Shown: piece after piece, positions 1 to 64,000 of the stretch | Layout: each line of letters begins with the position of its first letter | Numbering within the stretch: the stretch's first letter is position 1 | Assembly (NCBI RefSeq): GCF_014196125.1 | Contig: NZ_JACIDA010000001.1 | Span: forward strand, 310,001-374,000 | DNA: 64,000 bases | Source of the DNA: Brevundimonas mediterranea | GTDB lineage: Bacteria; Pseudomonadota; Alphaproteobacteria; Caulobacterales; Caulobacteraceae | Direction: 5' to 3' | Notes under the pieces: model-generated | What the model was told of the DNA's origin: nothing | Databases searched by the model: none | What the model saw: the letters and a program-made list of their open reading frames with translations, nothing else | Position numbers and translations under genes: made by a program

Positions 1-487
1 GCGACAGGGCGAAGAGACGTTCACGCACCGGGTCCCAGACTGCACCATGGCCGGATGGCAGGGGCAGACTGAGGATCGGCCTCTGGCCGTCGGCGAGATC
101 GTAGACGTTCAGTCGATCGCCCCGGTCGTGGATCGAGAGGGCCACGGCGATGCGATCGCCGGGCAGGAGGGCCGCCGAATGCGCCATGGGGGCATCGGCG
201 TGAAACAGCACATCGCCGGTCTCGCTGTTCAGAAGCACGACGCCGCCCGTTGAAGAGGTGATCAGCACACGACCGCCCGCGACCGGCTTGCATTCGTCGA
301 TCTTTTCCAGAAGCCCGGCGCGAAACGCGCGGGGCAGGTTTTCGGCTTCCGAGGCGTCCCAGCGCCAGGTCTCTCGCGGACCTTCAGCGGCGAGTTCATA
401 GCGTCGGACTTGGTCGTCCCCGCAGGCCAGAACGGCCGGTGATGCGGACATCGACGCTGTGAAGGCAAGAATGGCGGAAAGGATCAT
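1..487 (-). CDS. Secreted propeller-like protein, partial (DUF6528-like)
   Basis: The minus-strand frame is open from an ATG at 487 to the window edge, giving 162 residues of an incomplete protein. The N-terminus is a signal peptide (hydrophobic MILSAILAF core, alanine-rich cleavage region) followed by ACGDDQV. The mature part has short beta-strand repeats such as LITSSTGGVVLLNSETGDVLF and YDLADGQRPIL, which resemble WD/PQQ-like propeller blades. The ACGDDQV..YEL start recalls DUF6528 proteins, but that is recognition from memory, not a search result. It is divergent from the TonB-dependent receptor, with 103 bp between the two starts, so both may be controlled from the same gap. The C-terminus lies outside the window and the substrate is unknown. 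Confidence 0.7.
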   Translation of the reverse strand, partial: MILSAILAFTASMSASPAVLACGDDQVRRYELAAEGPRETWRWDASEAENLPRAFRAGLLEKIDECKPVAGGRVLITSSTGGVVLLNSETGDVLFHADAPMAHSAALLPGDRIAVALSIHDRGDRLNVYDLADGQRPILSLPLPSGHGAVWDPVRERLFALS

Positions 488-590
488 GAGGGCTCCTTGA
501 AAGAACGATCTTCTTGTATCGGCGGATCATGTCATAAATATCTCACTATGAGTGGGTAAATAACGGCCATCCCCTTCAAGGAGGCACCCC

Positions 591-3230
591 ATGACCGTTC
601 GCCACATCTCGCTTCGTCAATTCTGGCTGGCGTCGACTTTTCTTTTTGCAACGCCGGCTGTCGCCCAGACGGTCTCGACAGACCCCGTCGCTCACCTGGA
701 TGAGGTTGTCGTCACCGGGGCTCGCCTGCAGGCCCGCACCGAGATCGCGACCAAGCGCAACGCCACGATCATCCTGGATTCCATCAGCGCCGACGAAATC
801 GGCAGCCTGCCGGATTTCGGTCTGGGCGAGGCGCTCGAACGTGTGCCCGGCGTCTCCACGGTTCAGAACAATGACCGCGGCGAGGCGCAGTTTCTGTCCA
901 TCCGCGGCCTGAACGCCGACTACAATCTGGTCGAGGTCGATGGCGTCGCCCTTCCGGCCAACGAACTGGGTCGTCGCAACGTCTCGCTAGATGTCATCCC
1001 GTCGTCGCTGGCGCGCCGGGTCGATGTGGCCAAGTCGGTGACGCCGGAGATGAACGGCAACGCCATCGGCGGCGTCGCCAATCTCGTGACCCGCAGCGCC
1101 TTTGATGGTAGGGGCGGACTGTTCATCGGCGGCCGTTTCGACATCGGCGCCTGGGATAATGAGCGTCACTTCAGCCAGGGCGGAGCGTCCGGCCAAGGCG
1201 AGGCCGTGATCTCGAACACTTTCGGCCCAGGTGATCGGTTCGGCTTCGTCGTTTCCGCCAGCCGCTATGTCCGCGACTCCTCGTCGCTGAACTCGGCAGT
1301 CGATAATTACAGCTTCTTCGATCCGGTCACCCACGCGCGACTGGCCGTGACCGCTCCAGGTCTCGATACGGCCGACGTGGCGCCGCAGCGCCGTCGCTGG
1401 CTGGCCTATGACAACGTCCGCACCCGCGAGGGCGTGTTCGGGAAGCTGGAGTACCGCCACGGCAGTCTGGAAGCCCGCCTGACGGCGGCGGACTTCAACC
1501 ATACGAACGATGAGGACCGCCAGAGCAACATCCTCATCGCCAACGGCAATCCTGCGCCGGCGAGCATTTCCGCGACCGGAGGAACCGTGACCTCGGCCAA
1601 TGCCCAGGTCGATCTGGTCCAGTATGATCAGGAACGCGGCATCCGATACGTCGACTTCCGCGTGCGCTGGACGCCGGGCCAGCGTCAGTTCGTCGATTTC
1701 GGTTTGAACGACGCCGTGGCGACCTATCGCCAGGATGCGCGTCTGGCGACCTATCGCATCGCCAACACGACGAACCTCGCCTTCTCCTACGAGATCGAGC
1801 GGGGCGATTTCCCTTATCTCAACGTCGCCAATCCGGCGTTCGCCTTCGATCCGGCCAACTACAGGCAGTTTGAATACGGCGCCACGCTCGACGATTCCCG
1901 TGAGGAGGCCAAAACCGGGCATCTCGACTGGGGCTTCAACGTCGATCGGAGCGATCGCGGCCTGGGCCTGCAGGTCGGGGCCTATGCCCGCCGGCTTGAG
2001 CGTCGCTACGACCGGGCCGTCGACAACTACCGCCCGCTGAGCTCCAGCGACTACCGCCTGTCCACGGTCGGAAGCCTGTCCGGCTATTCGCCCTTCAATG
2101 CCCGGGGCACGCAGATTCTGATCGTCGATCCCGGCTTGGCCCAGGCCTTCTTCGAAGCCAACCGCGCAGGCTTTTCCGCCACCTCGACCAACGCGGCCGG
2201 CAGCATCTCGGCCGACTACGACATCAATGAAGACATCGACGCGGTCTACGCTATGGCGCGGTTCGCAACCGATCGCCTGACCCTAGTCGGTGGCTTGCGC
2301 TATGAGCGCACGAAGCTTCAGACCGGGTCTGCAGCCCTGGTTTCCGGCGCCTACGTCTATGGCGTGCAGGAGACCGACTACGATGATTGGCTGCCGTCTT
2401 TCCAGGCCAACTATGATCTGACCGATAGGTTGAAGGTCCGCGCCGCCTGGAGCCGGACGATAGGCCGGGCCAACTACGACGATCTCGCCTCGCGCGAAGT
2501 TCGGACTATCGATAGCGACGGCGACTACACGATCCGGGGCGGCAATCCCTTCTTGGAGCCGCGCCGGTCGGACAACGCCGATCTGAGCTTGGAGTACTAC
2601 GCCGGTCGCGACGCCATGGCCTCCATCGGCGTCTTCCAAAAGGAGATTTCCGACGAGATCATCACGCTGCGCACCACAGCCGATGAAATGATCGACGGCG
2701 CCCTGGAGTCCGTCACCCGCATACGCCCGACCAACGCCGGCGACTTCAAGGTTCAAGGGATCGAGTTCAATCTGGTGATCTCACGCATGGACTTCCTGCC
2801 GGCGCCGCTCCACGGGCTGGGGGTGTCCGCCAATCTGACACTGCTGGACGGAACGCCGCCCAGCATCACAATGAACGATTTCACCGAGCGTCGGCTGCCG
2901 GGCCTGTTCGAGAGTTCGGACCGGGTGGGTAACGTCAAGGTCTTCTACACCGCAGGTCCGCTGACGTTGCAGGGCGCCTGGAACCATGTTGGCGACACGC
3001 TCTATTCGGTCTCCAACAGCGATCCACTGCAGGACCGGATCGTCGAAGCCAATGACCGGTTCGACGCCCAGGCTCGTTACCGCCTGAACCGCAACTTGAC
3101 GGTGGTCGCTCAGGCGAAGAACCTGACCAACGAGCGCCGTCGCCGGATGTTCGGTCCGGACTTCGGCCTGCTGCGCGAAGAACTCGACAACGGCCGCGCC
3201 TTCTATGTCGGCGCACTATTCCGCTATTGA
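591..3230 (+). CDS. TonB-dependent outer-membrane receptor (Caulobacter type)
   Basis: An 879-residue outer-membrane receptor that uses TonB/ExbBD energy to import a ligand. Residues 1-25 are a signal peptide ending in PAVAQ. A TonB box, DEVVVTG, lies at residues 37-43. A plug domain follows (about 50-175; LGEALERVPGVSTVQ and FLSIRGLNADYNLVEVDG), then a beta-barrel ending in the aromatic LFRY. The length and the late REELDNGRAFYVG segment match the large TonB-dependent receptor subfamily that is abundant in Caulobacterales. A ribosome-binding AAGGAGG lies just upstream of the ATG. The ligand cannot be read from the sequence. The neighbouring exported hydrolases suggest an organic oligomer or peptide rather than only iron-siderophore, but this is inference. 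Confidence 0.95.
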   Translation: MTVRHISLRQFWLASTFLFATPAVAQTVSTDPVAHLDEVVVTGARLQARTEIATKRNATIILDSISADEIGSLPDFGLGEALERVPGVSTVQNNDRGEAQFLSIRGLNADYNLVEVDGVALPANELGRRNVSLDVIPSSLARRVDVAKSVTPEMNGNAIGGVANLVTRSAFDGRGGLFIGGRFDIGAWDNERHFSQGGASGQGEAVISNTFGPGDRFGFVVSASRYVRDSSSLNSAVDNYSFFDPVTHARLAVTAPGLDTADVAPQRRRWLAYDNVRTREGVFGKLEYRHGSLEARLTAADFNHTNDEDRQSNILIANGNPAPASISATGGTVTSANAQVDLVQYDQERGIRYVDFRVRWTPGQRQFVDFGLNDAVATYRQDARLATYRIANTTNLAFSYEIERGDFPYLNVANPAFAFDPANYRQFEYGATLDDSREEAKTGHLDWGFNVDRSDRGLGLQVGAYARRLERRYDRAVDNYRPLSSSDYRLSTVGSLSGYSPFNARGTQILIVDPGLAQAFFEANRAGFSATSTNAAGSISADYDINEDIDAVYAMARFATDRLTLVGGLRYERTKLQTGSAALVSGAYVYGVQETDYDDWLPSFQANYDLTDRLKVRAAWSRTIGRANYDDLASREVRTIDSDGDYTIRGGNPFLEPRRSDNADLSLEYYAGRDAMASIGVFQKEISDEIITLRTTADEMIDGALESVTRIRPTNAGDFKVQGIEFNLVISRMDFLPAPLHGLGVSANLTLLDGTPPSITMNDFTERRLPGLFESSDRVGNVKVFYTAGPLTLQGAWNHVGDTLYSVSNSDPLQDRIVEANDRFDAQARYRLNRNLTVVAQAKNLTNERRRRMFGPDFGLLREELDNGRAFYVGALFRY

Positions 3231-3592
3231 TGCCGGGAAACGAGCGAGCTGAACCCCCCGCCTTAGGGTATCGTGACGTGGCGTCGGCCGCCGTGGCCGT
3301 ATCAAAGTGCAGATCGACCACCGAGTTCGAGGAGCGCCCATCTGAGCCGCGATGAATGTCGAGTTCAAGACGGCACGCCGGTGTCTGCAGATTGCGCGTT
3401 GCTGTCTTATAGGGAAGGCGAGACCGTTCAACGCATCTTGAAGTTTGATGCTCGAGCGACGGTCCCGTCTCGACTACGTCAAGGGCTTGTTGCCGACAGG
3501 ACCACATGTCTCTGGCACGGCGACGCCCCTGCAGCCTAGCCTTGATCTGGCCGTGGTGCGGTGAACAGATATCGGTCTTTTAGGGAGACAGG
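3231..3592. other. Non-coding gap, nothing recognised
   Basis: These 362 bases lie between the receptor and the next gene. Open frames here have neither a convincing ribosome-binding site nor protein-like composition. I see no tRNA, clear terminator or repeat. Confidence 0.4.
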
Positions 3593-4294
3593 ATGCCCGA
3601 TAAGACCCAAACCCGCAGGGCTATGATCGGCTGCGGTGTTCTGACAGTAGCCGCAGCGGGCGCCCTGGCGACGCGCGCTGCGCCCCGCCTCGTCGGTGGA
3701 ACGGGACTGGAGGGCCGTGCAATCCGGGCCATCGGCGTCGAGACGGCGCGAGTGAACTATCAGGGCCGGCCCGCGCTGCGCGCCCTGGCCTTGGAGAACG
3801 TCGCAGCACTTGATCGGCTGGTGGTGCTGGACACGCCCGCCTTTGGCGACGGCGTTATTGAGGCCTGGATCAGCGGCGCCCCCAGCGCCACGGCCAGCGC
3901 CACGGCGCGAGGCTTTGTCGGGGTGGCTTTCCGGGTGCAGGACGAGGCTCGGCTCGAGGCCATCTATCTGCGCCCGACCAACGGGCGGGCTGACGATCAG
4001 TTCCGCCGAAACCATACCGTCCAATATATTTCCCACCCGGAGTACCCTTGGGAGCGGCTGCGTGCTGAAGCGCCGGCTCAGTATGAAACCTATGTCGATC
4101 TGGAGCCGGGTCGTTGGTTCCATGTACGGATCACAGTGGCGGGAACCAAAGCCCAGCTACACGTGGACGGCGTTGAACAGCCGACCCTGATCGTCGGCGA
4201 CCTGAAACACGGCGCCGAAGCCAAGGGGGGCGTGGCGCTGTGGATCGGCCCTGGCACGCTGGCCCATTTCAGCGACGTGCAAGTGATGTCCTAG
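3593..4294 (+). CDS. Exported LamG/DUF1080-like concanavalin-fold protein
   Basis: This 233-residue protein starts after GGGAGACAGG. The N-terminus TRRAMIGCGVLTVAAAGALA combines twin arginines with a hydrophobic stretch, so a Tat signal or a lipoprotein signal (cysteine at about residue 15) is possible. The mature domain has the usual sequence of a family-16/LamG-like jelly roll: LDTPAFGDGVIEAWI, GFVGVAFRVQDEARLEAIYLRP, ARFHVRITV-like GRWFHVRITVAGTKAQLHVDG and a final LAHFSDVQV. Such domains (DUF1080, 3-keto-disaccharide hydrolase family) bind or cleave sugars, but no catalytic residues can be assigned here. It is encoded alone between the receptor and the convergent serine hydrolase. Carbohydrate binding is a reasonable but unproven guess. 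Confidence 0.75.
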   Translation: MPDKTQTRRAMIGCGVLTVAAAGALATRAAPRLVGGTGLEGRAIRAIGVETARVNYQGRPALRALALENVAALDRLVVLDTPAFGDGVIEAWISGAPSATASATARGFVGVAFRVQDEARLEAIYLRPTNGRADDQFRRNHTVQYISHPEYPWERLRAEAPAQYETYVDLEPGRWFHVRITVAGTKAQLHVDGVEQPTLIVGDLKHGAEAKGGVALWIGPGTLAHFSDVQVMS

Positions 4295-4468
4295 GACGTT
4301 TGAGCGCCGTCGCACACGGGGTCAGCGCGGGACCGGTCCTGCGCCGGTCCGGGAAGGCGCATGGGTCCAACCGGCCCGGGCCTCCAGCCCTGCGGGCGGA
4401 CGTGATTCGGCTCTTAAAGATCAAGGGGCGCGGATCGCGTCCTAGGGGAGCGTCGTCGGCGCTTGCCG

Positions 4469-5968
4469 TCAGCGGCCGTCGCCGCTGCGGAGGCGCCTGA
4501 CGCCGTCGATGGCGTAGTGGTTTTCCGGATCGATCCGCAGGGACATCTCGAAATGCGAGATCGCCGCAGTTTTGTCGCCTTCGGCCGCCGAAATATCGGC
4601 CAGGCCGTCATGGCTGTAGGCCGATTGCGGAAACTGCTCGAGTGCGAACTGGAACACCCGACGCGCCGCCTCCATCGAGGGCAGTCCAAGAAGTTCATAG
4701 CCGACCTCGACGAGCATCTCGTCGGTCGTGAAGATTTCAGCCGAGGGCTCAGCCGCCTTCATCTCCTGATATCGACGCAGGCCCGCCTCCACGCCGCCTG
4801 AGAGGATCGCATCCAAGATTAGCGTCTTCGGCTGGATCGTGGGAAGGGCGACGGGCTCGGCGAAATAGATCCCTGCCAGAGCGCGGGCCGTGCCGCCACC
4901 GCTGGCCTCGTCGCTGTTGCTCAACACGATGATCGTCAAGTCGTCGTCGGGGAAGCGCGCGACCATGTTGGAAAAGCCCGGCCCGCTGCCTGCGTGACCG
5001 ATCATCCGACGATTGTGCCATGTCCTGATTTCCCAGCCGAAACCGTAGTTGTTTCGGGCCGCGTCGATCATCTGTTCAGAGGAGGCGCGGGAGATCAGTG
5101 AGTCTGCGTCCAGCGCGCGAGCCCAGATCAACAGATCGTCCACCGTACTGCTGAGCCCGGCCTCGCCGTACACGCCGGTCATCGATTGCGGCGTGGCCTC
5201 AATGAAGGTGGAGCCGAGGGAATAATAGCCCGTCGCCAGATGAGGGATCACGAGGCGGGAGGCGTTGAAGACCGTATGGTCCATTCCAAGCGGCGTCAGG
5301 ATCCGGTTCCGCAAAACATCCGGCAGCGGCTTTCCGGAAACGCGTTCGATGATCGCGCCCAGCAGATTGTAGCCCGCGTTGCTGTATCGATAGCCTTCGC
5401 CCGGTGCGAACTCGAGCGGGAGGTCCCGCACAAGCGCCACCAGGCCGCCCGTGCCGTAGGTCCGGCTGTCCAGGGTTTCGTCCCAATCCGGCAGGCTGCT
5501 GTAGTTCGGTATGCCGGAGGTGTGGGTCAGCAGCTGCCGGATGGTGATGGAACGCCAGGCGAGGGGGCAATCGGCGAGATAGTCACAGGCAAGATCATCG
5601 ACCTTCAGCTTGCCCTCCTCCTGCAGCATCATGATCAGGAGTGCGGTGAAGGGCTTGGTGACCGACGCCAACTGGTAAAGGGTGTCGTCCGCATTGGGGA
5701 CGTCAAACGCTCTGTTCGCCAACCCATAGCTCTTGCGGAAGATCGGCACGCCATCCCGGGCGACCAGGACCGTGCCGCTGAAGGCCGCGTTCCGGACGGC
5801 GGCCTGCATATAGGCGTCGAACGCTGCGCTTTGGTCCACCACCGACCGCCCGGACGGCTGGATCGCTGCGGAGTGAGCCGGGCCGGCGCCTGGAGCCGCG
5901 AGCGCAGGCTGTCCGAGTGTGAATGCCGAGATGGCGAAGGTCGCCGTCAAAAGTTTTGTCACGGTCAC
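4469..5968 (-). CDS. Exported beta-lactamase-family serine hydrolase with TPR tail
   Basis: A 499-residue class-C beta-lactamase/DD-peptidase-fold hydrolase. A signal peptide occupies residues 1-24 (ending PALAA). The nucleophile motif is S102-V-T-K105, the second motif is Y196-S-N198, and the third is HAGSG around residue 325 in place of KTG/HTG. The last 100 or so residues look like tetratricopeptide repeats (YELLGLPSMEAARRVF, DGLADISAAEGDKTAA, FEMSLRIDPENH). Such a tail is common in family members that act as esterases or D-amino peptidases rather than true beta-lactamases. The gene is divergent from a MarR regulator, and an A/T-rich inverted repeat lies between the two starts, so repression by that regulator is likely. 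It is one of three related hydrolases within 8 kb. Confidence 0.92.
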   Translation of the reverse strand: MTVTKLLTATFAISAFTLGQPALAAPGAGPAHSAAIQPSGRSVVDQSAAFDAYMQAAVRNAAFSGTVLVARDGVPIFRKSYGLANRAFDVPNADDTLYQLASVTKPFTALLIMMLQEEGKLKVDDLACDYLADCPLAWRSITIRQLLTHTSGIPNYSSLPDWDETLDSRTYGTGGLVALVRDLPLEFAPGEGYRYSNAGYNLLGAIIERVSGKPLPDVLRNRILTPLGMDHTVFNASRLVIPHLATGYYSLGSTFIEATPQSMTGVYGEAGLSSTVDDLLIWARALDADSLISRASSEQMIDAARNNYGFGWEIRTWHNRRMIGHAGSGPGFSNMVARFPDDDLTIIVLSNSDEASGGGTARALAGIYFAEPVALPTIQPKTLILDAILSGGVEAGLRRYQEMKAAEPSAEIFTTDEMLVEVGYELLGLPSMEAARRVFQFALEQFPQSAYSHDGLADISAAEGDKTAAISHFEMSLRIDPENHYAIDGVRRLRSGDGR

Positions 5969-5992
5969 GGCGGCGGCCTCCTTAAGCGAAAT

Positions 5993-6023
5993 ATCTTTGT
6001 ATCAAAATATATTACGCAAAGAT
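5993..6023. promoter_or_regulatory. Inverted repeat in the divergent hydrolase/MarR promoter region
   Basis: ATCTTTG (5993-5999) and CAAAGAT (6017-6023) form 7-bp perfect arms around a 17-base AT-rich centre. This is the most AT-rich stretch nearby and lies between two divergent starts. It is a good candidate for the MarR operator overlapping promoter elements. A similar half (CTTGTATC) lies upstream of the TonB receptor near 512. Confidence 0.45.
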
Positions 6024-6073
6024 TCTTTCTGTCAAGGTTTGTGCCGGCCCGAGCCCTGGGTTAGTGTGATCGA

Positions 6074-6592
6074 ATGACGACGACATCATCCCGTCCCGAC
6101 GTGATCGATACGGTGCTCGCAGATTGGCGTAGCGCGCGCCCAGCGACCAAGGCAGGCGCACTGCACGTGGTAGGGCGCATTCTTTGGTTAGGACGGCGCT
6201 ATGAAGAAGCCGTCGCCCAGCTGCTCTCGGAGCACCATCTCTCCTATTCCGACTACGACGTCCTCGCGACGCTACGCCGGGCTGGTGCGCCCTTCGAGTT
6301 GACCCCGACCGAACTGGCCAAACGCGTGCTTCTGAGTTCCGGCGGCCTCACGGCCTGCCTTCGACGCCTCGAGTCCTCGGACCTCGTTTCCCGTCACGGC
6401 GTGCCGGAAGACCGCCGACGCCTGATGGCGAAACTGACGCCTAAGGGGTTTGACCTGGTGGAGGCGTTCATCGATCAGCGATTCGCCCTGGCGGATAGCG
6501 CCTTGGTCGAGCTTGATCGTGATGAGAGGGATCAGACGGAAGCCCTGCTGCGTCGGCTTGTGGTTTCCGCTGGGGGGGAGGCCCTCCGCTAA
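6074..6592 (+). CDS. MarR-family transcriptional regulator
   Basis: A 172-residue regulator with a winged helix-turn-helix in the middle: LSYSDYDVLATLRRAG, LTPTELAKRVLLSSGGLTACLRRLESSDLVSR and the wing VPEDRRRLMAKLTPKG. The final helices (DQRFALADSALVELDRDERDQTEALLRRL) form the usual dimerisation element. MarR proteins normally repress their own gene and a divergent or adjacent gene, with release by small aromatic or antibiotic-like ligands. The divergent serine hydrolase is 105 bp away with an inverted repeat between. The ligand is unknown. Confidence 0.92.
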   Translation: MTTTSSRPDVIDTVLADWRSARPATKAGALHVVGRILWLGRRYEEAVAQLLSEHHLSYSDYDVLATLRRAGAPFELTPTELAKRVLLSSGGLTACLRRLESSDLVSRHGVPEDRRRLMAKLTPKGFDLVEAFIDQRFALADSALVELDRDERDQTEALLRRLVVSAGGEALR

Positions 6593-6732
6593 GCGCAGGG
6601 CCGTGGGCCCCAAGGCTGATCGCTTCAGACGACGCTGCGGCTCGCCCCGTCGGAACCGTCGCCGATCGACGTTTATTCGCCGTTTCCTGCATCCGAACAG
6701 CATTGCCGGGGCCTCCTGACTGAGGAGGCCTG

Positions 6733-7455
6733 ATGATCACAACTGTCGTTTCCGAAACCGGCCGCCATCGTCTGGTTCTGACCCACTATGCGCCGGAGGA
6801 GGAATGCCGGGCGCACCGGCATATGGAGTCTCAGATCTCCCTTCTGCTTGTGGGCGCCTATGAGGAGACCAGCTCCGATGGACGTCGAACGGTCGCCGGC
6901 GCGAGCCTGAGTTGCAAGCCGGAGGGCTTCGAGCATGAGAACCGGTTCGGCGAACACGGGGCCCTGATGCTGTCTTTGCATGGTAAGGAGCCAGCCGAGC
7001 CGGCGACATCCTACTTCGTGACGCAGTTGGAAAATCGGCGCGCTGGCGCGACGCTGCTCGAAGGGGCGGCTGGGGCAGGGCCGTGGGAATATAACTTGTA
7101 TGGGGGCAGGGCGATGGGCTCGGAGGCGCCCCCCGCGATCAATCCTGGCTTACAGAAAGCCCGCCATCGGTTCATGGCCGAGCCGGATCTGTCCATCGCG
7201 GGGCTGGCCCGCTCCCTGGATTTGCACCCTGTCCATGTCGCGCGGCTCTTTCGAAGCGCCTTTGGGCGATCGCCGGCCCAGATGCGCCGCGAAGCGCGGG
7301 CGGCGCGCGCCATCGACCGCATCATCCGCTCCTCCGCCGCACTGGCCGATATCGCCGTTTCGGAAGGCTTCTCCGACCAGGCGCATATGACACGGGCGGT
7401 CGGCGAGGTCAGCGGCTGGAGTCCCGGCGCTTTGCGCCGGCTTCTGAAGACGTGA
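6733..7455 (+). CDS. AraC-family transcriptional regulator
   Basis: A 240-residue protein with an N-terminal cupin-like sensor half (APEEECRAHRHMESQISLLLVGAYEE, with a CRAHRH cluster at about residues 25-30) and a C-terminal AraC DNA-binding half. The DNA-binding half holds two helix-turn-helices: LSIAGLARSLDLHPVHVARLFRSAFGRSPAQMRRE and ALADIAVSEGFSDQAHMTRAVGEVSGWSPGALRR. A GAGG ribosome-binding motif precedes the ATG. The next gene, a secreted serine hydrolase, starts 4 bases after this stop, so the two are probably co-transcribed. A frameshifted paralogue of this gene lies at 23942, which shows that a duplicated locus has decayed elsewhere in the window. Confidence 0.93.
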   Translation: MITTVVSETGRHRLVLTHYAPEEECRAHRHMESQISLLLVGAYEETSSDGRRTVAGASLSCKPEGFEHENRFGEHGALMLSLHGKEPAEPATSYFVTQLENRRAGATLLEGAAGAGPWEYNLYGGRAMGSEAPPAINPGLQKARHRFMAEPDLSIAGLARSLDLHPVHVARLFRSAFGRSPAQMRREARAARAIDRIIRSSAALADIAVSEGFSDQAHMTRAVGEVSGWSPGALRRLLKT

Positions 7456-7459
7456 GGCG

Positions 7460-9052
7460 ATGTTTCCTCCGTTCAAGACGACGGCGGGCGCCCTGATGCA
7501 CATCGAAACGCTCGTTCATTCAAAGGCCGTTGTCGTGACATTTCTTCATTCCCTCGCCGCCGGCCTTGTGTCGGTCAGCCTGCTCATCGCCTCTACGGCC
7601 CAAGCCGATCCTTCGCGTGTCTCCGAAGCCGCCGACATCGACGCCTTCATTCACAAGGCGGTGACGGCCATCGATGCCGTGCCGGGGCTTGCGATTGCGG
7701 TCGTCGACGGCGATGGCGTCGTCCTGACCGCCGGCTACGGCGTCGCCAATGTCGAAACGGGGACGCCGGTCGACGCCGACACCGAATTCTACATCGCCTC
7801 CGCGACCAAATCCTTCACCGCCTTGGCCATTGCGGCCATGGCCAGACGAGGAGAGTTGGCCCTGGATGTCCCGCTCTCCGCGTGGATCGGGAAGACGGGT
7901 CTGTCGCCCAGCCTGGCCGAATCCGTCTCTCTCGCCGATCTGCTCAGCCACAGGTCCGGTCTCGACAACAATCCCATGGCTTTCCGCGCCGCCTATTCCG
8001 GCGATCATTCGCCCAAAGTCATGCTGGCCCTCGTCGCGGCGACCGTACAACGAGACGACACGCCGCACGGCGTTTTCCGGTACTCGAACGCCGGCTACAA
8101 TCTGGCGACCACCTTGCTGGAAGCGCGCACGGGACGGGACTGGCGCGCTATGGTCCGAGACGAAGTGCTGGCGCCCGCCGGCATGGACCACACTACGGCC
8201 TGGATTTCGCAGGCGAGCGCCGATCATGTCCTTGCGGCGGGCCATTTCGGAGATGGCCTGACCCCGAGGGTCAGTCCTTTGCAGAAGGTCGACGCCACCA
8301 TGCAGTCGGCGGGCGGCCTGGTCTCAACGGCTCACGACATGGCGCGCTGGCTCGAGCTGCAGCTCAACGACGGGGCGATCGACGGACGCCAGGTCTTCCC
8401 CGTTGGACTGATCGCTTCGACCCATCGCCCCCTGGTGACGCAAGACGCCGAATTCGGCGCCTATCACCGAAACGGCTACGCTCTCGGATGGCAGACGGGT
8501 CAGTACGGCCCCGATCGGCTCATCCATCATTTCGGAAACTTCTCCGGATCGCGCGCCCATGTGTCCTTCATGCCGGACCGGCGTCTCGGCGTGGTGGTCC
8601 TGGTCAACGAGGATCTGGTCGCCGGGGAACTCGCCGATGTCGTGGCGAACTATGTCTATGATCGTTTTGCGGAGCGGCCGGAGCTGGACGCTGTCTATGC
8701 CACGGAACTGGCGACCCTGGTCTCGCGTCGGGACCGCAGGCGCGCCGGGTTGGCGACGGCACGGGCGGAACGCGCCAAACGCCCGTCCTCGCTGTCCCGG
8801 CCCGTGAGCCGCTATGTCGGAACCTATGTGAGCCCGACCATGGGGACGCTGCACCTCGACGAGGCCGGCCAACAGCTGATCGGTCGCATCGGCGTGCTGT
8901 CCGCCGCAGCCGAACCCTACACCGATCCAGAGAGTGTCCGCATCGAACTGGTGCCTTTCCAGGGCGAAGTGCTGACGTTCGACGGACCGGACAGTTTGAC
9001 GTTCGAAGGCGAGACCTTCTTGCGGACAGATGAGGTTCCTGTCGGACGATGA
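7460..9052 (+). CDS. Exported beta-lactamase-family serine hydrolase
   Basis: A 530-residue hydrolase of the class-C beta-lactamase fold. After a longish N-region, the hydrophobic stretch VVVTFLHSLAAGLVSVSLLIAS ends in TAQAD near residue 50, so it is exported. The active site is S114-A-T-K117 with Y208-S-N210, and HHFGNFSG near residue 355 fills the third-motif position. The C-terminal 130 residues (RYVGTYVSPTMGTLHL, FDGPDSLTFEGETFLR) are an extra lipocalin-like beta domain that often follows these hydrolases. The start is set 4 bases after the AraC stop. An internal ATG at 7496 is an alternative that would shorten the signal region. The substrate is unknown; esterase or peptidase activity is as likely as lactamase activity. 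Confidence 0.92.
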   Translation: MFPPFKTTAGALMHIETLVHSKAVVVTFLHSLAAGLVSVSLLIASTAQADPSRVSEAADIDAFIHKAVTAIDAVPGLAIAVVDGDGVVLTAGYGVANVETGTPVDADTEFYIASATKSFTALAIAAMARRGELALDVPLSAWIGKTGLSPSLAESVSLADLLSHRSGLDNNPMAFRAAYSGDHSPKVMLALVAATVQRDDTPHGVFRYSNAGYNLATTLLEARTGRDWRAMVRDEVLAPAGMDHTTAWISQASADHVLAAGHFGDGLTPRVSPLQKVDATMQSAGGLVSTAHDMARWLELQLNDGAIDGRQVFPVGLIASTHRPLVTQDAEFGAYHRNGYALGWQTGQYGPDRLIHHFGNFSGSRAHVSFMPDRRLGVVVLVNEDLVAGELADVVANYVYDRFAERPELDAVYATELATLVSRRDRRRAGLATARAERAKRPSSLSRPVSRYVGTYVSPTMGTLHLDEAGQQLIGRIGVLSAAAEPYTDPESVRIELVPFQGEVLTFDGPDSLTFEGETFLRTDEVPVGR

Positions 9053-9236
9053 GGCGCCTCGGAAGCGCCTGGGCTTGGGGCCTGCGGAGCCGCCCGTCTC
9101 TGAAAAGATGCGGAGGAGCGCAGATCGTACGGGCGTCGAATTTTATCCCTCGTCTCGCCGCAATAATGCCGCGCCAAGCGCCACCATACTGTTCCCAACG
9201 TCCTCATGGAGGGCTGAAAAATCCTTGAGGACAGCC

Positions 9237-10550
9237 ATGACGTTTCGCTCCGTCCGCCGCCATGCCCGCTTGGCTGCAGCCTCCTTGTTGCTGCTTCCGG
9301 CGACCGGTGCAGCCGCACAGTCAAGGCTGGATCCCGCGTCGGCCACGTCGGCTTTCGAACACGCCCGGTCCTTATGCGAAGCGGATCAAGGCCGAGCGTG
9401 GAACGTGAGCCTGTGTGGCCCGATGCTTGTCGCCGACCCCGCGACGCGAGACTTCATCGCCAATATGGACGGCGCGGACGCGCCGCTTGAACGGGACGGC
9501 GAGGTCTTCAGGGGACATCTTCCCGATAGCGTGCCTATCGCCAATACCGCCGTGCGTTGGAACGGTCGCGTCTGGACCATGTTGCTCTCTCCCTTGCCGA
9601 AGGAGGAGCCCGCGCTTTCCATCCTTCTGATGCACGAGGCCTGGCATCGCGTTCAGGACCAGATCGGTTTGGCGGCGGTCAACGCCGACCAGCCCCAACT
9701 CGCGACCGAGGCCGGGCGTGTGTCCTTGCGCCTTGAACTCCGGGCCCTATCGACGGCCGTCGCTGCGACAGATCCGACGCAGAGAAACCTCGCCATCCGC
9801 GACGCCCTGACCTTCCGCGCCTGGCGCTATGCCCGGTTTCCTGAGGCGCAGGCCGCGGAGGACGCCATGGAGCGGCACGAGGGGCTCGCCGAATACACCG
9901 GAAGGCTTCTGTCGCGCGACGACGAGATGATCCGCCATCTGACGGCGCACCTAGACCGTGGCGATCAGGTGCGCGCGTATGCCCGATCTTTCGCCTATTA
10001 CACGGGGCCGGCCTATGGCGTGTTGCTCGACGAGGTTTCGCCCGACTGGAAGAAGACATGGGACCGACGCGAGGGGCTGCCCTCGCGATTGGCGACGACC
10101 TTGGGCTTGGAGATCCCGTCCGACGATGAGGCGTTCGCCGCGAGCGGTCTGCGCTATGGGGCGGCCGCCATCCAGGCCGAGGAAGCCGCACGGGCGCTTG
10201 AGCAGGCCGTTCGGATCGCAGCTCTGAGAGCCTCTCTGGTAGACGGATCGGTGCTGACCGCGCCTGTTTCTGGCGCGAATTTCAGCTTCGACCCCAACAA
10301 GGTGACGCCCTTGCCGCCAGAGGGAACCGTGTATGGCGTCATTCGCGTAGCGGCGGACTGGGGTGTTCTGGAGGCCGACAAGGCGGCGCTTCTTTCGACC
10401 GACTGGTCGAGACTGTCCGTCGAACACACCGGTGCGGTTCGCACTGAAGACGGCCTTAAAGGCAGAGGTTGGACGCTGACGCTTAGGCCCGGTTGGGAGC
10501 TGACGCCGGGGCAGCGTGGTGGCGACTGGACCATTGAGCGGCGACCTTAG
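9237..10550 (+). CDS. Exported HExxH (gluzincin-like) metalloprotein
   Basis: The ATG at 9237 follows a TTGAGGA ribosome-binding motif and begins a 437-residue protein with a clear signal peptide (LAAASLLLLPATGAAAQ). An upstream extension to 9030 would overlap the preceding gene and is not used. HEAWH at about residue 131 is a zinc HExxH motif. About 75 residues later RHEGLAEYTG supplies a glutamate in the GLAEY context seen in gluzincin peptidases. The last 150 residues are beta-rich (LTAPVSGANFSFDP, TLTLRPGWEL). I do not recognise a named family. It is probably a secreted peptidase working with the neighbouring serine hydrolases, but that is inference from the motif and context. Confidence 0.8.
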   Translation: MTFRSVRRHARLAAASLLLLPATGAAAQSRLDPASATSAFEHARSLCEADQGRAWNVSLCGPMLVADPATRDFIANMDGADAPLERDGEVFRGHLPDSVPIANTAVRWNGRVWTMLLSPLPKEEPALSILLMHEAWHRVQDQIGLAAVNADQPQLATEAGRVSLRLELRALSTAVAATDPTQRNLAIRDALTFRAWRYARFPEAQAAEDAMERHEGLAEYTGRLLSRDDEMIRHLTAHLDRGDQVRAYARSFAYYTGPAYGVLLDEVSPDWKKTWDRREGLPSRLATTLGLEIPSDDEAFAASGLRYGAAAIQAEEAARALEQAVRIAALRASLVDGSVLTAPVSGANFSFDPNKVTPLPPEGTVYGVIRVAADWGVLEADKAALLSTDWSRLSVEHTGAVRTEDGLKGRGWTLTLRPGWELTPGQRGGDWTIERRP

Positions 10551-10788
10551 GATTGACCTCTCGGGCGTTGAGCATGCCCTTCTGTCCAGCCGAACACCGT
10601 TGCGGCGTGCGCCGCGACGGTGTGGAAGACCTCCACCTGACCAGCTGTTCTGGCGGGCTCGTCATCGGCGCGTGAAGTCGGCATCGCGCCCGAAGGCGGA
10701 CGTCCGGCTCACACGCCAAATGTCGTGTTTACGGCAAGATCCGCATGACTGCTCATGGCGTATTGGCGATCCGTCAAACCATCGCGTC

Positions 10789-12291
10789 TCAAGTCTTGTC
10801 AAAGATCAGGACATCCTTGCTCGCAAGGGCCCGCAAGCTCTTCACCTTGCGGTCGGCGTGACGGTTGAGCTGGAAACGCATGGTCGCAGCTGGGACGTAT
10901 CCATCGGGCATTACGAATGTCGATGTGTCCACCGGGGCGAGGCGGCGGAGCCGATTTCCAGCCTTTAGGTGCAACTGCCCATCGACGAGAACCAGTTCAA
11001 GCATGTCCGTGCTGAAACCCGTGTCCAGAAAACCGGTCAACGTCGGGTCCTGATCATCACGACGACGGTATTGGCCGACGTAGTCTGTCAGAAAATCCAC
11101 GACAGGCGCTGGGCCTAGTTTGACCGACCAGTCCCCTGGCCAATCGAAGGCGTCTGAGATCGCATTGCGAATCTCGTCGCCGAGCACGTCGCCGTTGGCG
11201 CCGTTGGTCAGAATGACAAGGCCGTCGCCGCTCGCCAGATTGCCTTCGATGTAAGCCTTGTAGCTGTCATTGGCGCCGGCATGGTGGAAAATCCTGGCCT
11301 CGCCGTCTCCGGCAAGCCTCGGACCCAAGCCGTTAAAGCCTGGCGTCACTGCGGTCATCATGTCCGCAGCCAAAGCCTGCGGCAGGAAACCGTGAGGTCC
11401 CCGATAGCTGGAGGCGAGGCTCACGATCAGCTTGGACAGGTCAGCGGCGGTCGTCCAGAGGCCGGACGCGGCGAGTTCGGGAAAGCTCTGCCACCCCCGC
11501 GGTTGCGCAGCCGGCTGCCCGCTTCGATCATGCGCATGGGCGATGTCGGGGATGGAGACATCCGGCGATGCGACGAACCGGCTCCGCTGCATGCCCAACG
11601 CCTCGAACATGAACCGTTGCGCGACGAGGTCGAACGCCTCGCCGGTCGCGTCTTCGATCACAGTCTGTATGACCATGTAGCCGCCGCCCGAGTATCTTGA
11701 TCGGAGCCCGGGTCGATCGACCCTGGCAAGCGGCTTGTTCAGGGCGGGAGAGACGCCGTTCAGGGTCTGAACCAGGGTCGGCAAGGGCGCCGCCGGCGCA
11801 TAGTCCTCGAAGCCATGGATGTTGAAACCGCTGGTGTGGGACAACAGCATTCGCAGGGTGACAGGGTCGTCGCGGCCTGACGGCTCAGACGGAAGGCGCC
11901 ACCGCTTCAGCCATCGGTTCACATCTGTGTCCAGGTCGAGCGTTCCGAGCGAAACCAGCTTGAGACAGAGGGCCGCCGTAGCGACCTTGCTGACCGAACC
12001 GACAGAGAAAAGCGTGTCCAGACCGACTGAGGCGCGTTCTCCTGCGACCCGCGTTCCGAACCCTTGAGCAAAGGTCGCCCGCCCGGCCTGAATTACGGCG
12101 ATGGCGACGCCTGGAACGCCATGGTGCGCCATGCGCTCGACCAGGGGCCACCGCTCGGAACCGGTGTGGACCGTCGGCCTCAACTGCAGATGCGGCATGC
12201 CTTGAGCGCGCCGGGCGCCTGGAGGCTGCGTCGAGGTTATGGGCAGGCCGGCGCTAGCGGCCAGAAGGCTACGTCTGTCGATGCTGAGCAT
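10789..12291 (-). CDS. Exported beta-lactamase-family serine hydrolase
   Basis: This third serine hydrolase of the region has 500 residues. The N-terminus MLSIDRRSLLAASAGLPI has twin arginines, suggesting Tat export. The nucleophile motif is S99-V-S-K102. The second motif reads RYSGGGY near residue 200, so the usual Y-x-N asparagine is replaced by glycine. The third is HHAGAND near residue 325. LLSHTSGFNIHG and GLWTTAADLSKLI are typical family segments. A beta-rich C-terminal domain (YVGQYRRRDD, LVLVDGQLHLKAG) completes it. The changed second motif may alter leaving-group or amide specificity and argues for an esterase-like role. It is convergent with the HExxH gene. Confidence 0.9.
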   Translation of the reverse strand: MLSIDRRSLLAASAGLPITSTQPPGARRAQGMPHLQLRPTVHTGSERWPLVERMAHHGVPGVAIAVIQAGRATFAQGFGTRVAGERASVGLDTLFSVGSVSKVATAALCLKLVSLGTLDLDTDVNRWLKRWRLPSEPSGRDDPVTLRMLLSHTSGFNIHGFEDYAPAAPLPTLVQTLNGVSPALNKPLARVDRPGLRSRYSGGGYMVIQTVIEDATGEAFDLVAQRFMFEALGMQRSRFVASPDVSIPDIAHAHDRSGQPAAQPRGWQSFPELAASGLWTTAADLSKLIVSLASSYRGPHGFLPQALAADMMTAVTPGFNGLGPRLAGDGEARIFHHAGANDSYKAYIEGNLASGDGLVILTNGANGDVLGDEIRNAISDAFDWPGDWSVKLGPAPVVDFLTDYVGQYRRRDDQDPTLTGFLDTGFSTDMLELVLVDGQLHLKAGNRLRRLAPVDTSTFVMPDGYVPAATMRFQLNRHADRKVKSLRALASKDVLIFDKT

Positions 12292-12484
12292 GGGGCGATC
12301 GCCTGATCGTTCGGCAGCGCCCGCCGTTCATGGTGCAAAGCTGGCCCGGTGCCCTAGCCAACTCGATGTATCGAGGGCTGCGAGGGTAATCGACACACGA
12401 CCCAGGTCAAGCTTCGGAAACGCGGTGTGCTCAGGTCTCGCAGGCGCCTCTTTCCGGCGACGTGTCGAATGTGCGGGAAGGTTC

Positions 12485-12640
12485 CCATGATCAGCCGTAT
12501 CAATAAAATTACCGCCCGCTTCGGCGTAGAAGATGGCGGTGCTGGTCTCGACATCAGCGCCGTGGCCCCAACCCATGCCGAAGTTGCCTGTCCCCGGCGC
12601 GAGCTGAGACACCCGTCTTTCCGAAACACCTGTAGGTCAT
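12485..12640 (-). pseudogene. Aldo/keto reductase remnant (frameshifted, truncated)
   Basis: Reading from an ATG at 12640, the frame gives MTYRCFGKTGVS, the usual start of an aldo/keto reductase. Near 12610 the frame shifts, and the continuation reads GTGNFGMGWGHGADVETSTAIF then YAEAGGNFIDTAD, the conserved beta-1/beta-2 region of the family with its catalytic-site aspartate. Two or three residues are also missing after AIF. Homology stops after FIDTAD, and the rest of the roughly 300-residue enzyme is absent. It is therefore a dead fragment, presumably left by deletion next to the detoxification operon. Confidence 0.75.
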
Positions 12641-12693
12641 GCGGCAAGCCATCTTCGTCGAGGGTTGGGGCGCTCGGCGTCGGGTCGCGCCGA

Positions 12694-13539
12694 TCAGTCT
12701 TCGAGGAACTGAAGGGCGTGCTTCAGGAAGCGCTCGGGATACTGGAACTGCGCCCCATGGCCGGCGTCCGGATAGACGATCAACTGGGCGTTCGGGATGT
12801 TCTGCACCATGTGCCAGGAGTTGATCGTGGCGATCATCACGTCGTTGACGCCGTTCACGATCAGGGTGGGCTGGGTGATCTCGGCCAGGTGGGCGAACGG
12901 TCGTTCGGGATCCAGGGGAGTGACGAAGGCGGTGTTGGCCTCGATCTGACCCATCATCAGTTCGGGCGAACTCGGCGGATCCTGGTCGACGCGCTGATGA
13001 CGACGGTCCCAGAACGCCCGACCGGCCTGTTTGGCCGCTTCGGACGGGCCGAAGAACAGGAACAGGAAGTCGTCGACGGTCGGGATCGGCCGCGGCGCGA
13101 CCTCGAAGATCTTCGGATCGGGGTCGGGATTGCCGCCGCGCGGCTGGGTGCCCAGAAGCATCAGCCTGCGCACGCGGTCGGGATGGCGTCGGGTGAACTC
13201 CTGGGCGACCATGCCGCCTAACGAGAAACCGACCACATCCACCTGCGACAGGCCGAGGGCGGCGATCACCTTGGCGGCGTCGTCGGCCATGTCCTCGATG
13301 GTGTTGCGGGGCGTGCCGGAGGAGGAGGCGCTGCCCCGATAGTTGTAGAGGATGACTTCGCGACCGGCGGCCAGGCCGTCGGTCATCAAGGGATCCCAGT
13401 GGTCCATTCCTCCACGGAAATGCTGGAAGAACAGCAGGGGCGGCTGGCCTGAGTCGGCCTTGCCCCAGCGACGATAGGCGAAGCGATCGCCATCGACGTC
13501 GACATGGCGGGTGGGGGCGGTCAGATGGGTGTCGGACAT
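12694..13539 (-). CDS. Alpha/beta hydrolase
   Basis: A 281-residue cytoplasmic alpha/beta hydrolase. The nucleophile elbow is GFSLGG (serine near residue 105), the acid is in LIVNGVNDVMIA (near 228) and the histidine is in YPDAGHGAQFQ (near 262). Oxyanion-loop residues appear in FFQHFRGGMDHWDP. It has no signal peptide. It is the last gene of a five-gene minus-strand set and lies 44 bp after its paralogue; the two share the same layout and the DAGHG ending. The substrate is unknown; an ester or a ring-cleavage-type product is plausible in this oxidoreductase context. Confidence 0.92.
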   Translation of the reverse strand: MSDTHLTAPTRHVDVDGDRFAYRRWGKADSGQPPLLFFQHFRGGMDHWDPLMTDGLAAGREVILYNYRGSASSSGTPRNTIEDMADDAAKVIAALGLSQVDVVGFSLGGMVAQEFTRRHPDRVRRLMLLGTQPRGGNPDPDPKIFEVAPRPIPTVDDFLFLFFGPSEAAKQAGRAFWDRRHQRVDQDPPSSPELMMGQIEANTAFVTPLDPERPFAHLAEITQPTLIVNGVNDVMIATINSWHMVQNIPNAQLIVYPDAGHGAQFQYPERFLKHALQFLED

Positions 13540-13583
13540 TGGGATCCCTTGAGGGAGAGTGAGGAGGGCGTTCGAAGACAGCC

Positions 13584-14447
13584 TCAGTTGTCGAGGAACT
13601 TCAGCGTCATGGGCACGAAGGCCTCGTGATACTGGAAGATGCCGCCGTGCCCGGCGTCGGGGTAAAGGACGAGGTCTGCGTTCGGCAGGCGGTGGGCCAT
13701 CTCAGTCGAGTTGCCGCTGGGCACCATGATGTCGTGATCGCCGTTGGCGACGAGGACGGGCTGCCGGACGGCGCCAAGATCCTGGGGCGCCAGGTTTCCC
13801 CAGGACTCGATGGCCTTCAGCTGGCGACGGAAGGCGGCGACGGTGATCGGCTTGTCCCTATCGCTGCGGCGTTCCTTCAGCCTTTCGAGGAACGCCTTGG
13901 CTGCGCGGCGCCCGGCCTGGCTTGAGGTAAAGAACAGATAGGTCTTCGGATCCTTCAGGGTCAGCATGCCCTTGATGATGAGAGGGGTGGACACCGCCCC
14001 GACCTTGTTGATGCCTTTCCCGCCGGCCGGGCCGGTCCCGGTGAGGACGACCTTGCGCGCCAGATTGGGCGCCTGGCGAAGCATGTCCTGCGCCACGAAC
14101 CCGCCGAGCGAGAAGCCCATGAGATCGATCCGGGTCAGGCCCAGAGCACTGACGACAGCCAGCATATCAGTCGCCATCTCGGCCACCGTGACGGGCGCCT
14201 CGCCGCCAGAAGCGCCGACGCCCCGATAGTCGAGAGCGAAGACGGTGCGGTTCGTCGCCAAGCCGTCCAGGATGCGCGGATCGAAATTATCCAGCGTCGC
14301 CCCCCAGTGATTCAGCATCACCAGCGGCAGACCGTCGCCCGATCCGAGCCGACGATAGGCGAAGCGTGTTCCCGCCGCTTCAACCGTCCGGTTGGGGGTG
14401 GTGTTCCAGGTCTCTGCGGACGCGGGGGGCAAGGGGGCGGCGCTCAT
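13584..14447 (-). CDS. Alpha/beta hydrolase, paralogue of the next gene
   Basis: A 287-residue alpha/beta hydrolase with nucleophile GFSLGG, acid in LVANGDHDIMV and histidine in YPDAGHGGIFQYHE. The oxyanion region reads MLNHWGATLDNFDP. Its start overlaps the stop of the upstream oxidoreductase by four bases (ATGA), so translation is coupled. It and the downstream hydrolase look like a tandem duplication that has diverged, possibly to handle two related esters. There is no export signal. Confidence 0.92.
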   Translation of the reverse strand: MSAAPLPPASAETWNTTPNRTVEAAGTRFAYRRLGSGDGLPLVMLNHWGATLDNFDPRILDGLATNRTVFALDYRGVGASGGEAPVTVAEMATDMLAVVSALGLTRIDLMGFSLGGFVAQDMLRQAPNLARKVVLTGTGPAGGKGINKVGAVSTPLIIKGMLTLKDPKTYLFFTSSQAGRRAAKAFLERLKERRSDRDKPITVAAFRRQLKAIESWGNLAPQDLGAVRQPVLVANGDHDIMVPSGNSTEMAHRLPNADLVLYPDAGHGGIFQYHEAFVPMTLKFLDN

Positions 14448-15457
14448 TGCGCATCCGCCTTGACGGTGACGACGACCTTGCCCTTGGCGCGGCCGGTTTC
14501 GATGTAGGCGAAGGCGGCGTTGAGATCGGCGAAGGCGAAGGTGCGATCCAGTACCGGGCGGATGTCGCCCGCCTCGATCAAGGCGGTGATCCGACCCAGT
14601 TGCTCGCCGTTGGCGCCCATGAACAGGAAGGAATAATCGATGTCCTTCGCCGCCGCCTTGTGCCGGATCTTGCGGCTGATCAGGCGCAACACCAATCGAA
14701 GCACCGGGTTCAGACCCTGGGCCCTGGCGAAGGCGGGATCGGGCGGCCCGGAGATCGAGATCAGCTTGCCGTCGGGCTTCAGCACCTCCAGCGAACGCTC
14801 GAGCGTGTCGCCGTCCAGGCTGTTCAACACCACGTCGTAGTCTGTCAGAAGCGCGGCGAAGTCCTGGCTCTTGTAGTCGATGACCACATCGGCCCCCAGG
14901 CTGCGGACCAGATCGGCGTTGGCGGCGCTGGTCGTCGTGGCGACCGTGGCGCCGAGGTGTTTGGCCAACTGGATGGCGACCGTGCCGACCCCGCCGGAAC
15001 CGGCGTGGATCAGGACCTTCTGACCGCGGCTCAGGTGGGCGCGGTCCACCAGCACCTGCCAGGCCGTCAAGGCGACAAGGGGCATGGAGGCCGCTTCCTC
15101 CATGGTCAGGTTGCCGGGCTTCAGCGCGACATCGGCTTCATCGACGGCGATGAACTCGGCGAAGGTTCCGATCCGGCCGTCTCGCGGCCGGCCATAGACG
15201 GCGTCGCCGACCTTGAATCGACGCGCACTCGGGCCGACGCGCACGACCTTGCCCGCCACGTCGTGGCCCAGCACGAAGGGCGGGCGATACGGCAGGATGG
15301 GCTTGAACTCGCCGTCGCGGATCTTGGCGTCGAGCAGGTTCAGTCCAGCGGCGTGAACTTCAATCAGCACATCGCTGTTGCGTAGCGCCGGGTCAGGACG
15401 TTCGCCGAGACGCAGGGCGCTCTTCTTGGCGTAGCGGTCGAGGATGTAGGCTTTCAT
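14444..15457 (-). CDS. NADP-dependent quinone-type oxidoreductase (MDR family)
   Basis: A zinc-free medium-chain dehydrogenase/reductase of 337 residues. The start MKAYILDRY at 15457 is the usual beginning of the family and follows AAGGAA; a longer frame upstream would run into the neighbouring gene. The N-terminal GroES-like half includes GHDVAGKVVRVG. The Rossmann half has GSGGVGTVAIQLAKHLGA. The zinc-binding cysteines of alcohol dehydrogenases are absent, matching quinone oxidoreductases and enoyl reductases. It probably reduces electrophilic enones or quinones as part of the adjacent old-yellow-enzyme/SDR operon. Confidence 0.93.
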   Translation of the reverse strand: MKAYILDRYAKKSALRLGERPDPALRNSDVLIEVHAAGLNLLDAKIRDGEFKPILPYRPPFVLGHDVAGKVVRVGPSARRFKVGDAVYGRPRDGRIGTFAEFIAVDEADVALKPGNLTMEEAASMPLVALTAWQVLVDRAHLSRGQKVLIHAGSGGVGTVAIQLAKHLGATVATTTSAANADLVRSLGADVVIDYKSQDFAALLTDYDVVLNSLDGDTLERSLEVLKPDGKLISISGPPDPAFARAQGLNPVLRLVLRLISRKIRHKAAAKDIDYSFLFMGANGEQLGRITALIEAGDIRPVLDRTFAFADLNAAFAYIETGRAKGKVVVTVKADAQ

Positions 15458-15488
15458 TGGGAATTCCTTGGCGCAGCTCGGCGGTCGG

Positions 15489-16580
15489 TCAGGCGCGGAG
15501 GGCGTCGAGCCGGGGATAGTCGGTGTAGCCCTCGGCGCCGCCGCCATAGAGGGTCGCCGGATTGATATCCGCCAAGGCGGCGCCGCTTTTCAGCCGTTCC
15601 ACCAGGTCGGGATTGGAGATGAAGGGGCGACCGAAGGCGAACAGGTCGGCCTCGCCCTGGATGAGTCGGGTCTCGGCGAGCGCGCGGTCGTAGCCGTTGT
15701 TGGCGATGTAGGTGTTCTTGAACCGGCGGCGCAGCGAACCGTAGTCGAAGACCGCATTGTCGCGCGGCCCGCCGGTCGCGCCTTCGACCACGTGGAGGTA
15801 GACGAGGCCGAGGGCATTGAGCTGATCGACGATATAGTCGAACTGGGGCTGCGGGTCGCTGCACGAGACCCCGTTGGCCGGCGAGGCGGGCGAAATCCGG
15901 ATCCCGGTGCGGTCGGCCCCGATCTCCTCGGCGACGCCGGCGGCGACTTCGAGCATCAGGCGCGCGCGGTTTTCGACCGATCCGCCATAGGCGTCGGTGC
16001 GCGCATTGGCGCCGTCCTTGGCGAACTGGTCCAGCAGATAGCCGTTGGCGCCGTGGATCTCGACGCCGTCGAAGCCTGCCGCGATCGCATTCGCCGCGGC
16101 CCGTCTGAAATCGTCGACGATGTCGGGAAGCTCCTCCAGCGTCAGGGCGCGCGGCTCGGACACGTCGACAAAGCCGTTGTTGACGAAGGTCTTGGTCTCG
16201 GCGCGGATCGCCGACGGGGCGACCGGCGCCGCGCCGCCGGGTTGAAGATCGACGTGCGAGATCCGACCCACGTGCCAGAGTTGCAGGACGATGCGGCCGC
16301 CCTCGGCATGCACGGCGTCGGTCACCCTGCGCCAGCCCTCGACTTGAGCTGCGTCATAGATGCCGGGGGTGTCCTGATAGCCCTGGCCCTGCTGCGAGAT
16401 CTGGGTCGCCTCGGCGATGATCAGACCCGCCGTGGCGCGCTGACGATAGTATTCCACAGCGAGGTCGCCGGGCACGAAGCCCGGCCCCGCCCGATTGCGC
16501 GTCAAGGGCGCCATGACGATGCGGTTGGACAGTGTTACGGGGCCGAGGTCGTAGGGAGAGAACAGATCGGGGGGCGTCAT
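15489..16580 (-). CDS. Old yellow enzyme family alkene reductase (NemA-like)
   Basis: A 363-residue FMN flavoprotein that reduces activated alkenes or nitroesters with NAD(P)H. The start MTPPDLFSP at 16580 matches the family; upstream codons are extension only. Visible motifs are the FMN/electron-tuning APLTRNRA near residue 25, LWHVGRISH, the substrate-binding H-x-x-N in EIHGANGYLLDQF, and the phosphate-binding tail ANNGYD...FAFGRPFISNPDLVERL. It sits 31 bp before the quinone-type reductase in one transcription unit, downstream of the TetR-facing SDR gene. Detoxification of electrophiles such as N-ethylmaleimide or nitro compounds is the family role. Confidence 0.95.
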   Translation of the reverse strand: MTPPDLFSPYDLGPVTLSNRIVMAPLTRNRAGPGFVPGDLAVEYYRQRATAGLIIAEATQISQQGQGYQDTPGIYDAAQVEGWRRVTDAVHAEGGRIVLQLWHVGRISHVDLQPGGAAPVAPSAIRAETKTFVNNGFVDVSEPRALTLEELPDIVDDFRRAAANAIAAGFDGVEIHGANGYLLDQFAKDGANARTDAYGGSVENRARLMLEVAAGVAEEIGADRTGIRISPASPANGVSCSDPQPQFDYIVDQLNALGLVYLHVVEGATGGPRDNAVFDYGSLRRRFKNTYIANNGYDRALAETRLIQGEADLFAFGRPFISNPDLVERLKSGAALADINPATLYGGGAEGYTDYPRLDALRA

Positions 16581-16621
16581 GGGATGTCTCGCAGTCTGAA
16601 AGGCGAAAAGGCGTGTCGGGA

Positions 16622-17404
16622 TCAGCCGCGGTAGCGGTCCGCCGGGACGGTGGCGGCGAACCCGGGCAGCATGGCTTGACGGGCGCCCTGGAAGGCGTCC
16701 CACAGGCCGGCGTCCTGGAGCGGGGGAATGGTGACGGGCTCGCGCCGGTCGAACCCGACCAGGGCGGCGTCCACCAGGTCCGCGACCTCCATCAGGGGCG
16801 GCAGGTTTGCAGGGTCGGCCCCGGAACGGTCCCAGATTTCGGTTCGGGTGCCTGAGGGCAGGACCGCCTGGACGTAAACGCCCTTCGGCCCCAGTTCGAA
16901 GGCCAGGCCTTGCGAGAGGAACAGAACGAACGCCTTGGTCGCGCCATAGGTCGTCAAGCCGAACTCCGGCGCCAGCCCCACGACGGAGCCAATGTTGACG
17001 ATGGCGCCGCTTCCAGCCTTGGCGAAGCGGGGCGCAACGGCGTTGGCGAGTTCGACGACCGCTGAGACGTTCAGGGCGATCAGGTTCTGCTGGGCGGCGC
17101 TGGACTGATCGGCGAACTGGCCGCTGAGGCCGGCGCCGGCGTTGTTGATCAGGACACCGATCGTGTCGTCCTCACGCAGGCGGCCGGCCACCGCGTTCAG
17201 ATCCGGGGCCTGGGTCAGGTCGGCCTTCACGACGTCGATCGACACTCCGGTCTCGGCGCGCAGCGTCGCGGCGAGGGCTTCCATTCGCTGATCGTCCCGG
17301 GCGACGAGCACTAGGTCGTGGCCCCGACGCGCAAAACGGTCGGCGTAAACAGCGCCGATGCCGCTGGAGGCGCCGGTGATCAGGACAGAGGGAAGAGCGG
17401 GCAT
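16622..17404 (-). CDS. Short-chain dehydrogenase/reductase
   Basis: A 260-residue SDR. The start at 17404 (MPALPS) is chosen because AAGGAG lies 8 bases upstream; the longer frame from 17446 would run through the palindromic operator. It shows the cofactor motif TGASSGIG, NNAGAG, the catalytic serine region VNIGSVVGLAPEFG and Y-x-x-x-K in TYGATKAF. It is the first gene of the operon facing the TetR regulator, so it is the most direct target of control. The NAD(P)-dependent substrate is unknown. Confidence 0.93.
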   Translation of the reverse strand: MPALPSVLITGASSGIGAVYADRFARRGHDLVLVARDDQRMEALAATLRAETGVSIDVVKADLTQAPDLNAVAGRLREDDTIGVLINNAGAGLSGQFADQSSAAQQNLIALNVSAVVELANAVAPRFAKAGSGAIVNIGSVVGLAPEFGLTTYGATKAFVLFLSQGLAFELGPKGVYVQAVLPSGTRTEIWDRSGADPANLPPLMEVADLVDAALVGFDRREPVTIPPLQDAGLWDAFQGARQAMLPGFAATVPADRYRG

Positions 17405-17432
17405 GGGGGTAGACTCCTTATTGGCCTTATTC

Positions 17433-17473
17433 ATGATGACCGTCATCTGTTGCCAAATATGATGCCTGTCATG
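17433..17473. promoter_or_regulatory. Candidate TetR operators in the SDR/TetR divergent promoter
   Basis: GATGACCGTCATC at 17435-17447 is a perfect 6-1-6 palindrome. A second, related site, ATGATGCCTGTCAT (17459-17472), repeats the ATGA..TCAT outer arms with a wider centre. Both lie between the divergent SDR and TetR starts. ATGAC-n-GTCAT palindromes are typical operators for this TetR group, so auto- and divergent repression is likely. Confidence 0.65.
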
Positions 17474-17506
17474 TATAAGTCAACAGAGAGTTCGGAGTGT
17501 TTTGAT

Positions 17507-18088
17507 ATGAGAGTGACGCGTGAGCAGATGCAGGCCAACAGGACGCGAATCCTGGACGCCGCCGGTTGGCTGTTCCGGGAGAAGGGCTTTGACGCGGTCA
17601 GCGTGGCTGAGGTGATGAAGGCCGCGGGCCTGACCCACGGCGGCTTCTACGGGCACTTCGAGTCCAAGGATGATCTCATCGCCCAGGCGATCGCTCATAT
17701 TTTCAGCGGCGGCCTGCAAGGGCCTGATGACCTGAATGCTTATCTCGACGCCTATCTATCGCCACTGCACCGAGACAGCGTGGCCAAGGGGTGTCCCACG
17801 GCGGCCTTGATCGCCGACGTCCGGCGTCAGACTCCCGCCGCGCGCCTCGCCATGACCGCCGGCTTCAGATCACAGATCGATCGCATAGCCTCGGCGATCG
17901 CCGAGACGAAATCGCCCAACGCCCGGAGGGCGGCGATCGGCGCCTGGGCGTCCTTGGTCGGGGCTCTTGTACTGGCGCGCACCGTCGATGACCCGACGCT
18001 GTCCGGCGAGATCCTTGAGGAGACGCGAAACTGGATCGGCGGCAAGACAGGCCTAAGTCGTGGAGACGAGCCGGCCGTGGCGACGTAG
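17507..18088 (+). CDS. TetR-family transcriptional repressor
   Basis: A 193-residue regulator. The N-terminal helix-turn-helix is typical: RTRILDAAGWLFREKGFDAVSVAEVMKAAGLTHGGFYGHFESKDDLIAQA. The C-terminal ligand-binding domain has the AKGCPTAALIADV and ARRAAIGAWASLVGALVLAR segments common to regulators of SDR/oxidoreductase operons. The start at 17507 (MRVTREQMQ) has a GGAG-type motif upstream; an ATG at 17471 lies inside the second operator candidate and has no ribosome-binding site. It presumably represses the divergent detoxification operon and itself, with release by an electrophilic compound. Confidence 0.94.
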   Translation: MRVTREQMQANRTRILDAAGWLFREKGFDAVSVAEVMKAAGLTHGGFYGHFESKDDLIAQAIAHIFSGGLQGPDDLNAYLDAYLSPLHRDSVAKGCPTAALIADVRRQTPAARLAMTAGFRSQIDRIASAIAETKSPNARRAAIGAWASLVGALVLARTVDDPTLSGEILEETRNWIGGKTGLSRGDEPAVAT

Positions 18089-18113
18089 GGGGCCTGAGCG
18101 CGCCCTCTCCGAG

Positions 18114-18950
18114 TCATAAGCTCCACTGCGCCGCGAGGGCGGTCAGGCTGTCGGCGGACCAGTCCCAGTCTTGCGCCGCGCCGGCGTCCGGGGCCAGGCG
18201 GCCGCCGTATTCGTTCGGCCGGGCGATATAGGCCGTGCGCAACCCCGAGGCGCGCGCCGCCGCGAGGTCGCTGTGATGGGCGGCGACGAGGCAGAGTTGC
18301 TCCGGCCGAAGTCCGAGAATTTCAGCCGTGCCCAGATAGGCGCGAGGATCAGGTTTGTAGATTCGGGTGACCTCCGCGCCGAGAATGGCGTCCCACGGCA
18401 GTCCGGCTCGGCGCGCCATTTCCAGCATCAGGCCGATGTTGCCGTTGGACAGGGTCACGATTGGGAGGCCGACCTTAAGCCGGGTGAGACCCTCGACGGA
18501 GTCCGGCCAGGGATCCAGCCGATGCCAGGCCCTGTTCCAATCGGACAGCACCGCCTCGTCGAGCGTCGGGTCGATGCCTTCGGCGCGCAAGGCGTCTTCC
18601 AGCATCTCGCGATGAAGAACATCGAGCGTCACATACCCTCGGTTCGACGTGCGATAGGCGGCCATCACCTCAATGTAGCGAAAGCGCCAGGCGTCGGCGA
18701 AGGCGGCCGGATCGACGTCGTCCCGGCCGATCCGCTGGAGAAACCCGGCCGACTCCCGGGTGATGCTGGTTCGCCAATCGACCACGGTGCCGAAGACGTC
18801 GAACGCCAGGGCCATCGGCCTTGGGGAGGAGGATTGGGACACGACAGGGCTCCTGCGGGCTGAGGATCCAGGTGACGCCCAGACCGAACTGGCTGGGCCG
18901 ATGAGCGCGCCCGTCGCCAGGCCGGCGATCATGAGGCGCCGCCGGTTCAT
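18114..18950 (-). CDS. Exported haloacid dehalogenase type II (HAD superfamily)
   Basis: A 278-residue HAD protein. The N-terminus MNRRRLMIAGLATGALIG...VWASPG is a Tat-like signal, unusual because most 2-haloacid dehalogenases are cytoplasmic. The nucleophile is the aspartate of AFDVFGTVVDW. TLSNGN holds the second-motif serine, YKPDPRAYLGTAEILG the lysine, and VAAHHSDLAAARASGLRTAYIARPNEYGG the family-typical end. The usual asparagine of the VAAHNWD-type segment is a histidine here. Family members hydrolyse L-2-haloacids to 2-hydroxyacids. It is the third gene after a class II aldolase and a 2-hydroxyacid oxidase, which could act on the hydroxyacid product. Confidence 0.88.
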   Translation of the reverse strand: MNRRRLMIAGLATGALIGPASSVWASPGSSARRSPVVSQSSSPRPMALAFDVFGTVVDWRTSITRESAGFLQRIGRDDVDPAAFADAWRFRYIEVMAAYRTSNRGYVTLDVLHREMLEDALRAEGIDPTLDEAVLSDWNRAWHRLDPWPDSVEGLTRLKVGLPIVTLSNGNIGLMLEMARRAGLPWDAILGAEVTRIYKPDPRAYLGTAEILGLRPEQLCLVAAHHSDLAAARASGLRTAYIARPNEYGGRLAPDAGAAQDWDWSADSLTALAAQWSL

Positions 18951-18975
18951 GACGTCGCCCTGGACGCGAGCCGGG

Positions 18976-20139
18976 TCAAGTCAGCCGCTCCGCGCCGGCG
19001 GCGCGAACGTCGGCGAGGGTGGGATAGCCGTTGACCGCCATCAGCAGGTCCGCTTCGGCGAGGATGGAGCGCAGGACGTGGGCGGCGCCATCCGCTCCGC
19101 CGAGGGCCAGGCCGTAGAGATAGGGGCGGCCCACGCCGACGGCCCGGGCGCCAAGGGCGAGCGCCTTGACGACATCGCTCCCGGATCGGACGCCGGAATC
19201 AAAAAGCACCGGCGTGTCGCCGGATGCGGCGACCACGCCGCGCAGATGGTCAATGGCGGCGATGCCGCCGTTGGCCTGTCGTCCGCCGTGATTGGAGCAG
19301 TAGATGGCGTCGGCCCCGCCGTCGATCGCCCGTCGGGCGTCATCAGGATGGCAGATCCCTTTGAGCACGAGCGGCAGTTTGGTGAGGGACCGAAGCCAGG
19401 TCATGTCGTCCCAGGTCAGCACCTTGCCGAAGGTCGCCATCCATTGACGGACCGCGGCGGGAAGGTCCTCGTGCGGCGGCTTCTCCAGCATCCGTAGAAA
19501 GACAGGGTCGCTGAAATAGTTGCTCAGCACATGGCCGCGGAGTTGGGGGAAGTTGCCGCTGTTCAGGTCGCGCGGCCGCCATCCCGTCAGCCAGGTGTCC
19601 AGCGTGACGACGATCGCCTTGTAGCCGGCGGCTTCGGCCCGGCGGACGAGGCTTTCGGTCAGATCACGGTCCTTAGGGGTATAGAGCTGGAAGAAACCCG
19701 GCGTCTCGCCCAGCGCGCGCGCGACATCCTCGAGCGGATCATTCGTCAGCGTCGAGACGGTGAGCGGAACTCCCGTCGCCGCAGCGGCACGGGCGGCGGC
19801 CAGGTCTCCGTGTCCGTCCTGGGCGCACAGGCCCGCCACGCCGATCGGCGCCATGAAGAGCGGGTGGGGCAGGGTCAGGCCGAACAGATCGATCGACAGA
19901 TCGCGCGTCGAGGTGTCCACCATCATACGCGGCGTCAGGCCCCAGCGATGAAAACCCTCGGCGTTGCTGCGCTGGGTGAATTCATCGCCGCAGCCGCCCT
20001 GGACATAGTTGAGAACGGAGGCGGGCAGGGCTGCGGCGGCCCGGTGTTCCAGCGTCGCGAAGTCGACCGGAACCTTGGGCAAGACCCCGTTCAGCCCGGC
20101 CATATAGAGTTCGTTCTGGTAGTCGCCGTAGTGGGCCAA
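18976..20139 (-). CDS. FMN-dependent alpha-hydroxyacid oxidase (lactate 2-monooxygenase-like)
   Basis: A 387-residue TIM-barrel flavoenzyme. The start MAHYGDYQNELYMAGL and the length match lactate 2-monooxygenase-type members rather than shorter lactate dehydrogenases. FMN and substrate motifs are FMAPIGVAGL, FQLYTPKDRD, VLKGICHPDDA, the catalytic SNHGGRQ (histidine and arginine) and LFDSGVRSGSDVVKALALGARAVGVGRPYLYGL. It oxidises 2-hydroxyacids to 2-oxoacids or, in the monooxygenase type, to a shorter acid plus CO2. It lies 25 bp upstream of the dehalogenase in the same direction, so a dehalogenation-oxidation sequence is plausible. Confidence 0.94.
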   Translation of the reverse strand: MAHYGDYQNELYMAGLNGVLPKVPVDFATLEHRAAAALPASVLNYVQGGCGDEFTQRSNAEGFHRWGLTPRMMVDTSTRDLSIDLFGLTLPHPLFMAPIGVAGLCAQDGHGDLAAARAAAATGVPLTVSTLTNDPLEDVARALGETPGFFQLYTPKDRDLTESLVRRAEAAGYKAIVVTLDTWLTGWRPRDLNSGNFPQLRGHVLSNYFSDPVFLRMLEKPPHEDLPAAVRQWMATFGKVLTWDDMTWLRSLTKLPLVLKGICHPDDARRAIDGGADAIYCSNHGGRQANGGIAAIDHLRGVVAASGDTPVLFDSGVRSGSDVVKALALGARAVGVGRPYLYGLALGGADGAAHVLRSILAEADLLMAVNGYPTLADVRAAGAERLT

Positions 20140-20205
20140 GGCTTTGGCTCTCCCGTCGTTGGCGGAATCGAGATGGAGCGGGGGCGGCCCGCGGCGGCGG
20201 CGTCC

Positions 20206-20982
20206 TCAGTCCCGGAAACCGGGATTGATCCGATCGAGCTTTCGCAGCAGGGCGGGCCAAGCCAGCGTGTCGGACACCATGGTCATGGCCTCGGCCCCCG
20301 ACTGCGCCTGGACCTTTTCGGCGACGCCCTGGTTCGGCGTGTTGAGACCGTCTCGTCCCGCGCTGAGCATCAGCACCTGGGCCTCGCAGGCCCGTTCCAG
20401 GAAATACATCCGGATGAAAGCCTGGGCCACGGTCGAGCCGACCGTCAGGGTCCCGTGGTTGCGCAGGATCATGGCGTGGCGATCGCCGAGGTCGGCCACG
20501 AGCCGCTCGCGCTCGTCCAGGTCCGTCGCGATCCCCTCGAAGTCGTGATAGGCGACGTCGCGCCCGGCGATCATCGCCGTCTGGGTGTGGGGCAAGAGCC
20601 CTTCGGCCATCGCCGACACCGCCTGCCCGTGCGGGGTGTGCAGATGAAGGACCGCCATCGCGTCCTCGCGCGCCGCATGGATGGCCGAGTGAATCACGAA
20701 GCCGGCGCGGTTCACCGGTGCGGGGCTGTCCGAGACCTTGTTCCCGTCGATGTCGATCTTGACCAGGGACGAGGCGGTGATCTCCTCGAACATGTGGGTG
20801 TACGGATTGATCAGGAAATGGTGCTCGGGACCCGGCACGCGCGCCGACAGGTGGGTGAAGATCAGGTCGTCCCAGCCGTAGAGGGCGACCAGCCGGTAGG
20901 CGGCCGCCAGATCGACGCGCAACGCCCATTCCTCGGGGGAGACGGCGTCGTCCGCCGAGACCGTCTTCAAGGCCGTGGTCAT
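20206..20982 (-). CDS. Class II aldolase/adducin family protein
   Basis: A 258-residue class II aldolase-like protein. The start MTTALK at 20982 follows GGGAGA; longer frames have no support. Zinc-site histidines are seen in AVLHLHTPHGQAVSAM and RNHGTLTVG, and the phosphate/substrate region in DDLIFTHLSARVPGPEHHFLINPY. The family includes fuculose-phosphate aldolase, decarboxylases and poorly defined aldolase/adducin proteins of small-molecule catabolism; this one resembles the last group. It is probably first in an operon with the hydroxyacid oxidase (67-bp gap) and the dehalogenase, and divergent from a Crp-type regulator. Confidence 0.92.
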   Translation of the reverse strand: MTTALKTVSADDAVSPEEWALRVDLAAAYRLVALYGWDDLIFTHLSARVPGPEHHFLINPYTHMFEEITASSLVKIDIDGNKVSDSPAPVNRAGFVIHSAIHAAREDAMAVLHLHTPHGQAVSAMAEGLLPHTQTAMIAGRDVAYHDFEGIATDLDERERLVADLGDRHAMILRNHGTLTVGSTVAQAFIRMYFLERACEAQVLMLSAGRDGLNTPNQGVAEKVQAQSGAEAMTMVSDTLAWPALLRKLDRINPGFRD

Positions 20983-21089
20983 GCTGGATTCTCCCGTTGT
21001 CGTCCTTGTTGTTGCGTTCACGGTGACACAGCAAGGAAGATGAGAATGTCGCAAACTTGACAATCTGGCGCCGGCGGCGACCATGGGAG

Positions 21090-21764
21090 ATGGACGCCGC
21101 CGACCTCGCCGTGCTCGCAACCGATTCCTGGTTCGGCGATCTCCCGCCCCAGCGGCGCGCCCTCTTGCTGGATCAGGCCCAGGCGCGTGTGGTCCCGGAC
21201 GGGGGGCGGATCTATGATTTCGGAGACCCGCCGAACGGCCTCTGGGCTGTTCTTGAAGGGCAAGTCCGGCTCAAGGCCTATCCCGCGCCAGGCGTTGAGT
21301 TCGTAGCCCTGATCCTGGGGCCGGGCGCCTGGTTCGGCGAGGTCTCGACCCTGGACGGCGGTCCGCGTCCGCATGATGCGGCGGCGTCGGGCACTGCACG
21401 CGTGCTTCACCTGTCGATGGCGGTGTTTGGTCGGCTCGCGGAGACGACCCCAGCCCTCTATCTGGATGTCGGGCGGCTGGCCTGCCGGCACCAGCGGGTC
21501 GCCTTGGATTTCATCGCCCAGACCGTGGCCCTGCCGTTCGAGGTGCGTCTGGCCAAGCTGTTGGAGGGCAGAACCCAGGCCGACGGCGGCGTCCTGACCC
21601 TTCGTCAGGAGGATCTCGCGGTGATGTTGAGCGTCTCGCGCCAGACCCTCAACCGCGGCCTGAGAGGCATGGCGCAGGCCGGTGTCATCAGACAGGCCTA
21701 CGGGCGCATCGAGATCATGGATCGCGCAAGGCTCATGGTCATGGCCTCGGCCGCCGACCGCTGA
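21090..21764 (+). CDS. Crp/Fnr-family transcriptional regulator
   Basis: A regulator of about 224 residues. The N-terminal cyclic-nucleotide-binding fold reads IYDFGDPPNGLWAVLEGQVRLKAY and LILGPGAWFGEVSTLDGGPRPHDA. The C-terminal helix-turn-helix is LRQEDLAVMLSVSRQTLNRGLRGMAQAGVI. No Fnr-type cysteine cluster is visible, so it is not an iron-sulfur oxygen sensor of the Fnr kind. The start is uncertain: ATG at 21090 or TTG at 21057. It is divergent from the aldolase-oxidase-dehalogenase genes, its most likely targets. Confidence 0.9.
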   Translation: MDAADLAVLATDSWFGDLPPQRRALLLDQAQARVVPDGGRIYDFGDPPNGLWAVLEGQVRLKAYPAPGVEFVALILGPGAWFGEVSTLDGGPRPHDAAASGTARVLHLSMAVFGRLAETTPALYLDVGRLACRHQRVALDFIAQTVALPFEVRLAKLLEGRTQADGGVLTLRQEDLAVMLSVSRQTLNRGLRGMAQAGVIRQAYGRIEIMDRARLMVMASAADR

Positions 21765-21782
21765 AAGCCGGTCTCGTTCAAC

Positions 21783-22241
21783 TCACGGCCGCTCCAGCGG
21801 GAAGATCAGCAGGGTGGAGGTGGCGCTGGCGCAGAGCCGTCCTTGACGGTCCACCAACCGGGCCTCGGCGAAGGCGACGCGCCGGCCCCGGGAGGCGATC
21901 GTTCCCTCGCACCGGACGGGGCCGCTCGTGTCGCTCATGCCCCGGTGATAGGCCACCTTCAACTCAAGCGTGGTGAAGCCCTCGCCCACCTCCAGAGTGG
22001 AATGGACCGCGCAGCCGCAAGCCGTATCGAGCAGAGTGGCGGCGTATCCGCCGTGAACCGAACCGATGGGATTATAGACCGCGCGACTGGGACGCCCTTC
22101 GAAAACGACCCGCCCGCGTTCGACCTCGATCAGGTCGAACGCCAGCGTCTCTCCGATCGGCGCCTTGAGATCGCCCCGGAGAATCGCCTGCACCTGGGCC
22201 AGGCCGTCCAGACCGGTCAAGTCGCTCGTCGCAGCGGTCAT
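21783..22241 (-). CDS. PaaI-family hotdog thioesterase
   Basis: A 152-residue hotdog-fold acyl-CoA thioesterase. The start MTAATSD at 22241 is preceded by GGGAG at good spacing. The catalytic segment NPIGSVHGGYAATLLDTACGCAVHS matches the PaaI/YigI type (HGG with a downstream aspartate), and TTLELKVAYHRG and VAFAEARLVDRQGRLCASATSTLLIF complete the fold. It hydrolyses aromatic or medium acyl-CoA thioesters in the cytoplasm. It is divergent from an HxlR regulator, 73 bp away, which may control it. Confidence 0.93.
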   Translation of the reverse strand: MTAATSDLTGLDGLAQVQAILRGDLKAPIGETLAFDLIEVERGRVVFEGRPSRAVYNPIGSVHGGYAATLLDTACGCAVHSTLEVGEGFTTLELKVAYHRGMSDTSGPVRCEGTIASRGRRVAFAEARLVDRQGRLCASATSTLLIFPLERP

Positions 22242-22314
22242 CTTCGCTCTCCCGAACAATCCCGACCTATCGGTAAGTCTTGAAAGAGGACGGAGTCAAC
22301 GCTACTCGAAGGCG

Positions 22315-22797
22315 ATGAAATCCGGAGAACTCGCACGATCGACCTGCGGCATGGAACGCGCGCTCGCGGTCGTAGGCGATCGGTGGGCCCTGACGATTCT
22401 GCGTGACGCCTTTCTGGGCGTCAGGCGCTTCGAGGATTTTCAGCGCCGATCGGCGATGGCGCGCAATGTTTTGGCCAAGCGCCTGGCGCTGCTCGTGGGC
22501 CATGGCGTCCTGGCCCGGACGGTCTACCAGGATCGTCCGATCCGACATGAGTATCGGCTTACGTCGAGAGGGCAGGGCCTGTTTCCGGTCATCCTGTCGC
22601 TTGCAAGTTGGGGCCAGGCGTACCTGACCGAAGATCATGCGCCCGCCCCCTTGTTCCGTCATCGCGGTTGCGATCACGACATGCGTCCGGTCTTGGCCTG
22701 TTCCGCGTGCGGCGGCGAACTCCATGCGCGATCAGTCGAGCTGAACCTTGAGACAGACACCGGGGATGGAGCGGCGGTTCGGGCGTTCGCCGGCTGA
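22315..22797 (+). CDS. HxlR-family regulator with zinc-ribbon-like tail
   Basis: A 160-residue regulator. The start at 22315 (MKSGEL) is the usual N-terminus, just before the conserved CGMERALAVVGDRWALTILRDAFLG. The winged helix includes FEDFQRRSAMARNVLAKRLALLVGHGVL and RHEYRLTSRG. After the winged helix the protein carries CDHDMRPVLACSACGGEL, a C..C-x-x-C cluster that resembles a small zinc-ribbon tail found in part of the family. HxlR proteins respond to electrophiles or redox state. Neighbouring candidate targets are the divergent thioesterase and the MaoC gene downstream. Confidence 0.92.
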   Translation: MKSGELARSTCGMERALAVVGDRWALTILRDAFLGVRRFEDFQRRSAMARNVLAKRLALLVGHGVLARTVYQDRPIRHEYRLTSRGQGLFPVILSLASWGQAYLTEDHAPAPLFRHRGCDHDMRPVLACSACGGELHARSVELNLETDTGDGAAVRAFAG

Positions 22798-22857
22798 GCC
22801 GAGACTCCTAGCGCTGACGGAATTGGTGATGACACCGACAGAGGACAGGAGCTGAGA

Positions 22858-23322
22858 TTGGAGTATTTCGAGGATATCGCGGTGGGCGACACGGCCCGCT
22901 TCGGCGCCTATGCTGTCGATCGGGTGGAAGTCATCGCCTTCGCCGAAAAGTTCGACCCGCAACCTTTCCATTTGTCCGATGCGGCTGCGGCGAAAACCCC
23001 GTTCAAGCGGCTCGCCGCCAGCGGCTGGCATACCTGCGCCATGACCATGGCCATGACGGTCGCCCATGGTCAGGAGCGTCAACAGGCGCTTCTCGGCTCG
23101 CCGGGGATCGACACCCTGCGCTGGCTCAAGCCGGTCTACCCCGGCGACACGCTTCGCTGTGAAACCCAGGTGATCGAGGCGCGTCGTTCGGAAAGCCGCC
23201 CGACCATGGGCCTCGTCAAGAGCGCCGTCACAGTATTCAATCAGGACGATGTCGTCGTCATGACGTTTATCGCCAATATGATGGTCCAGGCCCGGCCCGG
23301 CGGACGGGCCGCGACTGCATAA
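22858..23322 (+). CDS. MaoC-family hotdog dehydratase
   Basis: A 154-residue single-hotdog MaoC protein. It uses a TTG start at 22858, supported by AGGAG six bases upstream and by the family-typical first residues (x-EYFEDIAVGD). The hydratase signature region is FAEKFDPQPFHLSDAAAAKTPFKRLAASGWHT, with the aspartate and histidine positions of enoyl-CoA hydratase 2. WLKPVYPGDTL follows. It probably hydrates or dehydrates an acyl-CoA or acts on related esters. It lies 60 bp after the HxlR gene on the same strand. Confidence 0.92.
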   Translation: MEYFEDIAVGDTARFGAYAVDRVEVIAFAEKFDPQPFHLSDAAAAKTPFKRLAASGWHTCAMTMAMTVAHGQERQQALLGSPGIDTLRWLKPVYPGDTLRCETQVIEARRSESRPTMGLVKSAVTVFNQDDVVVMTFIANMMVQARPGGRAATA

Positions 23323-23339
23323 CTCTGACTGGAGCCCCC

Positions 23340-23675
23340 ATGTTCGACGTCGTCCTGGCCCTCGCCTTGCTGCTGCCCCAGAGCGTTCCCTACACGGTTG
23401 CGCAGACTCCGACGGGCGCTCAAGCCTGGCCGCCCGAAACCAGCGTCAGGGCTCCGCTCAACGCCCTCGAATACCCCACGGTTCTGGAGCCTGTGAACAG
23501 GTCGCTTGCAGCGTTGCTGGACGATGGGGCGAAGGTCGTCTCGGCCTATGTCGGCGAAAAGGGGCCGATCGTGACGGTCCAGAAGCGAGGCAAGGTCACC
23601 GTTTGTCTCGTCATCGGTCCCGACCCGTCCACAGATCAGAATGTTCCAACCTCGCGTTGCTACAATCTCAACTAG
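23340..23675 (+). CDS. Small exported protein of unknown function
   Basis: A 111-residue protein starting 17 bases after the MaoC stop, with GGAG upstream. The N-terminus MFDVVLALALLLPQSVPYTVAQ looks like a signal peptide. The mature part ends in CLVIGPDPSTDQNVPTSRCYNLN, with two cysteines that could pair. No family is recognised. The coding-like composition and tight spacing support a real gene. Confidence 0.65.
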   Translation: MFDVVLALALLLPQSVPYTVAQTPTGAQAWPPETSVRAPLNALEYPTVLEPVNRSLAALLDDGAKVVSAYVGEKGPIVTVQKRGKVTVCLVIGPDPSTDQNVPTSRCYNLN

Positions 23676-23884
23676 GGTCAGGGCTCGATCTGAATGCCGA
23701 CGTTGCAAAGGGGGCGCGCGCAGGGGCGTTTTCGGCGCCTTGGACAGGTTGAGGTCGCAGGCGAAAGCCTGGCGGCCATGGTCGCAACATCTTGGCGAAT
23801 GAGGCGCAGACAGGCCTGGGTCTGAAACCTCCGCTCGCGAAGGTTGGGAGGACCGCACGTCCGACGAAAGTCGGCGGACCGGGC

Positions 23885-24165
23885 ATCCGCGTCGCCTGCA
23901 TCTGAACAGGCTCGTCGCGTCTTCATGACGAGGCGCCCCGCATGTTCACCACTATCCTGGCCGAGACCCGGACCCATCGTCGAGTCCTGACCCCATTCGC
24001 TCCGGAAGAGGAATGTCGGGCGCACCGGCACGCCTGCGGCCAGGTCTCCCTGTTGTTTTCGGGGGCTACGTCGTGAAGAGCCTTGAAGGCTTCCGGACCG
24101 TCGCCGGGACGAGCCTCAGTTGTAAGCCTGCAGGGTTCGAACTTACTTCGGTTTCGAACCTCGGG
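23885..24165 (+). pseudogene. Frameshifted, truncated AraC-regulator copy
   Basis: From the ATG at 23942 the frame reads MFTTILAETRTHRRVLTPFAPEEECRAHRH, closely matching the start of the intact AraC gene at 6733, and hits TGA at 24074-24076. In the next frame the match continues as FRTVAGTSLSCKPAGFE (intact copy: RTVAGASLSCKPEGFE). A one-base shift near 24065 therefore broke it, and everything downstream, including the DNA-binding half, is lost. The upstream bases CCTGCATCTGAACAG (about 23895) also match those before the intact gene (CCTGCATCCGAACAG), so the duplication included the leader. Confidence 0.85.
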
Positions 24166-24616
24166 GGTCAGACGGCGCGGGGTCGGTCTATAGGCGCCGC
24201 GGCTGAAATTGAACGCCCGCTAGGGGCGTCGTGAGCGCCAGCACGCTGGATGGCCCGTTACCGCAGCTCCTATGCTTCTCCCGCGTGGGATCCGAGAGCC
24301 TCAGGTACCTGCCGGCTTCCTGGGGGCGTAGAAAGCGTCTCGGGGGTAGCTTTCGTCGGTCATCTCTCCTGTCCCTTCCGCTCGAAAACCAGACGATCCT
24401 CAGTTGGGTTCGAGCGGGTTGATACCCACAGCCTTGCGGGGTCGTAGCAGCTAAGGCCTATCGGGCCTTTCGGCGATAGATTCCGCCTATCGCCGGACAT
24501 CCGAGTGTTGCTCGGAAAATCCGACGAGGCTTGACGCCAGCCTCACCGTTTTTCTCGACTGGAGAAACGGTGACCGGGAAGGTTGGGCAAAAATTTCAAC
24601 GAAATCAAAAAGACGA
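24166..24616. other. Non-coding stretch with strong hairpins
   Basis: No credible gene is seen in these 450 bases. They contain three good inverted repeats: AAGGCC/GGCCTT (24454-24470), GGCGATAG/CTATCGCC (24473-24495, seven-base loop) and CACCGTTT/AAACGGTG (24544-24572). The last could end transcription from either side but lacks a T-run. The rest may be decayed remains of the AraC locus. Confidence 0.5.
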
Positions 24617-24692
<76 letters not shown>

Positions 24693-24847
24693 GACCGGTC
24701 GTCTTCGTCTTCGGGGGCGAGAGGCCTTGCCGAAGGGCGCTCCTACTACCCAGCCCTTGGGGGGTTGGCAAGCGCTTTCGCAAACTTTCTTTGACGGGCA
24801 TGGTCCGTCAGGAATCGGTCGCGTGGGGCGGCGGGGGAGCAAGCATC

Positions 24848-26260
24848 ATGGCCTTCTGGAACCGGCGTCGTTCGATCGACGTCATGACGGCGCCGCACGA
24901 CGGGCCGCGGCTGAAACCGACGCTCAGCTGGCCGCATCTGCTGGCCCTTGGCGTGGGCGCCATCGTCGGCACCGGCATTCTGACCCTGATCGGGGTCGGG
25001 GCGGGGCTGGCGGGGCCGGCGGTGCTGATCAGCTTCGGCCTGGCCGGCCTGGTCTGCGCCTGCGCCGCCCTGGCCTATGCCGAACTGTCGACCATGATGC
25101 CGGCGGCGGGCAGCGCCTATACCTATTCCTACGCCGTCCTGGGCGAGATGATCGCCTGGGTGGTGGGCTGGAGCCTGATCCTGGAATATTCGCTGGTGGT
25201 CAGCGCCGTGGCGGTGGGCTGGTCCGGTTACGCCGTCGGCTTCCTCAGCGGTCTGGGCGTCGATCTGCCGGCCGCCCTGGTCGCCGGGCCCCACGCCGGC
25301 GGGATCATCAACCTGCCGGCCGTGGCCATCATCGGGGTGGTGACGGGCCTGCTGCTGCTGGGCACCAAGGAGAGCGCGACCCTGAACGCCGTGCTGGTGG
25401 TGATCAAGATCGCCGCCCTGGTCGTCTTCGTCGCCATCGCCCTGCCGGCCTTCAAGACGGAGAACTTCACCCCCTTCATGCCCAACGGCTTCGGCGCCCC
25501 CTTCGTCCAGACGGGGGTGATGGCGGCGGCGGCGATCATCTTCTTCGCCTTCTATGGGTTCGACGCCATTTCGACGGCGGCCGAAGAGACCAAGAAGCCC
25601 GAGCGCGACCTGGCCATCGGCATCGTCGGCTCCATGCTGGTCTGCACGGCCCTGTATCTGGTGGTCGCGGCCGCCGCCATCGGCGCCCGGCCGGTGGCGG
25701 ACTTCGCCGACAGCCCCGAGCCCCTGGCCCTGATCCTGCGCCAGATGGGGCAGGGGACGGCGGCCCAGTGGATCGCGGCGGCGGCGGTGATCGCGCTTCC
25801 GACCGTGCTCCTGGCCTTTCTGTTCGGTCAGAGCCGCATCTTCCTGGGCATGGCGCGCGACGGCCTGCTGCCGCGCCGCCTGGCCAAGGTGTCGGCGCGC
25901 GGCGTGCCGGCGGTGGTGACGGTCTTTACGGCTGTGGTGGTGGCGATCCTGGCCGGCCTGCTGCCGCTGGACGAACTGGCCTCCCTAGCCAACGCCGGCA
26001 CCCTGGCGGCCTTCTGTTCGGTGGGGGTGTGCCTGGTCGTGCTGCGGATTCGCGAGCCGAATCGCAAACGGGTGTTCAAGGCGCCGCTGTGGCCCCTGGT
26101 CGGCGCGATCAGCGTGATCGGCTGCATCGTCTTCTTCCTGAGTCTGAAACCCGTCACTCAGGTGGGCTTCGTCGTCTGGAACCTGATCGGCGTGGCCATC
26201 TATCTGCTGTGGTCGTCGAAGAACTCGCGTCTGGCCAAGGGCGAGGAAGAAGCCGCCTGA
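24848..26260 (+). CDS. APC-superfamily amino acid permease
   Basis: A cytoplasmic-membrane amino acid transporter of 470 residues with about 12 hydrophobic segments. The start MAFWNRRRS at 24848 follows GGGGGAG; the longer frame from 24791 lacks such support. The first helix carries the substrate-binding GVGAIVGTGILTL loop, and FYGFDAISTAAEETKKPERDLAIGI and RIFLGMARDGLLPRRLAKVSARGVPAVVT are typical of the cationic amino acid transporter (CAT/YfnA) group. The final A of its stop is the first base of the next start (ATGA), so the Hpt-like protein is translationally coupled to it. Confidence 0.93.
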   Translation: MAFWNRRRSIDVMTAPHDGPRLKPTLSWPHLLALGVGAIVGTGILTLIGVGAGLAGPAVLISFGLAGLVCACAALAYAELSTMMPAAGSAYTYSYAVLGEMIAWVVGWSLILEYSLVVSAVAVGWSGYAVGFLSGLGVDLPAALVAGPHAGGIINLPAVAIIGVVTGLLLLGTKESATLNAVLVVIKIAALVVFVAIALPAFKTENFTPFMPNGFGAPFVQTGVMAAAAIIFFAFYGFDAISTAAEETKKPERDLAIGIVGSMLVCTALYLVVAAAAIGARPVADFADSPEPLALILRQMGQGTAAQWIAAAAVIALPTVLLAFLFGQSRIFLGMARDGLLPRRLAKVSARGVPAVVTVFTAVVVAILAGLLPLDELASLANAGTLAAFCSVGVCLVVLRIREPNRKRVFKAPLWPLVGAISVIGCIVFFLSLKPVTQVGFVVWNLIGVAIYLLWSSKNSRLAKGEEEAA

Positions 26261-26613
26261 TGGCGCGCCGCGACCTGACCGGCGCCGTCGACTTCAGCGT
26301 GCTGGAGGGCATGACCGGCGGCGACGCGTCGATTTCAGAAGAGGTGCTGGGCCTGTTCGTCGAACAGGCCGCCCTCTGGTCCGCCCTGCTGAATCCGAAA
26401 ATCGACGGCTGGCGCGACGGGGTTCACACGATCCGGGGCGCGGCAGCCGGGATCGGCGCCGGCGATCTGGCGGCGATCTGCGCCGAGGCGGAGACGGCCG
26501 AACAGGCCCTGGCCGCGCCGGCGCTGGAGCGGGTCAAGACGGCGTTGGATATAGCCCTGGCTGACGTGGCGGCGTATCGCCACGAGCTTATGTTGAGGGG
26601 GCTTAAAGCCTAG
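26260..26613 (+). CDS. Hpt-domain phosphotransfer protein
   Basis: A 117-residue all-helical protein. The segment DGVHTIRGAAAGIGAGDLAAICAEAE matches the histidine phosphotransfer consensus (H-x-L-K-G-x-x-x-x-x-G), with the phospho-accepting histidine near residue 51. The N-terminal half (VLGLFVEQAALWSALL) fits the first helices of the four-helix bundle. It would relay phosphate between a hybrid histidine kinase and a response regulator, none of which is encoded nearby. Coupling by ATGA overlap to an amino acid permease is unusual and may be accidental. It is convergent with the chorismate mutase gene, and the two 3' ends share four bases. Confidence 0.82.
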   Translation: MARRDLTGAVDFSVLEGMTGGDASISEEVLGLFVEQAALWSALLNPKIDGWRDGVHTIRGAAAGIGAGDLAAICAEAETAEQALAAPALERVKTALDIALADVAAYRHELMLRGLKA

Positions 26614-26954
26614 CTTCGAGTCCGGTCGTAGATCGCGAACTCGTGGGCGATGCAGCGGTCTATCAGCAGCCGCCAGACCGGCTCGGCGATGTCGGGCGAC
26701 AGGTGCTGGGCCTCGGCGGCGATCAGGACCTTGGCCACCACGTCGTCGATGCGGGCCTGGTCGAAGACGGCGTCGCGGTCGGGCTTGATGCGGGCGGCCG
26801 CCTCCATATAGCGCTGACGTTCGGCCAGCAGGGCGACCAGGGCGCGGTCCAGGGCGTCGACGCCCTGGCGGACCTCGGCCATCGACTGGCATTCGGCGGG
26901 ATCGACGCGGGCGTCGACGGCGACTTGTACAGCGACGGGGGCAGGGTGGTGCAT
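26610..26954 (-). CDS. Chorismate mutase (AroQ type)
   Basis: A 114-residue AroQ-fold protein from the ATG at 26954 (MHHPAPV); a TTG at 26990 is a weaker alternative. Conserved elements are MAEVRQGVDALDRALVALLAERQRYMEAAARIKPDR (substrate-binding arginines and lysine in helix 1 and the following turn) and DDVVAKVLIAAEAQHLSPDIAEPVWRLLIDRCIAHEF in the last helices. The layout also fits isochorismate pyruvate lyase, and family members may have both activities. It catalyses chorismate to prephenate in phenylalanine and tyrosine synthesis. It lies 39 bp after the ferredoxin reductase gene. Confidence 0.9.
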   Translation of the reverse strand: MHHPAPVAVQVAVDARVDPAECQSMAEVRQGVDALDRALVALLAERQRYMEAAARIKPDRDAVFDQARIDDVVAKVLIAAEAQHLSPDIAEPVWRLLIDRCIAHEFAIYDRTRS

Positions 26955-26993
26955 GGCCCCGGCTTTCGCCGGGATGGGCGGACTTTTCAACCC

Positions 26994-27809
26994 CTAGCCG
27001 ACGAAGGCGCGTTCCAGCACATAGTCGGCGGGTTCGGCGTTTGAGCCTTCCTTGAGCCCATAGGTCTCCAGCAGTTCGCCGGCTTCCTTGATCATGGCCA
27101 TCGAGCCACACAGCATGGCGCGGTCGCGGGCGGGGTCGAAACCTTCCGGCAGGCCCAGGTCGCGGAAGAAGTCGCCCGACTTGATGCGATCGGTGATCCG
27201 GCCCGGGGTCTGGAATTCCTCGCGCGTGACCGTCGGGTAATAGGTCAGCTGCGCCTTGGCCTCGTCGCCGATCAGCGGATCGTCGTGGATCTCGCGGGTG
27301 AAGAAATCGCGATAGGCCAGGTCCGCGACGCTGCGCACCGTGTGGATCACATAGACGTGGCCGAAGCGGGAATAGGTCTCGGGATCACGCGCCACGCTCA
27401 GCCAGGGGGCCAGGCCCGTGCCCGTGCCGATCAGGAACAGCCGCTCGCCGCCGGTCAGGGCGTCCAGGACCAGGGTGCCGGTCGGCTTCTTGCCCATCAG
27501 CACCGTGTCCCCGGGGACGATTTTTTGCAGGCGCGAGGTCAGGGGGCCGTCGGCGACCTTGATCGAGAAGAACTCCAGCTCCTCGGCCCAGCAGGGGCTG
27601 GCGATGGAATAGGCGCGCAGGACGGGCTTGCCGCCGTCTTCGCCGGGCAGGCCGATCATCACGAACTCGCCCGAACGGAAGCGGAAATCCTCGGGCCGTT
27701 TCACGCCGAAACTGAACAGACTGTCGGTCCAGTGGCGGACCCACAGAACCTCCAGTTCGTTGAACGGGCTGGCTTTGACGGGAACGGGGGAGAGGGCGGC
27801 GTCGGTCAT
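26994..27809 (-). CDS. fpr: Ferredoxin--NADP+ reductase
   Basis: A 271-residue FAD enzyme transferring electrons between NADP(H) and ferredoxin or flavodoxin. FAD-binding RAYSIASP (RxYS) lies near residue 65, and the isoalloxazine-facing FSIKVADGPLTSRLQ follows. The NADP-binding motif is LIGTGTGLAPWLSVAR, and AMLCGSMAMIKEAGELLETYG is the usual pyridine-domain segment. The bacterial type I Fpr tail ERAFVG ends the chain. The length and motif order match proteobacterial Fpr. It supports redox balance and iron-sulfur and siderophore metabolism. It is divergent from the dipeptidyl peptidase gene. Confidence 0.95.
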   Translation of the reverse strand: MTDAALSPVPVKASPFNELEVLWVRHWTDSLFSFGVKRPEDFRFRSGEFVMIGLPGEDGGKPVLRAYSIASPCWAEELEFFSIKVADGPLTSRLQKIVPGDTVLMGKKPTGTLVLDALTGGERLFLIGTGTGLAPWLSVARDPETYSRFGHVYVIHTVRSVADLAYRDFFTREIHDDPLIGDEAKAQLTYYPTVTREEFQTPGRITDRIKSGDFFRDLGLPEGFDPARDRAMLCGSMAMIKEAGELLETYGLKEGSNAEPADYVLERAFVG

Positions 27810-27917
27810 CGTACGCCTCTCTAATCTGAGACCCGCTCGCAGGGAAGGAAAAGCCGTCGCTTGAACGGCGACTTTTCCTCGTGACGGCTTGCAGAAGGGC
27901 CGCTAGCGTCGCCGACC

Positions 27918-30167
27918 ATGCGCACAGTTCTTCTTGCTTCGACCATCCTCCTCTCGGCCGGTTCAGCGGTCGCCCAGGAGACGCCCTCCAACATCCTGAC
28001 GCCCGAGCGGGTCTTCTCCAGCCCCAGCCTGAACGGCCCGGTGGCCAAGGGGGTCAGCCTGTCGCCCGACGGCCAGCTGGTCGCCTTCCTGCGCTCGCGC
28101 GAAGACAATGTGGACGTCCAGGACTTGTGGGCCGCCCCGACCGGCGAGGGCGAGGCCTACAAGCTGATCGACGCCCGCGCCCTGGCGCCCGACGCCGGCG
28201 AACTGTCCGAGGCCGAGAAGGCCCGGCGCGAGCGGATGCGGATCAGCGCCCGAGGCGTCGTCGACTATTCCTGGGACCAGCAGGGCCGCTACATCCTGGC
28301 GCCGCTGGAAGGCGACATCTTCCTGGCCAGCCGCGCCGACGGCAAGGTGCGCCGCCTGACCGAGACCGCCGCCGACGAGATCGACGCCAAGGTCTCGCCC
28401 AAGGGCAATTATGTCTCCTGGGTCCGCGACCAGAACCTGGTGATCTATGATCTGGCGACCGGCCAGGAGACGCCGATCACCGACGACGGCGCCGGCCTGA
28501 TCACTTGGGCTACGGCCGAGTTCATCGCCCAAGAAGAGATGGACCGCGACACCGGCTATTGGTGGAGCCCCGATGAACGCTACATCGCCCTGACCCGTGT
28601 GGACGAAAGCCCGGTGGACATCGTGCCGCGCTTCGAGATCACCGGCGCCGGCGCCACCATGGTCGAGCAGCGCTATCCCCGCGCCGGCCGTCCCAACGCC
28701 GTGGTCGAACTCTATGTCCGCGACCTGCAGACCGGCGCGCGGGTCAAGGTGGACCTGGGGGCGAACACCGACATCTATCTGGCGCGGGTCGACTGGGCCG
28801 ACGACGGCAAGACCCTGTATGTCCAGCGCCAGTCGCGCGACCAGAAGACGCTGGACCTGCTCAGCGTCGATCCGACCACCGGCGCCGCGCGCGTCATCCT
28901 CAGCCAGAAGGCCCAGGCCTGGGTCGATCTGAACAACGACTTCCATGTCCTGGCGGACGGCCGGTTCATCTGGTCGAACGAGGACAGCGGCTGGCGCCAC
29001 CTGTATCTGTACGACCGCAACGGTCGGCGCCTGCGCGCCATCACGCGCGGCGACTATCCGGTCAAACATCTGGACGGCGTCAACGAACAGACCGGCGAGG
29101 TCTATTTCACCGCCTCGATGCGCGACGGCAAGGAATTGCCGATCGAACAGCAGATGTTCCGCGCCAGCCTGAACCGCACCGTCGATCCGGTGGCGGTGAC
29201 CCCCGCCGGCGGCTGGTGGAACGTCTCGGTCAATGGGCCGGCGACGGCCTATGTCGGCAACTATTCGGATCCCAAGACCCCGCCCCAGTCGGCCCTGTAC
29301 CGGATCGACGGCACGCGCGTGCGCTGGATCGAGGAGAACAAGCTCGACGCCGCCCACGCCTTCGCCCCTTATGTCTCGCGTCTTCGCACGCCCGAGTTCG
29401 GCACGATGCAGAGCCACGGCGAGACCCTGGTCTGGCGCATGACCACCCCGCCCGATTTCGATCCGACCAAGAAATATCCGGTGGTGATGCAGGTCTATGG
29501 CGGCCCCGGCACGGGCGCGGGCGTGCAGAAGAGCTGGCAGCCCCTGACCAACCAGCTGCTGACCGAGGCCGGCTATATCGTCTTCCGGGTCGACAACCGC
29601 GGCGAAGGCGACCGGTCCCAGGCCTTCGAGACCAGCATCTATCGTCGCCTGGGCATTCCTGCGGTCGAGGATCAGGCTTTGGCCGCCAAATGGTTGAAGA
29701 CGCTGCCCTATGTCGATCCTGACCATATCGCGGTCATGGGCTGGAGCTTCGGCGGCTTCCTCAGCCTGCTGACCCTGACCGACAAGGATGCGGATCTGGC
29801 GGCCGCCCTGGCGGGCGCGGCGCCGACCGAATGGAGCCTGTACGACACCCATTACACTGAACGGTATATGTCCACGCCCCAGGACAACCCCGAAGGCTAC
29901 GCCGCCACCGACGTCCTGCCGCGCCTGGACGATCTGACCGGCCGGCTGCTGATCCTGCACGGCATGGCCGACGACAATGTCATCTTCGGCAACGCCACCC
30001 GCGTAATCGACGCCCTTCAGGCCAAGAGCACGCCGTTCGAGATGATGCTCTATCCCGGCCAGAGACACGGCGTCCGCGGCGAACCGAGGCAACTTCAGCA
30101 ATGGCGCACCTACCTCGACTTCCTGGACCGCACGATCGGCAAGCGGGCGGAACCGGCCGCCGACTGA
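27918..30167 (+). CDS. Exported dipeptidyl peptidase IV-like S9 protease
   Basis: A 749-residue prolyl oligopeptidase-family enzyme with a signal peptide (LLASTILLSAGSAVAQE). The N-terminal part is an eight-bladed-type beta-propeller containing the double-glutamate motif region EFIAQEEMDRDTGYWWSPDE, which holds the substrate N-terminus in DPP IV. The C-terminal alpha/beta-hydrolase domain has the nucleophile GWSFGG, the acid in HGMADDNVIFG and the histidine in GQRHGVRGE. It removes X-Pro or X-Ala dipeptides from peptides in the periplasm. The next gene, an amidase lipoprotein, begins inside its 3' end. Confidence 0.95.
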   Translation: MRTVLLASTILLSAGSAVAQETPSNILTPERVFSSPSLNGPVAKGVSLSPDGQLVAFLRSREDNVDVQDLWAAPTGEGEAYKLIDARALAPDAGELSEAEKARRERMRISARGVVDYSWDQQGRYILAPLEGDIFLASRADGKVRRLTETAADEIDAKVSPKGNYVSWVRDQNLVIYDLATGQETPITDDGAGLITWATAEFIAQEEMDRDTGYWWSPDERYIALTRVDESPVDIVPRFEITGAGATMVEQRYPRAGRPNAVVELYVRDLQTGARVKVDLGANTDIYLARVDWADDGKTLYVQRQSRDQKTLDLLSVDPTTGAARVILSQKAQAWVDLNNDFHVLADGRFIWSNEDSGWRHLYLYDRNGRRLRAITRGDYPVKHLDGVNEQTGEVYFTASMRDGKELPIEQQMFRASLNRTVDPVAVTPAGGWWNVSVNGPATAYVGNYSDPKTPPQSALYRIDGTRVRWIEENKLDAAHAFAPYVSRLRTPEFGTMQSHGETLVWRMTTPPDFDPTKKYPVVMQVYGGPGTGAGVQKSWQPLTNQLLTEAGYIVFRVDNRGEGDRSQAFETSIYRRLGIPAVEDQALAAKWLKTLPYVDPDHIAVMGWSFGGFLSLLTLTDKDADLAAALAGAAPTEWSLYDTHYTERYMSTPQDNPEGYAATDVLPRLDDLTGRLLILHGMADDNVIFGNATRVIDALQAKSTPFEMMLYPGQRHGVRGEPRQLQQWRTYLDFLDRTIGKRAEPAAD

Positions 30168-31609
30168 TCCTCGCGGCTGCGGTCGCGCTGTCCCTGGCGG
30201 GATGCGCGGCCGGGGCGGGCGGTCAGGCCGGGGAATATCCGTCCGCCGCAGCGGTGGTCGCGGCCGGCCGCCTGGACGACAGCGCCCATTCGGTCCTGCG
30301 CTGGAGCGCCTCTTCGCCGACCGGCCGCGGCGTTTCCGCCGTGTCCGGAATGCCGATCCTGCTGAAGGACAATATCGAGACGGCGGACATGCCGACCACC
30401 GCCGGGTCTCTGGCCCTGTCCGCCAATGCGCCCGGCCGCGACGCGCCCCTGGTCGCCCGGCTGCGGGCCGAGGGCGCGGTCATCGTTGGCAAGACCAATC
30501 TGTCGGAATGGGCCAATATCCGCTCGTCGGACTCGATCAGCGGCTGGAGCGCGGTCGGCGGCCAGACCCTGAACCCCTATGATCCCGCCCGCACCCCCTG
30601 CGGCTCCTCCTCCGGCAGCGGTGCGGCGGTGGCCCTGGGCCTGACGCCGGCGGCCATCGGCACCGAGACGGACGGCTCGATCACCTGTCCGGCCTCGGTC
30701 AACGGGATCGTCGGGTTCAAGCCCACGGTCGGCCTGGTCTCGCGCACCCACATCGTACCAATCAGCCATTCCCAGGACACCGCAGGCCCGATGGCGGCGA
30801 CCGTTCGCAACGCCGCGCGGGTGCTGACCGTCATCGCCGGTTCGGACCCCGCCGACGCCGCCACGGTCGAGGCCGATGCGCGCAAGACGGACTATGTCGC
30901 CGCCCTCGACACCGACGCGCTGCGCGGCGCGCGCATCGGGGTGATGCGTTTCCTCAAGGGCTATTCGCCCGAGACCCAGGCGGTGTTCGAGCAGAACCTC
31001 CAGGTCCTGCGCGACGCCGGCGCCGTTCTGGTTGATCTGCCGGAGGGGCCTGACGGCCGCACCCTGGGCGAGGCCGAGTTCAAGGTGCTGCTGTACGAAC
31101 TGAAGCACGATCTGAACGTCTATCTGGCCTCGACCGACCCGACCCAGGTCAGGACACGCACCCTGGCCCAGGTCATCGCCTTCAATGCCGCTGAGCCGCG
31201 CGAGACCGTGCTGTTCGGCCAGGACATCTTTGAACAGGCCCAGGCCATGGGCGGACTGGACGACCCCGACTATATCCAGGCCCGCGCCACCTCGCTGCGA
31301 CTGGCGGGAGAAGAAGGGATCGACCGGCTGATGCGGGCTCACAGCCTGTCCGCCCTGGTCGCCCCCACCACCTCGCGCGCCTGGACCAATGACCCCAGGG
31401 ACGACGACGACATGCAGGGCGCCGCCAGCCGTCTGGCCGCCGTCGCCGGCTATCCCCACCTGACCGTGCCGATGGGGTTTGATCAGAATATGCCCGTAGG
31501 TCTCAGCTTTATAGGTGGAAAATGGGATGACGCGCGCATCCTTTCTCTCGGTTACGCCTTCGAACAGGCGACGCAGGCGCGGCGGCCGCCGCCTGTATCC
31601 CGGCCCTGA
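30101..31609 (+). CDS. Amidase-signature lipoprotein
   Basis: A 502-residue amidase overlapping the preceding peptidase gene by 67 bases in another frame. GAGG lies upstream of the ATG. An N-region of about 20 residues is followed by [16 protein letters not shown], a lipoprotein signal with the cysteine at about residue 35. The Ser-cisSer-Lys triad is visible: lysine in [11 protein letters not shown], the glycine/serine-rich [15 protein letters not shown], and the nucleophile in [23 protein letters not shown]. It hydrolyses amides, perhaps C-terminal amides of peptides released by the coupled dipeptidyl peptidase. The start inside the upstream gene is unusual but no better start exists. Confidence 0.9.
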
Positions 31610-31641
31610 CATCGGGCGGTCGCGGCCGCTGGGAATGCGGC

Positions 31642-31920
31642 ATGAGCGACTTGATCGCCAATATCGTCGGCTCGGCCGCAGCGGTCTGCTCCGTGACCAG
31701 TTTCGCGCCCCAGGCGGTCAAGATCTGGAAGGAACGCGACGCCTCCTCGGTCAGTCTGAAGACCTATTCCCTGACCGTGACCTGTTTCGCCCTGTGGGTC
31801 GTCTACGGCGTCATGACCCAGGCCTGGCCGGTGACCATCGCCAACTCATGCGCCCTGGTTATGGCCTCGGGCGTGCTGGCGATGAAATGGCGCTTCCGGA
31901 ACGGTGATCCCGAAGCGTGA
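31642..31920 (+). CDS. SemiSWEET-family small sugar transporter
   Basis: A 92-residue membrane protein with three transmembrane helices forming one half of a SWEET transporter; it would act as a homodimer. Family features are GSAAAVCSVTSFAPQAVKIWKERDASSVSLKTY (the PQ-type proline in helix 1 and the following loop) and the substrate-region asparagine in PVTIANSCALVMAS. It is predicted to move sugars down a gradient. It follows the amidase gene by 32 bp on the same strand. Confidence 0.9.
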   Translation: MSDLIANIVGSAAAVCSVTSFAPQAVKIWKERDASSVSLKTYSLTVTCFALWVVYGVMTQAWPVTIANSCALVMASGVLAMKWRFRNGDPEA

Positions 31921-31984
31921 CGGTTTGATTCGGATCAAGGCGAACCCTGTCTGACGGCGCAATCGTGGGGGGAGGAGATTTCTC

Positions 31985-32095
31985 ATGCCCCAGGACGCAG
32001 TCCCGTTCGTCGCCGCTATCGTCGCGGCCTTCGTCTTCTTCATGGCCGCGCTGGCCCTGGCCGGTCTGTATTCGCGCTCGTCCGACGACAAGTGA
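31985..32095 (+). CDS. 36-residue single-span membrane protein
   Basis: A strong GGAGGAG ribosome-binding site sits 8 bases before the ATG at 31985. The product MPQDAVPFVAAIVAAFVFF... is one hydrophobic helix followed by a short charged tail ending SSDDK. It is too short for routine gene calling but has a better start signal than most neighbours. Its function is unknown; its size resembles small membrane subunits or regulators. Confidence 0.6.
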   Translation: MPQDAVPFVAAIVAAFVFFMAALALAGLYSRSSDDK

Positions 32096-32179
32096 CGACA
32101 GCTTTACCCGACGTGATCTTGGCGCCCTGCACGATGCGGGTTACGGCATGTGTTCCAACGTCCAAGGGAGACGCCTCCA

Positions 32180-32485
32180 ATGCCTGATCTCGCACAAGTC
32201 ACAGAACACATCCGCGGCGCCGTCGGCGACAACTCCGGCCTCGGCAAGACCGTGAAGCTCGACCTCGGCGACGAGGGCAAGATCTTCATCGACGGCGCCT
32301 CGGTGCCGAACACCGTCACCAACGAAGACAAGCCCGCCGACGCCACCGTCTCGATGAAATGGGATGACTTCATGGCCCTGTCGGAAGGCAAGCTGGATCC
32401 GATGATGGCCTTCATGCAGGGCAAGCTGAAGATCGCCGGCGACATGATGATCGCCCAGAAACTGGCCCCGCTGCTGAAGCGCTGA
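32180..32485 (+). CDS. SCP2 sterol-binding-domain protein
   Basis: A 101-residue protein made of one sterol carrier protein 2 domain. GGGAG precedes the ATG at 32180. LGKTVKLDLGDEGKIFIDG, DATVSMKWDDFMALSEGKLDPMMAFMQGKLKIAGDMMIAQKLAPLL is the usual second half. Such stand-alone domains bind acyl-CoA or other lipids in the cytoplasm. It precedes an acyl-CoA dehydrogenase gene by 104 bp, consistent with fatty-acid handling. Confidence 0.94.
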   Translation: MPDLAQVTEHIRGAVGDNSGLGKTVKLDLGDEGKIFIDGASVPNTVTNEDKPADATVSMKWDDFMALSEGKLDPMMAFMQGKLKIAGDMMIAQKLAPLLKR

Positions 32486-32589
32486 TGCCAGGCTGAGCAA
32501 CAGTTGATTGCGGCGCGGCTCCCCTCGGGGCCGCGCCGTTTTCGTCTTCAGCGCCCGTCAGAGACGCGAACGAAAAACGAGGAAACGAC

Positions 32590-33801
32590 ATGGACTTCAG
32601 ACATTCCGACCGCGCCCTGGACTGGCACGCCCGCGTGCGCCGTTTCCTCGACGAACAGGTCATCCCGCGCGAGGCCGAATATTTCGCCCAGGTGCGCGAG
32701 AACCCGAACCGCCAGCCCCCGGTCATGGAGGCCATGAAGGCCGCTGCGCGCGAGGCGGGCCTGTGGAACATGTTCCTGCCGGGCGAGCATGGGGCCGGCC
32801 TGACTAACCTCGACTACGCGCCTCTGGCCGAGATGATGGGCGCCCATCTGTGGTCGTCGGAGGTGTTCAACTGCAACGCCCCCGACACCGGCAATATGGA
32901 AGTCCTGCACATGTACGGCGACGCCGCCCAGCAGGAGCGCTGGCTGAAGCCCCTGATGGCCGGCCAGATCCGCTCGGCCTTCCTGATGACCGAGCCCGAG
33001 GTCGCCTCGTCCGACGCCACCAATATCCAGACCCGGATCGAGCGCGACGGCGACCACTATGTCATCAACGGCCGCAAATGGTGGTCGACCAATATGGCCC
33101 ATCCGAACGTCGCCGTGACCATCGTCATGGGCAAGACCGACCCGGACGCCGCGACCCACGCCCAGCAGTCCCAGATCATCGTCCCCGTCGACACGCCCGG
33201 CTTCCGGGTCGAGCGGATGCTGTCGGTGTTCGGCTATGACGAACGCCCTATCGGCCACGCCGAGGTGGTGCTGGAGAACGTCCGCGTCCCCGCCTCGAAC
33301 CTGATCGCTGGCGAAGGCCGGGGGTTCGAGATCGCCCAGGGGCGGCTTGGCCCCGGCCGTATCCACCACTGCATGCGCGTGATCGGCGCGGCCGAGCGGG
33401 CGCTGGAGCTGATGGTGAAGCGCCTCTTGAACCGCACCGCCTTCAGGAAACAGCTGGCCGAACATTCGGTCTGGGAGCAGCGGGTCGCCGACGCCCGCAC
33501 CAATATCGAGATGTGCCGGCTTCTGGTGATGAAGGCCGCCTGGATGATGGACGAGGCGGGGGCCAAGAACGCTCGCTCCGAAATCGCCCAGATCAAGGTC
33601 GCCGCCCCTCGCATGGCGCTTCAGGTCATCGACGACGCCATCCAGGCCTTCGGCGGCGCCGGCGTCTCGGGCGATACGCCCTTGGCCGAACTCTATGCGA
33701 CCGTCCGCACCCTGCGGATCGCCGACGGCCCGGACGAGGTTCACAACCGCAGCATCGCCCGGCTGGAATACGCCAAACACGGCGGCAAGCCGGTGCGTTG
33801 A
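32590..33801 (+). CDS. Acyl-CoA dehydrogenase
   Basis: A 403-residue FAD flavoprotein introducing an alpha-beta double bond into acyl-CoA. Conserved parts: the FAD-binding [31 protein letters not shown], the mid-domain [19 protein letters not shown], and [40 protein letters not shown] at the C-terminus. The length and the R[10 protein letters not shown] motif match the ACAD10/11-like group, which acts on longer or branched and hydroxylated chains. A good ribosome-binding GAGGAAAC lies upstream. The SCP2 gene before it may supply lipid substrate. Confidence 0.95.
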
Positions 33802-33918
33802 ATTCACCGTTACGCTTCCTAGATCAGGGGAACTCCGGCTGAGGCGTGACGTTCGTTCTGCTTGGACGACGCGACGCCCGCCGGGGCTTCGGGGCTGAGG
33901 CGGGACGGAACGGCTGAC

Positions 33919-36081
33919 ATGAATGCTCGCTTCGAGCCCGATACGCGGGCGGCGTCGGATGTGGCGCGTTTCAGGGAGACCCGGGCCGCCATGCCCGCCC
34001 TGGCCGACGGCCTTTCGCCCGAGGACCTGTCGGCCCAGTCCATGCCGGATTGCAGTCCCGGCAAATGGCACCTGGCCCACACCAGCTGGTTCTTCGAGGC
34101 GATGATCCTGTCGGCCGATCCGGACTACCAGCCGGTCGATCCGCGATTCCAACAGCTGTTCAACTCCTACTACGAGGCCCTGGGCGAACGGGTGCCCCGG
34201 CCCCATCGCGGCCTGATGACCCGCCCCTCGGTGGACGAGGTCCTGACTTATCGCCGCGAAATCGACCGGCGCATGGCCGCCTGGCTGGCCTCGGGTCCGT
34301 CCAGCGGTCAGCAACTCTACCTGTTCGAACTGGGCCTGCACCACGACCAGCAGCACCAGGAGCTGTTCCTGATGGATCTGCTGAACCTGATGTCGCGCTC
34401 GCCGCTGGACCCCGCCGCCTATGCGGTCGAGCCGCGTCAGGCGCCGCTGGAGGCCCCGCGCGGCGGCGGCGTCGCCTTCGACGGCGGCCTGGTCTCAATC
34501 GGCCACGACGGCGCCGGTTTCGCCTTCGACAACGAGGGCCCGTCGCACCGCGTCTGGCTCGAGCCCTTCGCCCTGGCCGCCGACCTCGTGACCAACGGCG
34601 ACTGGCTGGGCTTCATCGCCGACGGCGGCTACGCCCGACCCGAGCTGTGGCTGTCCGACGGCTGGGCGACGGTGAAGGCCGAAGGCTGGACCGCGCCGCT
34701 CTACTGGCGCCGCGACGGCGACGATTGGACCGTCCTGAGCCTGACCGGTCGCGCCCCCGTCGATCCCGCCGCGCCGGTGCGTCATGTCAGCTTCTACGAG
34801 GCCGACGCCTATGCCCGCTGGGCCGGCAAACGCCTGCCGTCCGAGGCGGAATGGGAGCACGCCGCGACCTCGGCGCCCGACGCCTTCTCCAACCTGTCCG
34901 GCGAAGTCTGGCAGTGGACGTCAAGCGCCTACGCGCCATACCCCGGCTTCCAGCCGACGCCGGGCACGGCGGCCGAGTACAACGGCAAGTTCATGGCCAA
35001 TCAAATGGTCCTGCGCGGCGGCGCCTTCGCCACGCCCCCCGGCCATGACCGCATCACCTATCGCAACTTCTTCTACCCCCAACAGAGGTGGGCCTTCATG
35101 GGTTTGAGACTGGCCGAAGACGCCCCGCACGAGCGCAAGGTGTACCCCGAGGACGACGCCCAGACCGCCGCCTTCCGGCGTGATCTGGTCCAGGGCCTGT
35201 CGCGCGGCCAGAAGGCCGTGCCGCCCAAATGGTTCTACGACGCCGAGGGCTCGCGCCTGTTCGAAGAGATCACCGCCCTGCCGGAATATTATCCGACCCG
35301 TCAGGAGACGGCCCTGTTGCGCGACCGCGCCGCCGCCCTGACCGCCGACTTCGGCCCCGACGCCGTCCTGGTGGAGTTCGGATCGGGCGCCAGCGAAAAG
35401 ACCCGCATCCTGCTGGACGCGGCGCCCGACCTCGGCGCCTATGTGCCGCTGGACATCAGCGAGACGGCCCTGCTGGACGCCGCGACCCGCCTCCGCGCCG
35501 ACTATCCCGGCCTGCGGGTCCAGCCGGTGCTCGGCGACTTCGAACATCTGGCGCCCCTGCCGGACGATTTGCCGCACGGCCGGCGCATCGGTTTCTTCCC
35601 CGGTTCGACCATCGGCAATCTGGAGCCCGAGGAGGCGGTGCGGTTCCTGGCCTCGGCGCGCCGGATGTTGGGGGAGGGGGCGCTGTTCATTCTGGGCGTC
35701 GATCTGGTCAAGGATCCCGCGACCCTGGTCGCCGCCTATGACGACAGTCAGGGCGTCACCGCCGCCTTCAACCTGAACCTCCTTGTCCGCGCCAACGCCG
35801 AACTGGACGCCGATTTCGACCTCGACGCCTTCGCCCACCGCGCCGTCTGGAACCCGGATCAGTCCCGAATGGAGATGCACCTCCAGGCCACACGCCAAAC
35901 CACCGCCCGCGTCGGCGACAGCGCCTTCAGCTTCATGGCCGGAGAGACCATCCACACCGAAAGCTCGCGCAAGTTCACGCAGGATTCGGTCGCCGCACTG
36001 GCCAAGGAGTCCGGCTGGTCCATGGCCGGTTTCGAGGTTTCGCCCGAACCCCGCGTCGCCCTGGCCTTGTTGCGAGGGTAA
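33919..36081 (+). CDS. egtBD: Fused ergothioneine enzyme: EgtB sulfoxide synthase + EgtD histidine methyltransferase
   Basis: One 720-residue chain combines two ergothioneine biosynthesis steps. Residues about 15-405 are EgtB: a DinB-like helical domain with the iron ligands H51 (KWHLAHTSWFFE) and H142-x3-H146-x-E148 (LHHDQQHQE), then a formylglycine-generating-enzyme-like domain (GEVWQWTSSAYAPYPGF, QMVLRGGAFATPPGHDRITYRNFF, RWAFMGLRLA). Residues about 415-720 are EgtD: AVPPKWFYDAEGSRLFEEIT, SAM motif EFGSGASEKTRILLD, FFPGSTIGNLEPEEA, AFNLNLLVRANAELDADFD and HTESSRKFT. EgtD trimethylates histidine to hercynine and EgtB adds the sulfur. The order is the reverse of fungal Egt1. A TTG-started extension to 33862 is possible. 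The frame is uninterrupted across the junction. Confidence 0.95.
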   Translation: MNARFEPDTRAASDVARFRETRAAMPALADGLSPEDLSAQSMPDCSPGKWHLAHTSWFFEAMILSADPDYQPVDPRFQQLFNSYYEALGERVPRPHRGLMTRPSVDEVLTYRREIDRRMAAWLASGPSSGQQLYLFELGLHHDQQHQELFLMDLLNLMSRSPLDPAAYAVEPRQAPLEAPRGGGVAFDGGLVSIGHDGAGFAFDNEGPSHRVWLEPFALAADLVTNGDWLGFIADGGYARPELWLSDGWATVKAEGWTAPLYWRRDGDDWTVLSLTGRAPVDPAAPVRHVSFYEADAYARWAGKRLPSEAEWEHAATSAPDAFSNLSGEVWQWTSSAYAPYPGFQPTPGTAAEYNGKFMANQMVLRGGAFATPPGHDRITYRNFFYPQQRWAFMGLRLAEDAPHERKVYPEDDAQTAAFRRDLVQGLSRGQKAVPPKWFYDAEGSRLFEEITALPEYYPTRQETALLRDRAAALTADFGPDAVLVEFGSGASEKTRILLDAAPDLGAYVPLDISETALLDAATRLRADYPGLRVQPVLGDFEHLAPLPDDLPHGRRIGFFPGSTIGNLEPEEAVRFLASARRMLGEGALFILGVDLVKDPATLVAAYDDSQGVTAAFNLNLLVRANAELDADFDLDAFAHRAVWNPDQSRMEMHLQATRQTTARVGDSAFSFMAGETIHTESSRKFTQDSVAALAKESGWSMAGFEVSPEPRVALALLRG

Positions 36082-36133
36082 AACCCCGGGGCGAGCCTTC
36101 GCCAGAGCCGACAACGCCTGCAGTCGCGATCTG

Positions 36134-36190
36134 AACGTCGGCTTTCTGGCGACGGGTCAATTTCGCTTCGCGACCCGTTGCGGACATTGG
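36134..36190 (+). repeat. Interspersed repeat, partial copy A
   Basis: AACGTCGGCTTTCTGG..CGACGGGTC and CGACCCGTTGCGGACATT are the two ends of the repeat family found four more times to 38330. The middle is shorter here. The ends are partly complementary (GTC-GC .. GCGGAC), giving a hairpin-like unit. Confidence 0.6.
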
Positions 36191-36212
36191 CTCCCGGTCA
36201 CAAGATGATCCA

Positions 36213-36674
36213 ATGGAAGATTGTTGCTGCCGCTCCTTGCCGAACCTTGCTGTCGTTCCGATGGGCGGAGACGGGCAAGACGATCGGGTGTTCGCTACGC
36301 TGAACAACATTCGTGACCACAGCACCGGACTTTGGTGGCTCTACCTGTCAAAGTGCCGCGCCTGTGAGCAGGAATGGCTCTTCGCTCAAGATGACCGCAT
36401 CTATGACAACTTCTACCTCAAGCGGCTGGACCTGGCCGAGGCCTACCACTTACTTGAGGGCGGCCATTGGCCTGATGATTTCATCTCTTACGAGCGCGTT
36501 TTGCGGCTGGGCAGGACGCTTAGTCAGGCATGGACATTTCTCGATCCTCGGTCACCGGCGCTCGTCGCGACGGCAGAGGACTTGAGGAAAGAGCGACCTG
36601 ACATCACCGTTGAGGAGATTGCTCATTTACTCGCCATCGAGCCGAAAGCGGCGGATCGGGTCTTGGGGAGCTAA
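36213..36674 (+). CDS. Orphan protein with CxxC motif
   Basis: A 153-residue soluble protein of no recognised family. Cysteines cluster at the start (EDCCCRS) and in SKCRACEQEW, which could bind zinc. LWWLYLSKCRACEQEWLFAQDDRIYDNFYLKRL is its most protein-like segment. A methionine at residue 17 (MGGDGQ) is an alternative start. Its GC content is lower than that of the flanking housekeeping genes. Its TAA stop is also the first bases of repeat copy B. It lies in an island of small orphan genes and may be horizontally acquired. Confidence 0.65.
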   Translation: MEDCCCRSLPNLAVVPMGGDGQDDRVFATLNNIRDHSTGLWWLYLSKCRACEQEWLFAQDDRIYDNFYLKRLDLAEAYHLLEGGHWPDDFISYERVLRLGRTLSQAWTFLDPRSPALVATAEDLRKERPDITVEEIAHLLAIEPKAADRVLGS

Positions 36675-36785
36675 CGTCCGTTCCCACCCCTAGCTGACGT
36701 CGACCGCGACCGCTTTCCGGCCTTGAGGCCAACGTCCGTTTTCGGCGTTAAAGATCAGGATCGAAACCGACCCATTTGCGACATG
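36673..36785 (+). repeat. Interspersed repeat, copy B
   Basis: About 113 bases starting inside the TAA stop of the preceding gene: AACGTCCGTTCCCACCCC, CGACCGCGACCGCTTTC, AACGTCCGTTTTCGGC, then CGACCCATTTGCGACAT. It matches copy D almost throughout. Confidence 0.75.
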
Positions 36786-36809
36786 CAGGACCCGAGATAA
36801 ACTGCTCTC

Positions 36810-37103
36810 ATGACTATCCGCACGGTATCGCCCTATCCCGAGATTTTTTGCGACTTCAATGCCCGCGTGACTGAGCGAGGCTACCGTCCAACTAATGGCA
36901 CGGTTCGGGATCTAGCTGCCTTGGGGCTTATACTGGACAGCGCCGTTGACCGCAGATTTGTCTTGGTCTCCGAAGATGCGAATGAACAAGGTAAGCCTGA
37001 CGATATAATGCACGACGGCACCGTCGTTGTGGATCCCGCTTTCGGCATCCTATTGGAAGCAGATGAAACGGGCTTCTATTGGCGGTCCGAACTTCGAAGC
37101 TGA
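36810..37103 (+). CDS. Orphan small protein
   Basis: A 97-residue protein of unknown function (MTIRTVSPYPEIFCDFNARVTERGY...). It reads as a compact alpha/beta protein with the ILDSAVDRRFVLVSEDAN and DPAFGILLEADETGFYWR strands, and no signal or membrane segment. Only a weak ribosome-binding GAGA precedes it. Low-GC codon use sets it apart from the flanking core genes. The stop overlaps repeat copy C. Confidence 0.65.
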   Translation: MTIRTVSPYPEIFCDFNARVTERGYRPTNGTVRDLAALGLILDSAVDRRFVLVSEDANEQGKPDDIMHDGTVVVDPAFGILLEADETGFYWRSELRS

Positions 37104-37220
37104 AGTCCGTTTTCCACCCGAAGCTGAACCTTCCGGCGTCCGCTGATGGACCAAACCCGTCAACGTCCGGTTCCGGCCTCAATGCCTATTTCGCAAACCG
37201 ACCCGTTGCGGACATTGAGC
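37103..37220 (+). repeat. Interspersed repeat, copy C
   Basis: Starts at the TGA of the preceding gene with AGTCCGTTTTCCACCC, continues with AACGTCCGGTTCCGGCC and ends CGACCCGTTGCGGACATTGAGC. It is a diverged member of the same family as B and D. Confidence 0.7.
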
Positions 37221-37240
37221 CGCTGCCACATGATCCGAAG

Positions 37241-37573
37241 ATGAAACACTGGTCTGCCGCTGCATTGATAATGTTGCTCGGCGGTTGTTTGCCGAATGAG
37301 AAGCCGCCCCCAATCGCGGAAGGGATGGAAGTCTCAATCGCCAACGAAGAGTGGCCGCCTCGCCTCGCACAGAGGTTTCCGCTCGGAAGCTCGGAAGCCG
37401 AACTGGTCACCACGTTGAGTTCCCAGGGCTTCATCATCGATCAATCGAAACGGACAGCCAAAGCGGAATGGTCCAGTGGGGTATGCAGAAACGAACTTGA
37501 TGTGGTTTGGCAGACTGACGATGTGGGCCAGTTGGTGAGCGTCGGCGGACGCTATTTCCCCGTTTGCCCCTAA
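37241..37573 (+). CDS. Small lipoprotein, orphan
   Basis: A 110-residue protein with a lipoprotein signal: KHWSAAALIMLLGGC places the acylated cysteine near residue 16. The mature part has LAQRFPLGSSEAELVTTLSSQGF, a pattern seen in small SmpA/BamE-like or DUF-type lipoproteins that sense start-of-helix G-S motifs, and ends GQLVSVGGRYFPVCP with a cysteine. No firm family assignment is possible. The stop overlaps repeat copy D. Confidence 0.7.
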   Translation: MKHWSAAALIMLLGGCLPNEKPPPIAEGMEVSIANEEWPPRLAQRFPLGSSEAELVTTLSSQGFIIDQSKRTAKAEWSSGVCRNELDVVWQTDDVGQLVSVGGRYFPVCP

Positions 37574-37683
37574 GTCCGCTCCCCACCCTTGGCAGACATC
37601 GACCGCGACCGTTTTCTGGCTTGGAGGCCTACGTCCACTTTCGGCTGTGAAGCCCAGGACTGCAATCGACCCATTGCAGACCC
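37572..37683 (+). repeat. Interspersed repeat, copy D
   Basis: Begins in the TAA of the lipoprotein gene (AAGTCCGCTCCCCACCC), then CGACCGCGACCGTTTTC, TACGTCCACTTTCGGC and CGACCCATTGCAGAC. It is the closest partner of copy B. Confidence 0.75.
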
Positions 37684-37745
37684 TGGCGAGATCGCGTTCG
37701 ATCCGATTTACCGGTAACGTCCCTACTGGATGGCAAGCCTCGACC

Positions 37746-38228
37746 ATGCTCAGAAGCCCCGCTTTAGCGACAAGGATGCATCACTTCAGCATGGGCCTTG
37801 CGCCTGTCGCAGCCGCCTTGCTAGTCGCGGGATGCTCCACGGCGCCCCAAAACTATCGGCTTGAAGCCGAGATCGGAGATCCCTTGGGGTTTCCACAGGG
37901 TGCCACCGCCACCAGAGGGGTGTCACGCTGGACAATAGAGCGTCGTGTTTATGCGCTCGGCCAAACCCAGCGCGTCCTACTATCGGCGGAAGACTCACTC
38001 GCCTTGGACACCGCCGTCGCGGACCCTTCTCTATATGATAGACCGGCGTCTCGAAGTGGCGAGGAGTGCGTAGACACGCCTTCAATCGCGCTGGATGTCA
38101 CCGTCGACGGTCCGCCGCGACGCCTGACCTTGGAATGTGAAACATCTCCGGGTCTCGAGGCCGTGCTGCGCATTCTGTTCGACTGGCCCAACCCGGCCAG
38201 CGCGACAGGTGAGCGCATTGGGGACTAG
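37746..38228 (+). CDS. Small lipoprotein, orphan
   Basis: A 160-residue lipoprotein: GLAPVAAALLVAGC ends the signal with the acylated cysteine. The start at 37746 is one of three candidates (37776 and 37791 would only shorten the signal). The mature chain (RVYALGQTQRVLLSAEDSLALDTAVADPSLYDRPA) has a cysteine in GEECVDTP and another in LECETSPG that could form a disulfide. No known family was recognised. It is the last gene of the orphan island. Confidence 0.65.
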   Translation: MLRSPALATRMHHFSMGLAPVAAALLVAGCSTAPQNYRLEAEIGDPLGFPQGATATRGVSRWTIERRVYALGQTQRVLLSAEDSLALDTAVADPSLYDRPASRSGEECVDTPSIALDVTVDGPPRRLTLECETSPGLEAVLRILFDWPNPASATGERIGD

Positions 38229-38275
38229 CCCAGCTTCTACAGCCATTGGTTAGACCGGCCACCGAGGGCTATCGT

Positions 38276-38330
38276 CAACGTCCGCTTCCCACCCCTCGCA
38301 GACGATCACCACGTCCGCTTTCGGCGACGG
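38276..38330 (+). repeat. Interspersed repeat, partial copy E
   Basis: AACGTCCGCTTCCCACCCCTCGCAGAC then ACGTCCGCTTTCGGC, followed by a short GGCGAC tandem (38325-38342). Only the first half of the family unit is present. Confidence 0.65.
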
Positions 38331-38414
38331 CGACGGCGACGGCGCCGTCCGGCCTTTGCCGGTGTCGGTTTATCCTGGTCTTTTCCTGGCTTTTCCGAGG
38401 ATGACCGGGAACAG

Positions 38415-38446
38415 AAAAAGGGCGGCGCATCTTTGACGCGCCGCCC
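38415..38446 (-). terminator. Rho-independent terminator for the KGG gene
   Basis: GCGCCGCCC and GGGCGGCGC (38420-38446) form a 9-bp GC stem with a nine-base loop. Read on the minus strand, it is followed by TTTTTCTG. It lies 24 bases past the stop of the gene at 38470. Confidence 0.85.
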
Positions 38447-38469
38447 GGCAGAATCTCACTGAAGCCGTA

Positions 38470-38691
38470 TCACTCGGCTTCGTTAGTCGCCGCGTCCTTC
38501 TTCGGCCCGTGCGAAGCCTCGCCGCCCTTGCGTCCGGCTTGGGCGGCCAGACTGCGATCCTGGGAGAAGCTTCTCTTTTCGCTGGGAACGCTGGCGCCCC
38601 CTTTGCGCGCGATTTCGCGCTGCCGTTCCGGATCCATCGAGGCGAAGCCTCGCTTGGAAACGCCGGAGGGTCGCGAGGGTTGGCTGTCCAT
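38470..38691 (-). CDS. KGG-motif general stress protein (YciG/con-10 type)
   Basis: A 73-residue hydrophilic protein containing two KGG repeats: RGFASMDPERQREIARKGGASVP and SLAAQAGRKGGEASHG. This is the stress-induced protein family of YciG and fungal conidiation protein 10, induced in stationary phase or osmotic stress. It is likely disordered. A terminator follows on the same strand. Confidence 0.88.
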   Translation of the reverse strand: MDSQPSRPSGVSKRGFASMDPERQREIARKGGASVPSEKRSFSQDRSLAAQAGRKGGEASHGPKKDAATNEAE

Positions 38692-38808
38692 CGGTGTTCC
38701 TTTCAGTGCTGCGGTTGCGCTTGCCGAAATGAACCCTGTGACTCGGTGACGGTTCCGTGCGGAACTTGGTTTTACTGTCGCAGGTCGGAAGGTTTTCAGG
38801 CCTTGACT

Positions 38809-38973
38809 TCAAACGGCGCCGTAAGGGCGAGAATCACCTTCTCCGCCGCCGCCCGGATCCATCGGCGGAACCTCTTGCGGCACATCCGAAGGATCGATTT
38901 CCGGCTGGGGCGACGGCTCGGGCTGGATTTCGGGTTGGGGCGTTCCGGGCGGTGTCGGTTCGATATAGGTCAT
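38809..38973 (-). CDS. 54-residue proline-rich small protein
   Basis: An ATG at 38973 follows AAGGAG at ideal spacing. The product starts MTYIEPTPPGTPQPEI and continues with P-x-P-E repeats, acidic residues and a GGGGEG stretch, with no hydrophobic core. It is a disordered, acidic, proline-rich protein of unknown function that lies between two stress-type genes. Confidence 0.65.
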   Translation of the reverse strand: MTYIEPTPPGTPQPEIQPEPSPQPEIDPSDVPQEVPPMDPGGGGEGDSRPYGAV

Positions 38974-39073
38974 GGGGCTTCTCCTTGGCTCGATAGAACG
39001 CTGTGGGAAGGGCGATGTTCACGCGGAACCGGAATTGGCCGCACCGGTTCATTCTCGGAACCCGGAGAGCATC

Positions 39074-39361
39074 ATGACCCAAACCCCCATCACCTCGACC
39101 GTAGCCGACGACATTGTCCTGGAAGACGACAGCCTGACCCAACGTCTGGACCGTCAGGCCGACGCCATCCTGGCCGAGGGCCGCAGCTTTGAAGACACGA
39201 CCTCCATTCGTCAGGCCGTGCGCGAAGACGCCGAACTGATCCGACAGAAGGTCATCGGGCGCGTTGAACGGACCCGCGACGGCATCCGCGACGAACCGAT
39301 GAAGACGACTCTCTACGCCCTGGGCGTCGGCGTGATCATCGGCATGCTGCTACGGCGCTGA
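39074..39361 (+). CDS. Small DUF883/ElaB-like membrane-anchored protein
   Basis: A 95-residue protein from the ATG at 39074, with GGAG seven bases upstream. The first 70 residues form a charged amphipathic helix region (LTQRLDRQADAILAEGRSFEDTTSIRQAVREDAELIRQKVIGRVERTRDGIRDEP). The chain ends in a single hydrophobic helix with glycines, TLYALGVGVIIGMLLRR. This layout resembles the ElaB/YqjD proteins that bind stationary-phase ribosomes and anchor them to the inner membrane. Assignment is by layout only. Confidence 0.75.
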   Translation: MTQTPITSTVADDIVLEDDSLTQRLDRQADAILAEGRSFEDTTSIRQAVREDAELIRQKVIGRVERTRDGIRDEPMKTTLYALGVGVIIGMLLRR

Positions 39362-39362
39362 T

Positions 39363-40064
39363 CTAGGCCGGCCCCACCGGTTCCCGCTGGATCGGCGCCC
39401 TTTGCAGCGCCGCATCCGACACGAAGGGATTGGTCCGCCGCTCCTCGCCGAAGGTCGAGATCGGCCCATGCCCCGGCACGAAGGTCACGTCGTCGCCCAG
39501 CGGCCACAGTTTTTCGACCACGGCGCGGATCAGGGCGGGCGGATCGCTCATCGGAAAGTCGGTGCGGCCCACCGACCCCTTGAACAGGACGTCGCCGACC
39601 TGGGCGAATCGCGCCGCCCGATTGAAGAAGATCACATGGCCCGGCGTATGGCCGGGGCAGTGGCGCACCTCCCAGGTCGTTTCGCCCAGGCTGACCGTGT
39701 CGCCGTCCTCCAGCCAGCGGTCGGGGGTGAAGGGGCGGGCGTCCGGCAGGCCGTACATCTGACCGCTTTCCACGATCCGGTCGATCCAGAACTGATCGGC
39801 CTTCTGCGGCCCGGTGATCTGGACCCCGGTCTTTTCCTGCATTTCCGCCGCGCCGCCGGCGTGATCCAGGTGACCGTGGGTGATCCATATCTGGTCCAGG
39901 GTCAGGCCGCGCCGCGCCACCTCGCCCAAAACCGCATCCACCGAGCCGCCGGGATCGATCACCGCCGCCTTGTTTGTGGCGGTGCACCAGACGGTGGTGC
40001 AGTTCTGCTGAAGCGGGGTGACGGGCGTGACGAAGACGCCGATGGGGGAGGCGGGCTGGCTCAT
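39363..40064 (-). CDS. Metallo-beta-lactamase-fold hydrolase (glyoxalase II-like)
   Basis: A 233-residue MBL-fold hydrolase from the ATG at 40064 (MSQPAS). Metal ligands: THGHLDH near residue 75, the histidine of HCPGHTPGH near 145, the aspartate of QVGDVLFKGSVGRTDFP and the histidine of VPGHGP. The segment order matches the YcbL-type glyoxalase II group, which hydrolyses S-lactoylglutathione or similar thioesters. No N-terminal signal is present, so it is cytoplasmic. It is convergent with the preceding gene, with one base between the stops. Confidence 0.92.
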   Translation of the reverse strand: MSQPASPIGVFVTPVTPLQQNCTTVWCTATNKAAVIDPGGSVDAVLGEVARRGLTLDQIWITHGHLDHAGGAAEMQEKTGVQITGPQKADQFWIDRIVESGQMYGLPDARPFTPDRWLEDGDTVSLGETTWEVRHCPGHTPGHVIFFNRAARFAQVGDVLFKGSVGRTDFPMSDPPALIRAVVEKLWPLGDDVTFVPGHGPISTFGEERRTNPFVSDAALQRAPIQREPVGPA

Positions 40065-40256
40065 TCGGCCAACATAACCCCCGATGCGGCGTGAAACCAC
40101 CGTCCGAGGCCACGCTCACGTTGACCTTTGGGGCCCTTCTCGACATAAGGGCGGGCTTCGAGGCGCCGCTCCTAACGGGGCGGCCTTCTTGCTTTATCCA
40201 TTCCGCGCCGGCCGTCTCGACGGTCCACGCGCCCCAGAGCGTCAGAAATCCCGACC

Positions 40257-41600
40257 ATGCAAGTCGTCGAAAAGTCGAACGAAGGCCTCAGCCGCGTGTT
40301 CGCGGTCACCATTCCCGTCGCGGAGCTGAACGAGAAGCTCGAAGCCCGCGTCAAGGAAGTCGCCCCCCAGGTGAAGCTCAAGGGCTTCCGTCCGGGCAAG
40401 GTGCCGGTCGCCCACGTCAAGAAGACCTTCGGCCGCGAGTTCATGGGCGAGATCATCAACGCCGAACTGAACGAGACCAGCCAGAAGGCCCTGGACGAGG
40501 CCAAGATCCGTCCGGCCGCCCCGGCCGAGATGAAGCTGACCTCCGACATGGACAAGGTCATGGCCGGTCAGGAAGACCTGGCCTATGAAATGGCCCTGGA
40601 AATCATGCCGGACTTCACCCCGGTCGACCCCAAGACCCTGAAGCTGGACCGCCCGACCTACGAAGCCTCGGACGCCGATCTTGACGAAGCCCTGACCGAG
40701 CTCGCCGGCCAGGCCAAGTCCTACGAGGACAAGAAGGGCAAGACCGTCAAGGCCGCCGAGGGCGACCAACTGACCATCGACTTCCTGGGCAAGCTGGACG
40801 GCGAACCCTTCGACGGCGGCGCCGCCGAGGACGCGGACCTGGTGATCGGCTCGGGCCGTTTCATCCCCGGCTTCGAAGAGCAGCTGACCGGCGCCAAGGT
40901 CGGTGAAGAAAAGACCATCGAAGTCACCTTCCCCGAGAACTACCAAGCCGCCCATCTGGCCGGCAAGCTGGCCACCTTCGACGTCAAGGTGAAGGCCATC
41001 AAGGCCGAGGTCGAAGCCAAGGTCGACGAGGACTTCGCCAAGCGCATCGGTCTGGAATCCCTGGACAAGCTGAAGGAACTGCTGAGCCAGAACCTGAACC
41101 AGCAATACGCCGGCGCCGCCCGCTTCAAGCTGAAGCGCGCCCTGCTGGACCAGCTGGACACGGCCCATGACTTCCCGCTGCCGCCGAAGATGGTCGAGGC
41201 CGAGTTCGACGGCATCTGGCAACAGGTCGAGGCCGACAAGGCCGCCGGCCGCCTGCCGGAGGAAGACGCCGCCAAGTCCGACGAGGACCTGAAGGCCGAA
41301 TACCGCAAGATCGCCGAGCGCCGCGTGCGCCTGGGTCTGGTCCTGGCCGAGATCGGCCGCGCCAACAACGTCCAGGTCACCGACCAGGAGCTGAACGCCG
41401 CCCTGCTGCAGGAAGCCCGCAACTATCCGGGTCAGGAACAGGCCGTTCTGAACTTCTACCGCCAGAACCCCAACGCCGCCGCCCAGATGCGCGCCCCCAT
41501 CTACGAGGAAAAGGTCGTCGACTTGATCGTCGGCTTGGCCGAAGTGACCGACAAGCCGATGACCAAGGAAGAGCTTCTGAAGGAAGACGAAGAGGGCTGA
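40257..41600 (+). CDS. tig: Trigger factor
   Basis: A 447-residue ribosome-associated chaperone. The N-terminal domain carries the ribosome-binding signature GFRPGKVP (residues about 43-50). The FKBP-type prolyl isomerase domain (about 150-245) includes GDQLTIDFLGKLDGEPFDGG and LVIGSGRFIPGFEEQLTGAKVGEEKTIEVTFPENY. The helical C-terminal arms fill the rest, ending in an acidic KEDEEG tail. It folds nascent chains leaving the ribosome. It stands at the head of the tig-clpP-clpX-lon block, the usual gene order in alphaproteobacteria. Confidence 0.97.
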   Translation: MQVVEKSNEGLSRVFAVTIPVAELNEKLEARVKEVAPQVKLKGFRPGKVPVAHVKKTFGREFMGEIINAELNETSQKALDEAKIRPAAPAEMKLTSDMDKVMAGQEDLAYEMALEIMPDFTPVDPKTLKLDRPTYEASDADLDEALTELAGQAKSYEDKKGKTVKAAEGDQLTIDFLGKLDGEPFDGGAAEDADLVIGSGRFIPGFEEQLTGAKVGEEKTIEVTFPENYQAAHLAGKLATFDVKVKAIKAEVEAKVDEDFAKRIGLESLDKLKELLSQNLNQQYAGAARFKLKRALLDQLDTAHDFPLPPKMVEAEFDGIWQQVEADKAAGRLPEEDAAKSDEDLKAEYRKIAERRVRLGLVLAEIGRANNVQVTDQELNAALLQEARNYPGQEQAVLNFYRQNPNAAAQMRAPIYEEKVVDLIVGLAEVTDKPMTKEELLKEDEEG

Positions 41601-41624
41601 TCGCGCTGAGGCGGGAGGGCGTAA

Positions 41625-42521
41625 ATGAACAGTCTGGCGGCGATAATGGCGGTAGCGGTTTTGACCGCCCCGCAGTCGTCGCCTGACGCCCCTCCCACCG
41701 TCCTGTCCGACATTGTCGTGAACGGTGTGTCCGTCCCTCTCGAGACTCGGGCCAAGGCTTTTGTCGATACTGTGGCCGCTCCATTCCCGCAGGCGACGCT
41801 GGCGCGTTGGAGCGGCGCAATCTGCCCCGCCGTGGTTAATCTTGATCGAGGTCTGGCCTCGCAGATCACGGATCGTATTCGTGCGGAGGCTGGCGCGCTC
41901 GGTGTCCGCGTCGCCGGCGAGGGCTGTCGCGGCAATATAATCATAGTCGCCACGGATGCCGCCGATCTCACTGCGCGGCGGCTCGTCCTTGATTCTGAAC
42001 GCAGCTTCCACCCTGGCGACAGCGGCACTGATTTGGGGCGCTCGGCGTTGGAACGTTTCCAGACATCCGACGCCGCCGTTCGCTGGTGGCATGTTGCGAT
42101 GCCGGTCAGCGATGATACTGGAAAGCTGGCGATCGCGCTGGATGGCGAAGCGCCCCCGGTGCTCGCCGACCGTGTCGTGACGCGACTGCGCGCCAATATC
42201 CGCTATGATATGGCTTGGGTGATCGTCGTGATCGACGTTACAAAGACGGCGACGGTTCCGGTCGGTGATCTTGCCGACTACATCACCATGGTCTCCTTGG
42301 CTCAGATTGACGCCGAGGCTGATTTCGCTCCTTACGACACGGTGCTCAATCTGTTCCAGCCGAACGCTTCGCTCCAGGGCATGACCGGGTGGGATCAAGC
42401 CTATCTGCGGGCGCTTTACGGCGTCGACGCCAACGCGACCAGTTGGGCCTGGCAAAGCCGGGACATGGCGCGATCGATCGCCGAGGGTTTGCTTCGTCAG
42501 CACACCCCCGACCAGGAATAG
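41625..42521 (+). CDS. Exported protein of unknown function between tig and clpP
   Basis: A 298-residue protein with a short signal (AAIMAVAVLTAPQSSPDA). It has two cysteines (AICPAV and GEGCRGN), LDRGLASQITDRIRAEAGALGVRVAGEGCRGNIIIVATDAADLTARRLV and a charged C-terminus. Similar secreted proteins are widespread in Caulobacterales and Sphingomonadales but have no known role. Its GC content is slightly lower than that of tig and clpP. It interrupts the common tig-clpP adjacency and may be transcribed from the tig promoter (24-bp gap). Confidence 0.8.
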   Translation: MNSLAAIMAVAVLTAPQSSPDAPPTVLSDIVVNGVSVPLETRAKAFVDTVAAPFPQATLARWSGAICPAVVNLDRGLASQITDRIRAEAGALGVRVAGEGCRGNIIIVATDAADLTARRLVLDSERSFHPGDSGTDLGRSALERFQTSDAAVRWWHVAMPVSDDTGKLAIALDGEAPPVLADRVVTRLRANIRYDMAWVIVVIDVTKTATVPVGDLADYITMVSLAQIDAEADFAPYDTVLNLFQPNASLQGMTGWDQAYLRALYGVDANATSWAWQSRDMARSIAEGLLRQHTPDQE

Positions 42522-42627
42522 CATCCGCGCGCCTTGCGTCGTGGGCTCTGTAACGCGATATCTCGGTTCAGACATGCGGCGTGCGAGTCGCAGAAGGCCC
42601 TTTGGGCCACATCCCGAGAAGGCTTGA

Positions 42628-43275
42628 ATGCGCGATCCGATCGAACTGATGAATATGAACCTCGTCCCCATGGTGGTGGAGCAGTCCAGCCGGGGCGAGC
42701 GCTCCTTCGACATCTTCTCGCGCCTGCTGCGCGAGCGGATCATCTTCCTGACGGGCCCCTTCGAGGACACGATGGCCTCGCTGATCTGCGCCCAGCTGCT
42801 GTTCCTGGAATCGGAGAACCCCAAGAAGGAGATCTCCATGTACATCAACAGTCCCGGCGGACAGGTGTCCTCGGCGCTCGCGATCTACGACACCATGCAA
42901 TACATCAAGAGCCCGGTCTCGACCGTGGTCATGGGCATGGCCGCCTCGGCCGGCTCGCTGATCCTGACGGCCGGCGCTGCGGGCCAGCGCATCGCCCTGC
43001 CGAACGCCCGCATCATGGTGCACCAGCCCTCGGGCGGCTTCCGCGGCCAGGCCTCGGACATCGAGCTGCACGCCGCCGACATCCGCTACACCAAGAAGCG
43101 TCTGAACGAGATCTATGTCCACCACACCGGCCGGACCTACGAAGAAGTCGAAAAGACCCTGGACCGCGACCACTTCATGTCGGCCGAAGAGGCCAAGGCC
43201 TGGGGCATCGTCGACCACGTCTACGACAAGCGCGAACAGGCCGACGCCGACGGCGTCAAGACGCCCGGCCACTAA
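42628..43275 (+). CDS. clpP: ATP-dependent Clp protease proteolytic subunit
   Basis: A 215-residue serine protease subunit. The catalytic triad is S107 (MGMAASAGS), H132 (MVHQPSGGF) and probably D181 ([11 protein letters not shown]). [18 protein letters not shown] is the oxyanion-side motif. Two heptameric rings form the chamber, and ClpX encoded 1.3 kb downstream is the unfoldase partner. In Caulobacter this protease drives cell-cycle turnover of CtrA. A strong terminator follows, so clpP is not co-transcribed with clpX. Confidence 0.98.
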
Positions 43276-43294
43276 ACCGCCGGATGATATGGCG

Positions 43295-43330
43295 AAAGGG
43301 CGCGCCGTCGCGGCGCGCCCTTTTCATTTT
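43295..43330 (+). terminator. Rho-independent terminator after clpP
   Basis: AAAGGGCGCGCC and GGCGCGCCCTTT form a perfect 12-bp stem around a GTCGC loop, followed by TTTCATTTT. It ends the clpP transcript. Confidence 0.93.
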
Positions 43331-43347
43331 GTGCTATCGGAACCGTC

Positions 43348-43668
43348 ATGCAGTTCACACGAGATCCCAGCGGCACGGTCGAGGTCGACGGCGAGACCTA
43401 TGTTTGGGAAATCCGTCGCCAGCCTCAACCCAAGGGCGGCAACGTCTGGGAGGGCATGGCCGTGTCTTTGCGCCACGTCGATTTCAAGCGCGAAGCCATC
43501 GTGCAGTTCCCGCCGCCCTTGCGCCCCAACGGCCGGCCCGACGTCGAGAAGCAGCGCGTCAATGTCGATGCGGTCCGCAACGCCGTCGCCTCGGCCATGG
43601 AGGCGGGATGGGACCCGACCTCGCGCGGCAAGGCGGTCGTGTTTGACGTGGACGCGGACGGCGCCTGA
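43348..43668 (+). CDS. Conserved small cytoplasmic protein of unknown function
   Basis: A 106-residue protein with a beta-strand-rich start (GTVEVDGETYVWEIRRQP, WEGMAVSLRHVDFKREAIVQFP) and a helical end (DAVRNAVASAMEAGWDP), closing with RGKAVVFDVDADGA. No domain is recognised with certainty. It is convergent with the HAD phosphatase gene, four bases from its stop. Confidence 0.72.
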   Translation: MQFTRDPSGTVEVDGETYVWEIRRQPQPKGGNVWEGMAVSLRHVDFKREAIVQFPPPLRPNGRPDVEKQRVNVDAVRNAVASAMEAGWDPTSRGKAVVFDVDADGA

Positions 43669-43671
43669 CCG

Positions 43672-44343
43672 TCACGGCTTCTGGCGGAACACCCTGAATC
43701 CGGGCTGCTGCGCCATGGCCAGCATCTCGCGGTCGCCCGAGGTGTCGCCATAGGCGGCGGTCAGCACCATGTCCTCGCCATAGGCGGCCTTCAGACGCCG
43801 CACCTTTTCCAGCCCGCGACAATTCGGCCCAGCAAAGGCGCCCGTCACCCTCTGTTCCGAATCGAACACCAGCGGGGTGCCCAGCAAGGCCTCGGCGCCC
43901 AGTCTGCGTGCAAAGGGCGCCACCGTGGTCTCGGGCGAGGCGGTCACAATCACGCGATGGGCGCCGCGTTCGCCCCAATCGTTCCAAACCTTCAGGCCGT
44001 CGGGCCGTATGAAACGATCCCAGATGGTGTCTGCGAATTGCGTCGCCTCGGCCTCCAGGGCCGTCTTCGTCTCGCCGGCCAGGAATTCCTTCACCGAGGC
44101 GGCCTTGATCCGACCCCGATCCCGGTCCCGCGCATAGACGGCCAGGGCGGGCGCCAGCTTGACCAGGCCCAGTGCCCAGCCGCCCGGACCGGCACGCCAG
44201 CGCAGGAATTCGGTGAAACTGTCGCGAATAGTCAGGGTGCCGTCGAAATCAAAGGCCACGATGGGCGCCGCGCCCGGGTCTGGCGCGTCTCCCGACTTCG
44301 TCCGGGACTGGCGCAAATCCTGCAAGCTCCCCATGTCAGACAT
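43672..44343 (-). CDS. HAD-IB phosphatase (SerB-like)
   Basis: A 223-residue HAD hydrolase with the nucleophile motif AFDFDGTLTIRDSF near residue 35, second motif VIVTASPETTV, a lysine in KVRRLKAAYG and the acidic YGDTSGDREMLAMA. A helical cap follows motif I, as in subfamily IB (phosphoserine phosphatase and glycerol-phosphate phosphatase types). It is probably a small-metabolite phosphatase. The start may be 44373 instead; the protein-like part begins later either way. Confidence 0.9.
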   Translation of the reverse strand: MSDMGSLQDLRQSRTKSGDAPDPGAAPIVAFDFDGTLTIRDSFTEFLRWRAGPGGWALGLVKLAPALAVYARDRDRGRIKAASVKEFLAGETKTALEAEATQFADTIWDRFIRPDGLKVWNDWGERGAHRVIVTASPETTVAPFARRLGAEALLGTPLVFDSEQRVTGAFAGPNCRGLEKVRRLKAAYGEDMVLTAAYGDTSGDREMLAMAQQPGFRVFRQKP

Positions 44344-44537
44344 TCGCCTTGATCCCCACCGACACTGATCCATCCCCGCCTTGCAACATTCCCCTGCCGC
44401 CTTCGGGGTTGTCGTTGAACGTGGGATGGGTGATTGTCATTTTTTGAAGACCTTTGCGTCCAGAGTGCTGGAATCAACGTGGAGGAAGCGCGTTTCGGGC
44501 CATTTCGGTCCGCTCCGCGGGAGTGAGATAAGGGTCT

Positions 44538-45806
44538 ATGACCAAAGCAGCCGGCTCTGACGCCAAAAGCACCCTGTACTGCTCGTTCTGCGGAAAGAGC
44601 CAGCACGAGGTCCGCAAACTGATTGCGGGCCCGACCGTGTTCATCTGCGATGAATGCGTCGAACTGTGCATGGACATCATCCGTGAAGAGCACAAGATCG
44701 GGTTCAAGAAGACCACCGACGGCGTCCCCACGCCGAAGGAGATTCGCGACGTCCTTGATGACTACGTCATCGGCCAGTCGCACGCCAAGAAGGTCCTCTC
44801 GGTCGCCGTTCACAACCATTACAAGCGTCTGAACCACGCGACGAAGAACAACGACGTCGAGCTGGCCAAGTCGAACATCATGCTGATCGGCCCGACCGGG
44901 TCGGGCAAGACGCTGCTGGCCCAGACGCTGGCCCGAATCATCGACGTGCCCTTCACCATGGCCGACGCCACCACCCTGACCGAAGCCGGTTATGTGGGCG
45001 AAGACGTCGAGAACATCATCCTGAAGCTGCTCCAGGCCTCCGACTACAATGTCGAACGGGCCCAGCGCGGCATCGTCTATATCGATGAAATCGACAAGAT
45101 CAGCCGCAAGTCGGACAATCCCTCGATCACCCGCGACGTCTCGGGCGAGGGCGTGCAGCAGGCCCTGCTGAAGATCATGGAAGGCACGGTCGCCTCCGTG
45201 CCCCCGCAGGGCGGCCGCAAACATCCGCAGCAGGAGTTCCTGCAGGTCGACACCGCCAACATCCTCTTCATCGTCGGCGGCGCCTTCGCCGGGCTGGAGA
45301 AGGTGATCTCGGCGCGCGGGGCAGGGGCCTCGATCGGCTTCGGCGCCCAGGTCAAGGAAATCGACGAGCGTCGCACCGGCGACATCCTCAAGGGCGTCGA
45401 GCCCGACGACCTGATGCGTTTCGGTTTGATCCCCGAGTTCATCGGCCGTCTGCCCGTTCTGGCGACCCTGGAAGATCTGGACGAAACGGCCCTGGTCACC
45501 ATCCTGACCGAGCCCAAGAACGCCCTGGTCAAACAGTACAAGCGCCTGTTCGAGATGGAGAATGTCGAACTGACCTTCACCGACGACGCCCTGATCGCCG
45601 TCGCCAAGAAGGCCATCACCCGCAAGACCGGCGCGCGGGGCCTGCGTTCGATCCTGGAAGGCATTCTGCTGGAAACCATGTTCGAACTGCCGACCTTCGA
45701 AGGCGTCGAGGAAGTGGTGGTCAACGCCGAGGTCATCGACGGCAAGGCCCAGCCCCTGCTGATCTATTCCGAGGCCTCCAAGAAGAAGGCCGACGGCGCC
45801 GCCTGA
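44538..45806 (+). CDS. clpX: Clp protease ATP-binding subunit ClpX
   Basis: A 422-residue AAA+ unfoldase. The N-terminal zinc-binding domain has C-x-x-C in [11 protein letters not shown] and C-x-x-C in CDECVELC. Walker A is GPTGSGKT and Walker B is [10 protein letters not shown]. The pore loop [10 protein letters not shown] grips substrate. IGF-type loop residues that dock on ClpP are in [15 protein letters not shown], and sensor-2 lies in [18 protein letters not shown]. It unfolds tagged proteins and feeds ClpP. A perfect terminator follows. Confidence 0.98.
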
Positions 45807-45834
45807 TCGGGCGTCGCCTCCGCACTGAAATGAA

Positions 45835-45866
45835 GGGCCGGAGCGACAACGCTCCGGCCCTTTTTC
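45835..45866 (+). terminator. Rho-independent terminator after clpX
   Basis: GGGCCGGAGCG (45835-45845), loop ACAA, CGCTCCGGCCC, then TTTTTCTG. It is an 11-bp perfect stem ending the clpX transcript. Confidence 0.95.
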
Positions 45867-45879
45867 TGTCTCCGCTCAG

Positions 45880-45944
45880 ACCCTCTCCCGCTTGCGGGAG
45901 AGGTGGCCCGGCGTCCGCGCAGCGGACCAGGGTCGGAGAGGGGA
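45880..45944. repeat. Palindromic intergenic repeat
   Basis: CCTCTCCCGC-TT-GCGGGAGAGG (45882-45903) is a perfect 10-bp palindrome, followed by GTCCGC-GCA-GCGGAC (45913-45927) and GGTCGGAGAGGGG. This is a type of intergenic repeat widespread in alphaproteobacteria. A broken relative, CTTCCTCTGCAAGCGGGGGAAG, lies near 46010. Confidence 0.7.
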
Positions 45945-46037
45945 GGCTGGCTTGCTGGAAGAAGACTTCCCCCATCGTCACGCGGGTCGCTTCGCGCCAC
46001 GACGCGACACTTCCTCTGCAAGCGGGGGAAGATCTGA

Positions 46038-46229
46038 TCAGCCGCCCAGCACCAGCATATGACCGGGATGGGTTTCCGCCTGGGCCCGGGCGCACTGAAC
46101 GGCGCTCTTGGCGTCGGTGAAGACGCCCTCGAACAAACCGTCGCTCGAGGTGACAAGCCAGCGGCCGTTCGCGGGCTGGATCGTCAGGGTTTCGACAGCG
46201 GGCGGCGAAGGAGGAGGGGCGGCGATCAT
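46038..46229 (-). CDS. Small protein, third gene of an overlapping trio
   Basis: A 63-residue protein starting MIAAPPPSPPAVETLTIQ. The core NGRWLVTSSDGLFEGVFTDAKSAVQCARAQAETHPGH resembles a short DUF2188-type fold (strand, turn, helix). Its ATG overlaps the stop of the upstream gene by four bases. No function is known. Confidence 0.65.
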   Translation of the reverse strand: MIAAPPPSPPAVETLTIQPANGRWLVTSSDGLFEGVFTDAKSAVQCARAQAETHPGHMLVLGG

Positions 46230-46435
46230 TGCGCCCGCCTGTGCTGGTCGCGGTTCAACCGATCGGCCTCGGCCTGCAGCCGCGCCGCAAGCCGTTCGGC
46301 TGCGGCCCGATCAGGCAGGGGACGGGTCGCCGCGCCGTTGACCGCGACGGCCCATCCGGCCGCGCGTGCCACGACCCTGTATCGTCGCGGCGGGACCGGC
46401 TCGGCGGCCCCGCCTTCCAGATGGCCCTGCATCAT
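46226..46435 (-). CDS. Small protein, second gene of an overlapping trio
   Basis: A 69-residue protein (MMQGHLEGGAAEPVPPRRYRVVARAAGWAVAVNG...) with the same strand-turn-helix layout as its downstream neighbour and a charged C-terminal helix. Start and stop each overlap a neighbour by four bases, which indicates coupled translation. The similar layout suggests the two are old duplicates. Confidence 0.65.
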   Translation of the reverse strand: MMQGHLEGGAAEPVPPRRYRVVARAAGWAVAVNGAATRPLPDRAAAERLAARLQAEADRLNRDQHRRAQ

Positions 46436-46560
46436 CGCGACGGCCCCCGGTGAATCGGCGCACCGAACAGAGCGCCGATGACGGTCCAGGCCATCTTCAG
46501 TGTGGACGGTTTGTCGGCGGATCTTTTCAGCGACTCCGCCAGTAGATGTGAACGGCTCAT
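46432..46560 (-). CDS. 42-residue protein, first gene of an overlapping trio
   Basis: The ATG at 46560 is preceded by GGAGAGACC. The product MSRSHLLAESLKRSADKPSTLK... has an amphipathic start and a short hydrophobic patch (MAWTVIGALFGAP), then a basic tail. A longer frame upstream has no ribosome-binding site. Function is unknown. Confidence 0.6.
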   Translation of the reverse strand: MSRSHLLAESLKRSADKPSTLKMAWTVIGALFGAPIHRGPSR

Positions 46561-46673
46561 GGTCTCTCCTTCGCCGACCAGAAGACGCCCAAACCCCGTA
46601 AAGCCGCCATGTCGAAAGCGCGGGCCGGCGTAATGCGGACGTAAAGCGCTACATTCACCTCGCCGCCCTCCCT

Positions 46674-46846
46674 CTTTCGTCATTCCGGGCGAAGCGCAGC
46701 GGAGACCCGGAACCCAGCGGCGCCAAAGGCGAAATCCATCCGCCGCACAATGCCGGACGACCTAATCCGCGACAGGTTCGCGCTCTCGCGCGCCGCTGGG
46801 TTCCGGGTCTGCGGGCCAAGCGGCCCTCCGCCCGGAATGACGAAAG
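46674..46846. mobile_element. MITE-like palindromic element
   Basis: CTTTCGTCATTCCGGGC (46674-46690) and GCCCGGAATGACGAAAG (46830-46846) are perfect 17-bp inverted ends of a 173-bp element. Inside them a second perfect pair, ACCCGGAACCCAGCGGCGC and GCGCCGCTGGGTTCCGGGT, continues the symmetry. It codes for nothing. Elements of this sequence type are common between genes in alphaproteobacteria and are thought to be non-autonomous mobile or palindromic repeats. No target duplication is obvious. Confidence 0.85.
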
Positions 46847-47547
46847 TGATGATCGACAACCTAGGCCAACTGTCACAATGACGCTGGTCTGAATCGAACG
46901 ATTTCAACGCCCTAAAAGAATCTCGACCCTATTTCCCCGCCATGCCCGCCGGCGCCCGTATCATCCTCTCATCCCCGCCGATGGGGAGGGCGTCGGATCC
47001 AGCGCCCTGGCGGCGGCGGGGCTGTGGTCGAGCGATGAAGCCGGCGGGGAGGAGACCGCCGGGGGCCTTAGGGGCGGCGATGGATGCCGCCTCCTGCTCG
47101 CCGCACGCTTCGGAAAGCGGGCCGCTGTCGATCCTTGTCGGCATGTCCGCCCCGGCGAAGCCGTCGCAAGGCGGCCCGCCGATCCGGCAAGGCTCGAAGA
47201 CGAGGGCCGCCAGCCGGAGCGCGTGTGGAAAACGACCGCGTGGGACGACGACTGCGCCGAAACGGTACTTAAAACCTCAAACACCGGGTGCAGACCCGGC
47301 GTCCCACGCCCTCCCCGAACTTCGCCGTGAGAACGGCGAGGACAAGGCCAATTCCGCATGTGCGTGCGGCGTCCAAACCACGCAGGTGTGGGCCGTTCGC
47401 CAGCCACGCTTGAACCACGGCTCTTTCAAACCACATACTCATCCGAACGCCGTCGGAATCGACGGGCTGTCATGCGCTGGTCGGACCTCTTGTCCGGGCG
47501 ACCGTGGCGGCGGGCCGGAGATCATCAATGGCCCAGGAGTACGCATC
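46847..47547. other. Long region upstream of lon
   Basis: About 700 bases separate the palindromic element from lon. One frame stays open for over 400 bases with coding-like third-position GC (it includes the peptides RLLLAARFGKRAAVD and ERVWKTTAWDDDCAETVLK) but has no ATG, GTG or TTG at a sensible place, so it may be a decayed gene. The region also holds a perfect hairpin CCGGGT-GCA-GACCCGG near 47287 and paired GCGTGGGAC/GTCCCACGC segments around it, which could fold as RNA. A sigma-32-like promoter lies near its end. Confidence 0.4.
47409..47437 (+). promoter_or_regulatory. Sigma-32-like heat-shock promoter of lon
   Basis: CTTGAA (47409-47414) and CCACATA (47431-47437) are separated by 16 bases, close to the heat-shock consensus CTTGAA/CCCCATnT. 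It lies about 110 bases before the lon ATG. Lon is heat-inducible in most proteobacteria. Confidence 0.5.
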
Positions 47548-49944
<2,397 letters not shown>

Positions 49945-49969
49945 GCCGCGACCTAAGTCGCAGACGAAA

Positions 49970-50006
49970 CGCCGCCGACACGCCTGTCGGCGGCGTTTTC
50001 GCTTTT
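49970..50006 (+). terminator. Rho-independent terminator after lon
   Basis: CGCCGCCGACA (49970-49980), loop CGCC, TGTCGGCGGCG, then TTTTCGCTTTT. It separates lon from hup. Confidence 0.94.
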
Positions 50007-50053
50007 GACGCAACCGCCGATCCGCCCTTTACTGGTTTGCTTGGGAGGATGAT

Positions 50054-50329
50054 ATGACGAAAGCCGAACTTATCGGCCGTATGGCGACGGCCGCGAACAT
50101 CAGCCGCGATCAGGCCAAGACGGCGCTCGAAGCCTTCACCGACGGCGTGGTGGAAGCCCTGACCCAGGGTCGGGACGTCAAGCTGATCGGCTTCGGCAGT
50201 TTCACCCCTGTCGATCGCAAGGCCGGCGTCGCCCGCAACCCCCAGACAGGTCAGGCCGTGGCCCGGCCCGCCTCCCGCACCGCGCGCTTTCGCCCCGGCG
50301 AAGGCTTGAAAAGCGCCTTGAACGGTTGA
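50054..50329 (+). CDS. hup: DNA-binding protein HU
   Basis: A 91-residue histone-like HU protein. N-terminal helices (MTKAELIGRMATAANISRDQAKTALEAFTDGVVEAL) are followed by the family strand GRDVKLIGFGSFTPVDRKAGVARNPQTGQAVARPASRTARFRPGEGLK, which contains the arm with RNPQTG and the DNA-contacting lysines and arginines. It dimerises and bends DNA in the nucleoid. The gene has GGGAGGATGAT upstream and lies after the lon terminator, as in related genomes. Confidence 0.96.
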   Translation: MTKAELIGRMATAANISRDQAKTALEAFTDGVVEALTQGRDVKLIGFGSFTPVDRKAGVARNPQTGQAVARPASRTARFRPGEGLKSALNG

Positions 50330-50375
50330 AGCCCAACGGGCATAAGCCCGGCTCCGGTTTCCACTTCGGTTTCTT

Positions 50376-50452
50376 GGGCGGCTAGCTCAGCTGGTCAGAG
50401 CATCTCGTTTACACCGAGAGGGTCGGCGGTTCGAACCCGTCGCCGCCTACCA
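50376..50452 (+). tRNA. tRNA-Val (TAC)
   Basis: A 77-base cloverleaf: acceptor GGGCGGC/GCCGCCT, D-loop AGCTCAGCTGGTCAGAGC, anticodon stem-loop TCTCG-TTTACAC-CGAGA with anticodon TAC, T-arm GGCGGTTCGAACCCGTC and encoded CCA. Confidence 0.97.
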
Positions 50453-50457
50453 AACAA

Positions 50458-50493
50458 AAAGGCCGCCGGAGCGATCCGGCGGCCTTTGTCTTT
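50458..50493. terminator. Bidirectional terminator between tRNA-Val and the autotransporter
   Basis: AAAGGCCGCCGGA (50458-50470), loop GCGA, TCCGGCGGCCTTT. T-rich tracts occur on both strands (TTTGTCTTTT forward, TTTTTGTTTGG reverse), so it can stop both convergent transcripts. Confidence 0.92.
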
Positions 50494-50508
50494 TGGCGAT
50501 CGCCTTGG

Positions 50509-53500
50509 TCAGAACCGGAAGCTGGCCCGCAGCAGCAGCGAATAGCGGACGTAATCCTCAAGCAGTTCCGCGTCGCCCGTCAGGGACAGCATGCCCAGGT
50601 CGTTGCCCAGGTTCATGCGGAAGCCCAGGATCAGGCCGCCGCCCTCGACCCCGTCCGGCGACAGGACGAAGTCCGGGCCGCCGCTGGCGAAGCGGGCGAT
50701 GGTCTCGCCGGCGTCGACGGACAGGTTCTGGCGATAGCCGATGCGCAGTTCCGGACGGATCCAGCCGTCCTTGCCGAAGCCGTAGCCGACGTTCATCGCC
50801 GCAACGGCCGAGAAGATGTGGCTGTCGCGCGAGTCGATATCCAGATCGAAGCCGCTGCCGCCGCCCGATTCTGAGCGGGCGCCTTCCGACAGGCGGAAGT
50901 ACTCGGCGTACACCTCGGGACGCACGTTCAGGCGACCGTAGTTGCGCTCGTAGGAGGCGCCGCCGGCTGCGGCTGCAGTCCAGCCGTGCCAGTCGGATTT
51001 GTTGTTCAGATAGACGCCGTTGGCGACCAGCGACCGGTCGGCGTTGAAGCTGGCGTAGCCGCCGGCCGCGCGCGCCCAGGTCGTCCAGTACTGGCCCTGA
51101 GCACGCCAGTAGAGGCCCAGCTCCAGCAGGTTGGCCGACAGGACTTCCTCGGCCTCGGACTCGGGGTCCTTGATGTCCGACGAGGTGAAGGCGGCCGTCA
51201 GGCCGAAGGCGCCCGCGCCGGTGCCCTTTTCGACGCCGCCCGCGACGCCGAAGCCCTCAGAGCGGAAGCCGTAGGAATCGGTCTTGTCCTTGTCGGCGTA
51301 GAAGTTGATCTCCTGCACCCAGGCGCTGGTCTCGCCGGGGGCTGCGGAGGCGTTGCGGCCGGTCAGGGCGCGGGTCACCGCGTCGACGCCGGCCGACAGG
51401 GACATCAGAGGCCCGCCCGAGTGGTCCGGCAGCATCTGCTCATAGGCGTCGATGAAGCCGTCCCGGTTCGTCTGGCTCAGGAACAGGTTCCGGATCGTCT
51501 CATTGCTGCCCAGGGCGGCATAGACGGCGTCGAAGGCCGAGGCCTCGACGGGGATCAGATCGGCTTCCTGGGCGGTGCGGCGACGGGCGTCGACGTAGAC
51601 TTCCCCTGCGGCTTGATCGACGCCCGCCTGAACGACGTAAAGATAGGGGGAATTATTGGTCAGCAGGGTCTGGTTGATGTCACCGACGTTCAGGGCGCCG
51701 GCCTTGATCACGCTGAACCGTTCCGGCGACTCCAGAAGGGACGAGAAGCGGACGCCCAGTTGCGCGCCCGTGGCCAGGGTTGCGGCGCCGCTGACGTTGA
51801 ATCCGCCGGCGCGATCGCCTTGAGGGTCGACGGTGGCGATCAGGACGCCCTCGGCCCCGACGTTCAGGCTGGAAATCGAAGTGGTGGTCGCCTGGGTCGC
51901 GTTCAGCGTGCCCTTGGAGACGTTGATGTCGAGGGCCCCGTCGCTGTCGGTGACAGCGCCGCTCACCGCCGCGCCGCCGCTGATGGACAGCCGGTCGGCG
52001 CCGGCGCCGAAGGACATGTCGCCGATGACCGTGCCGTTCTCGACGTTGAAGGTATCCGCGCCCGAACCGAATTTCACCGCGCCGACGATGACGGGTTCGC
52101 TGGCGTCAGGGACCCCGTCCTTGTCCGTATCGGTCGCCGTGCTGTCGGCGGCGGCCGTGATGCCGTACTGACGAACCGTGACACCGCTGGTGTTGGCCGT
52201 CAGGTCGATGGCGGTCACCGTACCGTCGACCGCTGTAGTGTCGGTGGAGTCCGCCGACAGCGAGCCGATGATGGAGCCGGCGTTGCTCAATTGGGTCAGG
52301 GTGCCGGACTGGTCGCGGATGACCGTCGCCGCGCCGTGGTTTCCGCCGAAAGAGGCCACGATATTGCCGGTGTTCGTCAGGGAACCGACATTGGCCCCGG
52401 CGCCGATAAGCACCCCGGTGGCCGTATGGGCCTGTTTGCCCGATGCGACGGCCTGGATATTGCCCGTGTTCGAGATGGCGGGGGCGGTGACGCCGGCGCC
52501 AACCCAGATGGCGGTGGCGTTGGCGTCCACGGCGGTGGAGGCGATCCCGCCTTCGTTACGCACGCCGCCCGCGACGGCGACGGTCTGGCCGCCGACCACG
52601 CCCAGCTGAAGGGCGCGCGATTCGACGCCGGAATAGACGCCCGACCCGGTGATGGAGCCGCGGTTGATCAGGCCATAGGCGGCGTCGCCCGTGCCGACGG
52701 CGCCGAGGGTCACCGCATTGGTCGAGGAGCCGATAAGCAGGGCGGGCGCGCCGCCCAGCGACGTCAGGGAGGCGGTCGTCTCGCTGGCGTCCGGCACGCC
52801 GTCGCCGTCGCGATCCGTATCTTCGCGGTTCTTGACGCCATCGCCGTCGTCATCCTCGTCGCCGTTCTTGACGCCGTCCTTGTCGTCGTCGCCGTCGATC
52901 CCGGCCGAGGAATAGGCCGGGCCCGTATCCAGTAGAATACCGCCCGCCACATTGGCGGCGACGCGCACGGCCGGACCGCCTTGAAGCAGGTCGTCGGCGT
53001 CCAGCTCGTCCAGGAACAGGGTCGAGGCGTTGTCGTAGGTGCCCGTCGTCGGTCGGGTCGAGGGGGGGGTGGTGTAGCGGTAGCCCGTGGTCGTCACGGC
53101 CGAATGGATCTTCAGGGCCCCACCCACGGCGCCTTCGATCGACACGCCCGTCGCGCCGGCGCCGGTTGCGGACACCGAGCCTGCGAGGTCGACATTGCCC
53201 GAGATGGGGCCGGTCGTGCGGATGCCGACGCTATTGTCGCCGACGACGCGCACAGTGCCCAGGCTCTGCAGCTTGCCGGTCAGGGGCGCTTCGACCGCGA
53301 GCCCGTAGGAGTTGTTGCCTTCCACGGAAATCGAGCCGCTGGATTCGACCAGGACATTGCCGACGAAGGGCGAGGCGCCCGCGACCCGCACGCCGTAGCG
53401 GCCGGTTCCGGTGGCGAACGGCCCGTCAAGGTCGCCGTCGCCGTCCGTGTCCTTGATGTCCGCCGTTTCCTGGCTGTCCGTGATGTTGATCGTTCCGCCC

Positions 53501-53808
53501 ATCGTGACGGAGCCGGTATTGCCGCCGTTCACCAGGACGCCCGTGGCGCCGTCGGCCGCCTTGGCCATGGTGATCGAGCCGCCGCTGTCGATATCGACCG
53601 TATTGTTCGAATCCAGCGTCATCGCTGCGCCGGAGGTCACGGCGATCGAACCGCCGCTGGCGATGCGGACATTGTCCGCCGCCGTGCCGGTGGCGTTGGA
53701 CGTCTGGATCGGCGTGGTGCGGGCTGTCGAGACGACGACCTCGGCCTGAGCGCCCGTAACAGCCAGCAAGGGGGCGATCGCCACGGCGGTCGCGAGTAGA
53801 ATACGCAT
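50509..53808 (-). CDS. Large autotransporter with calcium-binding-type repeats
   Basis: A 1099-residue type V secretion protein. Residues 1-23 are a signal peptide ending GAQAE. A beta-helical passenger of short glycine-rich rungs follows (VRIASGGSIAVTSGAAMTL, GVLVNGGNTGSVTMGG). It is interrupted by aspartate-rich D-x-D-x-D-G-x-x-D repeats at about residues 122-132, 300-342 and 555-565, like thrombospondin type-3 repeats that bind calcium. The C-terminal beta-barrel (about 825-1099) begins near AWVQEINFYADKD and ends with the aromatic LLRASFRF. It is exported to the surface, and adhesion or biofilm roles are plausible. A shared terminator follows. Confidence 0.93.
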   Translation of the reverse strand: MRILLATAVAIAPLLAVTGAQAEVVVSTARTTPIQTSNATGTAADNVRIASGGSIAVTSGAAMTLDSNNTVDIDSGGSITMAKAADGATGVLVNGGNTGSVTMGGTINITDSQETADIKDTDGDGDLDGPFATGTGRYGVRVAGASPFVGNVLVESSGSISVEGNNSYGLAVEAPLTGKLQSLGTVRVVGDNSVGIRTTGPISGNVDLAGSVSATGAGATGVSIEGAVGGALKIHSAVTTTGYRYTTPPSTRPTTGTYDNASTLFLDELDADDLLQGGPAVRVAANVAGGILLDTGPAYSSAGIDGDDDKDGVKNGDEDDDGDGVKNREDTDRDGDGVPDASETTASLTSLGGAPALLIGSSTNAVTLGAVGTGDAAYGLINRGSITGSGVYSGVESRALQLGVVGGQTVAVAGGVRNEGGIASTAVDANATAIWVGAGVTAPAISNTGNIQAVASGKQAHTATGVLIGAGANVGSLTNTGNIVASFGGNHGAATVIRDQSGTLTQLSNAGSIIGSLSADSTDTTAVDGTVTAIDLTANTSGVTVRQYGITAAADSTATDTDKDGVPDASEPVIVGAVKFGSGADTFNVENGTVIGDMSFGAGADRLSISGGAAVSGAVTDSDGALDINVSKGTLNATQATTTSISSLNVGAEGVLIATVDPQGDRAGGFNVSGAATLATGAQLGVRFSSLLESPERFSVIKAGALNVGDINQTLLTNNSPYLYVVQAGVDQAAGEVYVDARRRTAQEADLIPVEASAFDAVYAALGSNETIRNLFLSQTNRDGFIDAYEQMLPDHSGGPLMSLSAGVDAVTRALTGRNASAAPGETSAWVQEINFYADKDKTDSYGFRSEGFGVAGGVEKGTGAGAFGLTAAFTSSDIKDPESEAEEVLSANLLELGLYWRAQGQYWTTWARAAGGYASFNADRSLVANGVYLNNKSDWHGWTAAAAGGASYERNYGRLNVRPEVYAEYFRLSEGARSESGGGSGFDLDIDSRDSHIFSAVAAMNVGYGFGKDGWIRPELRIGYRQNLSVDAGETIARFASGGPDFVLSPDGVEGGGLILGFRMNLGNDLGMLSLTGDAELLEDYVRYSLLLRASFRF

Positions 53809-54132
53809 TCGGAAGAAAACCCCTGGTGGTCACGCGATCACGAAGTGGGCGCTCCTTTACAGGATCGACGCCGTATGTGCCCAAGTTTATCGAATTTGAG
53901 GCGAATGCAAGGCCGTGTCCTGTGTGTTGCGAGGTCGTGTTGGAACCGCCGCTCGACGAAGGGACTGATTTTCCGAGCTATTGCGTCGGGTGCGGAAGGT
54001 TTTCCGATGGAGCTATTGAGCTTTGCGACGCCGGGGGCTACGGGCGGAAGAACGGTCCAACGCGTTTCACCGCGACGCATCCAAACCGCGCCCCCCGGCG
54101 TTGGCCAGCCCAGACCAGGCGAGACACTCTTC
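53809..54132. other. Divergent promoter region, no gene seen
   Basis: These 324 bases separate the autotransporter and glycosyltransferase starts. Open frames here look non-coding and continue into the downstream gene only by chance. No repeat or clear operator was found. Confidence 0.4.
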
Positions 54133-55383
54133 ATGACATTGACCGATCTCGAAGTTCAGGAAAACGAAATCCGGCTGATTCCGGGGCTGGATGTCGAGGT
54201 CGCCGATACACTGAGGGCGCTGAAGCTGGCGTCGATGGACGAGCGGCCGCGGCTGGTGGACACCACCATGCTGTATGCGCCGCGCTCGGGCGGGGTGAAA
54301 CGCTATCTGCTGTCTAAGAAGGCCTGGATCGAGGAGAATCGGCCGGGCGTCAGCCATTCGCTGATCGTGCCGGGCGCGCGTCACAAGGCGCGGGCTGACG
54401 GGATCGTGCAACTGCGGGCGACCAAGCTGCCGTTCGGCGACGGCTATCGCTGGCCCAGTTCCGTCAAGCGCTGGAGCGCCTGGGTCGCGGCGATGAAACC
54501 GTCGATCATCGAAGCCGGCGACCCCTATACGCCGGGGCAGGGCGCGCTGGAGGCCGGCCAGAGGGTCGGGTGTCCGGTCGTCGGCTTCTGTCACTCGGAC
54601 CCGGCCGGGCTTGCGGCGCTGCATTTCGGCGAATGGGCCAAGAAGCCGGTCGAGAAACGGTGGGCGCGTCTGTTCTCCCAGTTCGATCGCGTCGTCTCGC
54701 CCAGCCGGTTCATCGCCCGTCGGCTGGAAGAGGCGGGCGTCAGCAATATCGTCATCCGACCCCTGGGGGTGGAGATCGACACCTTCCGCCCTGAGCGTCG
54801 GGATCGGAAATGGCTGTTGAACGAACTGGGCCTGGGCGAGGACGCCCGGCTGCTGTGCTTCGCCGGCCGTCCCGCCAAGGAAAAGAACGTCGATATTCTG
54901 ATCGAGGCGGTCCAGAAGCTGGGCGCGCCCTATCATTTGGTTCTGGTCGGCGCTGGATCGGGCATGCCTGCCGAGGATCGGGTAATCTCGATGCCCTATG
55001 AGAAGGATCCCCGCGCGGTGGCGCGGATCATCGCCAGCTGCGACGCCTTCGTTCATGCCAATGACAAGGAGCCGTTCGGCCTGATCGTGCTGGAGGCCAT
55101 GGCCTGTGGCCGCCCGGTCGTGGGTGTCAACGCCGGGGGCGTGGCCGAGACGGTCGATGAAACGGTCGGCCAACTGGCGACCAGCGCCGACGCCGACGCC
55201 TACGCCCAGGCGGTCGAGGCCCTGTTTGCGCGCGACATCGAGGCCATCGGCCGCGCCGCCCGCGAAAAGGCCGTCAGCCAGTTCGCCTGGAGCCGCGTGT
55301 TCGAGGACCTGTGCATGGTTTACGGCGAACTGACGGGCGAGGCCGCCTTTGTTCAGCCCGAAGAGGCGTTCGCCGTTCACTGA
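54133..55383 (+). CDS. GT4-type glycosyltransferase
   Basis: A 416-residue GT-B glycosyltransferase. The start MTLTDLEVQE at 54133 is chosen over a long upstream extension that lacks a ribosome-binding site. The N-terminal half carries the acceptor-side fold: TTMLYAPRSGGVKRYLLSKKAW with the conserved GGVKRYL. The C-terminal half has the donor site: LLCFAGRPAKEKNVDILIEAV, ISMPYEKDPRAVARIIASCDAFVHANDKEPFGLIVLEAMACGRPVVGVNAGGVAETV, containing the E-x7-E motif. It probably transfers a hexose to a lipid or envelope glycan. No glycan operon surrounds it. Confidence 0.93.
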   Translation: MTLTDLEVQENEIRLIPGLDVEVADTLRALKLASMDERPRLVDTTMLYAPRSGGVKRYLLSKKAWIEENRPGVSHSLIVPGARHKARADGIVQLRATKLPFGDGYRWPSSVKRWSAWVAAMKPSIIEAGDPYTPGQGALEAGQRVGCPVVGFCHSDPAGLAALHFGEWAKKPVEKRWARLFSQFDRVVSPSRFIARRLEEAGVSNIVIRPLGVEIDTFRPERRDRKWLLNELGLGEDARLLCFAGRPAKEKNVDILIEAVQKLGAPYHLVLVGAGSGMPAEDRVISMPYEKDPRAVARIIASCDAFVHANDKEPFGLIVLEAMACGRPVVGVNAGGVAETVDETVGQLATSADADAYAQAVEALFARDIEAIGRAAREKAVSQFAWSRVFEDLCMVYGELTGEAAFVQPEEAFAVH

Positions 55384-55499
55384 CGCGTTACGTCGTGATT
55401 TCGGGTCGATATCTGGACGCGAAGATCCGGGCCGTGGCGTCTGGTCTGAAGATAGTCGGGAAATGAGGGGCGGCGCGCCACTTCTTCGTCTGGAAGAAG

Positions 55500-55576
55500 T
55501 GGCGCGAGTGACGGGGCTCGAACCCGCGACCTCCGGCGTGACAGGCCGGCACTCTAACCAACTGAGCTACACCCGC
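55500..55576 (-). tRNA. tRNA-Asp (GTC), copy 1
   Basis: On the minus strand: acceptor GCGGGTG/CACTCGC, D-loop AGCTCAGTTGGTTAGAGT, anticodon stem-loop CCGGC-CTGTCAC-GCCGG with anticodon GTC, T-arm CGGGTTCGAGCCCCG and encoded CCA. 77 bases. Confidence 0.97.
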
Positions 55577-55657
55577 GTATCAGGTCGAAACTTTTGAGTT
55601 GTTTCGAAAACTATGAAGGGAAGGCGGTAGCGCCACTCTGTCTATTTCTAGAAAGAG

Positions 55658-55734
55658 TGGCGCGAGTGACGGGGCTCGAACCCGCGACCTCCGGCGTGAC
55701 AGGCCGGCACTCTAACCAACTGAGCTACACCCGC
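55658..55734 (-). tRNA. tRNA-Asp (GTC), copy 2
   Basis: Identical to the copy at 55500-55576 over all 77 bases, same strand, 81 bases upstream. The pair is a tandem duplication and is probably co-transcribed. Confidence 0.97.
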
Positions 55735-55830
55735 GTTTCCCGGCCGAAGCGGCTGTGCGCCCCGGCGAGGGGCGTCGTTTAGGCGGGCTGACCCAGCGCG
55801 TCAAGCGGCCTTTTCCGAGAAAGACCCGCC

Positions 55831-57462
55831 TCAGCGCGGAAGGGGCGTGGACGGAGCGACCGCGGCCGCCTGGGGCGGGCTGTGCGGGCCCGACAGGCCG
55901 CCCGTGGCGGGCTCCTGAGCGGCGACGGCCGGGGCGGGCGGCTCATAGTGAACGCCCACGCCGGGCCCCACCGGCAGGTCGAAGGCCACCCAGGCCGCCA
56001 CCATGGTCAGGCCGGCCACCAGGAAGGCCCCGGCGTAAGGCAACATGGTCGCCATCAGCGAGCCCAGGCCGAAGCGCGGATCCCAGCGCTGGGCGAAGGT
56101 CAGGATCAGTGGGAAATAGCTCATCAGAGGCGTGGCGATGTTCGTCACCGAATCGCCCATGCGGTAGGCGGCCGTCGTCATTTCGGGCGAAATCCCCAGC
56201 AGCATGAACATGGGCACCACGATGGGCGCCAGCGCCGACCATTTGGCCGAGGCCGAGCCGATGAACAGATCAAAGAAGCAGGACACCAGGACGACGCAGA
56301 TCAGCAGAAGGGGCGCGGGCAGGGCCAGGCTCTTCAGCTCGGCGGCGGCGTTGACCGCCAGGATCGGCCCTAGGCCCGACCAGTTGAACATGGCCACGAA
56401 ATGCGCGGCGAAGAAGGCCAGGACGATATAGGGGGCCAGCTGGGCGATGCCGTCGCGCATCATCCGCACCAGGTCGCGATGCGACTGGATCGAGCCGGAC
56501 CCCGTTCCATAGGCCGCCCCCGTGACGAAGAAGACCACTGCGAAGAAGGCGACCAGGGATCGGTACAGGGGATTGAACCTCTGCTCCGGGTCGGCGTCTG
56601 GATCCACGAAGGGCGAACCCGGAAGAAGGGTGATCAAGGTCCACAGGGCGATCATGGTCAGCAGGGCCAGGCCGGCGAATCTCAGGCCGCGTTTCTCGAC
56701 GGCGGTCAGGGGCTGCTTTTCCGACGCGGCGGGGGCGGCGACCCCCTCGGACGGCGTCCACTTGCCCAGCCGGGGCTCGATCACCCGGTCGGTCAGGAAC
56801 CAGACGATGGGGGTGAAGACGAACACCACCCCGACGATGAAGAACCAGTTGCCGGCGATGTTCACCGAATAGGACGGATCGATCAGGTGGGCGGCGGGCT
56901 CGGTGATGCCCAGGATCAGGGCGTCGCTGGCGCCGGGGAACAGATTGCCGGCGTAACCGCCCGACACGGCGGCGAAGCCTGCAGCGAGGCCCGCCAGGGG
57001 ATGACGCCCCGCCGCCGCGAAAATCACCGCCGCCAAGGGAATCACCACCACATAGGAGGCGTCGGATGCATGGTGCGACACCATGCCGGTGATCACGACG
57101 ACCGGCGTCAATATGGCGCGGGGCGCATTCAGAAGCGCGCCGCGAATCGCCGTGGAGAACATCCCGGTCCTTTCGGCCACCGCTGCGCCGTAGATGATGG
57201 TGATGACGATTCCCAGCGGCGGGAAATCCGCCAGGGTGCGGGGCATGCCGATGATCAGCCGTTCCAGGTTCTCTGGCGACAAAAGGCTTTGCGCGACCAG
57301 CCGATCCCCTGTGACCGGATTGACGGCGGACCATCCCAGACCGGCGCCGACCAGGCTGAGCACGATCAGGGCGCCGATCAGCCACAGAAAGAGGAATACG
57401 GGATCGGGCAGGCGATTTCCCACTCTCTCGACGGCGTTCAGGATACGGCTGCCAGCGCTCAT
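55831..57462 (-). CDS. AbgT-family transporter
   Basis: A 543-residue inner-membrane transporter with about 11-13 hydrophobic segments. Family marks: NRLPDPVFLFLWLIGALIV, the reentrant-loop motif region FPPLGIVITIIYGAAVAERTGMFSTAIRGAL, and SSHHASDASYVV-like GMVSHHASDASYVVVIPLAAVIF, with GSASAKWSALAPIVVPMFMLLGISPE near the end. AbgT proteins import p-aminobenzoyl-glutamate or export sulfonamides and folate breakdown products. No AbgA/AbgB hydrolase genes are adjacent, so export or antimetabolite resistance may be the role. The C-terminal tail is rich in proline and alanine. Confidence 0.93.
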   Translation of the reverse strand: MSAGSRILNAVERVGNRLPDPVFLFLWLIGALIVLSLVGAGLGWSAVNPVTGDRLVAQSLLSPENLERLIIGMPRTLADFPPLGIVITIIYGAAVAERTGMFSTAIRGALLNAPRAILTPVVVITGMVSHHASDASYVVVIPLAAVIFAAAGRHPLAGLAAGFAAVSGGYAGNLFPGASDALILGITEPAAHLIDPSYSVNIAGNWFFIVGVVFVFTPIVWFLTDRVIEPRLGKWTPSEGVAAPAASEKQPLTAVEKRGLRFAGLALLTMIALWTLITLLPGSPFVDPDADPEQRFNPLYRSLVAFFAVVFFVTGAAYGTGSGSIQSHRDLVRMMRDGIAQLAPYIVLAFFAAHFVAMFNWSGLGPILAVNAAAELKSLALPAPLLLICVVLVSCFFDLFIGSASAKWSALAPIVVPMFMLLGISPEMTTAAYRMGDSVTNIATPLMSYFPLILTFAQRWDPRFGLGSLMATMLPYAGAFLVAGLTMVAAWVAFDLPVGPGVGVHYEPPAPAVAAQEPATGGLSGPHSPPQAAAVAPSTPLPR

Positions 57463-57667
57463 CCGGATGACTTTCGGTTACGATTTCAAGGCGCCAGTAG
57501 GGCCGGGATGGGGCCGAAACGGCAAGCGCCGGTGCTGCGACATATGGCCTCGAGACCTGCGAGCCATTCTCAACAAAAAACCAATGACCGCAGGGGTTTG
57601 AACCGCGCGAACGTTGGGTCTAAGAAGCGCCGAATCCCGCCTCTCCCCGGCGGCCGAGGTTCTTTGA

Positions 57668-58045
57668 ATGAACGCATTTTTGCTCGAGTATCTGCCGGTC
57701 ATTATCTTCGCCGGCATCGCCGCCTTCATTGGCGTGCTTTTCATCGCCCTGCCGCTGCTGCTGGCTCCGAAAAATCCCGACTCAGAGAAGCTTTCCGCCT
57801 ATGAATGCGGGTTCAATGCGTTCGACGACGCGCGCATGAAGTTCGACGTTCGCTTCTATTTGGTGTCGATCCTCTTCATCATCTTCGATTTGGAAGTGGC
57901 CTTCCTGTTCCCGTGGGCGGTGTCGATGTTCGACCTGTCGCATGCGGGCATGATCTTCGCCTTCTGGTCGATGATGGTCTTCCTGGGCGTGCTGACCATC
58001 GGCTTCATCTACGAATGGAAGAAGGGAGCCCTCGAATGGGAATAG
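57668..58045 (+). CDS. nuoA: NADH-quinone oxidoreductase subunit A
   Basis: A 125-residue membrane subunit of complex I with three transmembrane helices. The conserved loop [45 protein letters not shown], including the invariant cysteine of the NuoA loop, is complete. It opens the nuo operon; a gap of 205 bp upstream should hold the promoter. Its 3' end overlaps nuoB by ten bases. Confidence 0.97.
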
Positions 58046-58626
58046 TCGCACCTTCCTCGCCTCTGCCTGGCGCGCTGGTTCCGGCCAATTCGGCCGCGCG
58101 TTCGATGGTCGAGGGCTATGACCCCAAGATTCACGACAAGTTCTTCGAGTCGGTGAACATGGAGCTGGGCGAGCGCGGCTTCCTGACCGCCTCGCTGGAC
58201 GACGTCATCACTTGGGCGCGCACCGGTTCGCTGATGTGGATGACCTTCGGGCTGGCCTGCTGCGCCGTCGAGATGATCCAGATGTCGATGCCGCGCTTCG
58301 ACGTCGAACGCTTCGGCATGGCTCCGCGCGGCAGCCCGCGTCACTCGGACCTGATGATTGTGGCCGGCACCCTGACCAACAAGATGGCCCCGGCCATCCG
58401 CAAGGTCTACGACCAGATGCCCGACCCGCGCTATGTCGTGTCCATGGGCAGCTGCGCCAACGGCGGCGGCTATTATCACTACAGCTACAGCGTCGTTCGC
58501 GGTTGCGACCGCGTGGTGCCGGTGGACGTCTATGTCCCGGGTTGCCCGCCGACAGCCGAGGCTCTGCTCTACGGCCTGCTGCAACTGCAGAAGAAGATCC
58601 GCCGCACGGGGACCATCGACCGATGA
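58036..58626 (+). CDS. nuoB: NADH-quinone oxidoreductase subunit B
   Basis: A 196-residue peripheral subunit that binds the last iron-sulfur cluster N2 near the quinone. The 4Fe-4S ligands are the paired cysteines of GLACCAVEM, the cysteine of [17 protein letters not shown] and that of [23 protein letters not shown]. The start at 58036 (MGIVAP) overlaps nuoA; longer frames are shadows. Its stop overlaps the nuoC start by four bases. Confidence 0.97.
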
Positions 58627-59252
58627 GCTCGCTGGCTGTTCAGGCCCAGTTCGAGGCCGCGCTGACGCCGATGGGCGCCGAGCTGGTGGGCGCCCTGGGC
58701 GTCGAGGCCCAGGTCGCCTTCGGAGAGCTGACCTTGGTGGCTCCGCGCGAGCGGATCGTCGAGGTCATGACCGGCCTGCGGGACCGTTTCGGCTTCCAGC
58801 AGCTGCTGGACCTGTGCGGCGCCGACTATCCAGATCGCGAGGAGCGGTTCGAGGTCGTCTATCACCTGCTGTCTATGACCCGGAACGCCCGGGTCCGCGT
58901 CAAGGTCGTTACCGACGAGGTCCAGCCCGTCGCCACTGTGACCGGGGTCTATCCGTCGGCTGGCTGGTTCGAGCGCGAAGCCTACGACATGTACGGCGTG
59001 ATCTTCTCGGGGCATCCGGACATGCGCCGTCTGCTGACGGACTATGGCTTCGAAGGCCATCCGCTGCGCAAGGACTTCCCGATGACCGGCTATGTCGAGG
59101 TCCGCTACGACGAAGAGCAGAAGCGGGTCGTCTATGAGCCGGTCAAGCTGACGCAGGAATTCCGGACGTTCGACTTCCTGTCGCCGTGGGAAGGCGCCGA
59201 CTATCCGGCGCCCGTGCTTCCCGGCGACGAAAAGGCTGGAGTTAAGGGCTGA
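58623..59252 (+). CDS. nuoC: NADH-quinone oxidoreductase subunit C
   Basis: A 209-residue hydrophilic-arm subunit (30-kDa type). The signature [48 protein letters not shown] is intact, and FDFLSPWEG ends the core. NuoC and NuoD are separate here, not fused as in some gamma-proteobacteria. The stop TGA shares its last base with the nuoD ATG. Confidence 0.97.
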
Positions 59253-60526
59253 TGGCTGACGGAGCCCCCGTAACCGCGCCTGTGAACGGCGCTGTCGATC
59301 CGTTCGAGGACATGCCGGTCGATCACCGCACCGCGCACGCCAAGGAGATGGACGACCGCAAGTTCACCATCAACTTCGGTCCGCAACACCCGGCCGCGCA
59401 CGGCGTGCTGCGCCTGGTGCTGGAACTGGACGGCGAGATCGTCGAACGCGTCGATCCGCACATCGGCCTGCTGCACCGCGGCACCGAAAAGCTGATGGAG
59501 GCCCGCACCTATCTGCAGAACGTGCCCTATCTGGACCGGCTCGACTATGTCGCGCCGATGAACCAGGAACACGCCTTCTGCCTGGCCATCGAGAAGCTGC
59601 TCGGCGTTGAGGTTCCGTACCGCGCCCAGCTGATCCGGGTGCTGTATTCGGAAATCGGCCGGATCGGAAACCACCTGCTGAACGCGACCATGCAGGCCAT
59701 GGACGTCGGCGCCCTGACGCCCCCGCTGTGGGGCCACGAAGAGCGCGAAAAGCTGATGGTCTTCTACGAGCGCGCCAGCGGAGCGCGTCTCCACGCCAAC
59801 TATTTCCGTCCCGGCGGCGTCCACCAGGATCTGCCGATGGACCTGATCGACGACATCGGTCGCTGGTGCCAGGAATTCCCCAAGGCCCTGACCGATATCG
59901 AGAGCCTGGTCACCGAAAACCGCATCTTCAAGCAGCGCAACGTCGACATCGGCGTGGTGTCCAAGGAACAGGCCCTGGCCTGGGGCTTCACCGGCGTCAT
60001 GCTGCGCGGCTCCGACATCGCCTGGGATCTGCGCAAGTCGCAACCTTATGAGTGCTACGCTGAACTGGAGTTCGATATTCCGGTCGGCAAGAACGGCGAC
60101 TGCTGGGATCGGTACCTCTGCCGCATCGAAGAGATGAAGCAGTCGGTGCGGATCATGGAGCAGTGCATCCACAAGCTGCGCAACTGCCCCGGCGAACCGG
60201 TGATGCTTGAGGATAACAAGATCGTTCCGCCGCGTCGCGGCGAGATGAAGCGGTCGATGGAATCCCTGATCCATCACTTCAAACTGTATACCGAAGGCTT
60301 CAAGACGCCCGAGGGCGAGGTCTATGCCTCGGTCGAAGCGCCCAAGGGCGAGTTCGGCATCTATCTGGTGTCTGACGGCACCAACAAACCCTATCGCGTC
60401 AAGATCTCGGCGCCGGGCTTCCGTCACCTGCAGGCGATGGACTGGATCAACAGCGGCCACCAGCTCGCCGACGTCTCCGCCATCCTGGGCTCGCTCGACA
60501 TCGTTTTCGGAGAAGTGGACCGATGA
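59252..60526 (+). CDS. nuoD: NADH-quinone oxidoreductase subunit D
   Basis: A 424-residue 49-kDa-type subunit that forms the quinone pocket with NuoB. Family motifs: [59 protein letters not shown], with the catalytic histidine and tyrosine, and [32 protein letters not shown]. The N-terminal 30 residues are an extension typical of alphaproteobacteria. It overlaps nuoE by four bases. Confidence 0.97.
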
Positions 60527-61200
60527 GCGTTCGTCGTCTCGCCAAGGAACAACCGGCCTCGTTCGCCTTCTCGGCCGATACGACGGCCAAGGCCGAATGG
60601 TGGATCAAGAAGTATCCGGAAAGCCGTCGCCAGTCGGCGGTGATCCCGATCCTGTGGCTGGTCCAGAAGCAGGAAGGCTGGGTCTCCGAGCCCGCCATCC
60701 GCGCCATCGGCGAACTGCTGGGCATGCCCTTCATCCGGGTGCTGGAGGTCGCGACCTTCTACACCATGTTCATGCTGGAGCCGGTCGGCAAGACCGCCCT
60801 GATCCAGGTGTGCGGCACGACGCCCTGCATGCTGCGCGGCGCCAATGAGCTGATGAAGGTCTGCAAGGAGAAGATCGGTCCCAAGGACCATCTGTCCGCC
60901 GACGGCCGCTTCACCTGGCAGGAAGTCGAATGCCTGGGCGCCTGTTCGAACGCGCCCATGGCCCAGATCAACGACTATTATTTCGAGGACCTGACGCCCG
61001 AAACCATCGGCCAGATCATCGACGACTTCGCCGCCGGCAAGACGCCCAAGCCAGGCTCCTATCAGGGCCGCGCGACGTCCGAGCCGGCCGGCGGGGCCAA
61101 GACCCTGCTGGATCCGAAACTGTACGACGGGTCGGCCGCCAAGCCGATCAAGAAACTGCCCAACAGCGATCCGGCGCCGGTCGAGAAGGCTCCGGCCTGA
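60523..61200 (+). CDS. nuoE: NADH-quinone oxidoreductase subunit E
   Basis: A 225-residue 24-kDa-type subunit carrying the 2Fe-2S cluster N1a. The four ligand cysteines are in [13 protein letters not shown] and [12 protein letters not shown]. The N-terminal helical domain includes [22 protein letters not shown]. The last 50 or so residues ([23 protein letters not shown]) are a lysine/proline-rich alphaproteobacterial tail. The A of its TGA starts the next gene. Confidence 0.97.
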
Positions 61201-61481
61201 TGCCCGGACCCGACCTCGACAGCGACGAAGGCCGCGCCGCGTACCGCAAGGAGCTGCGCCTTGTCGCGCGGCCCCTGCGCGCGGGCGGGCTCGCGCTGGT
61301 GGTCGGCGCGGCCATGCTGATCTTGCTGACCCGTCAGGGGACGCCGGGCCTGGGCGACTGGGCCTTCACCCTGTCCTACGTCATGCTCGGCGCCGGCTGG
61401 GCCTGCGTCATCGGCGCCATCTACGCCCGGAACCGGCACCACAAACGCCGGATGCGCCAGTTGGACGTCATGTCGTCATGA
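61200..61481 (+). CDS. Small two-helix membrane protein inside the nuo operon
   Basis: A 93-residue protein with two transmembrane segments (RAGGLALVVGAAMLILL and WAFTLSYVMLGAGWACVIGAIYA) and basic ends (RNRHHKRRMRQ). It is translationally coupled to nuoE by a one-base overlap. Its position between nuoE and nuoF is seen in other Caulobacterales, but no complex I subunit is known to match it. An accessory or assembly role is possible. Confidence 0.82.
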   Translation: MPGPDLDSDEGRAAYRKELRLVARPLRAGGLALVVGAAMLILLTRQGTPGLGDWAFTLSYVMLGAGWACVIGAIYARNRHHKRRMRQLDVMSS

Positions 61482-61874
61482 CGCCGTCGATCGATTATGG
61501 TTCCATGAATTCGATGCAGCGTGCCGGGGGGCGCCATGTCGATGGATCAGAAACGGGCAGGGCGCCGCGCGCCCAAGCGCGGCCGAGGCGGGTGGAGCCC
61601 CGCCGGGACGGGCCGACTGCTGGTCAATCTGGCCGGCGCGGCCAGTCTGTCGCTGAGCGCCGGGCCCGTATCGGCGCAAACCCCGCCAACATCCCCTTCG
61701 GTCGCCCCCGCGACCGCGTCCTCTACGCCTTCACCCGGTCCTGCTGATGCTTCCGAACCGCGTAACAACCCCAGCCCTGAACCGCGTCAGCCGCCGCCCG
61801 GCCAACGCGATCTCGGCCTCGAACGCCAGTCCGCTCTCGGTCCCCCCCGTCGGCGTAGACGGAGGAGCAGCCTG
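61482..61874 (+). other. Gap before nuoF with a signal-peptide-like open frame
   Basis: The frame of nuoF is open upstream to 61521 and would encode a basic N-region, a hydrophobic [21 protein letters not shown] and a proline/serine-rich stretch before MVGILEDK. This looks like an exported small protein but has no stop before nuoF. Other frames have short unconvincing peptides (an ATG at 61478 overlaps the previous stop). Either an N-terminal extension, a decayed gene or chance. Confidence 0.35.
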
Positions 61875-63187
<1,313 letters not shown>

Positions 63188-63188
<1 letters not shown>

Positions 63189-63682
63189 TGATGCACCGCT
63201 GGTCCGCCATCGTGATCGGAGCCTTGGCTCTCGCCGCTTGCGGCGAGCGTGAAGTCGCGCCCACGCCGGCGGAAAAGGGTGCGGCTGCGGCGAAGCCGTC
63301 CGACGCCGTGCAGACAACGCCTGAGGTTCTGAACGCGGCCGATCTGCGCCGCGTCTGCCGCGCCGGTCTGGCCGCGATCCACGGTCAGTCGCCGATGGCG
63401 ATCGACGTCGACGGTGTCGACGGCGGGGTGGTCCACACCTCCTGGCGCGCCCCGGTCGACGGCGGCCGGATGCGCGCCGACTGCCGGGTCGAGAAAGACC
63501 TCATCGTGTGGAAACCGCTCGATCTGCCCGATCCCACCCTCGTTCGCTGGATGAACCAGTCGGACGATCCCGTGATCCGCTACGTCATGGACGCTCAGGC
63601 GATCACCATCACCCAGACCCTCCCGGATGGGACGACGGAACAGGCCGAGTTGGCCGTTCCCGCTGAAGAAGAGGCCCGCTGA
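63188..63682 (+). CDS. Lipoprotein of unknown function inside the nuo operon
   Basis: A 164-residue lipoprotein. [16 protein letters not shown] gives a clear lipobox with the cysteine near residue 18. An alanine/proline-rich linker is followed by a globular part with [28 protein letters not shown] and [17 protein letters not shown] (two cysteines, possible disulfide). It is coupled at both ends by one-base overlaps to nuoF and nuoG. No known complex I component matches, and its role is unknown. Confidence 0.85.
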
Positions 63683-64000
63683 TGCCAGTCGCCAAGGTCA
63701 ACGGCGTCGAAGTTGAGTTCGAGCCCGGGATGACCGTGCTCCAGGTCGCCGAGCGCGCCGGGCAGGAAATCCCGCGCTTCTGCTATCACGAGCGCCTGTC
63801 CATCGCCGGCAACTGCCGCATGTGCCTGGTCGAGGTGAAGCCTGGGCCGCCGAAGCCGCAGGCCTCGTGCGCCCTGCCGGCCGCCGAAGGTCAGGAAATC
63901 TTCACCGACACCCCGATGGTCAAGAAGGCCCGGGAAGGCGTGATGGAATTCCTGCTGATCAACCACCCGCTGGATTGCCCGATCTGCGACCAGGGCGGCG
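63682..64000 (+). CDS. nuoG: NADH-quinone oxidoreductase subunit G, partial
   Basis: The first 106 residues of the 75-kDa-type subunit, cut by the window end. The N-terminal 2Fe-2S ferredoxin domain is intact: [20 protein letters not shown] with three cysteines and ASCALPA with the fourth. The beginning of the 4Fe-4S region [12 protein letters not shown] follows. It directly follows the lipoprotein gene (the TGA overlaps the ATG). Confidence 0.96.

Follow-up and report, generated by a model that had tools for sequence, protein, structure and literature searches.

A putative orphan array of integron-like gene cassettes in Brevundimonas mediterranea

Integrons are the best-known bacterial device for the capture and shuffling of single genes, and the R boxes of their attC sites follow the consensus RYYYAAC/GTTRRRY. 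Tyrosine recombinases of the FimB/FimE type are about 200 aa long. For pdif, the sites of the small gene modules found in Acinetobacter and associated with XerC/XerD, the arms ATTTCGTATAA and TTATGTTAATT are given in PMC13141974.

The locus described here is an island of four small genes and five repeat copies in a 64,000-nt stretch of the Brevundimonas mediterranea genome (the whole of the DNA analysed, hereafter the window). We consider it probable that this island is an orphan array of mobile gene cassettes from an integron-like system, recombination being inferred and not demonstrated.

The island and its composite repeat

The components of the putative array and its flanks are listed below.

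33862..36081, forward strand: left flank, egtB-egtD fusion
36134..36190, forward strand: copy A, S half-site, array start, upstream of gene 1
36213..36674, forward strand: cassette gene 1, 153 aa, no Pfam/NCBIfam family over cut-off
36671..36796, forward strand: copy B, composite site R (E+S), starting at the gene 1 TAA (36672-36674)
36810..37103, forward strand: cassette gene 2, 97 aa, no Pfam/NCBIfam family
37100..37225, forward strand: copy C, composite site R (E+S), starting at the gene 2 TGA (37101-37103)
37241..37573, forward strand: cassette gene 3, 110 aa, lipoprotein-like
37570..37695, forward strand: copy D, composite site R (E+S), starting at the gene 3 TAA (37571-37573)
37746..38228, forward strand: cassette gene 4, 160 aa, lipoprotein-like, no Pfam/NCBIfam family
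38276..38344, forward strand: last copy, E half-site, array end, 48 nt past gene 4
38470..38691, reverse strand: right flank, KGG stress-protein gene, found by BLAST beside egtBD in all 29 congeneric loci examined

All five repeat copies claimed in the initial annotation were recovered at their positions, B to D starting at the stop codons TAA, TGA and TAA, but the single repeat of about 115 bp that it described proved to be composite: a 5′ half (E) overlaps the preceding stop codon and a 3′ half (S) lies directly before the next start codon, copy A being an S half only, with its start at 36134 (53 nt past the egtBD stop) and CGACCCGTTGCGGACATT at 36171-36188, and the last copy an E half only. 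The same annotation had called the four genes lower in GC, which agrees with a GC content of 0.590 in the island versus 0.654 in the window (2 of 309 overlapping segments of island length are equal or lower), and two of them lipoprotein genes, which is in line with the lipoprotein-like signals read by eye in the translated starts of gene 3 (LLGGC) and gene 4 (LVAGC). It had also compared the pattern to an integron with a different repeat, and the arms of R, GTCCGC/GCGGAC, differ from the attC R-box consensus. Gene 3 has a distant relative in a cassette gene of an S. daechungensis array (L113, 3226-3603, reverse strand; 28%, E 1e-7), and genes 1, 2 and 4 have none among the fetched loci, to which this comparison was limited. 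A search of Rfam gave a single match, adjoining the island, at E 0.85 and far under the gathering score.

The plan of R comprises outer arms (GTCCGC/GCGGAC), spacers TTTCCACCC and TTTCGACCC, complementary inner arms and a variable tip, and in each half two inverted arms flank a 6-bp spacer that is asymmetric (AATGTCCGC-TTT-CSACCC-ATT-GCGGACATT). The outer blocks read GTCCGCTTTCCACCC and CGACCC.TTGC.GA, letters that were imposed by the search pattern; in the sets with arms left free the consensus arms were still GTCCGC/GCGGAC, with 7-14% non-consensus letters. A model made from the window copies scored these same copies at 41-103 bits, where 50 Markov-shuffled windows gave 10.2 bits at best. 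With a model built exclusively from other genomes, four of the five window sites reached 17-23 bits (best score in shuffled windows 15.7) and copy B just 9.7 bits.

The grammar S-(gene-R)n-gene-E describes the array of the window, the one beside recG in the window's genome, arrays in other genomes and, less regularly, the locus L009; the lone S half in copy A and the lone E half in the last copy match what is predicted for an array of S-gene-E units. Consecutive sites within an array are directly oriented, and in many intervals R sits precisely between a stop and a start codon, a non-random position relative to genes. The longest ORF lay on the strand of the site in 61 of 104 intervals and on the opposite strand in 42 (none in one), the longest ORF being a rough gene call in GC-rich DNA. 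Because S carries a -35-like TTGCGG, a TANNNT 16 bp further on and the start codon at about +25, with peaks in the positions of both ATG and TANNNT, it is suggested that this half may hold a leaderless promoter for its own cassette, although promoter activity is only inferred. The promoter-like -35, the -10 peak and the exact placement of R between codons would also fit a non-mobile regulatory repeat (promoter plus terminator) between fast-evolving genes, the differences among arrays arising via homologous recombination between repeats.

Presence, absence and exchange of cassettes

R is present in Brevundimonas and in sphingomonads, in arrays, with up to 113 matches per genome. The island is missing between egtBD and the KGG gene in all 29 congeneric loci examined, and at the recG locus the window's genome carries three cassettes where a congener (G011) has two different ones, the flanks being 89.6% identical and the identity ending at S (2823 in the numbering of the window genome's locus) and resuming at E (4620). 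Within single genomes, cassette copies that are 97-98% identical sit in different arrays and their homology stops inside R. Such near-identical copies were observed in S. cremea (L117/L121, at 97-98%) and, inverted, in S. daechungensis (L114), and in a further genome (G012) two adjacent cassettes of one array (L132) have copies in two other arrays (L130 and L127). Some cassette pairs have their crossovers in the E spacer, others in the S spacer, and junctions with a single core were seen at L127 and L111. Crossovers in either spacer are not predicted by a single fixed cleavage point and count against the integron-like reading.

The insertion between conserved neighbours, the 97-98% identical cassettes that lie far apart and have their breakpoints within a short spacer, and the dedicated recombinase adjoining arrays (see below) speak against the regulatory repeat, which we consider unlikely. 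Single units flanked at both ends by hairpin-like halves, as in L028, could also point to a non-autonomous insertion element with passenger genes (REP/RAYT, IS200/IS605-like or MITE); a Y1 transposase (PF01797), the only transposase family searched, was found in none of 12 genomes as opposed to 5 of 14 controls, and this explanation appears scarcely tenable. The initial annotation had proposed cassette-like gene capture. This proposal is strengthened by the presence/absence differences at two loci, by duplicated cassettes whose breakpoints fall within the repeat, and by a dedicated recombinase at array ends. Neither of the outcomes that the annotation named as refuting occurred: the placement of copies with respect to genes is non-random, and the four genes are no fixed feature of related genomes, the island being absent from all 29 congeneric loci examined. 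Among 64 cassette proteins picked by geometry, 16 Pfam families were matched, with one member each, and one protein matched one PADLOC model.

The associated tyrosine recombinase

In other genomes the gene for a distinct tyrosine recombinase of about 200 aa (Int) lies at the E end of arrays, in convergent orientation. For 12 of 19 Int copies a convergent E or R is found no more than 60 bp away, as compared to 0.7% of random positions. Five of these 19 come from stretches fetched on account of arrays; for the copies fetched for Int alone the count is 9 of 14. In these twelve cases the array is read in the direction of Int; the site lies 3-36 bp from the Int end in eleven, and in the twelfth the two overlap by 3 bp. 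For the other seven full-length Int genes no site was detected within 60 bp.

Int is a member of the tyrosine recombinase superfamily by the R, K, HxxR, H, Y criterion: R50, K78, H147, R150 and H173 are invariant in 43 sequences and Y182 is present in at least 90%, and PF00589 matches at 71 and 60 bits. A first structure based on five sequences was poor (pLDDT 52); repeated with 43, the AlphaFold model reached pLDDT 87, with XerA, XerH and Cre as nearest folds, and Int is apparently without a core-binding domain. Identity with IntI was considered and rejected, one Int giving 12 bits to TIGR02249 (cut-off 265) and the other being unlisted, and this model returned nothing over its cut-off in ten array-bearing genomes, the IntI-specific domain not having been profiled separately. 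The DNA-invertase models NF007370 and NF007371 scored 17.5 and 16 bits, far under cut-off.

Among 61 genomes of the genus, 12 have an Int match of more than 300 bits, the remaining matches all being fragments or Xer-like (at most 63 bits), and Int was detected in 62 of 398 sampled Pseudomonadota genomes, a count of the recombinase only, cassette arrays having been verified in alphaproteobacteria only. No Int was found in the window's genome, the arrays of which are for that reason termed orphans. That this genome has arrays without Int but does encode XerC/D-like proteins, together with the dif-like 6-bp spacer plan of the sites, could mean that host XerC/XerD and not Int move the cassettes, as in the pdif modules of Acinetobacter plasmids. 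We find this very improbable, given that Int is at array ends far more often than by chance and that the arms GTCCGC/GCGGAC are unlike the pdif arms cited above.

Site folding and comparison with known systems

Permutation tests detect covariation between the inner arms of R, at z 4.7 and 4.0, and at z 4.2 and 3.8 in the sets with free arms; the signal was weaker when other anchors were used (z 2.7, n=35). Covariation of the outer arms is weak at best in the long form (z 0.3; 2.5 with free arms) and absent in the short form (z -1.7 and -1.5) and with other anchors, whether paired within one R (n=43, z -0.1) or within one cassette (n=14, z 1.2), these tests having low power because the outer arms vary little (7-14% non-consensus letters). 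RNAalifold returned five outer pairs only on one alignment (A1), without covariation. As to single copies, those from L123 and L121 fold exactly like attC (outer and inner stems, unpaired central spacer, variable tip; z -5.2 and -2.6) and one from L117 as two hairpins (z -4.5), while copies B-D of the window (z -0.6 to -1.7) and four of the seven others folded, thus seven of ten overall, are not clearly better than shuffles.

The inner-arm covariation fits a folded, attC-like composite site, single-strand folding itself being inferred. The same system may instead use ordinary double-stranded core-site recombination, with dif/lox-like halves, a 6-bp spacer and direct repeats and without single-strand folding, which is quite possible without being likely. 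Inverted arms surround an asymmetric 6-bp spacer in each half, crossovers occur in either half and single-core junctions exist, the nearest folds of Int are XerA, XerH and Cre, and most single copies, including those of the window, fold no better than shuffles, all in agreement with core-site recombination; it is at odds with the absence of covariation between the arms inside one core (z -0.3 to 1.7; between 0.1 and 1.6 for the long and short sets), against z 3.8-4.7 for the inner arms of the two cores, tests that involve the scarcely varying outer arms having low power.

The integron-like reading is built on those features that the sequence comparisons support (anatomy, presence/absence, exchange at sites, Int adjacency and inner-arm covariation). 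It is weakened by the lack of experimental data, by the absence of Int from the window's genome, by the seven Int copies without a nearby site and the five fetched on account of arrays, by the weak covariation of the outer arms and the poor folding of most single copies, by the 42 intervals with their longest ORF on the other strand, and by the lack of relatives for genes 1, 2 and 4 in the fetched loci. A cassette would comprise S, a gene and E, the latter beginning at the stop codon, and neighbouring cassettes would have in common a composite R (E+S) built like attC. Int, the catalysis of which is inferred, would excise cassettes, presumably as circles (likewise inferred), and reinsertion would proceed through a crossover within the TTTC(C/G)ACCCA spacer. 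Int may have been lost from the window's genome or may never have been there, and without it the arrays of this genome would now be static or movable in trans only.

Neither the R site nor Int with cassette arrays was described in the titles and abstract openings of the matches listed, preprints and most subscription journals lying outside this search. It is an even question whether this represents a second, independently evolved integron in Pseudomonadota, with a minimal Int, attC-like folded sites of unrelated sequence, a reversed layout and a promoter half in each site, which would have been overlooked because integron surveys require the IntI-specific domain and attC models. The system may be an overlooked route by which common environmental bacteria collect and shuffle genes. 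If true, an unrelated recombinase and hairpins in sphingomonads and Brevundimonas would mean that gene-cassette shuffling arose more than once, that many small orphan genes now annotated as isolated hypotheticals belong to a large reservoir, and that a minimal recombinase is available for probing what attC-type recombination really needs.

Compared to FimB/FimE-type recombinases, Int is similar in its length of about 200 aa and its weak similarity to NF007370/NF007371, but differs in its association with cassette arrays and in scoring far under the cut-offs of these invertase models. The arrays resemble pdif modules in their small gene modules, short tyrosine-recombinase sites with a 6-bp spacer and module shuffling, while a dedicated recombinase takes the place of XerCD, the arrays are chromosomal and the site is a composite double one; moreover, adjacent pdif sites are in inverse orientation, whereas R sites are directly oriented and have unrelated arms. 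Unlike in integrons, Int is of about 200 aa and not IntI by TIGR02249, an array can open on an S half alone and close on an E half alone, and Int faces the array from the E end, so that cassettes read towards it instead of away and would need their own promoters; the arms of R also fail the R-box criterion RYYYAAC/GTTRRRY, in a comparison of consensus made without an attC detection program. What is in common with integrons is the tandem order of cassettes made of a short ORF and a site, the stop codon overlapping that site, and the tyrosine recombinase gene at one array end; R shares with attC its outer and inner inverted arms, spacers and variable tip, and arrays without Int, which occur elsewhere, correspond to CALINs (attC clusters without integrase). 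Although the system fails the integron criteria of IntI, R boxes and reading direction, its best reading is an integron-like one.

Repeat structure and cassette geometry

The five repeat copies reported in the initial annotation held up in position and exceeded chance. When the window copies (G000:C1:310001-374000, in a genome of 3.41 Mb) were compared among themselves and against additional copies from the same genome, the composite repeat (R) split into two halves: an E half (~AATGTCCGCTTTCCACCCATTGCGGACATT), which starts at the upstream gene's stop codon, and an S half (3' end CGACCCATTGCGGACATT), ending about 25 nt upstream of the next start codon.

Features of the array and other elements in the window
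33862-36081 (+): egtB and egtD, fused in one 739-aa ORF
36134-38344: island of four small cassette genes
Copy A: S half only
Copies B-D: E and S halves
Last copy: E half only
38321-38344: short CGGCGA tandem run immediately 3' of the last E half
38470-38691 (-): KGG gene
55500-55734: adjacent pair of tRNA-Asp(gtc) genes

The same S/R/E order recurred downstream of recG in L008 and, with less regularity, in L009, 5' of an hslU-like ORF; L028 has a single-gene S-gene-E unit. Elsewhere the hits were clustered, with nine in ~3 kb on a single strand in S. rhizophila, and several arrays began with an S-only and ended with an E-only hit (e.g. G447b, G446c; L150, L151, L152). Half-hits (S or E alone) also occurred within arrays, where the profile may have missed diverged parts.

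At least one R hit (E<=0.001) was present in 55/61 genomes of the genus. An exact search of named genome records with a pattern of the two outer blocks matched 30 stretches, in Sphingomonas, Sphingomicrobium, Sphingosinicella, Allosphingosinicella, Altererythrobacter and Brevundimonas; the pattern was also found in one MAG labelled Rhizobium and one labelled only Alphaproteobacteria. An 18-base S pattern (<=1 mismatch) occurred in only 11 of 385 genomes of the class, three of them our genome and congeners. A model of 31 R copies (E<=0.1, <=150 candidates scored per genome) gave 4 hits in G099 and 17 to 113 in the rest of 12 genomes, all pre-selected for known R copies; two of these, the congener G031 and G448 (Brevundimonas sp. 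Root608, locus L101), had hits at identical coordinates and appear to be one genome, from which the genus is inferred to be probably Brevundimonas.

In 104 intervals bounded by neighbouring sites of one strand, the longest ORF shared that strand in 61, lay on the opposite one in 42 and was lacking in one. Among same-strand ORFs, 26/61 started 18-27 nt past the site and 23/61 stopped between -6 and +3 nt relative to the next, whereas the mirrored start distance was seen in only 2/42 opposite-strand ORFs; a separate analysis whose scoring favoured such geometry was excluded from this evidence. Across 280 S-like stretches (<=4 mismatches, chance matches included), ATG peaked at +25 (29 stretches; second +24, 11) and TANNNT at +12 (22; next 7), 16 bp past TTGCGG. 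Because of these peaks, each site is suggested to supply a predicted -35 box and a leaderless start, promoter activity being inferred.

From either end towards a central tip, R runs through an outer arm, a spacer and an inner arm, a plan that matches the one described for attC in PMC2727003, with R'', L'', L', R', an unpaired central spacer and a variable terminal structure. Inner arms within one R paired above shuffled partners (z 4.7 for 39 distinct pairs of the long form, 4.0 for 64 of the short form; 0/2000 shuffles as good in each), while in this set no pairing beyond shuffles was detected for arms inside one half (z 1.0, 0.2, 1.7, -0.3) or for outer arms (z 0.3, -1.7). Since the outer arms had been constrained, the test was redone on 106 of the 204 full R hits without constraining the arms, giving z 4.2 (long) and 3.8 (short) for inner arms, 2.5 and -1.5 for outer arms, and 1.6, 0.7, 1.4 and 0.1 within a half; a third version gave 2.7 (inner) and -0.1 (outer). 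Tests involving outer arms are weak because these vary little (7-14% non-consensus letters vs 19-34% inside). Relatedness among the sequences biases each of these tests alike, and the evidence is the contrast between inner and other arms. Of ten R copies folded as DNA, three clearly beat shuffles (z -5.2, -4.5, -2.6); the other seven, including the window's three, were not clearly better.

Insertion sites and inferred cassette movement

The cassette-like or repeat-mediated gene capture initially suggested is supported by genome comparison. egtBD was present in 57/61 genomes of the genus, our own counted; among the 30 loci fetched (own plus 29), the KGG gene followed egtBD in all 29 congeneric loci, none of which had a BLAST match to the island (E<=1e-3). 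The gap was roughly 100-220 bp in most of these and ~0.4-0.6 kb in L057 and L059. L035 (G011) carried a different insertion of ~1.2 kb, without any R, S or E site seen, with ORFs that we take, by eye, to be ParD-like and methionine-aminopeptidase-like. With this different insertion at the same place, the intergenic region is possibly an insertion hot spot. egtB and egtD are separate ORFs in several congeners (G003, G023, G035, G041). Another intergenic inverted repeat, MITE- or IRU-like with GTCATCCTAGGCCTTGTGCCTAGGATCC-like arms (L008:2606-2732; L033, in the egtBD-KGG gap; L207), adjoins arrays or occupies the empty site.

At recG, compared in 10 relatives, the next gene was our genome's post-array gene in six and a different one in three (G032, G019, G008). 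An array occupies the corresponding position in G011. The flanks of the two genomes share 89.6% identity as far as the S end (own 2823), similarity resuming at E (own 4620), and the stretch between contains three cassettes in one genome vs two different ones in the other.

When all arrays were compared with one another by BLAST, 23 pairs had their ends at sites, a number that includes repeat counts from overlapping loci and Int regions themselves. Six same-genome cassette pairs were compared base by base: four were 97-98% identical (two in G012, one each in S. daechungensis and S. cremea) and two, in S. rhizophila, 89-90%. In G012, two neighbouring cassettes of L132 (~2.11 Mb) have copies in L130 and L127 (~0.34 and ~2.68 Mb). 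Homology broke off either within S, at ~CGACCCA, or within E, at ~TTTCCACCC, and single-core junctions were found in L127 and L111.

The associated tyrosine recombinase

PF00589 genes of ~200 aa (Int) adjoin arrays in other genomes; five aligned proteins were 62-74% identical to the first. Their profile identified full-length genes in 12/61 genomes of the genus (16 copies >300 bits, one with a stop) and fragments in seven more, all other hits being <=63 bits, like Xer-type proteins. In our genome the profile search revealed no Int, the only hit (56 bits) being in this Xer-like range. Since fragments occur in congeners, Int seems to have been lost repeatedly. Fragmented copies lie at G008:C2:16522-16916, G011:C12:210443, G038:C1:925328 and G050:C3:221740; the egtBD of G008 is the closest match to that of the window.

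A convergent E or R site lay <=60 bp from the gene end in 12/19 full-length Int genes of the fetched stretches, vs 0.7% of random positions from the same fetched loci; none was detected within this distance in the other seven. Five of the 19 came from stretches fetched because of arrays; the remaining 14 were retrieved only for their Int, and nine of these had such a site. Two arrays converge on Int, with E halves on either side, in L108, L114 and L116 (S. rhizophila, S. daechungensis), and two Int regions of G446 bracketed by E halves are 85% identical over 1017 bp.

Across the phylum, Int was found at E<=1e-40 in 62/398 genomes and 49/212 genera, fragments counted. An outer-arm-like motif (<=2 mismatches) followed within 140 nt of the stop in 27/50 Int genes vs 366/3000 random windows, mostly at 27-65 nt; cassette arrays were verified in alphaproteobacteria only. 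Eighty-six plasmid records match Int at 60-80% identity, matches below this range including other recombinases.

The AlphaFold model (43 sequences; pLDDT 87) best matched XerA, XerH and Cre, with integron integrase 2a3v also matched, lower. PMC8138268 gives CB and CAT domains as the usual make-up of simple tyrosine recombinases; the length of Int is inferred to allow little space for a separate core-binding domain. TIGR02249 rejected Int as an IntI.

Comparison with integrons

The system would work like an integron, with recombination inferred from sequence comparison alone and no circles shown. It is not called an integron because it fails defining features that were tested, namely IntI and the attC consensus (as generally known), and also the layout. 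No earlier description was found among the literature matches listed, preprints and most subscription journals lying outside the search. Integron surveys, as described in PMC9668308, demand PF00589, an IntI-specific domain and attC models, and such requirements would explain why the system was overlooked. The window's arrays, being without Int, correspond to the integrase-less clusters of integrons, for which the term CALIN is used in PMC8618304.
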